From the IMG/VR virus record IMGVR_UViG_3300030329_005765, positions 1-33,539 of that record: a DNA stretch of 33,539 bases, one strand, 5' to 3'. Numbering within the stretch: the stretch's first letter is position 1; each line of letters begins with the position of its first letter. This document shows positions 1 through 33,539 of this stretch, in pieces. Made by a program: the position numbers and the translations under genes. The DNA is from a virus. The notes under the pieces are model-generated. The model was not told the DNA's origin, did no database searches, and worked only from the letters and a program-made list of their open reading frames with translations.

Positions 1-875
1 GAGATTGGGCAAATCCGAATGCCACCCTCGAATATGATGCATCCTTTGGGGAACCGCATTTTCCAGCACCACAAGCATTATCTTCTTCAATTATGCAGCT
101 ACCTGCAATGATTGAAAAATATATTGATTTAAATATGGGGATATTTGAAATGATGCAAGGAAATGCAGAAGTTGCACCAAGAACATCATCTGCGACAATG
201 ATGCTTGAAGATTTTGGACAAAGACGCTCTAAATCTAAATTGAGAGACGTTGAGGGTTCTCTCAAAAGAATTGGTAGAGTTGTTTATAATCTAGCTAAAT
301 CTCATTATAATTTTCAAAAAACATTTAAAATTGTTCAGCCCAATAATGATATAAATGAATATACAGTTAATAAAAGATTATACGATGATAAATCAAAAGA
401 ATTGCAAACAATTGAAAATGATGTATCTGTTGGTCAATTTGACATTAGAGTTATAGGAAACTCAACCATGCCTTCAAATAAATGGGGAGAATGGGAAGTT
501 TATATGCAAGCGTATCAATCAGGTCTTATTGACAAGGTTGAGGCACTTAAGAAAACAGATATATTTGATAAGGAGGGTGTATTGTCAAGAACAGACCAAA
601 TACAACAATTGCAACAAGCTTTACAGGGAGCACAACAACAAATTAAGAAAGTTTCAGGCGACTTACAAACTGCACATAGAGAATCTATACAGGCACGTAA
701 GCGTACTGAGGTAGAAAAATTCAAAGCAGAGCTTAGCAAAGAGTCTTCTTCAAGGAAGGCTGATGATAAGCTTGCTATTGGTAAGTTAAAAGATGCGGTC
801 AAACTGGAGTCAGAGAAATTACGTTTAGGTAGTCAAGCTCAATTACGACAACAGAAATCGCAAAAGGAGAAGTAA
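1..875 (+). CDS. Portal protein, C-terminal part (5' end outside window)
   Basis: The reading frame (codons from base 3) is open from the window edge to the TAA at 873-875, so this is the 3' end of a longer gene. An internal ATG at 93 is not the true start. The translated part contains a run of polar helical sequence (MMQGNAEVAPRTSSATMMLE near the ATG) of the kind found in the stem and crown of large podovirus portals. It ends in a Gln/Lys/Glu-rich coiled coil covering roughly the last 100 residues. It lies directly before a scaffold-like and a capsid gene, the normal place for a portal. The portal would form the dodecameric DNA channel at the capsid vertex. The assignment rests on position and style rather than on a diagnostic motif. 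Confidence 0.7.
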   Translation, partial: DWANPNATLEYDASFGEPHFPAPQALSSSIMQLPAMIEKYIDLNMGIFEMMQGNAEVAPRTSSATMMLEDFGQRRSKSKLRDVEGSLKRIGRVVYNLAKSHYNFQKTFKIVQPNNDINEYTVNKRLYDDKSKELQTIENDVSVGQFDIRVIGNSTMPSNKWGEWEVYMQAYQSGLIDKVEALKKTDIFDKEGVLSRTDQIQQLQQALQGAQQQIKKVSGDLQTAHRESIQARKRTEVEKFKAELSKESSSRKADDKLAIGKLKDAVKLESEKLRLGSQAQLRQQKSQKEK

Positions 876-876
876 A

Positions 877-1614
877 ATGACAGACGCATATGAAGGCGGA
901 AATCTTCCAGAGGAAGGTCAACCCGTTGATAATGTAGGGCAAGATGAAGGACAAACAGGAGCAGAGAGTTCTGAACAGAATTTGGAAGAACAGGTCAAGT
1001 ATTTCCAGTCTGAAAAGGATAAACTCGCTAATGAAAATCAGAATCTAAAAAAATACGAAGCGATTGGCAATCTATTACAGTCTAGGCCAGATATTGCAAA
1101 TACAGTTGCAGCTATGGTCCAGGGTGGAAATAATGGACAGCCTGTTGGCCCGCAACGTATTGAATTAGAAAAAGATGAGTTTGACCCATGGGAAGCCTAT
1201 AATGACCCTAAATCTAAATCGTATAAGTTCAGACAGCAAGAGCTACAAGACAGTATTGGACAAGCCGTAAACCAAAGGATGGCAGGTGTAATGAGAAATC
1301 AAGGAGTTCAACAACTAAAGGGTAACCTTTTGCAGCAAGGATTAACTCCTGCTGAAGTTGATTCTTTTATGAATTTTGCATCAAAAAATCCTGGAGAGTA
1401 TGGCGTTGAAGGTGCTGTTAAAATGTGGAAAGCTGTTATGGGCGAAGGCCAAGGCACAGTTACAGCAGAAAACCCACTTGACAATGTTCGACAAACGCAA
1501 CAAGCCCCAACACCTGGTGGCATATTGCAAGGTCAACAACCTCAAGTTAAAAGCGGAAAGGATGATATGTGGGATAATATTGTAGCAGCTGGAAGCCGAA
1601 GTGAAGTATTATAA
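877..1614 (+). CDS. Capsid scaffold-like protein
   Basis: This 245-residue protein is acidic and low-complexity at its N-terminus (many E, D, Q and G in residues 1-40). A predicted coiled coil follows at about residues 35-65 (EEQVKYFQSEKDKLANENQN). The C-terminal half is Gln/Gly/Pro-rich. Composition, length and location between portal and major capsid genes match phage scaffolding proteins, which line the procapsid interior and are removed during maturation. No protease motif is visible. The ATG follows the portal stop by one base, and the tail of the portal gene carries the AAAGGAGA ribosome-binding site. The function is inferred from context and composition. Confidence 0.7.
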   Translation: MTDAYEGGNLPEEGQPVDNVGQDEGQTGAESSEQNLEEQVKYFQSEKDKLANENQNLKKYEAIGNLLQSRPDIANTVAAMVQGGNNGQPVGPQRIELEKDEFDPWEAYNDPKSKSYKFRQQELQDSIGQAVNQRMAGVMRNQGVQQLKGNLLQQGLTPAEVDSFMNFASKNPGEYGVEGAVKMWKAVMGEGQGTVTAENPLDNVRQTQQAPTPGGILQGQQPQVKSGKDDMWDNIVAAGSRSEVL

Positions 1615-1638
1615 ATAAATAACTAAGGAGAAATAATA

Positions 1639-2970
1639 ATGGCTACTTATAATAGTGGACAAGTAAAATTTGGAACTCCTGGCGGTAACACTGTCGATAG
1701 TGCTAATTTAAGCACAAGACGTTTATACGACTTTAGTGATAGAGTGGCAGAACTTGCCCCAGAAGAATCTCCATTTTTTGTTTACTTGTCAAAAGTTGCA
1801 AAAGTACCAACATCAGACTCTCAATTCCGTTTCTTGGAAGATAGAACAAAGATTGCAATGACAGATAGAAGTTTTGTTATTAGTACAGACCTTGCAGCAG
1901 TATCAGCAGGGGCTACGGTAACAGCAACACTATCAGCAGCTCAATCTTGGTTGCTTAAAGGAATGGTTGTTTCTGTGGAGTCTAATACTGGTAATAGTGA
2001 TGGTCCTAACCACGCAAACGCACGAATAGACGCAGTAAATTCAAGTACATCAATTGATATTACTTGGCTAACAAACCCAGGCACTGATGCTGACCCAGGG
2101 TCAAACGCAAAAGCTACCGTTATTGGTACTGCATTTGGTGAAGGTACAGGAGCACCTGATGTATGGTCTCAACAGCTAGATAATGATTATGGTTATACCC
2201 AAATCTTTAAAACAGCTTGTGAAATGAGCAATACAGCAAGAGCTACAGTGTATCGTGGGTATGCTGATGAATGGTCAAGAATATGGAATCTTAAATTAAG
2301 AGAACATAAGATTGACATTGAAAGAGCAATGTTATTTGGTCAAAGAGCATCATCAGGCGGTATTCAATATACTGAAGGTATTGCTGGACACATAATGGCA
2401 AATGGACAAAGTCAAACTAAAGAAGATTCTGAGCAGTTAGAGTATACTGAAGGACAAGCATACTTGAAAACTGTTGCAGCAGGTTCTTTAACTTACGATA
2501 ATCTTCTAAGAGACCTTGAAGTTGTATTTGACCCTGCAAGGGGTGGAAGCTCAGGCAAATTAGCATTGTGCTCACTTCCTGTAATTTCATTATTTAATAA
2601 ATTAGGTGATGGAGCAGGATTTGTTGGTGACTCAATTGTTAATGGTAGTGGCTCAAGATATAATTTCAATGCAAGCCAAGGAACTTTTGGACATAAAATC
2701 ATGAAGGTTGAAACAGTACATGGAGACTTGTCTCTTGTAAAAGAACCTTTATTTAGAGGAATGTCAGGAGAGTTTATGTGCATGGTTGATTTAGACCACG
2801 TTTCTTATAGACCATTAGTTGGTAACGGTGTTAATCGTGACACCTCAATCACAACAAATGTGCAACAAGCAGATGAAGATTTACGAAAAGATATGATTCT
2901 TACAGAAGCAGGTCTTGAAGTAACTCTTCCTGAAACACATGCGTTGTTTAACTTCGAGGAGGCGTTATAA
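1639..2970 (+). CDS. Major capsid protein (HK97-fold type)
   Basis: This 443-residue protein has the N-terminal pattern seen in podovirus and siphovirus capsid proteins of the SU10/DUF5309 kind: RVAELAPEESPFFVYLSKVA at about residues 33-52, followed by the phrase FRFLEDRT. A beta-rich insertion spans about residues 85-165. A helical segment (EHKIDIERAMLFGQR) then resembles the spine helix of the HK97 fold. The start is well supported by AAGGAG 9 bases upstream of the ATG. It sits directly after the scaffold-like gene. It should form the capsid shell. I am sure it is the capsid protein but only moderately sure of the subfamily. Confidence 0.85.
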   Translation: MATYNSGQVKFGTPGGNTVDSANLSTRRLYDFSDRVAELAPEESPFFVYLSKVAKVPTSDSQFRFLEDRTKIAMTDRSFVISTDLAAVSAGATVTATLSAAQSWLLKGMVVSVESNTGNSDGPNHANARIDAVNSSTSIDITWLTNPGTDADPGSNAKATVIGTAFGEGTGAPDVWSQQLDNDYGYTQIFKTACEMSNTARATVYRGYADEWSRIWNLKLREHKIDIERAMLFGQRASSGGIQYTEGIAGHIMANGQSQTKEDSEQLEYTEGQAYLKTVAAGSLTYDNLLRDLEVVFDPARGGSSGKLALCSLPVISLFNKLGDGAGFVGDSIVNGSGSRYNFNASQGTFGHKIMKVETVHGDLSLVKEPLFRGMSGEFMCMVDLDHVSYRPLVGNGVNRDTSITTNVQQADEDLRKDMILTEAGLEVTLPETHALFNFEEAL

Positions 2971-2971
2971 T

Positions 2972-3406
2972 ATGAGAAGTGATATATTAAATGAAAATAG
3001 TGGCGCTACCTTTAAACACAAAAAGAAAATACATTCTATTAATGCAGATATAACAATCACTAACGATGATAGTGGTAAGGTTTATATGTGCGATTCAGCA
3101 GGAGGAGCAGTAGCGATAACATTGCCTACAGCTTCAACTGGTGAGGATGGCGTGTATTTTGAATTTGTGGTGTGGGAAGAAACTCCTACAGCTGACATTA
3201 CTATAGGCGCAGGAAGTGCTATAATTAGTTTAGTGCAAAAAGACGCTGGTGGTGATGCCGCAAATTCAACAGCAGGAACTCAAGTTACAAATGTTATATT
3301 AGACACAACAGCTCAAAGAGGTGATTATGTTAGATTAACATTTTGGAATGGAGAATATTTTGCTGAATCTATGAGTGGTATAAACAATGGTATCCAAACA
3401 TCTTAA
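2972..3406 (+). CDS. Small beta-rich capsid-associated protein
   Basis: The best start is the ATG at 2972, preceded by a strong GAGGAGG site inside the end of the capsid gene. An earlier in-frame ATG at 2939 lies inside the capsid gene and would add only a basic leader. The 144-residue product is mostly short beta strands (DITITNDDSGKVYMCDSAGG, AVAITLPTA) and has no cysteine-rich or catalytic motif. It starts one base after the capsid gene and is followed by a structured gap. A head decoration or capsid-stabilising role fits the position and fold type. No family was recognised. Confidence 0.55.
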   Translation: MRSDILNENSGATFKHKKKIHSINADITITNDDSGKVYMCDSAGGAVAITLPTASTGEDGVYFEFVVWEETPTADITIGAGSAIISLVQKDAGGDAANSTAGTQVTNVILDTTAQRGDYVRLTFWNGEYFAESMSGINNGIQTS

Positions 3407-3443
3407 ACCAAAGCAATAAGGTTTAATAGTTTTGTAGAACTAT

Positions 3444-3471
3444 GGAGTGGGTCGTATAAAGGGCTCACTCC
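3444..3471 (+). terminator. 10-bp hairpin after the capsid genes, no U-tract
   Basis: GGAGTGGGTC pairs with GGCTCACTCC over ten base pairs (two of them G-U in RNA) around the 8-base loop GTATAAAG. The following bases are AAATCTACT, not a U-run, so a classical intrinsic terminator is not supported. It may act as a weak terminator, an RNase-processing site or a 3' stabiliser for the capsid mRNA. The structure is plain in the sequence; the role is inferred. Confidence 0.45.
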
Positions 3472-3490
3472 AAATCTACTAAGAATTTTA

Positions 3491-3496
3491 TATAAT
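3491..3496 (+). promoter_or_regulatory. Possible -10 box (TATAAT)
   Basis: A perfect TATAAT sits about 50 bp before the ATG at 3547, in the only sizeable gap of the plus-strand module. The bases about 17 nt upstream (near 3468) do not resemble TTGACA, and the area is AT-rich, so chance is a serious alternative. Confidence 0.25.
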
Positions 3497-3504
3497 AATA
3501 ACAA

Positions 3505-3534
3505 GCCCATTCACGCACAGCCAGTGCTTAGGGC
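3505..3534 (+). other. Second intergenic hairpin
   Basis: GCCC at 3505-3508 pairs with GGGC at 3531-3534, and inside it GCAC at 3515-3518 pairs with GTGC at 3524-3527 around the loop AGCCA. An asymmetric internal loop separates the two stems. It lies just before the GGGAGG ribosome-binding site of the gene at 3547, so it could influence initiation there. Confidence 0.35.
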
Positions 3535-3546
3535 AGGGAGGATAAT

Positions 3547-3834
3547 ATGGCGTTTAAAAAATCATTACATAACTTTACAGTTGTAGAAGCACAAAATGCA
3601 GCATTAGGTCAAAATGGTGCAGTTATAATAGATGGCACAGATGAAATAACAGGACCTTTTGTAGCAGTTACAGGTTTAGAGGCATCAGTTGTAGATACTT
3701 CAGAATGCACAACAAATTTATCAGGAACAGTTCCTGCTACGTTTAAAATACCTGAAGGGACTACTATATATGGCAGATTTGATTCAATAGAACTTGATAG
3801 CGGTTCTGTTATAGCTTATTATAGCAATGCCTAA
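3547..3834 (+). CDS. Small beta-strand structural protein
   Basis: This 95-residue protein has a strong GGGAGG ribosome-binding site. The sequence is short beta strands broken by Gly, Thr and Asp (NGAVIIDGTDEITGPFVAVT) and ends with YGRFDSIELDSGSVIAYYS, a pattern common in small phage virion proteins such as trimeric spikes or decoration proteins. It follows the structured gap, so it may be expressed at its own level. Its stop overlaps the start of the next gene by 8 bases. No family was recognised, and a head decoration or capsid-vertex role is only a guess from position. Confidence 0.5.
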   Translation: MAFKKSLHNFTVVEAQNAALGQNGAVIIDGTDEITGPFVAVTGLEASVVDTSECTTNLSGTVPATFKIPEGTTIYGRFDSIELDSGSVIAYYSNA

Positions 3835-4039
3835 GAAGAAACGTAAAAAATATGTCGTTGGTGGCAACATCAATGGACCATCTCATGACAATGGTGGAGT
3901 TATCATTGAAGCTGAAGGTGGTGAATATATAATTAATAAGAAAGCAGTCAATCCTAAGACGGAGGCTGTTTTGGAATATATCAATACTCATGGTAAATTA
4001 CCACCAGTATTTGATGCAAGAAAAAGGGGGAAAAAGTAA
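3827..4039 (+). CDS. Free-standing GPSH/EGGE-motif protein
   Basis: This 70-residue basic protein starts within the end of the previous gene. After a lysine-rich leader it carries GGNINGPSHDNGGVIIEAEG followed by GEYIINKKAV (about residues 12-41). That H-x-x-GG...EGGE-(Y/F)-(V/I)-I pattern recurs in large phage tail and virion proteins, usually as part of a bigger polypeptide. Here it stands almost alone. The biochemical role of the motif is not known to me. Its ATG overlap and the following ATG overlap (4039) suggest translational coupling within the virion operon. Confidence 0.6.
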   Translation: MPKKKRKKYVVGGNINGPSHDNGGVIIEAEGGEYIINKKAVNPKTEAVLEYINTHGKLPPVFDARKRGKK

Positions 4040-4545
4040 TGCCAAAAGTAGGAAAAATGAAGTTTCCTTATACCAGTCAAGGTATGAAAGAAGCTGCAAG
4101 TTATGCAAAAAATTCAGGAAGACCAATGCAAATTGAAGGAAGTTATAGAGGTGGAGGAATGGTTCCAAAATATCAAGGAGGAGGAATGGTGCCAAATAGA
4201 CCAAATCGTATGAGAGGGCCTGGCGTACCATTACGAAGAAGTGCTTCTAGGCCTCCTGGAGCAGGAATGATGCCACCATCAAATCATGGACTTAGAATGA
4301 AACCACGAATAGATAATACGGTATCAATAGATATAGCACCGCAGACTGATACAATAACACTTCCAGGTGGAAAGGGAGAGGTTGATATAGGCGGTGTTGT
4401 GATGCCTGATTCTAGAAGACCTATACCTGGTATGAGACCTGGTATGATGAGACAAAGCATGCATCCAAGAGATGTGGCAAATCGAGTTAGTAATTTTAGA
4501 AAAAAATTAATGAAATTGATTCAATCTGGAAGGGGGTTAGGATAA
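4039..4545 (+). CDS. Gly/Met/Pro/Arg-rich virion protein
   Basis: This 168-residue basic protein overlaps the preceding stop by one base. The middle is low-complexity, with a near-identical repeat of GGGMVP encoded at 4150-4167 and 4177-4194, then runs of Arg-Pro and Met-Pro. Around residues 95-120 lies a beta-like stretch (DNTVSIDIAPQTDTITLPGG) and the C-terminus is a basic helix (RKKLMKLIQSGRG). No family was recognised. The basic, disordered character would suit nucleic-acid contact inside the head or flexible packing, but that is inference. Confidence 0.5.
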   Translation: MPKVGKMKFPYTSQGMKEAASYAKNSGRPMQIEGSYRGGGMVPKYQGGGMVPNRPNRMRGPGVPLRRSASRPPGAGMMPPSNHGLRMKPRIDNTVSIDIAPQTDTITLPGGKGEVDIGGVVMPDSRRPIPGMRPGMMRQSMHPRDVANRVSNFRKKLMKLIQSGRGLG

Positions 4546-4634
4546 TGGCAGGAAATTTTGATTACCCAACATATGATGCGGAAGGCAAGGATTTTACATG
4601 GGATGGAAGAAGGTATTCTGGTAAGAAGAAGTAG
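4545..4634 (+). CDS. 29-residue peptide
   Basis: An ATG overlapping the stop of the previous gene opens a 29-residue frame rich in Tyr, Asp, Gly and Lys (MAGNFDYPTYDAEGKDFTWD at its start). The next gene begins two bases after its stop. GGGGGTTAGG upstream can serve as ribosome-binding site. The tight start-stop coupling supports it as a real gene. Function is unknown. Confidence 0.45.
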   Translation: MAGNFDYPTYDAEGKDFTWDGRRYSGKKK

Positions 4635-4636
4635 AT

Positions 4637-4822
4637 ATGCCAAGAAGAATTTTTATATATGATGAAAATAAGGGAAAGGTTGTGGAAGCTAAGCATCCTC
4701 CATTGAGGCATAATAATACTAAAGACCATGTTAATATGAGAACAACTTGGAGTTCTCAAACACAAGTTGAATTTAGTCAAACAACAATGGACCAAGATAT
4801 TGCTGATAGGAATGCTAGATAA
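4637..4822 (+). CDS. Small hypothetical virion-operon protein
   Basis: This 61-residue protein is polar with an N-terminal strand pair (MPRRIFIYDENKGKVVEAKH) and a Gln/Thr/Asp-rich helical C-terminus. Its final base is shared with the ATG of the next gene. No signal peptide, membrane segment or known motif is visible. Its place before the connector genes suggests a minor neck or head component. Confidence 0.5.
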   Translation: MPRRIFIYDENKGKVVEAKHPPLRHNNTKDHVNMRTTWSSQTQVEFSQTTMDQDIADRNAR

Positions 4823-5433
4823 TGGCAACATTAAGCGAACAAATACAGGCATTAACAGGCACAAATGTAACTGAGACCGAGTTGGACCAATTTTGTGAAG
4901 ATGGTGTTAGGGAGCTTGTTAACATGTTTCCTCAAGAATTAAAAAACATGTGCTATACTAAAAACACATTTACTTCAGCAGCAGCTGGTTCTGAAGCAGA
5001 AACAATAGCTTCAAAACATATTGGAAGTGTTTATGCTGGAACTGTAAGGTGTAGGGAAATAAATCCAAAAGATAAATATAAGGCAGCTGATTCAGGAAGC
5101 CTTCATTTTGCAAGTGCAACTGACCCTGTATATTATGTGGAGGGGGGTAAATTAAATATTCTTCCAGCATCTTCATCTGGTATATATTATTTAATTGCAG
5201 ACCCATCAATAGATGCTAGCTCTGATGCAGATGGTCATATTCCTAATTTTCCAAATGAAGCTGAATATCTTGTTGTTATATATGCTGCAATAAAAAACTT
5301 AGAGCATTTATCTGTGGATGAAGAAGACCCTGAATTATATTTACCTATAATACAAAATTTAAAACAAGATTATGCTCGAGGCATTCAGGCACTAGGACTT
5401 GTCCAGCCACAACCTAATCAAGGAGCTGCGTAG
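4822..5433 (+). CDS. Head-tail connector (adaptor) protein
   Basis: This 203-residue protein is an alpha-helical adaptor type. Helix 1 is LDQFCEDGVRELVNMFP, there is a beta-rich middle (DPVYYVEGGKLNILPA), and the C-terminal helices contain EAEYLVVIYAAIKNLEHLSV and QNLKQDYARGIQAL. This helix-beta-helix order is typical of phage neck adaptors that dock under the portal. It is followed by two more short neck-like genes. Its TAG overlaps the GTG start of the next gene. Family-level identity is inferred from architecture and position. Confidence 0.6.
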   Translation: MATLSEQIQALTGTNVTETELDQFCEDGVRELVNMFPQELKNMCYTKNTFTSAAAGSEAETIASKHIGSVYAGTVRCREINPKDKYKAADSGSLHFASATDPVYYVEGGKLNILPASSSGIYYLIADPSIDASSDADGHIPNFPNEAEYLVVIYAAIKNLEHLSVDEEDPELYLPIIQNLKQDYARGIQALGLVQPQPNQGAA

Positions 5434-5738
5434 TGACGGTTAAAAATATAATAGAGCAAATAGAACAACTTTTTGGAAGACAATCAGAAAAATTAATGTT
5501 ACAATTACTTAATGATGCTTTAACTGAGATGAGTGGAGAAATTCAACATTACACAAGGACATCTAAAACAGATTTAGTTACATATCAAAGGTGGTACGAA
5601 TTAGATAATAAAATGATGGATATTGTCAGGGTTGAAATAAAAGACTCAAATGACAGATATGTAATGATACCAAAATTAACAGACCCTCATAAACTATTAA
5701 GAGGTGATACAGACGAAACAGCGGAGTCTTTAACATAA
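5433..5738 (+). CDS. Neck/connector protein 2 (GTG start)
   Basis: This 101-residue protein starts with GTG, whose G is shared with the upstream TAG. AAGGAG 8 bases before it fixes the start. The N-terminal half is helical (KNIIEQIEQLFGRQSEKLML) and the middle has a strand-turn pattern (TYQRWYELDNKMMDIVRVEI) that resembles the first half of podovirus head-tail connector proteins. The next gene starts on its last base and may encode the other half of the same structural unit, since the two together have the size of a single connector protein. Confidence 0.5.
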   Translation: MTVKNIIEQIEQLFGRQSEKLMLQLLNDALTEMSGEIQHYTRTSKTDLVTYQRWYELDNKMMDIVRVEIKDSNDRYVMIPKLTDPHKLLRGDTDETAESLT

Positions 5739-6136
5739 TGGCAACAGATAAAAGAACATATCCTAATTCATATTTTTCATGGTATAATGATGATGATAGG
5801 TTAGCAATTTTATGCGAGCAGTCAGAATCTACATCAGGAGAAAGAACATCAGAAAGATATGATTCTTATCAAGGAAGCTCTGTAACTAATGGAATAAGAA
5901 TTACATATCACTCTAAGTACGAAACAGCAACAGCCGTAACAGAAGACTTAAAATCGGATTTAGGAGTTGATTCTGGTCTTCATAAATATGTTTTAGATTA
6001 TATAAAATGCAGAATGTACGAAAATATGGGAAATATTCAGCAAGCTCAGTATCATATGCAAATGTATCAAAGAGGAATTAAAAGGTGGCCGCATAGAAAG
6101 TCTGGAGTAAGATTTCTATCTGTGCCAAAACTATAG
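5738..6136 (+). CDS. Neck/connector protein 3
   Basis: This 132-residue protein begins with strands (YPNSYFSWYNDDDRLAILCE) and ends with two helices containing HKYVLDYIKCRMYENMGNIQ and a basic tail (RGIKRWPHRKSGVRFLSVPK). The C-terminal helices with a Tyr-rich, membrane-free packing surface are like those of head-tail adaptors. It is coupled to the gene before by a one-base overlap. The two could be a split version of one connector, because together they read as a beta part followed by a helical part. Confidence 0.5.
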   Translation: MATDKRTYPNSYFSWYNDDDRLAILCEQSESTSGERTSERYDSYQGSSVTNGIRITYHSKYETATAVTEDLKSDLGVDSGLHKYVLDYIKCRMYENMGNIQQAQYHMQMYQRGIKRWPHRKSGVRFLSVPKL

Positions 6137-6145
6137 GAGCAATAA

Positions 6146-8425
6146 ATGGCAACAAATTGGGTTGACGAAGTATTATCAGGAGCTACATCAACAGGAAGCA
6201 AGACTCTTAGTTTAGCTACAGGGAATGCTTTATCTGTTGCAAATTCAAGCTCTGAAAATTTATTCACAGTAACATCAGACACATCAAATGGCGGCTTTAC
6301 ATCAATATTAGGAATTAATGGGCAGGAATCTGTCCTATTTTTAGGAGCAGATAGAGGGGATTCTGTTAATGATGTGTGGAGACTCCAGGCCGATGATTCG
6401 GGAAATTTAAAGATTGGAAACAGAACAGTTGGCACAGGAAGTCCAACAAGAAACCATACTATAGTAGATGCAATAACTATTGATTCAAGCAGAAATATAA
6501 GTGTTGGTGTTGATGATACAGGATATGATGTAAAGTTCTTTGGAGCTACATCTGGTCAATATATGCTATGGGACGAGAGTGCTGATGAATTAGTTTTAGC
6601 AGGCGACAGTAAATTATCTTTCCATGATGCAGCTGGTGGAGAAAATATTATAGCAACATCAGACGGTCATTTAGAAATAAATGCAGGGACAACTTTAGAT
6701 ATAACAGCTCCAACAGTAGATGTAAATGCTTCAAGCGAATTAAATATTGATGGAAATGTAGATTTAAATGGAACGCTAGATGTTTCAAGCACATCAACTC
6801 TTACTGGCTTAGTGACTGCTACAGCAGGAGTCAAGCTAGGAAACAATACAATATATGCCTCAGATGGAGGTGCTACAATTACTCTTGATACTTCTGATAA
6901 TGTTACAATTGCAGGCGATTTAACTGTTACTGGAAATACTCTAACATTTGGAAATAATGAAGTGGTACATAATGAAGCCGATAGCCATATGTATATTAGG
7001 ACTCAAAATTTTGTAGTAGATGCCGCCACAGCATCTCATGGAGTTGCATATGTTGTTGCTCAGGCTCAACTTAATTATGACTCTAAATTTGCCTTATATG
7101 ATGGAGCTGCTATTAGATGGAGCATGGGTCAGGATTATAGTGACTCAGCTAAATTGAAATTTGATTATGGCAATGATACAGTAGGAGCAGCCACAAAATT
7201 AACTCTTGATAGTAGTGGAAACATGACTGTTGCTGGAGATTTAATTGTAGCAGGAGGGGTTACAAGCGGGACATCTTCTAACGTCCACTCGCTTCATGTT
7301 AGTGATGGAAGTTCATCTTCTATGAACATGGGCAATGAAGCTGAGATTGTTATTACAGATGATGGTATACCAAGAATTTATTTTGAAGATACAGGCGAAG
7401 GAACTAATGATAAGTTAATGGCAATTGCAAATTATAACGAAAATTTTGTTGTTCAGTCACTTGTTGACGATGGTGAATCCTATGATGTTGAAAATATATT
7501 AGTGTGTAATAGAGATGGTAATGTTTCGGTTGGTAGTGGAGATTTTTCAGTAATTGCTACAAAGAAAATATATCTTGATGGAGGAACTCATACGTATTTC
7601 CATGAATCCTCTAGTGATGTAGTGCAATTAGCTGGTGGTGTTGACCAAACAACTGCAGTAAGATTAATTAATATGACCCCTAAATCAGGAGCAGGGGCAG
7701 GCAATACTGTGTATGGTGAAGATGCAGGAAGTAATCTAGATTCAGCTTCTATCGAAAATACTTATTTTGGAGCTAAGGCTGGTGATTCTACTCATAGTGA
7801 TGGAGACTCAAATACAGGAATAGGGTATATATCCTTAACATCCTGCACTACAGGAGACCATAATACCGCAGTAGGAAAAGGAAGTTTATTTGCTTTAACA
7901 GAAGGTACTCATAATGTGGCGTTAGGCTCTAATGCTTTAGATGCAGACACAAAAGGAAATTATAGCGTAGGATTGGGCTATGGAGCTTTGACTACTCAAA
8001 ATTTCACGTCTTCAACGGATACTTATAATACTTCTATAGGTGCTAAGTCTGGCTGGGCAACTTCTACAGGTATTAAAAATACTTTTTTAGGCGGTCAAGC
8101 AGGAGAGTCTGTAACTACAGGAAGTGAAAATATTTGTATTGGATATAATGCAGAAATATCAGCAGTAGGAACAGATAATGAAATTGTTATTGGGTCAGAC
8201 GCTACAGGATTAGGTGCTAATAAAGCGATTATAGGAAATAATAGTTGCACAGATGTCTATATGGCAGAAGATAGTGGAGCAACTGTTCATTGTACTAGTG
8301 TTACGTTAAAAGAAACAACTACGCCAACAGCATTAGCTGACCATGGTAAAGTATACACTAAAAATGATAATAAATTGTATTTTCAAGATGGTGCTGGAAC
8401 TGAACATGAAATACAGTTTGTTTAA
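6146..8425 (+). CDS. Tail fibre/spike-like protein with YadA-head-type repeats
   Basis: This 759-residue protein is almost entirely beta strand. Residues 1-510 contain repeated short strands of the type NVTIAGDLTVTGNTLTFGNN and ELNIDGNVDLNGTLDVS. Residues about 515-700 carry left-handed-roll repeats of the adhesin-head type, with units such as NTYFGAKAG, NTGIGYISL, NTAVGKGSL, NVALGSNAL, NTFLGGQAG and ICIGYNAEI. The C-terminus (GKVYTKNDNKLYFQDGAGTE) is a short domain I have seen at the end of many aquatic phage structural proteins. No S74 chaperone domain is visible. It probably trimerises and contacts the host surface. GGAG 8 bases upstream supports the start. Confidence 0.7.
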   Translation: MATNWVDEVLSGATSTGSKTLSLATGNALSVANSSSENLFTVTSDTSNGGFTSILGINGQESVLFLGADRGDSVNDVWRLQADDSGNLKIGNRTVGTGSPTRNHTIVDAITIDSSRNISVGVDDTGYDVKFFGATSGQYMLWDESADELVLAGDSKLSFHDAAGGENIIATSDGHLEINAGTTLDITAPTVDVNASSELNIDGNVDLNGTLDVSSTSTLTGLVTATAGVKLGNNTIYASDGGATITLDTSDNVTIAGDLTVTGNTLTFGNNEVVHNEADSHMYIRTQNFVVDAATASHGVAYVVAQAQLNYDSKFALYDGAAIRWSMGQDYSDSAKLKFDYGNDTVGAATKLTLDSSGNMTVAGDLIVAGGVTSGTSSNVHSLHVSDGSSSSMNMGNEAEIVITDDGIPRIYFEDTGEGTNDKLMAIANYNENFVVQSLVDDGESYDVENILVCNRDGNVSVGSGDFSVIATKKIYLDGGTHTYFHESSSDVVQLAGGVDQTTAVRLINMTPKSGAGAGNTVYGEDAGSNLDSASIENTYFGAKAGDSTHSDGDSNTGIGYISLTSCTTGDHNTAVGKGSLFALTEGTHNVALGSNALDADTKGNYSVGLGYGALTTQNFTSSTDTYNTSIGAKSGWATSTGIKNTFLGGQAGESVTTGSENICIGYNAEISAVGTDNEIVIGSDATGLGANKAIIGNNSCTDVYMAEDSGATVHCTSVTLKETTTPTALADHGKVYTKNDNKLYFQDGAGTEHEIQFV

Positions 8426-8446
8426 TATAATAAATAAGAGGGAAAT

Positions 8447-8626
8447 ATGGCAGAAAAAATAGACAATAGATTAAAAGATGAGGTTGAGTCTTATAATGCA
8501 TTAAATTCTAAAAAATTGCAGATGGAAAAAGAACTTGGTGCAATTAATCAAGAAATGCTTAAAATACTTGGCAAGATTGAATTATTGCAAGATATGAATA
8601 AACCAAAAGAAAATAAGAAGAAGTAA
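8447..8626 (+). CDS. 59-residue coiled-coil peptide
   Basis: An ATG after AGAGGGAAAT opens a 59-residue, strongly helical, charged protein (LKDEVESYNALNSKKLQMEK then ELGAINQEMLKIL) ending in a Lys-rich tail. It is a likely homodimeric coiled coil. Its TAA overlaps the ATG of the holin-like peptide, so the two are translationally coupled. A small virion or lysis accessory role is possible, but no family was recognised. Confidence 0.6.
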   Translation: MAEKIDNRLKDEVESYNALNSKKLQMEKELGAINQEMLKILGKIELLQDMNKPKENKKK

Positions 8627-8772
8627 TGGATATTTTGAAAACTATGGGAGTTGGGTTGACAGGCATGGGAATAACATGGATTGAATGGTTACCTGTAGTG
8701 ATTAGAGTGGCTGTTGGACTAGCTTCACTTGTGTATTTGTTTGTTAAGATACACAATGAATTAAAAAAATAG
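8626..8772 (+). CDS. Holin-like membrane peptide
   Basis: This 48-residue peptide has one hydrophobic stretch from about residue 18 to 40 (WIEWLPVVIRVAVGLASLVY), preceded by a Gly-rich amphipathic start and followed by a charged C-terminus (KIHNELKK). Size, one membrane span and charged tail match small phage holins or other phage membrane peptides. No endolysin gene is adjacent, so holin is a reasonable but unproven call. It is coupled to the preceding gene by a one-base overlap and followed within 6 bases by the phosphoesterase gene. Confidence 0.5.
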   Translation: MDILKTMGVGLTGMGITWIEWLPVVIRVAVGLASLVYLFVKIHNELKK

Positions 8773-8778
8773 GATTTT

Positions 8779-9558
8779 ATGAATAAAGATAAAGGCGTTG
8801 TAAAACGTGTATTCGTAACGCCAGATAAACATTTTCCACTACATGATAAAAAAGCAATAAATGTAGTTAAGAAAGCGATAGAAATAGTGAAGCCTGATGT
8901 CTATATAGACTTAGGTGACGTAGGGGAATGGCATGGTTGCTCTCATTGGCAATGGAAAAAAAGAAAAAGACCGCCCCTAGAATATCAGTTACCGTTTATT
9001 GACAAAGATGTAAAAGATGTTAATGCTGGAATGGACTTAATTGATGAGTCCTTAGATAAGGCTAATTGCAAAGAAAAATACATGATTGAAGGTAATCATG
9101 ATGATTGGATGAATCGTTTTGTTGATGAGAATCCATACTTAACTAAATATAGGTTTGAAGAATGCGTAAAATTAAAAGAAAGAAATTACAATTACTACCA
9201 AGCAGGAAAGTATCTCAAGATTGGGAAACTTCACTTTTACCATGGCCATCACTTTGCGGGAGTTCAGCATACGAGAAATCATCTAGTGCGTCTTGGAACG
9301 AATGTAATGTATGGTCATCATCACGACATACAGCAGAGTTCTCTGACTCATATGGATGGTCAAAAGTCAGCTTGGAGCATTGGGTGCCTAAAGGATATGA
9401 GAGATGAGCAAAATACGTGGCTTGGTGGAAGGCCTATTAATTGGTCGCATGCATTTGCAATCGTAGATTTTTTCTCAAAAGGGCATTTTACTGTACACGT
9501 AATACAGATAATAGATGGAAGAACCTCATTATGGGGTGAATTGATTGATGGAAAATAA
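8779..9558 (+). CDS. Calcineurin-type metallophosphoesterase
   Basis: This 259-residue protein has the ordered metal-binding motifs of the calcineurin-like superfamily: DKH at residues 16-18, GD at 46-47, GNHDD at 105-109, HGHH at 155-158 and GHHHD at 179-183. Such enzymes use a di-metal centre to hydrolyse phosphomonoesters or phosphodiesters, including nucleic acids and cyclic nucleotides. The substrate cannot be read from the sequence. No signal peptide is present, so it acts in the cytoplasm or is packaged. It sits in an accessory block with a nuclease and membrane peptides, which could mean nucleotide scavenging, defence evasion or DNA processing. Confidence 0.85.
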   Translation: MNKDKGVVKRVFVTPDKHFPLHDKKAINVVKKAIEIVKPDVYIDLGDVGEWHGCSHWQWKKRKRPPLEYQLPFIDKDVKDVNAGMDLIDESLDKANCKEKYMIEGNHDDWMNRFVDENPYLTKYRFEECVKLKERNYNYYQAGKYLKIGKLHFYHGHHFAGVQHTRNHLVRLGTNVMYGHHHDIQQSSLTHMDGQKSAWSIGCLKDMRDEQNTWLGGRPINWSHAFAIVDFFSKGHFTVHVIQIIDGRTSLWGELIDGK

Positions 9559-9560
9559 AT

Positions 9561-9947
9561 ATGAACGAAGAGGAATTACAGAAACAAGCAGAGGGATTCT
9601 TTGGGAATTGGGTATGGTTATTTGTATCTGGGGTTGCTCTTTTATTATTTAAGTCAACTATTGAATCCGTAGTTGAATCTATAAAAATTTTCGCAGGCAA
9701 GGATTTAAATACTGATGATGTAGTAATTTTAGATGGAAGGCCTGCAAGAGTAATAAGATGTGGTTTTTGGAAATGTACATTTTTTGCTTATGATATAGGA
9801 ATGGCTAATGGGAAACCTTTTGTTAAAGGTGGAACTAAGATACAAATCCAAAATGATAAGCTTAAAGACCATGTAATTGAAAGACCACTGCAAATGCTGG
9901 ACTTAAGTAAATGGGAGGTTCCTGATGCTTCAAAAGATGGTGATTAA
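9561..9947 (+). CDS. Minimal MscS-like protein: one membrane helix plus beta domain
   Basis: Residues about 16-34 are hydrophobic (NWVWLFVSGVALLLF), followed by an amphipathic helix (KSTIESVVESIKIFAGKDLN). Then comes a small beta domain containing DDVVILDGRPARVIRCGFWK and GTKIQIQNDKLKDHVIERP. This order matches the pore-lining TM3 and the middle beta domain of MscS channels, where the usual pattern is GD-V-IDG--G-V, then T-, then IPN-K-. TM1, TM2 and the C-terminal alpha-beta cage are missing, and the protein is 128 residues against about 280 for MscS. It may form an oligomeric membrane pore or an anchored ring. The function is inferred. Confidence 0.6.
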   Translation: MNEEELQKQAEGFFGNWVWLFVSGVALLLFKSTIESVVESIKIFAGKDLNTDDVVILDGRPARVIRCGFWKCTFFAYDIGMANGKPFVKGGTKIQIQNDKLKDHVIERPLQMLDLSKWEVPDASKDGD

Positions 9948-10134
9948 TAAGATAGTGAGCTTGCTTGCAAAGCAGTTTAATCTATATAAGGTAATGAAGT
10001 ATGTTGAAGAGCCTAATGATGCTGATAATCGCATATCTGAACTTGAAATAAGATTGTTTCAATTAGGCAGAAAATATGAAGAATTAGAAAAAAAGGTTAA
10101 ATGCAATAAATGTATGAATACAAAGCGAAGTTAA
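9925..10134 (+). CDS. 69-residue coiled-coil protein
   Basis: The ATG at 9925 lies inside the end of the MscS-like gene (23-bp overlap) and has GGAGG 6 bases upstream, which fixes the start. The product has an N-terminal amphipathic helix (KIVSLLAKQFNLYKVMKYVE) and a heptad-like segment (ISELEIRLFQLGRKYEELEK), then a C-x-x-C (CNKC) near the C-terminus. No family was recognised. The start codon of the nuclease gene lies within its last codons, so it is coupled to both neighbours. Confidence 0.55.
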   Translation: MLQKMVINKIVSLLAKQFNLYKVMKYVEEPNDADNRISELEIRLFQLGRKYEELEKKVKCNKCMNTKRS

Positions 10135-10487
10135 AAAGAGTCGTAGATGGAGATACGTGTGATGCTTATATTGATTTAGGCTTTGATGTATCAGTTAAAA
10201 AAAGAATACGATTTATGGGTGTTGATACATGGGAAAGCAGAACAAGAGACCTTGAAGAAAAGAAAAAAGGTTTAGCTGCAAAAGAATATACCAAAGAAAT
10301 GCTTTCTAAGAATGAAGGTGAATTTACTATAAAATCTCATGGAGTAGGTAAATATGGTAGAGTTCTTGGAGAGCTTTTTATTGAAGGCGAAGATAAGTCT
10401 TTAAATGAATTATTGAAAGATAATGGCCATGCATATGAATATCATGGTGGTAAAAAGAAAGATTTTAAAATAACCAAGGAGAAATAA
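10110..10487 (+). CDS. Staphylococcal-nuclease-type endonuclease (SNase/thermonuclease fold)
   Basis: This 125-residue protein carries all catalytic positions of the SNase family: VVDGDT (D13, D15, T16), R34 in RIRFMGVDTWE with D39, T40 and E42, and R84 in GKYGRVLGEL. The usual Pro after DT is Trp here. SNases are calcium-dependent nucleases that cut DNA and RNA to 3'-phosphate products. There is no signal peptide, so it is intracellular or virion-carried. It may degrade host DNA or invading nucleic acid. The ATG overlaps the previous gene by 25 bases. Confidence 0.85.
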   Translation: MYEYKAKLKRVVDGDTCDAYIDLGFDVSVKKRIRFMGVDTWESRTRDLEEKKKGLAAKEYTKEMLSKNEGEFTIKSHGVGKYGRVLGELFIEGEDKSLNELLKDNGHAYEYHGGKKKDFKITKEK

Positions 10488-10640
10488 ATGAAGAAAGTCG
10501 TTGCAATAATAGTAAAAAACTTATTCAGTGAAAATGTTCTTAAATCAGTCTTTGTTAAAGTTGGAGACTATTTAGTATCATCTTCTAAGAATAAATTAGA
10601 CGATAAAGTATGGGCAGTTTGTAAAGATAAATTATTATAA
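10488..10640 (+). CDS. 50-residue peptide before the large tail gene
   Basis: AAGGAGAAATAA before the ATG gives a clear ribosome-binding site. The product begins with a basic hydrophobic helix (MKKVVAIIVKNLFSENVLKS) and ends with a polar helix containing SSKNKLDDKVWAVCKDKLL. Small proteins with an SKN-LDD core like this often lie near lysis or tail genes in phages, but I do not know a function for them. The hydrophobic part is too short for a firm membrane prediction. It is immediately followed by the 1210-residue tail gene. Confidence 0.55.
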   Translation: MKKVVAIIVKNLFSENVLKSVFVKVGDYLVSSSKNKLDDKVWAVCKDKLL

Positions 10641-13600
10641 ATGGCCAAACAGGAGTATAAAATATTAGAGTTTCATGGTGGAACAAATAATAAGTTTGAC
10701 CCTAGGGATATTGCTGATAATCAAAATACTTTCAGTGCATTATCAGTAAGAAATCCTGGAAGACTTGTAGTCGAAGGGGACGCTAAAAACTTATATAATA
10801 AAACCGATATTAACCCTGCCACTATAGCAGACATATCAACAGCAGCAGGAGGATTTGAAAAAGGTTATGGCTTGTTTTCATTCTCTCATGATTACAGTAT
10901 GGAATCAACGCCTACGGAAGTTGATACTGACTTTGTTGTAATTAATGATGATGTGAGCATTGATATATATGATGCAAATCAAACATCTGATGAATGGCAA
11001 AACGATAAGTTTAAGCTAGGTTCAAGAACTGGAAATGTTAAGCCTGAATATTATAATGTTGATGGAGCTTTAAGAGTATGTGACTCAAATTTCTTGGTGA
11101 CTGACACAACTGAAACTGTGGATATGACAGGAGATGTATCTATTACTAAAAATGACATAGAGTTAATACATACAAGTGGCACTATACCAGCAGAGTCTAT
11201 TATACAAATTGACCAAGAGATTATGTACGTTACAGCAACAAATGGCTCAACAACTATAGATGTTATAAGAGGATTTGCAAATACAAAGATTGCAACACAT
11301 GCTCATAATTCTAAAATATATTTTGTCAATGTCCCTAAATATTTTGGACATATAAAGCAAGATAGATTATTTGAATGTGCAACATCTAATTCAGTCAATA
11401 CATGGGTTGAAGATATTCAAACTCCACAACCACCAAACAATACGAGAAAATCGGATGGAACAACAGGAACGCTTGCAAACAGTGCTGGCATACAATCATT
11501 GAGAATATATGATAAAATAACATCAAGCACAACAAATATTCCAACAGAGTCTGAAAAAGTAGTATTAGAATTTGGCGAAAATCCTGGAAATGTCGGTATA
11601 ACTAAAATTTTGTTTGGAAGTTATGGTGATGGAAATATTAAGATAACAACAAGTGGGTATGGCTCAGATTCAACAGCTAATCACAATTTAAGTGAAGGAG
11701 ATTTAATTAATTTTTCTGAAATGCAGGGAGTTGCATCAAGCCTTAGCGGAGAACATACAGTTAAAACAGTAGAAGATGCTACGTCTTTTACTATATATGT
11801 AGAAGGCGCATCAAATGCAACAGATTTAGACTACATACCTGCAAGTGGAGCAGGAGCAACATCAGGAGACAGAGAGGCATTTAGCAGCAGTGTAAGTGAT
11901 TGGGCTGATTACAGCGATGAAGACCAGGCTGTTGATGGCTTAAAAATAGTAATTGGAACAGATGCAGATTTTACAAATACATCGTCTTTTCCAATTCATA
12001 TAACAGGAGAAACAGGTGTAACAAACTATAATGGTATTTACATGGCATTTAGAATAGATGATAATAATGCATATATTTCTCATGCAGACCATGAAAGCTA
12101 TGCTAGCGGCTCTACTGACGCAAAAATACAACAATTAATTGGAATTATAAGACATTCAGAGTTTGAGGGAGTTATAGATAGTGATTTAAAAAGAAAATGG
12201 ACTTTTGCAATGTCATTTACATATGATGGACCTGCTCAAGAGGTTCAAGAATCATTACTTACAATGGGACATAAAGTAGAAGAAGCAGTTCAAGATGATG
12301 GAACTCCAAATAATTTAAATGATACAACTACAAGTGGGGGGATAGATGCTGATGATACCCCTATTGAGGTTAAAGATAGCGATACATTTTCAGTTAATGA
12401 TGTTATTATGATTGGAACAGAGCAAATGTTAGTTACTGAAATAAATCCAAGTGGTGCAGCAAATCATTTAGCTGTTACAAGAGGTTTCAACAACACTACT
12501 GCAGGACCCCATACTGATGGAGCGTCTATATTTAAAATAACAGAGTTAACACCAACAGCAACGATTGATTGGACAAATTTTGTTGGAGTGCCTAAATGTG
12601 TAATTAAATCTGTATATGGATATGGGGTTGATGAAAAATCTTGGAATGCTAGGATTAATGGTTTCAAAATATATATGAAAGATGTAACTGATGAAGATGC
12701 ATCAAAAGAATGGCGATTATTTTCTCATGTCAATTTTAATAAAGGAACTTATACCATATTCGCAGCCGATGATTCAGAGCTTATCCTTGCACAACCAGCA
12801 GCAAATGCAATTGCAACACTAACAACTGGAACAAATATTAATATTAAGCCTATCGATACATATTTATCCGAGAATTTATTTACAGAACAAACAATCATTG
12901 ATGCACAATATAAAGTGGCTGAAGTTGTGGGAAGAAGGGTGTATATAGGCAATATTAAGCAGGGGGGCAGAACTTACCCTGATAGAATGTTAAGAAGTCC
13001 TGTAAACAAGTTTGACACATTTCCTGAAACAAACTTTATTGATGTTGCGGTTGGAGATGGAGATAGAATAACAGCACTTAAATCATTTGGTGATAGATTA
13101 TTACAATATAAAAAAGATACGGTCTATATAATTAATACATCAGGAGATTCTGAAGTATTAGAGGCAGAATATCCAAATGCAGGTGTTGCTAGGCCATCTC
13201 AAGTTGTAAAAACAAATTTAGGAATTGCTTGGTTTAATCCAACAGGATTATGGTTTTTTGACGGACAATCAATTCAAAATTTAACACGAAACATTGAAGC
13301 TAATAAATATCCTGACCACGAGGATTTCGCTGGAGTTATTGGATTCGATAAATATACTAATAGATTAATATATTGCCCAAATATACAGTCAGTAGGCGCT
13401 ACATGCATTTGGTATATGTACGACTTAGAACTTAAATCATATCAGCGTCATTATATAGGAGACTTATTTCCTTATGCAGAATCTGCAGCAAATCATTATA
13501 CGAATATGATTACAGATTCTGATGGTAATTTGATAATAGGCTTTACGGACGGTTCAGCTCCTACTGAATTAAATTTCTATCAATGGAGTAATGATTCTTC

Positions 13601-14273
13601 TGAAGGTGGAATTGGAGCAATTACTTCAGGGTCATTATGGAAAAGCAAAGATATTGACCTTGCAAGTCCTGCAGTAGATAAAAAAATATATAAAGTTTAT
13701 GTAACCTATAAATGTACAGGTCACTCAGGGGTTAAGATGACATATGCCACAAATGGTAGTGGAAGTTTTTCAGGGACATTTGCAGCAAATACCAATTACA
13801 ATGCAGAAAGTTTTTCTACTAATGGCACACATACAGGCTTTAAAAATACAGATGGAGCATGGGCAGTTGCTGAGCTCAAGCCCTCTTCATCAATTAATAA
13901 TGTTAAAAGTATACAGCTTCATTTAGATTATATATACATAGCATCAGGGACTGCGCAAACAGGAGGGGGCACAAGTAGTATAAAGCTAGCAGACGCAGCA
14001 AGCGCCACAGCTGGGATATATAATGATTATAATATTTTTCTATATACTGGCCAAGCAAGATATAATTCAGGACTTATAGCAAATGGAACCAATGGAGCAG
14101 CCTATTCTCCTGATGGAAGCTCAAAAGTTGCAACAGTTACTTCTGCCTTTACTGACAAAGGTTATGATAATGACGCCAATTCTACTAGCACTAAATATAT
14201 ACTAGGTTCATTGGCTCCAGATTTTGAAATAAACGATATCACAATAATATTCAGAGCTAAACGAGTTAAATAA
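10641..14273 (+). CDS. Large tail protein with beta-propeller core (P22 gp10/stabilisation-protein-like)
   Basis: This 1210-residue beta-rich protein has a central-to-late region (about residues 766-910) with RVYIGNIKQGGRTYPDRML, GDGDRITALKSFGDRLLQYK and GIAWFNPTGLWFFDGQSIQN. That pattern of blades is typical of podovirus tail hub or DNA-stabilisation proteins that close the neck after packaging. Two copies of another module are inserted at about residues 180-230 and 570-633, each with I-QEQM-VT...RGFxNT...H-G-I. The C-terminal part (from about residue 990) is again beta-rich. The gene directly follows the accessory block and starts the tail/fibre run. The start has no strong ribosome-binding site and relies on coupling. 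Confidence 0.65.
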   Translation: MAKQEYKILEFHGGTNNKFDPRDIADNQNTFSALSVRNPGRLVVEGDAKNLYNKTDINPATIADISTAAGGFEKGYGLFSFSHDYSMESTPTEVDTDFVVINDDVSIDIYDANQTSDEWQNDKFKLGSRTGNVKPEYYNVDGALRVCDSNFLVTDTTETVDMTGDVSITKNDIELIHTSGTIPAESIIQIDQEIMYVTATNGSTTIDVIRGFANTKIATHAHNSKIYFVNVPKYFGHIKQDRLFECATSNSVNTWVEDIQTPQPPNNTRKSDGTTGTLANSAGIQSLRIYDKITSSTTNIPTESEKVVLEFGENPGNVGITKILFGSYGDGNIKITTSGYGSDSTANHNLSEGDLINFSEMQGVASSLSGEHTVKTVEDATSFTIYVEGASNATDLDYIPASGAGATSGDREAFSSSVSDWADYSDEDQAVDGLKIVIGTDADFTNTSSFPIHITGETGVTNYNGIYMAFRIDDNNAYISHADHESYASGSTDAKIQQLIGIIRHSEFEGVIDSDLKRKWTFAMSFTYDGPAQEVQESLLTMGHKVEEAVQDDGTPNNLNDTTTSGGIDADDTPIEVKDSDTFSVNDVIMIGTEQMLVTEINPSGAANHLAVTRGFNNTTAGPHTDGASIFKITELTPTATIDWTNFVGVPKCVIKSVYGYGVDEKSWNARINGFKIYMKDVTDEDASKEWRLFSHVNFNKGTYTIFAADDSELILAQPAANAIATLTTGTNINIKPIDTYLSENLFTEQTIIDAQYKVAEVVGRRVYIGNIKQGGRTYPDRMLRSPVNKFDTFPETNFIDVAVGDGDRITALKSFGDRLLQYKKDTVYIINTSGDSEVLEAEYPNAGVARPSQVVKTNLGIAWFNPTGLWFFDGQSIQNLTRNIEANKYPDHEDFAGVIGFDKYTNRLIYCPNIQSVGATCIWYMYDLELKSYQRHYIGDLFPYAESAANHYTNMITDSDGNLIIGFTDGSAPTELNFYQWSNDSSEGGIGAITSGSLWKSKDIDLASPAVDKKIYKVYVTYKCTGHSGVKMTYATNGSGSFSGTFAANTNYNAESFSTNGTHTGFKNTDGAWAVAELKPSSSINNVKSIQLHLDYIYIASGTAQTGGGTSSIKLADAASATAGIYNDYNIFLYTGQARYNSGLIANGTNGAAYSPDGSSKVATVTSAFTDKGYDNDANSTSTKYILGSLAPDFEINDITIIFRAKRVK

Positions 14274-15913
14274 TGGCCATAAGAAGAGATGCCATTTCAA
14301 GAAATATTGAGGCAAGAAAAGCCTCTGTTCCAACCATAGCAAAAGGAAAGCCTTTAGATGCACGAGGAAGTGAAGGAGATATGGCCTTCAGACGTACCTC
14401 AGCGGGCTTAAAACTATACATTAAAGCAAACCACAAATGGCATGGAGTCAAAGTTGGAGAATCGTTTGATTCATTGGAGAAAAAAATCAATGAAATCAAG
14501 TCCAAGGTTGACACCATTAAGCAATTCAGATTACCTTCAACATATTCAGTTACAGGAGACTTTACGCTTGATGCATCAGGAACCATTGAATTAAATACTG
14601 ATGGTGGACGAGTCAGCATTACAGATGATACTGCTAGTCGCTTTTTATTTGACGGTCTTTCTTCAAGACTTAGAATATATGACCATGTAAATAGTAGCGA
14701 CTATTTTACTATACAGGTAAATGACGAAGGGGCCACAACGCTTACAACTCATGATGCCGATACAACAGTAGCACATTTAAGTCTAGTGGCAATTGGAGAT
14801 ATAACTCTAGATGCGCATAATGATGTAATATTAGACCCTAGGACAGGAGTAAATAAATTTTTGCAAAGTGGAGATACTGATGATTTTTGTTCGCTTTCGG
14901 TTTCTACTCATGGCGCTACAACTATAGCTACTGTAGACGCAGCTTCCCATGCAGCAGATTTAACATTAGATGTTGATGGAACTATAAATATTGATTCTGA
15001 GGATGGGCTGATTAATTTTAAAAATTCAGGAACTACAATGGGTTTTTTGACCTCAAATAGATTTAGAATGCTTCAAAGTGCTGACCAAGCTGATACTTTT
15101 ACAATTGATGTATTTGGGTCAGGAGCAACAACTATTGCTACTGTTGATGATGGTGCTGCGATAGGGCATATAACCTTGCAGCCTGATGGAGACTTGATAT
15201 TAGACCCTGCAAGTCAAAAAGTTATCATTAATTCATCAGATGGACTTTATTTTGATGGTGGTGGAGATACTTTAATTGAATCTGCATCAGATGACACATT
15301 AAGAGTTAAGGTTGGCGGGACAGCTATGATGGTCTTAACTGAAGACACTGTTAACAAAGTTGAAATTTTAAGTTCCAATTTAGAGATTGATTCAGGCCAG
15401 GCATTTTATCTTGATGGTGGTGGAGATACTTATATAGTTGAGCATGCTGCTGACCATGTAAGGTTTTCTGTTGGGGGTGATGTTCTTGTGACTTTTGAAG
15501 AAAATGGCGATGATGGAAATCAAGTTAATTTTATGAATGCAAGTGTGGGCTTTAATCAGCTTGAGCCTACTTATGATGCAACTAATACATTTGTTGATTT
15601 TAGACATTCTAATAAGCAAAATTTAACATTTGGAAGTGGAAGCATAACAAATTTAAATCTTAATTTTCCAGGTATGTCAGGCAATTTTGTACTACTTTTA
15701 AAACAAGATGGAACAGGTAGCAGAACTATCTCTAATTATAAAGCTATGGAATATGATGAGAGTGCTGCTGATGGCTCTGCTGCTGTAGTTTGGGCAGGTG
15801 GCTCTGCTCCAACACTTACAACAGATGCAAACCACGTTGATATATTGAGTTTTTATTGGGACGCAGATAATGAGATAGCTTATGGTGTGGCAACATTGGA
15901 CTTTCAATTCTAA
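14273..15913 (+). CDS. Repeat-built tail fibre-like protein
   Basis: This 546-residue protein begins with a basic segment (MAIRRDAISRNIEARKAS), a small domain containing AFRRTSAGLKLYIKANHKWH and a coiled coil (SLEKKINEIKSKVDTIKQF, about residues 67-85). That start looks like a tail-attachment end. The rest is repeats: three units of 60-70 residues sharing GATTIATVD or a close variant and a following GDI-LD strand, then two 40-residue units with YFDGGGDTLIESASDDTLRV and YLDGGGDTYIVEHAADHVRF. The C-terminus (SFYWDADNEIAYGVATLDFQ) is another beta motif. It overlaps both neighbours by one base or so. It is likely a trimeric fibre or appendage. Confidence 0.6.
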   Translation: MAIRRDAISRNIEARKASVPTIAKGKPLDARGSEGDMAFRRTSAGLKLYIKANHKWHGVKVGESFDSLEKKINEIKSKVDTIKQFRLPSTYSVTGDFTLDASGTIELNTDGGRVSITDDTASRFLFDGLSSRLRIYDHVNSSDYFTIQVNDEGATTLTTHDADTTVAHLSLVAIGDITLDAHNDVILDPRTGVNKFLQSGDTDDFCSLSVSTHGATTIATVDAASHAADLTLDVDGTINIDSEDGLINFKNSGTTMGFLTSNRFRMLQSADQADTFTIDVFGSGATTIATVDDGAAIGHITLQPDGDLILDPASQKVIINSSDGLYFDGGGDTLIESASDDTLRVKVGGTAMMVLTEDTVNKVEILSSNLEIDSGQAFYLDGGGDTYIVEHAADHVRFSVGGDVLVTFEENGDDGNQVNFMNASVGFNQLEPTYDATNTFVDFRHSNKQNLTFGSGSITNLNLNFPGMSGNFVLLLKQDGTGSRTISNYKAMEYDESAADGSAAVVWAGGSAPTLTTDANHVDILSFYWDADNEIAYGVATLDFQF

Positions 15914-16461
15914 TGGCTTTTAAAGACACAACCTTAACCTTTGTTGATACCAAGATAACTGATGAGTCTGATGCAGAGGTTATGATGAACTGGGAAGCAC
16001 CTATAATGGAAAAGAGTGCAGAGTTTATATGTCATAATAAAGGGGATATTTTAGAGATAGGATTTGGAATGGGTATATGCTCAGACTACATACAAGCACA
16101 AGGTGTTAATTCTCATACTATTGTTGAGATACACCCACAGATTATAGAAAGGCTAAATGCTTGGGCAAATGGCAAATCTAATGTTACTGTTATTGAAGGT
16201 GATTGGAATAGTGTTAGTGGGCTTGGAACGTATGATGGGATATTTATAGATACTTATGGTGATGATAACTGGTCTAGTTTTAAGGACTTTGCATTAGCAA
16301 AAGCCAAATCAGGAGCAAAGATTACTTATTGGAACAATTTTACAGATAAAAGAAATGAACATAATTTTAGTTCAGTCAGCTTTGAAGATGTGTCAGTAAC
16401 ACCTGATAGCAACACTTATTTTAATGCAAATGTTTATAATATGCCAAAGGTAGAACTATAA
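15913..16461 (+). CDS. SAM-dependent methyltransferase, guanidinoacetate-methyltransferase (GAMT)-like
   Basis: This 182-residue Rossmann-fold enzyme has motif I ILEIGFGMG (residues 46-54), preceded by VMMNWEAPIM at about 23-32. VEIHP follows at 71-75, then EGDW at 95-98 and FIDTYGD at 111-117. VMM-WE-P-M, LE-GFGM and DTY are the landmarks of the GAMT and type-2 arginine methyltransferase family, where the DTY aspartate contacts the guanidinium group. It is shorter than GAMT (about 236) mainly at the C-terminus. It sits between two tail-fibre-type genes with TAATG overlaps on both sides, so it is translated as part of the virion operon. The substrate, perhaps an arginine side chain or small guanidine, is inferred. 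Confidence 0.75.
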   Translation: MAFKDTTLTFVDTKITDESDAEVMMNWEAPIMEKSAEFICHNKGDILEIGFGMGICSDYIQAQGVNSHTIVEIHPQIIERLNAWANGKSNVTVIEGDWNSVSGLGTYDGIFIDTYGDDNWSSFKDFALAKAKSGAKITYWNNFTDKRNEHNFSSVSFEDVSVTPDSNTYFNANVYNMPKVEL

Positions 16462-17147
16462 TGCCTACTATAGTATATGCATATACTAATGATGGATATG
16501 TAGCAAGATTCAATCAATCAAGTTGGACTAATGCTAGAGCAAATTCATCAGGCACACACGCAAGCTCTACTACTACTAATCATTGGACGGGTATATCAGC
16601 GTATTCAGGAGCATCTAGAGGAGGCGGCACTGTTTATACCATAGTTAGGTCTTTTATGTCTTTTGACACATCAGGAATATCTTCAAATGTAGATAGTGCG
16701 ACATTGCAAATTTATGGCTATAACCAAGGTGGTGGAGATGTGATTGCTTTAAAAGCAACATCTGGTATAGCAACTATAGGCACAGCAGATTTTGAAGAAA
16801 TTGAAGGCTGGGATAGTTCAGGAACTGATGGCAGTGGTGGCGGTGATATGGAAAGTAGTGTAACTAAATATTCTAATGAGATTACAACTTGGAGTACAAC
16901 TGGGTATAATAATATTACTTTAAATGCACAGGCTTTAGCTGATATGAGAGATGATAACACAGTTTATATAGCATTAGTAAACTTTGATTATGACTTAAAA
17001 GATGTAGAGCCAACAGGATATTCATCTCACAGAAATGGACTTTATTATCAAAACTACACAGGCACAAGTCGTGACCCAAAACTTGTATACACATTAGCAT
17101 TACCAACTACAACAGATAATGCAGTATTTTTTGGAACAAATTTTTAG
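16461..17147 (+). CDS. Lectin/carbohydrate-binding-like beta-sandwich protein
   Basis: This 228-residue beta protein contains RSFMSFDTSGISSNVDSATL followed by QIYGYNQGGGD (from about residue 64). This is the signature order of DNRLRE/CBM-like jelly-roll modules (R-F--FD-S-I----V-SA-L-IY). A Trp- and Tyr-rich outer part (TTNHWTGISAYSGASRGGG, GYSSHRNGLYYQNYTGTSRD) would suit sugar binding. It follows the methyltransferase by a one-base overlap. It is a candidate receptor-binding tip or decoration protein. The fold call is moderate and the ligand unknown. Confidence 0.55.
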   Translation: MPTIVYAYTNDGYVARFNQSSWTNARANSSGTHASSTTTNHWTGISAYSGASRGGGTVYTIVRSFMSFDTSGISSNVDSATLQIYGYNQGGGDVIALKATSGIATIGTADFEEIEGWDSSGTDGSGGGDMESSVTKYSNEITTWSTTGYNNITLNAQALADMRDDNTVYIALVNFDYDLKDVEPTGYSSHRNGLYYQNYTGTSRDPKLVYTLALPTTTDNAVFFGTNF

Positions 17148-17211
17148 GGAATGGTCGATTATGAAAATTAAAAATTTAGTATTAAATTACTGGTTAGGAT
17201 AGGAGAAGAAA

Positions 17212-18183
17212 ATGTCAACAATTTATGATTTAGCAAATATACAAGCAGGAGACCCTCAAGGTCAAGTAGGAATGGCAGTTGGGGAAGCTATTTCTAAGCT
17301 AGAACAATACAAGCATCAGAAGGAAATGATTGAAGAAATTAATCAAGCATATAAATCAGCTGAAGATAAAATGAAAAAAGGTAAAAAAGGATTTGGGCTT
17401 GCCGGAAGTCTGCTTGGCGGGCTTTTAGGAATGAGCCTAGGTCCTCTTGGAGCAGCTCTTGTGTCTGCGGGTACTGCTGGGCTTGCCGAGAAAGTTCGAC
17501 AAAACACATATGACCCTACAAAAGAATTAGAAAAAATTGATAAAAAATATAAGGGAAGAAAATTAGGGGAAGGTGTTGGAGGTGTAATAGATGAGATTCA
17601 AAGCAACTTAGACTCAGCGATAGTGCAAGATGCTATTACGTCAGGTTTAAGCTCGTATGCGCTTGGAAATTTAGAGCTTGTGCCAGGAGAAACTACAGAA
17701 ATATTAGGTTCAGAAGAGGTTGCGGGTGGTTTAATTTCAGAAGATTTTGTAACAGAAGGATTACCAAATATTGCAGACGCTGATGGAAATGTATGGCAGA
17801 TTATAAGTGAACCAGAAGGTCATTCATATGCGCTCGGCCATTCTCCTGGAACTACTACAGTTCAAAATTTTGCTCCAGACTACGCTCAGACAGCAGTTGA
17901 TTATACTACAGGACCACCTTCATTTTCTATGAGTGGTTTAGATAAAGAAGCACTAAGTTCATTGGCTGGAACGAAAGGAATTGATATTTCAAAATTAACG
18001 AAAGGAATGAAATTAGATGGTCCTCTAGGCGATTTTCTTAAAAATAATCCTTGGATGGGACAAACACTTCAAGGTTTATTAAGATATGGAGGAACTCCAT
18101 TATTGCAAGACTTAATGATGAGTGAGTATCAAGCGCCACAGTTTGCTGCTGCACCATTTAGAAACCCATTTGGAGGTTATTAA
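17212..18183 (+). CDS. Ejection-type internal virion protein with Gly-rich hydrophobic segment
   Basis: This 323-residue protein has a helical N-terminus (SKLEQYKHQKEMIEEINQAY), then a Gly/Leu/Ala-rich hydrophobic stretch at about residues 60-90 (FGLAGSLLGGLLGMSLGPLG then AALVSAGTAGLAE), bracketed by lysines. Such segments are typical of podovirus ejection proteins that insert into the host envelope during DNA delivery. The C-terminus (GGTPLLQDLMMSEYQAPQFA) is polar. AGGAGAAGAAA before the ATG supports the start. It is the first of five consecutive ejection-type genes. Confidence 0.55.
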   Translation: MSTIYDLANIQAGDPQGQVGMAVGEAISKLEQYKHQKEMIEEINQAYKSAEDKMKKGKKGFGLAGSLLGGLLGMSLGPLGAALVSAGTAGLAEKVRQNTYDPTKELEKIDKKYKGRKLGEGVGGVIDEIQSNLDSAIVQDAITSGLSSYALGNLELVPGETTEILGSEEVAGGLISEDFVTEGLPNIADADGNVWQIISEPEGHSYALGHSPGTTTVQNFAPDYAQTAVDYTTGPPSFSMSGLDKEALSSLAGTKGIDISKLTKGMKLDGPLGDFLKNNPWMGQTLQGLLRYGGTPLLQDLMMSEYQAPQFAAAPFRNPFGGY

Positions 18184-19037
18184 TGCATACACCAGGACAT
18201 AATCCATATTTACAACAAATAACAGACCCATATACTTTTGATTTTGATATTTTGCCCCAGGACCCTAGAGTCCAGCCTATACAGCTTCAGCTTGACAACT
18301 TATATGGATATAAAGGAATTAATGACGAAATAATGTCGACCCTTGCTAGAATTTTTGGCAGTCAAGGAAAAGATGTTTTGAGTGTTCTTCCAGGAGTTTG
18401 GAGTGGAGATTCGGAGCATGGCTGGAATATTGGTGGCCAAGGAGGTTCGCCTATGAGTGAAGAATGGTTGCTTAACCTAGTAAATCCATCATTTAGCTTG
18501 GATGATGGTCAGCTCCAAATGGACTATGACTCTCCTGGGGGGAGTATTTACAATTGGGCAGTTAGCGATGCAAGCGATGAAACTACATATTACATCCCAC
18601 CGTCAGAGGGGAGTGTTGTTTTAGAGGGTTTAGATTTTGAAGGTCAACCACTTGGTATAAATATATTTGACCCTGAAAGTATTGCAAGTGTATTATCTGA
18701 TATGGGTGAGCTTGGTGATAAGCCAATAAAAGCTGCAGAGATTCAGGCGTTAACACCTGAAATGCTTGAAAAAACAGAGTCCCAATATTATGAACCTTAC
18801 GAAGAAGCGGAAAGAGTAAATTTGGTTGAAAAGCTTGATAAAAATATTGCAGGGGCAAAAACAGGTGGTTTTGCAGGAAGCGGTGGAAGGCGAGCAGGTT
18901 TATCAGCAGCTGACAGAATGTATAGCGCAGGATATGGAGATATTATAGCCGATATTATGAAAATGAAAGGAAAAGCAACTGGTGATGTTTTGGACACAAT
19001 TTATGGTTGGCAAGAATTGCTTTCTGAGCAAACATAA
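18183..19037 (+). CDS. Virion protein of the ejection block
   Basis: This 284-residue protein has an acidic, aromatic N-terminal two-thirds and a C-terminal segment (GAKTGGFAGSGGRRAGLSAA then DRMYSAGYGDIIADI). A Gly/Ser/Arg patch followed by an amphipathic helix of this type occurs in several phage internal or tail-tip proteins. The start overlaps the previous stop by one base. I do not recognise a family. Position between ejection-type genes suggests an internal virion or tail-tip component. Confidence 0.5.
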   Translation: MHTPGHNPYLQQITDPYTFDFDILPQDPRVQPIQLQLDNLYGYKGINDEIMSTLARIFGSQGKDVLSVLPGVWSGDSEHGWNIGGQGGSPMSEEWLLNLVNPSFSLDDGQLQMDYDSPGGSIYNWAVSDASDETTYYIPPSEGSVVLEGLDFEGQPLGINIFDPESIASVLSDMGELGDKPIKAAEIQALTPEMLEKTESQYYEPYEEAERVNLVEKLDKNIAGAKTGGFAGSGGRRAGLSAADRMYSAGYGDIIADIMKMKGKATGDVLDTIYGWQELLSEQT

Positions 19038-19048
19038 AGGAACAATAA

Positions 19049-20317
19049 ATGGCTAATGGCCCAAGATTAAAACGTCAAGGAGGATTTAAAAGCTCAAGTG
19101 GGCTTGATAATCTTATGCAAGTTTTGCAGATGGGAAGTGGAATTGCTCAATCTGTTCAACAAAACAGAGATAGAAAATTTACATATTTTAAAAGCTTTGT
19201 CGATACTCTTCTTGGAGACATGAAAGGTGAAAAAAATAGTGATATATTAAACGAAAAGCTTGAACACCTCGAAGATTATTATGGGAAAAGAGCAAATAAA
19301 AATCATTATGATACAATTGAATACATGAAAATGGCTAAGAATGCTATTGGTAATGAAATAAGAAAAAATGATGATTATAAATTAAGGCTTGATGCATGGG
19401 AAAATCAGTCAGAGATAGTAGACGATTTTGTTAATGAGCAATTTCTATATGGACAACTAGATAAAATAGGGCAAGAAAAAGTTAGAAGAGAAGATTCTGG
19501 TTTCAATGATTGGAAAGTTGAAAACCCTGCAAAACTTATTGGTGACTTGCTTCAAGACGACCATGAGCGCTATGTTGATTATCAAACATTTACAATGAAA
19601 GGTCATATGGACACTTTTGGAGATTTCATGACAAATTTTGCAGGAAAGCATGGAGAAAGAATTCCTGACGTTGTATGGAATGATATTAAGGATACTAAGA
19701 GCTATATGGCTAATATTCTTAATGATTACAAGTTTGATGGGATAATGGATGAAGTTGAGCATTCAGCGTATTGGAAACGAACACAATATGGTGATTCTGA
19801 TGACCTTGCTATGTTAAGAACCACTAAAGACCAAGCAAGAATTGAAACTACAAGAAATAATAGACTTGAATTAAAAGGAAAAATAGACGAATATAATAGA
19901 CTTAAAGGGCTTATTGACACAAAAGATGGTGGCACTGGAGAAGAACTGATGAAGGCAGAAGAAATGTTTGCTTATGTTGGGGTAGGTCAAGATTTCGTAG
20001 ACTTCGAGGCCCAGGACTACTATATGTTAGATTTAGCAGGTGCAATAGATGAGGATTGGGGAGATGCAGGTGCTTCAGTTCAACAGCAAGCTGCTTATAA
20101 GCTAAGAAATCAATATATTAATAAAATGCAAAAATTAGAAGAAGATATTAAGGGATTAAATACAAACCTTGAAAGAAGCAGTATTCACGACTCCCTTAAA
20201 GACTTTGAATTTTGGAGTCCTGTAGGAGAGGTTGAAGATGAAGTAAATTTTGAGAATCTTTCTGATGATGAATTTGATAAATTGTGGCAAGAATATGAAG
20301 GCCAAATTAATAAATAA
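19049..20317 (+). CDS. Helical internal virion protein
   Basis: This 422-residue protein is almost all alpha-helical and highly charged. Segments include SGIAQSVQQNRDRKFTYFKS near the N-terminus and a long coiled coil around residues 250-300 (TTKDQARIETTRNNRLELKG). The final residues are acidic (NFENLSDDEFDKLWQEYEGQ). There is no membrane segment. Length and composition match the helical ejection proteins of podoviruses, which form a periplasm-spanning tube. AAGGAACAATAA gives a fair ribosome-binding site. Its last base is shared with the next gene. Confidence 0.5.
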   Translation: MANGPRLKRQGGFKSSSGLDNLMQVLQMGSGIAQSVQQNRDRKFTYFKSFVDTLLGDMKGEKNSDILNEKLEHLEDYYGKRANKNHYDTIEYMKMAKNAIGNEIRKNDDYKLRLDAWENQSEIVDDFVNEQFLYGQLDKIGQEKVRREDSGFNDWKVENPAKLIGDLLQDDHERYVDYQTFTMKGHMDTFGDFMTNFAGKHGERIPDVVWNDIKDTKSYMANILNDYKFDGIMDEVEHSAYWKRTQYGDSDDLAMLRTTKDQARIETTRNNRLELKGKIDEYNRLKGLIDTKDGGTGEELMKAEEMFAYVGVGQDFVDFEAQDYYMLDLAGAIDEDWGDAGASVQQQAAYKLRNQYINKMQKLEEDIKGLNTNLERSSIHDSLKDFEFWSPVGEVEDEVNFENLSDDEFDKLWQEYEGQINK

Positions 20318-21450
20318 TGTCAAGCATAAAAAAAGAACAAATATATAAAAGGTACGGTTACGACCCTGAAAAAGAAGATTTTGGGGATTTTATTAAAAGG
20401 ATTGGAAATGAGGTTCCCTCAGATTCTTTAAATATTGTCAAAGATATGATTTTTAAGGGCCTTTCAAAAGATGATAAAATTAAAATTTTAAAATCACAAC
20501 CACCAACAAATATCAAAGAGAAAGAAGAGCCATTGCTTTCAAAAGAGGAGAAAATATTAATCCTTGAACAAGCAAAAGTTGATGGAAAAATTACAGAAGA
20601 CCAAATAAAATCTACCGTTACAGATATTAGAAAATCTAATCAAAATAAAGAAAGAAAGGAATATAAAGATAAAACTGAAAATCCTCAAGTAACGCAAATG
20701 GAGGCAAAACTAGATTCATTATACGACTCAAAGGCTAAATACCCTTATGGAGAGGCTTGGGGTCCAGATAATTGGCTTTCATATGGCGCTTCGTTTATTA
20801 CGACTGGTTGGAAAGATAGAGAAAATATGATAAATAGGCTTGAAAGAGAGTATCTTAAAAAAACTGGCAAACCTTATATTTCTAGTAAAGATGAAACGCT
20901 TTACCCTAGAGATGAGGATGGAGAACCAATATCAAATAGGCATCCAAGTGTATCAAGGTTTCATCACAAGCAAAACCTTGCTAAAGAAAAAAAGAAATAT
21001 CTTGAATCAAAATCCCTTATGGGTTCAGATTATTTATATAATACTTTAAGTATTCCAGAAGACAGTACTGGACAAGGTATAGCACTTCCCTCTGTCATAG
21101 GGGCTCCTGTTGACTATCTTTATAATGTTTTGGTAAATGCAGGCTTAGGTACTAGAGGAGAAAAGAAAGGTTATCTTCAGGATGCTGCTGAAGGAGCATC
21201 AGAGCTAAGAGACTTAGTGTCAGGAGTAGCTGAAAATGAGTTGAAAGCGCTGCAAGATATTTTTAGTAATTTTTGGGCTCCTCCTAGTTACGATGAAAAA
21301 GTTTACGATATTAAGGAACAAGAATTAATTGACAAGCCTCACTCTGACCCAATGACTATGCCTAATCCAATATTTGAAGCAGATAAAATGGAGCAATGGC
21401 TTAGAGGCCCAAGCACAAACCTGTATTATGGTGGAAGCCCAATTTTATAA
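20317..21450 (+). CDS. Charged helical virion protein
   Basis: This 377-residue protein has a Lys/Glu-rich helical N-terminal half (SKEEKILILEQAKVDGKITE) and a more ordered C-terminal half with aromatic residues and a Pro-rich end (GAPVDYLYNVLVNAGLGTRG, PMTMPNPIFEADKMEQWLRG). No catalytic motif is visible. It overlaps the previous gene by one base and precedes the giant gene by seven. I infer an ejection or internal-core role from the neighbours. Confidence 0.5.
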   Translation: MSSIKKEQIYKRYGYDPEKEDFGDFIKRIGNEVPSDSLNIVKDMIFKGLSKDDKIKILKSQPPTNIKEKEEPLLSKEEKILILEQAKVDGKITEDQIKSTVTDIRKSNQNKERKEYKDKTENPQVTQMEAKLDSLYDSKAKYPYGEAWGPDNWLSYGASFITTGWKDRENMINRLEREYLKKTGKPYISSKDETLYPRDEDGEPISNRHPSVSRFHHKQNLAKEKKKYLESKSLMGSDYLYNTLSIPEDSTGQGIALPSVIGAPVDYLYNVLVNAGLGTRGEKKGYLQDAAEGASELRDLVSGVAENELKALQDIFSNFWAPPSYDEKVYDIKEQELIDKPHSDPMTMPNPIFEADKMEQWLRGPSTNLYYGGSPIL

Positions 21451-21457
21451 ATAAAAT

Positions 21458-24400
21458 ATGAGTATAGATAGTTTACAAACAAGATTTCTTGACAATGAAA
21501 GGTTAAAAATCGGAACAGAATATCCGTCATGGTATTCAACTTTAAGCGACAAAGGCTTATATAGAAGATTAGCTAGTCAAGGAAAAGTCCCTAAAGAACT
21601 GAAAATAGAGGAGTATGAAACTGGATATTCATCCTTAGGAAAACAATCCAAATACAGCCAAGAAGAAACTGATTCAGCTCAAAACCAAATGGGCTTCCTT
21701 CAATCCTCTGCTGACTATATTATAAGTGAAAATTCTCCTGATTGGGCTAAAGCTGCCTATAATCGCTCCTTAACAGGGATGACTGAGCAGATGTTTACAG
21801 GTAAGCAAAGATATAATGTTGATGAATTAGATTTTAATATTGGCGAAGATATAGCCGCATCCTTCTTTTCATTTTTCATGCCTCTTGATATTGCAACAAT
21901 GGGGATTGGAGGGCTTTTAGGAAAAAGTGCTGCAAAGGGTCTTGGGCGGAAATGGATGGCTGAAAAAGTCGAGGAAGAGGCAATTGAAAAAGCGGTTAAA
22001 TCCATGGATAAGGATGCATTGAAAGCGCTCATGGAAAAAGCTTCTTTAACTAAGGTTGAAAAATCTTTAATTGGTGGAGCTGCCTCAGCAATAAATTTAG
22101 GAATATATGAAGGCGCAATAGGGGGAATCCAAGCAAAAATTAACAATGAAGATGTTGTGGGAGGAATAGCTCATGGAGTTTTTCATGGAGCTGCTTTAGG
22201 ATTTTTAACAGGAGCAGCTGGAGGAGGAATGGGAGCAAGGGCAGCAGAGATAGAAAAAGCTTCTGGGACTCTCGCAAAAGGAAAAGGACTAGCTAAATCA
22301 GAATGGTGGAAAACTAAAGTAGGTTATGGTATTCCTGGCCAAGTCGTAACTGAGGCTTCAATATTTACAGCTGCAGAGGCATATGAAACTAGAAATGATG
22401 CTGAAGGTGAGTCTATTCTAAAAATGCTTGCAAGGAATGTAGGTCTTTTTGGAGCTTTAAAGGTTTATGGAAAAGGACAGCAAAAGGCCTTAAAAAAACT
22501 TGAAAAAACAGATTTATATAAAGAAGTAAAAGATATAATGGATGGATGGGATGCTGAGATTGCTAATAAGCATTTCAAAGAAGGGTCATATGAAAAAGCT
22601 TTAGATAATGTAATTGATTCTACTGGAAATGAACAAGCAAAGGCTGAAAAAGTTGAATCTAAGGCTGAAACAACTGCAGTTAATGAAGTGCTTAAAGAGG
22701 TTAGTGCTGGGCTTGAAAAAATTTCAGAAAGAGTTGGTGAGGGAGATGTAGGTAAAGAAAAGCTTGAAAGAAGCGGAAAAGAAGTCGCTGAAATTAAAAA
22801 TACTTTAAAATTAGCAGAAATACTATTAGAAAAAGGGTTGAATGGAGACCTGACAAAAGAGCAGCTAGAGATAAACGAAAGACAAAGAAACAATATAGAA
22901 AAGCTTAGGGGTAAGCTTAAAGAGTTAAATGAAAAAATTACTAAGGATATGGAGGCTGATATTGAAAGGCAGGCAAATGAAGAGCCTGATGCTGGCTTAA
23001 ATCCAAAGTTTGTATTAAATAAGCTTAAAAAGCATTCTATCGATGGAGAGCCCCCAATTGATGTTAAATCTAATAATCCAAAAACAGGCAAGCCTTGGGA
23101 CCTTACTAATCCTAAAGAAGTAAAACAACTTAATGACGCTGTTGATAGTATCGCTAATAGTAAAAACAGCGAAAGTCGCCATGGAAAAAGAAAAAATTCA
23201 GCATTACAAAAAGATTTAGACTATCAAAACCAACTTGATTCTTCTAAAGAAAGAATAAGGCTTGGCGAAGAAAAACATAAAGATGAAAAAAGGTCAGGAA
23301 AACCATCTACAACCAAAACTGACAAAGCTATTCTTAATATAGATAAAGAAGTTTCTAATAAAGATGCAGACGGAAGAATTACAGAAGCTTCAAGAATTCA
23401 TAGAAATATACTTTCTGAAATTTTTGGAGAAAAAAATACATCTACCAATAAGGTAGCAGAGGCCAAGGCCGCAGTAGAATTTTTAAATTGGGTTGAAAAA
23501 AAATATAAGACAAGCATTGTAGACTTATCAAAAGAACAGTTGCACGATATTGTAGAAACGTGGGTTACAGATGTGACTATGGGAGAATTTGCTAAAGGCA
23601 AAGAACGTATAAGCCCATGGGAAACTAAAGTAAAAGAATGGCATAAAAGAGGGTGGACAGATAGCCAAATACAGCAAGTTGTATCACGTGCAAATGCTAT
23701 GCGAAACAATATACTTGGATTGGTTAGAAAAAAGGGCCTTAATAAATATACTGATGGGGCTTTTGATATTGTTAGGGATGGCACAGGTGCATCTACAGTT
23801 AAGCCAAGGCAAACCAAAGGAACAGGAAAGCCTGAGGTTAAGCTTGGGCAAATTAAAGATGGCGTTCCAGTCAAAATGGAAGAAAGTATTCAGGACCTTG
23901 CTGATACTGCAAGGAGCCAAAAAGAAAAAATAAAAGTAGGTAAAAAAGAAGTTGGTGGGGAAACTCTTGCAAATATGATAGAGTTTTCAAGAAAGCATAG
24001 ACTTAGAGAAGGTGAAATAACAGACATACAGCCTGGAGACATTGATGTAACTAATGGCACAGTAACCTTAAGGCACAAAAGAAAAACCCCTTATGTAATA
24101 AAAGATAAAGCGTTTGCTGAATTTCTTTTCGATTATGCCCAAAAACATAATAGGGTTGGTGGCAATAAAGTTCTTGACTTTACTTATAAAGAATTTTCAA
24201 AAATGATTGAGTTTTTAGCTAAAGAAGCTGGGATTCAAATAAATGTATGGGAAGGAACTGAGGGGAGGATGTATAAGTGGGGAGAATCAAGTGTTGAAAC
24301 TGGTTCACCTGTAAGAGATAAAAGCGTCTTAAAGATATTTAGGCAATCTCATAAAGTGAAGTATGGGGAAGGCGAGATGGAAGCGGCCTCAAAGATAAGA

Positions 24401-27400
24401 GGTCACGAAGGAGAAGGTGGGATTGCTGCAAAAAGATATTTATGGCAAACATTTGAAACTCTTACTGAAGCTCAAAAAAAATTAATCAAACCTACTAAAC
24501 GTCAACTAGAATTAAGAGATAGAAAACTAACAATTTCAAAAGAGCGTCAGCAATCTCAAGTAGATTATTTAAAAAGCTTACCAGGCTACAGTAATTTAGA
24601 GGTTAAGCTTGTAAAAGATTTAGGAAAACATGAAGGAAAAAAAGTGCTTGGTAGAATAACCAACCATTTAGTAGAAGTTCTTGAAGGACGTGCAAAAGAA
24701 GATACAATACCTCATGAATTTAGTCATTACGCTGTAGACGTATTAAAACAGTTTGGAACATCAAAAGATAAGGCCCTTATAGAAAAAGGCATTAAAATGT
24801 TTGCAAAGGATTTAAAAAGAGAGAAGGGCGAGAGCAAAGAAAAATTTAGAGAACGCCAAGAAGAGCTTCTTGTTCAAAGAATTGGAGAATTTACAGCAGG
24901 GAGAATGAGGGCTAAGGATTTACCAGCCCTTAAAATGAAAGACATAAAAACATTTAGTGGTAAGTTTAAATATTTTGCTAAACAATTCTGGCAAAGGGTA
25001 AAAGATGTGTTTGGTCTACACTCTAAAGATGATGTTGCTTGGATGCTTTCTAAAAAAGTTTATGAAGGAGATATTCCAACAGGAAGGGAGGTTTATAATT
25101 ATGTTGAATCCATGAGGGTCCACCATCAAACTGGGCCAAATGGAAAACCTAATCCTGCAAACACTAAAGCAAAAGAGCGTGCACAAAAAAGAGGGTTTGC
25201 ACTTCACGATATTCTTATAAAAGATTATGGGATGCCAGAAGCAGATTTAATTGCCTTAAGAGAGCAAATAGGTTTCCCAAAAGGAGCAAAAATAAAAGAT
25301 GTTTCTCTTTCAACCTTAGAATTGTGGGCGGACACTTTACAGGAAAGCTTTAATAAATATCAAGGACGTAAAACTGAAATAAAAACTCTTGCAGAGGAAT
25401 ATCAGCTTAGTGACAACGATGTAAGGACTCTTGTAGAATCTATGGGAGAGTATCATGGAGACCCATCAAAACTTTCTTCCAAAGACAGAGAAAAGTTAAA
25501 GCATTTAATTAAGGAGTCTGGAGAGAAAACTTTTGTAGAAAAGGAAGCTATGGAAGACGTTATTGCGCTTTCGGATAAAAAGTACCCATTAAGTAATCTA
25601 GCTAAACATATTGCTCCTGTTTTCTATGTCTTAAGGAAAGGTGGGAAAGCAGGAAACAGGATAGCAGATAGAATGTTTAAATGGGATGTTACATATAATC
25701 ATGAATTTAAAGGTAAAGGAGATGTTGTTGTTCATGCGGTAAGAAAAATGCTTGGAAGGGATGAAAGTTTGCTTTGGATGATGGACAGTGAGAGAGTTCA
25801 GGCTATTATGGATGCTGCGAAAGAAAAAAACAAAGATTCCAATAATCTTATAAATTTAAGAAAGAAAGCTACTGGTCTTGGAAAATATCAAAAACTAGAC
25901 CCTGAAACAGGTTTAACCAAAAAAGAAATGAAATTCCTCAAAGAGCTTGAAAATGGATGGGAAATAAAAGATTCAGATGGAAAAGTTACTAGCTATGGTG
26001 GCTCAAATGCATATATGGCAAAAATTAAGATAAAAGAGCTTTATGATTATTATTGGAACAGTATGTATACAGAGGTTAGTAAGATAAATAATAAAATTGA
26101 ATTTGAGCAATTTAAAAAAGAATTTGGAAAACTTTTTGTTGAAAATTATTTTTCAAGAAGGCTCACCAAGGCTGCTATGGAAGGGCTTGATGTTGGGCAT
26201 GCAGCACTTGAAAACACTGTCAACTCAGTTGCAAAGGATGGCGCTTTAAAAGAAGCGCAAAGACAAGCAAAACTTCTTTACCCTTCTGGAAAAGGTAAAA
26301 AATATCAGGCAGAGGTAAAGGCTATAAGAAAAAGACTTCTTGATAAAACCACTAAAGATGGTCAAAAATACTTTGAAGGGATTGAGCTTGATGTATATAA
26401 TATTGTAACACATCAACATCATAAAGTTAAAAATAAATATTTAATGGAAAGGGGTCCTCTTTTACCAGAATTTATTACTGTAAAGGATAAGCTTAATGTG
26501 ACTCAAGTTGTAAGGACTTACGAAACTAGCTTATCTAAAATTGTTGAACCATATGTAATGACTATGAGTAAATATCTTGCAACAATAAGACACTTTCCAG
26601 AATATACAGGGCTAGGAGGAAAATATAAATTAGGCGGCTCAAAACTTGAGGTTATGAAGCAAAAATTAAAAGACAATAATATGGGTGCTTATGCGGAACA
26701 GCAAATAAGAAAGCTTATAGGAGTTAATGAAGGATATAGTCTTATAGGGGCTGAAATGCCATGGCTTAATAGTTTTGCTCATTTATCTGCTGCGTGGGGC
26801 CTTTCCTCTCCAACATCAGGAATTAAAAATCTTTTAATAGGTCTGCCAAGAACGTATGCAAGTTATGGGCTAGTAAATACATTGAAAGGATTTTATAAAG
26901 TTCTTTCTCCCACAGCTTGGCAAGAAGCAAGAGAAAAGGGGGCGCTTCAATATGGTGCAAAAACCCTTGAATTAGGACAAACTCCTGGAAGAGCAATGGC
27001 TCATTTATTTAGATATAATTTAATGACATGGACAGAGAATGTAAATAGGATTGCGGCAATGGAAGCAGGTAAACTATATTTCTCTCAACAGTTAAATGCG
27101 CTTAAAGGCATTCCAACTATGTTTGGGGTTAAGCTTCCTAAAAGTTGGGCAAAAAGAGCTATGAGGGATATATGGAAGCTTTCTGATAGCGATATAAAAT
27201 TTTTAACTGAGACAGAAGCATTTAAAACAACAAAAGAGGCAGAAAGATTTAAGCAGATAATGGCTCAAGTAGAGCAATATTCACATATATCTACTCAAGG
27301 AGGGACAACAGAACATCTCTTACCTGCTGGCTGGTCTTCAAGATGGGCTAAACCTCTTACTCTTTTCCAAAGAATGGCATACGCAACAACATCTGATATG

Positions 27401-28390
27401 TATATAAACTATGTAAAGCCATTAAAGACTCACAAGAATCCTTTTCCTCTTTTAAGAGCTACAATGGGGCATGCTCTTGGTGGAGCCGCTTTGTATCAAA
27501 TGTATAAGTTTTTATTTAACCAAGAAGGCCCTCAAACAGCTCAAAAGTTTTTTGATGAGGAAAATATCGCAAACAATCAGCTTATGTATTATCTATGGAA
27601 AGGTGAGTTCTTAGGATTGTTTGGATTTGCTTTAGACCCATATGTAAAGGGTGGATTTTTAAATAAAGTATCATCACCTTTAAAAGAGGGTCCTGAAAAA
27701 ACTTTACTTTATCCTGTTGTTATAAGGAATATGGCAACCACAGCAGAGCTTGCATATGAAATTCTTATTGGCAAAGAAGGGCAGAAAGATAAACCATATA
27801 AAAAAATGATAAGCGATTGGGGAAAAAATACTGTTGTTCTTTATAGTCAGGCAGATAAAATGACCAAAAGAATAAAGTCTCCAACTTATTCTGAAAATAA
27901 AGTTATGAAAAGATGGTTAAGAAATTATATGATAGAAAAAGATTTAACTGGCAACAGTAACATGAAACATTTTGAATCTCCGTATTACTATAAAGACATG
28001 AAAGAGATGCTTCTTCTTGGTGATGATAAGCAGATGGTAAATGCTTTTTTCGCTGCATATAATGCAAAGATGGGAGATTATTTAAAGACTCCTGGAGCAA
28101 CAAAGCGTTGGGCTCACAAAATGGCAGTCAAAGGAATCAAAGCCTCGCTATCAAGCATGAACCCTATTAATGTTTCTGATAAAACTCCTAAAGGAGTCAC
28201 GATATCAAAAAGAAACGACTTTCTTAAATGGGTTAAAAAGAATTATGGCCAAGAAGGATATGACAGAATCCTAAAAGCAGAAAAAGAATATAAGTTTAGA
28301 TTAAGAAAATTTTACAAAGCCATAAAACCTAAAAAACTTTGGCTTGAAAACTCAGCATTTATAGGAAAAGAAGAGCTATCATACGAATAA
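21458..28390 (+). CDS. Giant ejection/polyvalent protein with tyrosine-recombinase and HEXXH peptidase domains
   Basis: This 2310-residue protein is a mosaic. Three Gly/Ala/Phe-rich hydrophobic stretches lie near residues 134-156, 204-226 and 235-260 and may insert into membranes. Residues about 340-640 are charged coiled coil and linker. Residues about 650-775 read as an integrase core-binding domain (AVEFLNWVEKKYKTSIVDLS, SRANAMRNNILGLVRKKGLN). Residues about 820-1000 carry the catalytic set R850 (LREGEI), K874/K876, K959-x-x-R962, GH982-983 and Y994. HEFSH at 1086-1090, with a possible third ligand E1144, marks a zinc peptidase. The rest is helical with hydrophobic patches near 1767-1815 and 1965-2020. 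Domain mixing of this kind is known for polyvalent proteins delivered with phage DNA. Confidence 0.7.
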   Translation: MSIDSLQTRFLDNERLKIGTEYPSWYSTLSDKGLYRRLASQGKVPKELKIEEYETGYSSLGKQSKYSQEETDSAQNQMGFLQSSADYIISENSPDWAKAAYNRSLTGMTEQMFTGKQRYNVDELDFNIGEDIAASFFSFFMPLDIATMGIGGLLGKSAAKGLGRKWMAEKVEEEAIEKAVKSMDKDALKALMEKASLTKVEKSLIGGAASAINLGIYEGAIGGIQAKINNEDVVGGIAHGVFHGAALGFLTGAAGGGMGARAAEIEKASGTLAKGKGLAKSEWWKTKVGYGIPGQVVTEASIFTAAEAYETRNDAEGESILKMLARNVGLFGALKVYGKGQQKALKKLEKTDLYKEVKDIMDGWDAEIANKHFKEGSYEKALDNVIDSTGNEQAKAEKVESKAETTAVNEVLKEVSAGLEKISERVGEGDVGKEKLERSGKEVAEIKNTLKLAEILLEKGLNGDLTKEQLEINERQRNNIEKLRGKLKELNEKITKDMEADIERQANEEPDAGLNPKFVLNKLKKHSIDGEPPIDVKSNNPKTGKPWDLTNPKEVKQLNDAVDSIANSKNSESRHGKRKNSALQKDLDYQNQLDSSKERIRLGEEKHKDEKRSGKPSTTKTDKAILNIDKEVSNKDADGRITEASRIHRNILSEIFGEKNTSTNKVAEAKAAVEFLNWVEKKYKTSIVDLSKEQLHDIVETWVTDVTMGEFAKGKERISPWETKVKEWHKRGWTDSQIQQVVSRANAMRNNILGLVRKKGLNKYTDGAFDIVRDGTGASTVKPRQTKGTGKPEVKLGQIKDGVPVKMEESIQDLADTARSQKEKIKVGKKEVGGETLANMIEFSRKHRLREGEITDIQPGDIDVTNGTVTLRHKRKTPYVIKDKAFAEFLFDYAQKHNRVGGNKVLDFTYKEFSKMIEFLAKEAGIQINVWEGTEGRMYKWGESSVETGSPVRDKSVLKIFRQSHKVKYGEGEMEAASKIRGHEGEGGIAAKRYLWQTFETLTEAQKKLIKPTKRQLELRDRKLTISKERQQSQVDYLKSLPGYSNLEVKLVKDLGKHEGKKVLGRITNHLVEVLEGRAKEDTIPHEFSHYAVDVLKQFGTSKDKALIEKGIKMFAKDLKREKGESKEKFRERQEELLVQRIGEFTAGRMRAKDLPALKMKDIKTFSGKFKYFAKQFWQRVKDVFGLHSKDDVAWMLSKKVYEGDIPTGREVYNYVESMRVHHQTGPNGKPNPANTKAKERAQKRGFALHDILIKDYGMPEADLIALREQIGFPKGAKIKDVSLSTLELWADTLQESFNKYQGRKTEIKTLAEEYQLSDNDVRTLVESMGEYHGDPSKLSSKDREKLKHLIKESGEKTFVEKEAMEDVIALSDKKYPLSNLAKHIAPVFYVLRKGGKAGNRIADRMFKWDVTYNHEFKGKGDVVVHAVRKMLGRDESLLWMMDSERVQAIMDAAKEKNKDSNNLINLRKKATGLGKYQKLDPETGLTKKEMKFLKELENGWEIKDSDGKVTSYGGSNAYMAKIKIKELYDYYWNSMYTEVSKINNKIEFEQFKKEFGKLFVENYFSRRLTKAAMEGLDVGHAALENTVNSVAKDGALKEAQRQAKLLYPSGKGKKYQAEVKAIRKRLLDKTTKDGQKYFEGIELDVYNIVTHQHHKVKNKYLMERGPLLPEFITVKDKLNVTQVVRTYETSLSKIVEPYVMTMSKYLATIRHFPEYTGLGGKYKLGGSKLEVMKQKLKDNNMGAYAEQQIRKLIGVNEGYSLIGAEMPWLNSFAHLSAAWGLSSPTSGIKNLLIGLPRTYASYGLVNTLKGFYKVLSPTAWQEAREKGALQYGAKTLELGQTPGRAMAHLFRYNLMTWTENVNRIAAMEAGKLYFSQQLNALKGIPTMFGVKLPKSWAKRAMRDIWKLSDSDIKFLTETEAFKTTKEAERFKQIMAQVEQYSHISTQGGTTEHLLPAGWSSRWAKPLTLFQRMAYATTSDMYINYVKPLKTHKNPFPLLRATMGHALGGAALYQMYKFLFNQEGPQTAQKFFDEENIANNQLMYYLWKGEFLGLFGFALDPYVKGGFLNKVSSPLKEGPEKTLLYPVVIRNMATTAELAYEILIGKEGQKDKPYKKMISDWGKNTVVLYSQADKMTKRIKSPTYSENKVMKRWLRNYMIEKDLTGNSNMKHFESPYYYKDMKEMLLLGDDKQMVNAFFAAYNAKMGDYLKTPGATKRWAHKMAVKGIKASLSSMNPINVSDKTPKGVTISKRNDFLKWVKKNYGQEGYDRILKAEKEYKFRLRKFYKAIKPKKLWLENSAFIGKEELSYE

Positions 28391-28831
28391 TTTATCTCTA
28401 GGTATTAATACCATTTGAGACATATTATCGTCACCACCCATAACAATCTTAATATCGCCATCTTCCTTTAACTTTTTTATCTTTCTTTTAAGATAGTCTG
28501 TTGAAAATATATATCCACCCTCAATCTTATTTTTCCAACTTAAAAGGTGAATCCACGTTTCTGCCTCCGTTGCTGATATGCCTGATAATTTGCCTCTGCA
28601 CCGTATTTCAATGGCTATATTTCCTGTAGTCTTCCATATATCTCTTTCTGTCTTAACCTCTACTTTTGTATTCTTGCTTTGAAAAGCTTTAACAAAATCC
28701 TCTCCAAGCCTTCCAAACTCTAAATCATGGTCAAACTTTAGCTGTACTTCTTCAGTTACTGGCATCCATCTTCCTCCTTTGTGTATTTCTGCTGGCCCTA
28801 AGACCTCAATCATTTTCTTTAAGGTAAGCAA
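28379..28831 (-). CDS. PD-(D/E)XK nuclease-like protein
   Basis: The 150-residue frame carries a nuclease pattern: GE at residues 43-44, KVEVKTE at 56-62 and GNIAIEI at 70-76. CRGKLSGISATEAETW then follows, a phrase typical of phage PD-(D/E)XK endonuclease-like proteins. E44, D64, E75 or nearby acids with K60 are the probable metal-site residues. The start is uncertain: the TTG at 28831 has GAGG 6 bases upstream, while the ATG at 28813 has no clear site but is the more usual codon. It could trim or resolve DNA during replication. Its 3' end overlaps the end of the giant virion gene on the other strand by 12 bases. Confidence 0.65.
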   Translation of the reverse strand: MLTLKKMIEVLGPAEIHKGGRWMPVTEEVQLKFDHDLEFGRLGEDFVKAFQSKNTKVEVKTERDIWKTTGNIAIEIRCRGKLSGISATEAETWIHLLSWKNKIEGGYIFSTDYLKRKIKKLKEDGDIKIVMGGDDNMSQMVLIPRDKLFV

Positions 28832-29009
28832 TTCTTTCCTCTAACATTTCTATATCATCAAAACCATTCATCTGTATTACCATGTCTGTCATAGAGGACA
28901 TACACCAAACACAAAATGATACTGGAGATATTCCGAAGTAACCCACTATATCTCCTGCCTCTTCATCTATATCACTACCACATATATTGCATTCAGGCTC
29001 ATTCTTCAT
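28806..29009 (-). CDS. Zinc-ribbon-like small protein
   Basis: From the ATG at 29009 this encodes 67 residues with two CxxC pairs, CNIC near residue 7 and CVWC near 33, spaced as in a zinc ribbon. An acidic loop lies between them and a helical C-terminus (DIEMLEERIAYLKEN) follows. In-frame alternatives upstream (29024, 29033 and a TTG at 29042) would only extend it into the RuvC-like gene. It overlaps the RuvC-like stop by 11 bases and the nuclease gene at its other end. A nucleic-acid-binding or adaptor role is likely but unspecific. Confidence 0.6.
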   Translation of the reverse strand: MKNEPECNICGSDIDEEAGDIVGYFGISPVSFCVWCMSSMTDMVIQMNGFDDIEMLEERIAYLKEND

Positions 29010-29475
29010 TTTTAAAATGCTCATTTTTTGCATAGTCAGCAATCAAGATTGAGTCTGACGTCATCAAGGTTACGTTAAGCTTTGGATATAAAGACTTAGC
29101 CTTTTCTTTAAGCCATCTTTTTCTTTCTTGATATTCAAGGTCTTTACTGCACCCAAAATACTTAATCCATTCCATCGGTAGACAAGTCTGTAAAGGTATC
29201 TCATGGCAGGCAACAATAGCCATCCATTGACCGTAGTTAACGCCATAAGCAAACGCAGACCTAACTGCATTATTTGGCCTTGCCCACACCCTCTCCATTA
29301 ATACTTTAATGTCATAGGAGGAGGTGTCCCCAACGAGCAGAGTGAACAATATTGCCATGTCTTCCGTCCTTTGGGGACATTTATAAGTCTTTACATCTTT
29401 ACCATGCATCATTGTGATGCCTCCAGATTTCCCTGGGTCAATTCCTATATATTTAAAATGGGAGTTCTTTTTCAT
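28999..29475 (-). CDS. RuvC-like Holliday-junction resolvase
   Basis: This 158-residue protein has the RNase H-fold acidic set of RuvC-type resolvases: IGIDPGKSGG with D13, VLMERVWARP with E61, and DSILIADYA with D141 and D147. It contains the GVNYGQWMAIV helix usual in phage RuvC-like nucleases. The enzyme would cut four-way or branched DNA before packaging. GGAGATGATGG upstream gives a ribosome-binding site, and the start lies 23 bases inside the helicase gene, so the two are coupled. The length is typical for the family. Confidence 0.8.
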   Translation of the reverse strand: MKKNSHFKYIGIDPGKSGGITMMHGKDVKTYKCPQRTEDMAILFTLLVGDTSSYDIKVLMERVWARPNNAVRSAFAYGVNYGQWMAIVACHEIPLQTCLPMEWIKYFGCSKDLEYQERKRWLKEKAKSLYPKLNVTLMTSDSILIADYAKNEHFKNEE

Positions 29476-30811
29476 CCATCATCTCCTTCCTTTTAATTGA
29501 ATTAATAAACTCATCATATGTATCAAATATCTTGCACTTATCACCATTGTAGCCCATGTCTGACTCGCCACTCTCACCATATCTTACTTTCTTAGCAACA
29601 AATGTTATGATATTCTTCCCTTTACCATCTTCTCCATTAATCTTGTAGTCATAGTATACAAAGAAAACATTCTCTGCAACCTGCTCAATAGCCCCACTTT
29701 CTGCAAGGTCTGATAATTGTGGTCTGCCTACCTTATGCCTGCCTTCAATTGCTCTATTAAGCTGAGAGGCTAATATTATTGAACATTTCATTTGTTTGGC
29801 AAGCCATTTATAGTCATTCACAAGTTTCTCAAGCTGTAATCTTCTCTCTGAAATCTTTGAGTCTGGAGAAACGAGCTGAATATAATCATCCAGAATAACA
29901 TCTGGCTTAAATCTCTTAACTTCAGAAGATGTTTTTGCAAAGTCTCTTATGTTATCAAACATCAAGAACTTATCTTCATTGTACTTTTCTTTGATAACCT
30001 CCCTAACTAACTCCAATTGCTTTAAAGAATCTTCACTATGAATTCCTTGCCTTATAAGCGAATAAGAAAGCTTTTGCGACTCTAGGCATATAAGCTTCTT
30101 AATAACCTCTATATTGGGCAATTCTCGATTAAATAGAGCTACTTTATAGCCATTACTGATAAGGCTAGCAACTATATTTACCATCATTGTGGTTTTTCCA
30201 TGTCCTGGCCTACCTCCAATGATTGTAATCTCTCCCCTAGTCAGACCTCCAGCAAACTTATCAATAGAATCATACCCAGTCTTAATAAGGTTGATGTCTT
30301 TATTTTGAATATCTTTTACAGCATCAACCAATAAAGAATCAATGGTTTCTTTTTCTCTTGCTGGGTTTAATTGGATTAGTTCAGAAAATAGGGTGTGCGC
30401 ACTTATAATACAATCATAAGCATTTTCACCACTGTTTATAGCTTCAGTCTGTATCTTTGATGTTTCCTCAATAACCTTTCTCATTAGATACTTTTCGTAA
30501 AGCTTTTTGACGTAGGCTTCTGTAGAGCCAGATGTTCCTGAGGCTAATGTACAATCAACCACATAAACATGAGTCAATCCTGCAGCTATCTCATCATCCT
30601 TTAGATTAGATGCAACTGTTGTCAAATCTATAAACTCTTTCTTATAGAGCATTGACTTAATTTTATTCCATAACATCTTTGCTTTCTCTTGATAGAAAAC
30701 ATCATCTGTTACGATATAGTCCCTTATCTTGGGATATATCTCTGGATATTGAATCAATGCCCCTAGGACACCATTTTCTAAATTAGTGTCGCATGGCACT
30801 ATTGGCTTCAT
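29453..30811 (-). CDS. dnaB: Replicative DNA helicase, DnaB type
   Basis: This 452-residue protein has a DnaB N-terminal domain (LENGVLGALIQYPEIYPKIR) and a RecA-like core. Walker A is GGRPGHGKT (199-207), the catalytic Glu is likely E230 in NRE, and Walker B is DVILDDY (304-310). SQLNR is at 349-353 and GRPQLSDLAESGAIEQVAE at 362-380. It is a ring hexamer that unwinds DNA at the phage fork. The last residues are EKELPF, close to the acidic-aromatic tip of the SSB gene in this window. AAGGAG upstream supports the ATG. It heads a block with the RuvC-like, zinc-ribbon and nuclease genes. Confidence 0.9.
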   Translation of the reverse strand: MKPIVPCDTNLENGVLGALIQYPEIYPKIRDYIVTDDVFYQEKAKMLWNKIKSMLYKKEFIDLTTVASNLKDDEIAAGLTHVYVVDCTLASGTSGSTEAYVKKLYEKYLMRKVIEETSKIQTEAINSGENAYDCIISAHTLFSELIQLNPAREKETIDSLLVDAVKDIQNKDINLIKTGYDSIDKFAGGLTRGEITIIGGRPGHGKTTMMVNIVASLISNGYKVALFNRELPNIEVIKKLICLESQKLSYSLIRQGIHSEDSLKQLELVREVIKEKYNEDKFLMFDNIRDFAKTSSEVKRFKPDVILDDYIQLVSPDSKISERRLQLEKLVNDYKWLAKQMKCSIILASQLNRAIEGRHKVGRPQLSDLAESGAIEQVAENVFFVYYDYKINGEDGKGKNIITFVAKKVRYGESGESDMGYNGDKCKIFDTYDEFINSIKRKEMMDEKELPF

Positions 30812-30841
30812 ATTTACTCCTTTTGTTATTATTTGCTTTAG

Positions 30842-31102
30842 TTAAATCTTAACGCCTTCAACTTTTTTAGCAAACTTTCTATAATTTTCAATTAACTTTT
30901 TCTCTTTTTCTTCAAACTCAGAGAGTCTTTTTTCTATCATTGCTAATGAGCCAGGAACTCCATATTCTGTCTCTTCACCAATTTTTCTGCTTAAGTCATC
31001 AAGCAATGAGCTATAAAAATGTATCATCTTTTGCACATAATTAAGCTCAGAGCCATCAACTACGTTTCGCTTGAACTTCTGTTCATCTCCTTCTGCTGGC
31101 AT
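30842..31102 (-). CDS. Small coiled-coil protein
   Basis: This 86-residue protein has two amphipathic helices (LNYVQKMIHFYSSLLDDLSR and SLAMIEKRLSEFEEKEKKLI) joined by a short Gly/Pro turn. GGAGAAACCGA upstream of the ATG serves as ribosome-binding site. Its start overlaps the previous gene by 43 bases. It lies just upstream of the helicase gene. No family was recognised; a helical accessory or inhibitor protein is possible. Confidence 0.55.
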   Translation of the reverse strand: MPAEGDEQKFKRNVVDGSELNYVQKMIHFYSSLLDDLSRKIGEETEYGVPGSLAMIEKRLSEFEEKEKKLIENYRKFAKKVEGVKI

Positions 31103-31314
31103 TCGGTTTCTCCTTGGTTATTTATTTCCTCAATAATCCTATTGAACTCTTCCGATATTGCCCCCTCTAGCTCACTTATTCTCACTTCATTTAACTTGTA
31201 AATGCTGGCCTCACCATTTACTGGCATCTCTAATAAAGGTCTCCCTTTAAAATAAATGCCCCAGTTATTTTTTATCAGTATTTCTCTTACTATCTTTTTT
31301 ATCTTGTTTTCCAT
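31060..31314 (-). CDS. Small hypothetical early protein
   Basis: This 84-residue protein has a basic N-terminal helix (MENKIKKIVREILIKNNWGI), a short beta turn and a long acidic helix (EVRISELEGAISEEFNRIIE). GGAGGAG sits 5 bases before the ATG, a strong site that fixes the start inside the neighbouring gene. It overlaps both neighbours (43 and 50 bases) in other frames. Function unknown. Confidence 0.55.
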   Translation of the reverse strand: MENKIKKIVREILIKNNWGIYFKGRPLLEMPVNGEASIYKLNEVRISELEGAISEEFNRIIEEINNQGETECQQKEMNRSSSET

Positions 31315-31492
31315 ATTTCTCCTCCACGTATTTCGTGAACGGTTTTGTTTCTTTTTTATAATCTATGAAATCATTTAGAACTCTTTGAGTTCTTAGTATT
31401 TCTATTTGACTTCTTTGATTTTCCATTACTAGATTTGATATCGCTGTCTCCACTTCCTTCATCGTTGGCTTTCTCTGTTTTGACTTCTTCAT
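31265..31492 (-). CDS. Small helical protein overlapping its neighbour
   Basis: This 75-residue protein consists of a basic start, a coiled coil (EVETAISNLVMENQRSQIEI) with DFIDYKKETKPFTKYVEEKYG, and a Lys-rich tail. Proteins of this plan (short coiled coil, then F-DYK--T--F--Y) are common small early proteins of phages. Its first 122 coding bases overlap the 3' half of the upstream gene in another frame. AGGAG is 13 bases upstream, a long spacing, so a start at the second in-frame ATG (residue 11) is possible. Confidence 0.5.
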   Translation of the reverse strand: MKKSKQRKPTMKEVETAISNLVMENQRSQIEILRTQRVLNDFIDYKKETKPFTKYVEEKYGKQDKKDSKRNTDKK

Positions 31493-31613
31493 GTATGTCT
31501 ATATGCTCCTGTGTTGTACCTACTTTACTTAAATCATCTAATATTAAAAGCACCTCATTAATCTTATGCTCAAGTGCATCTAATCTTTTATCTACTTCAA
31601 TGGCTCTTCCCAT
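31371..31613 (-). CDS. Small helical protein with Ser/Lys/Asn tail
   Basis: This 80-residue protein has an N-terminal helix (EVDKRLDALEHKINEVLLIL) with clear heptads and a C-terminal half of Glu, Asp, Ser, Asn and Lys low complexity. AAGGAGAGAAAGTA before the ATG is a good ribosome-binding site. The low-complexity half is exactly the part that overlaps the gene at 31265-31492, which suggests the tail is a by-product of overlap. Function unknown. Confidence 0.5.
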   Translation of the reverse strand: MGRAIEVDKRLDALEHKINEVLLILDDLSKVGTTQEHIDIHEEVKTEKANDEGSGDSDIKSSNGKSKKSNRNTKNSKSSK

Positions 31614-31716
31614 TACTTTCTCTCCTTATTTTTTTCTTATTTCTTTTCCATTTCTTAATTGCCTCTCTTTTCTTTCTCCTTTCCTGCTTCCTATATTTTG
31701 CTTTCTTATTTGGCAT
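31597..31716 (-). CDS. Very basic 39-residue peptide
   Basis: The ATG has an excellent AGGAGGT site 6 bases upstream. The product starts MPNKKAKYRKQERRKKREAI and is more than 40 percent Lys and Arg. Peptides beginning MPNKKA and rich in Lys/Arg are, from memory, a recurrent small gene type in phage early regions. It may bind nucleic acid or the ribosome. Its start overlaps the previous gene by 11 bases and its end overlaps the next by 17. Confidence 0.6.
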   Translation of the reverse strand: MPNKKAKYRKQERRKKREAIKKWKRNKKKIRRESNGKSH

Positions 31717-31855
31717 TACCAGACCTCCTGCCAATCTCTTTCATCTCTAATTCTGCAACATACATCTCTGCTTCCCTTCTTGTCCAGAACTTTTTATGAT
31801 TCACGATATAAACCTCTGTCAATTCTTTAAATATTAACGGTCTATCCCAATCCAT
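31706..31855 (-). CDS. 49-residue hypothetical peptide
   Basis: The ATG shares its A with the TAA of the MORN-like gene upstream. The product (MDWDRPLIFKELTEVYIVNH at the start, then KKFWTRREAEMYVAELEMKE) has a strand followed by a long helix, in the style of small AP2-like or regulator peptides, though no motif is firm. The strong AGGAGGT site of the next gene lies in its last codons. Function unknown. Confidence 0.5.
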   Translation of the reverse strand: MDWDRPLIFKELTEVYIVNHKKFWTRREAEMYVAELEMKEIGRRSGNAK

Positions 31856-32088
31856 TACTTAAGCTTTCTTCCATAGTTATATCTATCAATCTTGACAAGC
31901 CTTCCTTTTTCATTATAATGCCTCCACTCGCCATGCTTATACTTTCTTATTTTAACGCCTTCTATCTTTACTTTTCCGTTTTCATGAAAGACAGCAACCT
32001 TCGTTGTATCTCCATAAGTCGTCTGCATACTTGTAAAACTTCCAAACATAATCCCTGACATTAGTATTGCTAAAATTGTTTTTATCAT
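31855..32088 (-). CDS. Secreted MORN/YwqK-like small protein
   Basis: This 77-residue protein begins with a signal peptide (MIKTILAILMSGIMFGSFTS: one Lys, then a hydrophobic core). It continues with a YwqK/MORN-type repeat: FHENGKVKIEGVKIRKYKHG then EWRHYNEKGRLVKIDRY. There is no lipobox cysteine, so it would be exported to the periplasm or outside. AAGGAG is 6 bases before the ATG. Such repeats form short beta hairpins, often used for lipid or protein contact. An envelope-level role during infection, such as superinfection exclusion, is possible but only inferred. Confidence 0.65.
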   Translation of the reverse strand: MIKTILAILMSGIMFGSFTSMQTTYGDTTKVAVFHENGKVKIEGVKIRKYKHGEWRHYNEKGRLVKIDRYNYGRKLK

Positions 32089-32097
32089 TATTTCTCC

Positions 32098-32196
32098 TTA
32101 TATTATGGCCCTTATTCCATACGCTATTATTATTAAAAACTTACAAAAAAGTATAAAAAGTATAAATTTTTCATAAGACGACAATCCACTTTCCAT
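32098..32196 (-). CDS. 32-residue transmembrane peptide
   Basis: An ATG with GAGGT 4-5 bases upstream opens a 32-residue frame. After a short polar start (MESGLSSYEK) the remainder is hydrophobic (FILFILFCKFLIIIAYGIRA), enough for one membrane span. Its TAA is followed directly by the AAGGAG of the MORN-like gene. Short length and a good ribosome-binding site make it a plausible but not certain gene. Confidence 0.45.
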   Translation of the reverse strand: MESGLSSYEKFILFILFCKFLIIIAYGIRAII

Positions 32197-32224
32197 ACTT
32201 ACCTCATCAAACCGTCTGAAAGGC

Positions 32225-32347
32225 TTAAGTTTTCTTTTCGACGATTTTATCTTTGTTCTTCTTCTTAGCATTCAATTTCCCATACTTAAGCTGAACATAT
32301 CTCCTAAGCCTTTCTTCAGGTGTTAATTTTTTGAGAGGCTTTAACAA
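32225..32347 (-). CDS. Orphan basic coding segment without a good start
   Basis: The frame is open on the minus strand from 32425 to the TAA at 32225-32227 and its last 37 residues look like real protein (PLKKLTPEERLRRYVQLKYG then a Lys-rich tail). No ATG or GTG is available in it. The TTG at 32347 is the only ordinary start codon before the protein-like part, has no ribosome-binding site and lies inside the structured element. It could be the broken or displaced 3' half of a gene, be read from the TTG, or be joined to an upstream frame. Confidence 0.35.
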   Translation of the reverse strand: MLKPLKKLTPEERLRRYVQLKYGKLNAKKKNKDKIVEKKT

Positions 32348-32440
32348 GGGTAGACTCGGCCGAAAGGAATAGGGATGAAAGCACCCCGTAAAAAAGCCAA
32401 AAACCCTCCTGATTCCTCGCAGATATCAGAGCCTCTCAAA
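32330..32440 (-). ncRNA. Predicted three-way-junction structured RNA
   Basis: An 11-bp perfect stem (32330-32340 with 32430-32440) encloses two arms that abut one another. Arm one is a hairpin at 32409-32429. Arm two is a stacked helix: 32346-32351 with 32403-32408, 32355-32360 with 32396-32401, and the tip 32372-32377 with 32382-32387. At two places the minus-strand RNA forms G-U pairs where the plus-strand RNA would have A-C mismatches, so the minus strand is the likely RNA. It is GC-richer than its surroundings and begins three bases after the stop of the HTH gene. It matches no RNA family I know. Confidence 0.5.
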
Positions 32441-32443
32441 TTA

Positions 32444-32539
32444 TTATTTAATATGTCTATATACACTTGCTAATGACACATTAAATTTACGTGCAATCTT
32501 CTTTGGTTTCATACCTAAAAAGTATGCACACTTCATCAT
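32444..32539 (-). CDS. Mini helix-turn-helix peptide
   Basis: This 31-residue frame (ATG at 32539 or the adjacent ATG at 32536) contains MKPKKIARKFNVSLASVYRH. This is a compact helix-turn-helix of the resolvase or homeodomain-like kind (IA--F-VS--SVYR-I). It ends with two tandem TAA codons next to the structured RNA. No ribosome-binding site is clear. It may be an intact tiny DNA-binding peptide or the 5' part of a gene that once continued into the basic segment downstream. Confidence 0.45.
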   Translation of the reverse strand: MMKCAYFLGMKPKKIARKFNVSLASVYRHIK

Positions 32540-32561
32540 GACTGATTTAAAACTATTAATC

Positions 32562-33209
32562 CTAGAACGGTATGTCGTCATCAGTCATCTCCCTTTTTTG
32601 TCCATCTTTCCAGTTTCTAACAAACTTAATAACCCAAGGCTTTCTTTCTTTTCCATCACTATCAACCCAAGTTTTACCTTTAGCTATAACTGCTTGAACT
32701 GGTGTGCCTACAAGCTCTTCCATATTAATCTCTGGCAGGCTCTTAACTTCCATCTCCTCACCATCAATCTTGGTCGTAACTGTAGGACACTCTATTCCAC
32801 ACGCCTCACAAAACCACATATAGTATTTATTAAATTCGTTTCTACTTTCAAATGTATCGCCTTTTCCTGGCTCTAAATACTTGAAAATTGAACCCTTGAA
32901 TTTATAACCCACGTAATCGCTTCCACTTGCTTCTACGGTTTTATCATCATCATACCTTATGTATGTGTATGTGTTTTTTTCATTTTCTGGAGCAACCTCA
33001 ACAAAGTAATCATACACCCTTGCCTTGTATTTACCCTTTAAAACATCAACAACCTTGCTATTTACTTGCACAATATGTCCAAGATAGTCTCCTGCAACCA
33101 ATGGCGCTCTATCGCCTTTTCTTGGACCACCCTTAGTGCTATTTGTTGGTATGAGAAAACTTGTCTCATTTACTGCTTTATCAAACAGATTATCATCTAT
33201 ATTAGCCAT
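32562..33209 (-). CDS. ssb: Single-stranded DNA-binding protein (phage type)
   Basis: This 215-residue protein has a beta-rich core with aromatic residues (ARVYDYFVEVAPENEKNTYT, YIRYDDDKTVE) and a helical-beta part with two cysteines (WFCEACGIEC). It ends in a flexible acidic tip, MTDDDIPF. The DDDIPF end matches the bacterial SSB C-terminal tip that recruits partner proteins. It directly follows the annealing-protein gene with a TAATG overlap, a usual pair in phage recombination modules. It would coat ssDNA at forks. The OB-fold core is inferred. Confidence 0.75.
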   Translation of the reverse strand: MANIDDNLFDKAVNETSFLIPTNSTKGGPRKGDRAPLVAGDYLGHIVQVNSKVVDVLKGKYKARVYDYFVEVAPENEKNTYTYIRYDDDKTVEASGSDYVGYKFKGSIFKYLEPGKGDTFESRNEFNKYYMWFCEACGIECPTVTTKIDGEEMEVKSLPEINMEELVGTPVQAVIAKGKTWVDSDGKERKPWVIKFVRNWKDGQKREMTDDDIPF

Positions 33210-33539
33210 TACTTTTTCTCCTTATTGTTACTGTAGCTAGGTCTAAGCCCGCTATCTATCATCTCTATTATCTTTACTTTACAAGCTTCAAAGTTATTGT
33301 TGTTGATTTTTAATATATCTATTTTACCAGCTATATCTTTTTCTAAGGTCTTATCTCCAACCTTACCAACAATCTCTAACAACTCAGCTCTTTGCTCACT
33401 ATTTAATGCATCTGGCTCAGGTAAATCTTCGCCTGCAAAAATATATAAGCCTAACCCATGCAATGCAATTGCCTTAGCTAAACACCTTTGTATTGAGTTT
33501 CCAATGTCGCTACAAGTAGGTTGTTTAATGGGTTGATTC
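33209..33539 (-). CDS. Single-strand annealing protein, DUF1071/Sak-like (5' end outside window)
   Basis: The frame is open from the window edge at 33539 down to the TAA at 33209-33211. The edge part reads CSDIGNSIQRCLAKAIALHG followed by LGLYIFAGEDLPEP, which is the conserved core of the DUF1071 (SSAP) family. The TTG near 33463 is internal, not the start. These proteins anneal complementary ssDNA and act with the SSB encoded next. The C-terminal 50 residues are helical and charged. The real start lies beyond the window. Confidence 0.8.
   Translation of the reverse strand, partial: NQPIKQPTCSDIGNSIQRCLAKAIALHGLGLYIFAGEDLPEPDALNSEQRAELLEIVGKVGDKTLEKDIAGKIDILKINNNNFEACKVKIIEMIDSGLRPSYSNNKEKK

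Follow-up and report, generated by a model that had tools for sequence, protein, structure and literature searches.

What does a tyrosine recombinase do inside a giant protein encoded at the end of a phage structural operon? The window, a 33,539-nucleotide stretch that makes up a 33.5-kb IMG/VR record (IMGVR_UViG_3300030329_005765), encodes a P22-like portal, an SU10-type major capsid protein and a DnaB helicase, together with an ORF of 2310 aa (Table 1). An earlier note, made from the sequence alone, had read residues ~650-1000 of this protein as a near-complete tyrosine recombinase with landmarks at R850, K874/K876, K959-x-x-R962, G982-H983 and Y994. All of these residues lie where they were placed, including K959, which occupies the position of the His in the HxxR motif of box II and so bears out the proposed replacement of the usual His by Lys. 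The segment has the fold, the domain order and the catalytic residues of an Xer-type tyrosine recombinase, confirming that residues ~646-1000 consist of a core-binding domain followed by a catalytic domain. That the domain is a homologue of the tyrosine recombinases is, in our judgement, virtually certain.

Table 1. Features of the window and of its giant ORF (positions on the window).
Feature	Position	Strand	Remarks
Four upstream ORFs (323, 284, 422, 377 aa)	17212..21450	+	synteny in relatives for several; may be additional internal virion proteins
Giant ORF, 2310 aa, putative ejected (internal virion) polyvalent protein	21458..28390	+	final gene of structural operon
N-terminal chassis region, rich in Gly and partly hydrophobic, residues ~88-350	21719..22507	+	kept in relatives with and without recombinase
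Core-binding (SAM-like) domain, residues ~646-760	23393..23737	+	helical in model; Pfam-positive relatives
Tyrosine recombinase catalytic domain, residues ~815-1000	23900..24457	+	PDB Xer profile matches, NCBIfam XerA, fold search
Arg I, R850	24005..24007	+	invariant 18/18
Beta-hairpin Lys, K874/K876	24077..24085	+	loose column alignment among relatives
Box II Arg, R962	24341..24343	+	R 16/18, K 2/18
H983 of GH motif	24404..24406	+	H 12-13/18
Putative nucleophile Y994	24437..24439	+	Tyr 17/18
Zincin-like metallopeptidase module, H1086-E-F-S-H1090, directly downstream of recombinase	24533..24820	+	alignment A4, HExxH invariant
Conserved C-terminal chassis domain, residues 1485-2290	25910..28327	+	alignment A1; query used for finding relatives

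Relatives were gathered by searching with the capsid protein and with the giant's C-terminal part. This yielded about 40 distinct giants, all from uncultured virus contigs; tblastn with the window giant or the L118 giant gave no match in cultured phages, and a nucleotide-pattern scan with the window domain found nothing. How the collection was sampled, together with a weak capsid similarity to marine phages, leads us to infer that these phages are marine; the family is probably short-tailed. Eighteen giants with the domain in the usual (canonical) order, the window leading, form alignment A5.

A profile of A5 matched Xer-type chains in the PDB (XerC-like 4a8e, 5e-8; XerA, 3.7e-6; IntI4, 1.8e-4; XerD, 1.7e-3), and in these alignments R850, R962, the GH motif and the Tyr pair with Xer catalytic residues. 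The NCBIfam XerA model recognised the window fragment by itself (2.8e-5); Pfam Phage_integrase was weak on the single window protein (0.051), and a phmmer search of the PDB with the window domain alone returned chance matches only. Relatives were matched more strongly: PF00589 exceeded its curated cut-off in L185 (6.5e-14), and L118 could be aligned over most of the XerD model (2.5e-12) and had Phage_int_SAM_4 and SAM_1 over the Pfam cut-off. SAM_1 (Phage_int_SAM_1) also exceeded this cut-off in the L126 and L143 records, and the window's own SAM-like core-binding domain was recognised by alignment and model only. With the window and its five nearest relatives left out, an HMM still matched window residues 658-971 at 21.2 bits, whereas the best of 500 shuffles reached 9.3; an HMM that took in all other canonical relatives scored 114.6 against 7.1 for shuffles. 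Judged by these profile scores, the domain match exceeds chance. When only the nine most distant canonical families were used, the HMM did not detect the window. Thus, the link to those families runs through intermediates.

The best sequence and structure matches are to the Xer recombinases (XerA, XerC, XerD, XerH) and integron IntI, which share with the window a SAM-like core-binding domain followed by a catalytic domain and the order R...K...xxxR...GH...Tyr at Xer-like spacing. The window domain differs from these enzymes in being embedded at residues 646-1000 of a protein of ~2300 aa and in scoring far below the curated XerD cut-offs; in its family the box II His is usually replaced, and many relatives are permuted.

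An AlphaFold model of the domain, built from A5, reached a pLDDT of 72 and a pTM of 0.54, with low confidence between box II and the Tyr (pLDDT 34-53). A5 had put the conserved Tyr column on window F999, whereas alignments with extended ends put it on Y994, and this end misalignment may have weakened the model in that region; a single-sequence AlphaFold run was uninformative (pLDDT 39). Fold searches with the model retrieved IntI (Z 13.0), XerH (Z 12.5), Cre chains (Z 10-11.6), HP1 integrase (3.4 Å over 146 residues), P2 Int (3.1 Å over 140) and lambda Int, as well as topoisomerase IB chains (Z 8.7-9.6) and the regulators SroF, YopR and MrpR. The matches were thus almost exclusively tyrosine recombinases and topoisomerase IB, and the structural check that the earlier note had proposed came out in its favour. 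The topoisomerase chains raise the question of a type IB-like enzyme that would nick or relax DNA, whether incoming or the host's, at no fixed site, for which the module swapping described below, suggestive of an effector-like slot, would also speak. We nevertheless regard this as quite improbable: the sequence profiles pick Xer and not topoisomerase IB, the GH motif and residue order are Xer-like, and the Xer-type core-binding domain has curated Pfam matches in relatives.

Conservation was counted in re-alignments with extended ends of the 18 canonical giants. Here the expectation that R850, R962 and Y994 would be conserved held (18/18, 16/18 and 17/18), R850 being the sole invariant column of A5; E853 was kept in 17/18. 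The picture was less clear for H983 and the hairpin Lys. H983 was found in 12-13/18, with the GH motif missing in L121, L145 and L147, and the hairpin Lys aligned loosely, with K at 874 or 876 in 4-7/18 and, by eye, a Lys somewhere in the hairpin of every relative. A full HxxR is present in L185 and in the ambiguous L141/L144, the box II His being usually replaced elsewhere. From this pattern, catalytic competence is predicted to be likely in most of the family, and somewhat less firmly so for the window's own domain.

The main rival is an inert tyrosine recombinase fold that would serve only for DNA binding or anchoring, either within the capsid or inside the cell, in the manner of the SPbeta-type repressors. 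SroF, YopR and MrpR, tyrosine-recombinase-fold regulators of SPbeta-like phages, are catalytically inactive, and their presence among the structural matches is consistent with such a role for the giants, as are the Lys in place of the box II His in the window, the missing GH motif in three relatives and the loss of the domain in others. These proteins share the fold with the giants but act as repressors, whereas in the giants the catalytic residues are the most conserved positions. Canonical and permuted classes alike have them among their best-conserved columns, and R-K-R-Y is invariant even after permutation, so that we consider an inert fold unlikely.

We turn to the protein that carries the domain. 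The gene order tail - 323 - 284 - 422/377 aa - giant is retained in several relatives, and because of this order, together with gene position and architecture, the giant most likely belongs to the internal virion or ejection proteins; we infer the label 'virion protein' from an ORF that closes the structural operon in a retained order. Its position at the end of the operon and a probable role in DNA delivery are shared with the podovirus ejection proteins (T7 gp14-16, P22 gp7/16/20; PMC8954989), to which no sequence relationship was found. The N-terminal chassis region has hydropathy maxima at residues 132-137 and 233. The C-terminal chassis domain has no PDB relative and no informative PHROG relative, and the four upstream ORFs, PHROGs searches on neighbours included, gave no match to a family of known function. 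PADLOC gave no match. On gene position and architecture, the giant likely enters the cell together with the phage DNA.

In most single-ORF giants the recombinase is followed by a zincin-like HExxH module; this module has no PDB profile match, and its assignment as a zincin therefore rests on the conserved HExxH motif and its context. The giant thus unites unrelated enzymatic domains, a recombinase and an HExxH module, as polyvalent proteins do. According to the model of Iyer et al. (2017; PMC5512222), the latter enter the cell alongside the DNA and zincin peptidases process them; by analogy, we file the window protein as a probable polyvalent ejection protein with an Xer-type recombinase module. 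Both are giant multidomain proteins with an HExxH zincin module, encoded among virion genes; the difference is the tyrosine recombinase, present in the window giant and absent from the main text of that survey, where recombinase and integrase have 0 occurrences. Neither word is mentioned in a review of ejection proteins (PMC8954989), and in further open-licence literature, where absence is not proof, we found no recombinase delivered in an ejection protein. If the reading is correct, this would be, as far as we found, the first known case of a phage genome being accompanied into the cell by a recombinase, and a DNA-rearranging enzyme would join the catalogue of polyvalent injected proteins.

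Taken as a whole, the best explanation is a packaged and ejected polyvalent giant whose recombinase acts on incoming phage DNA, to which we give a probability of about 0.5. The giant, composed of N- and C-terminal chassis domains, an Xer-type tyrosine recombinase and a zincin protease, would be packaged with the genome and ejected with the DNA into the cell. There its own zincin would cleave it, an analogy drawn from the polyvalent-protein model of Iyer et al. (2017), and the freed recombinase would cleave and rejoin the incoming phage DNA site-specifically by Arg/Lys/Arg/His/Tyr chemistry. What this reaction would serve is a more tentative matter. Our best guess, on the analogy of Cre and Xer, is circularisation or resolution. 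P1 Cre is a tyrosine recombinase that circularises the incoming, terminally redundant phage genome, and the enzyme in the giants may do the same, circularising or resolving terminally redundant genomes before phage gene expression; we put this at somewhat less than even odds. The two share the tyrosine recombinase fold, Cre chains being among the matches to the model, but Cre is a free, newly made protein, whereas the window enzyme is embedded in a putative ejection protein. Direct end overlaps of 74-270 bp occurred in 5 of 10 contigs checked, at different map positions, and are compatible with circular, terminally redundant genomes. Were the proposal true, circularisation, integration or resolution could start before gene expression and without host enzymes, and genome processing on entry would become directly testable in these marine phages.

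Action late in infection would also fit circular maps and a gene in the late structural operon: the recombinase would resolve concatemers or multimers during packaging and then merely be carried along. In that case it would be superfluous to fuse the enzyme to what looks like an ejection protein and to a zincin, and to our knowledge Xer-type concatemer resolution is not a usual packaging step, so that we hold this to be improbable. We think little better of an injected integrase that inserts the phage into the host chromosome on entry, for example at dif or a tRNA gene. Xer is exploited by many mobile elements, and the domain is closest to Xer. In 46 related records all PF00589 matches lay inside the giant ORF and hence no free-standing integrase gene was detected, in a survey where many records are fragments and where the model, of modest sensitivity, left many giants with a recognisable domain unmatched; this result counts in favour of our best explanation as well. 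Against integration, no arm-binding domain was recognised, a dif-like or Xer-like pattern occurred in the window at chance level, and a zincin profile, consisting of one narrow motif, found no confirmed relative of the module in a one-genome-per-species bacterial collection. Inverted repeats were within the shuffled range. Neither search thus turned up a recombination site, which also counts against our best explanation.

Comparison of the giants with one another shows the recombinase to be an exchangeable cassette, moved between proteins that are otherwise alike. Outside residues ~548-950, L156 (permuted) and L167 (canonical) share 58-69% identity, and inside this stretch the identity falls to about 13-28%; the pair L121 (degenerate) and L185 (complete HxFRHS box) shows the same swap pattern, and permuted and canonical modules are interspersed in the C-terminal chassis tree. 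Some chassis relatives lack the recombinase (L124, L159, L104-L108) and others keep a remnant, the core-binding part only (L099, L143); the recombinase is therefore not essential everywhere. Sharp cassette boundaries and degenerate copies might be expected of a selfish element's integrase gene that was inserted in frame and is now decaying, but the domain sits in frame at one and the same place in giants from deep branches of the chassis tree, with its catalytic residues conserved, which makes this origin very improbable. We found no description of cassette swapping of a recombinase in the open-licence literature.

Finally, at least 16 relatives carry a permuted domain, in which the Arg-I helix is located after the Tyr. 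One list comprises L151, L156, L157, L160, L163, L164, L165, L166, L175, L184 and L190, and a clade with the giant split into two ORFs (L129, L146, L137, L138 and L135) is permuted too. In these giants the usual Arg-I helix is absent before the beta-hairpin, and a TGPRLNEI-like segment follows the Tyr. An HMM of the Arg-I segment matched 16/16 permuted giants, 12 of which had trained it (the other four score 10-19 bits), and 0/19 canonical giants. Moving the segment back raised the score in a profile-profile comparison with the canonical domain to 57.6, compared with 43.4 without the segment and 39.5-49.7 with control segments. In a rotated alignment of 11 permuted members, the invariant columns were T34, R37, E40, K69, G127, R141 and Y179, which correspond to R-K-R-Y. 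By their sequences, these relatives would therefore be circularly permuted tyrosine recombinases, the window itself not being permuted; we found no description of such a form in the open-licence literature. They would offer a natural test of how far the Cre/Xer active site tolerates rewiring. The broader proposal, that uncultured marine phages of a widespread group deliver a pre-made, exchangeable and site-specific recombinase in an ejection protein and have also evolved an active, circularly permuted version of it, stands at about even odds. The rotated permuted profile had a weak PDB match (0.0082) to a chain titled RaiA, the sequence of which aligns as a tyrosine recombinase. L175 also carries an Arg-I-like motif, GVRTGEI, in the canonical place and is perhaps an intermediate between the canonical and permuted forms.

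In the giant (putative ejection protein) of the related virus record L175, one Arg-I-like motif, GVRTGEI, lies at residue 872 in the canonical place, and another, TQGRMKEI, lies at residue 1126, after the Tyr; this protein is a possible intermediate of the permutation. The giants of L141 (residues ~1185-1240) and L144 (residues ~1040-1100) carry a textbook box II, HKVRHS and HKNRHS respectively, with a Tyr downstream, but no Arg-I segment was recognisable in either the canonical or the permuted place; these proteins may have either a third arrangement or a divergent Arg I.

In L129, L146, L137, L138 and L135 (and L101-L103), the giant is divided between a pair of neighbouring ORFs, one of ~1200 aa and the next of ~1020 aa, and the permuted recombinase is located in the first. 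Most single-ORF relatives also carry the zincin motif that reads HEFSH in the window (see table).

Further features of the window
Feature	Position	Location
Zincin motif HEFSH	24713-24727	directly 3' of recombinase
Possible methyltransferase (RrnaAD/Methyltransf_25)	15913-16461	within structural operon
Possible calcineurin-like phosphoesterase	8779-9558	within structural operon

PDB chain 9i5v_14 is titled RaiA in the searched copy, yet its sequence aligns as a tyrosine recombinase; the title is probably a naming mix-up in the PDB entry.
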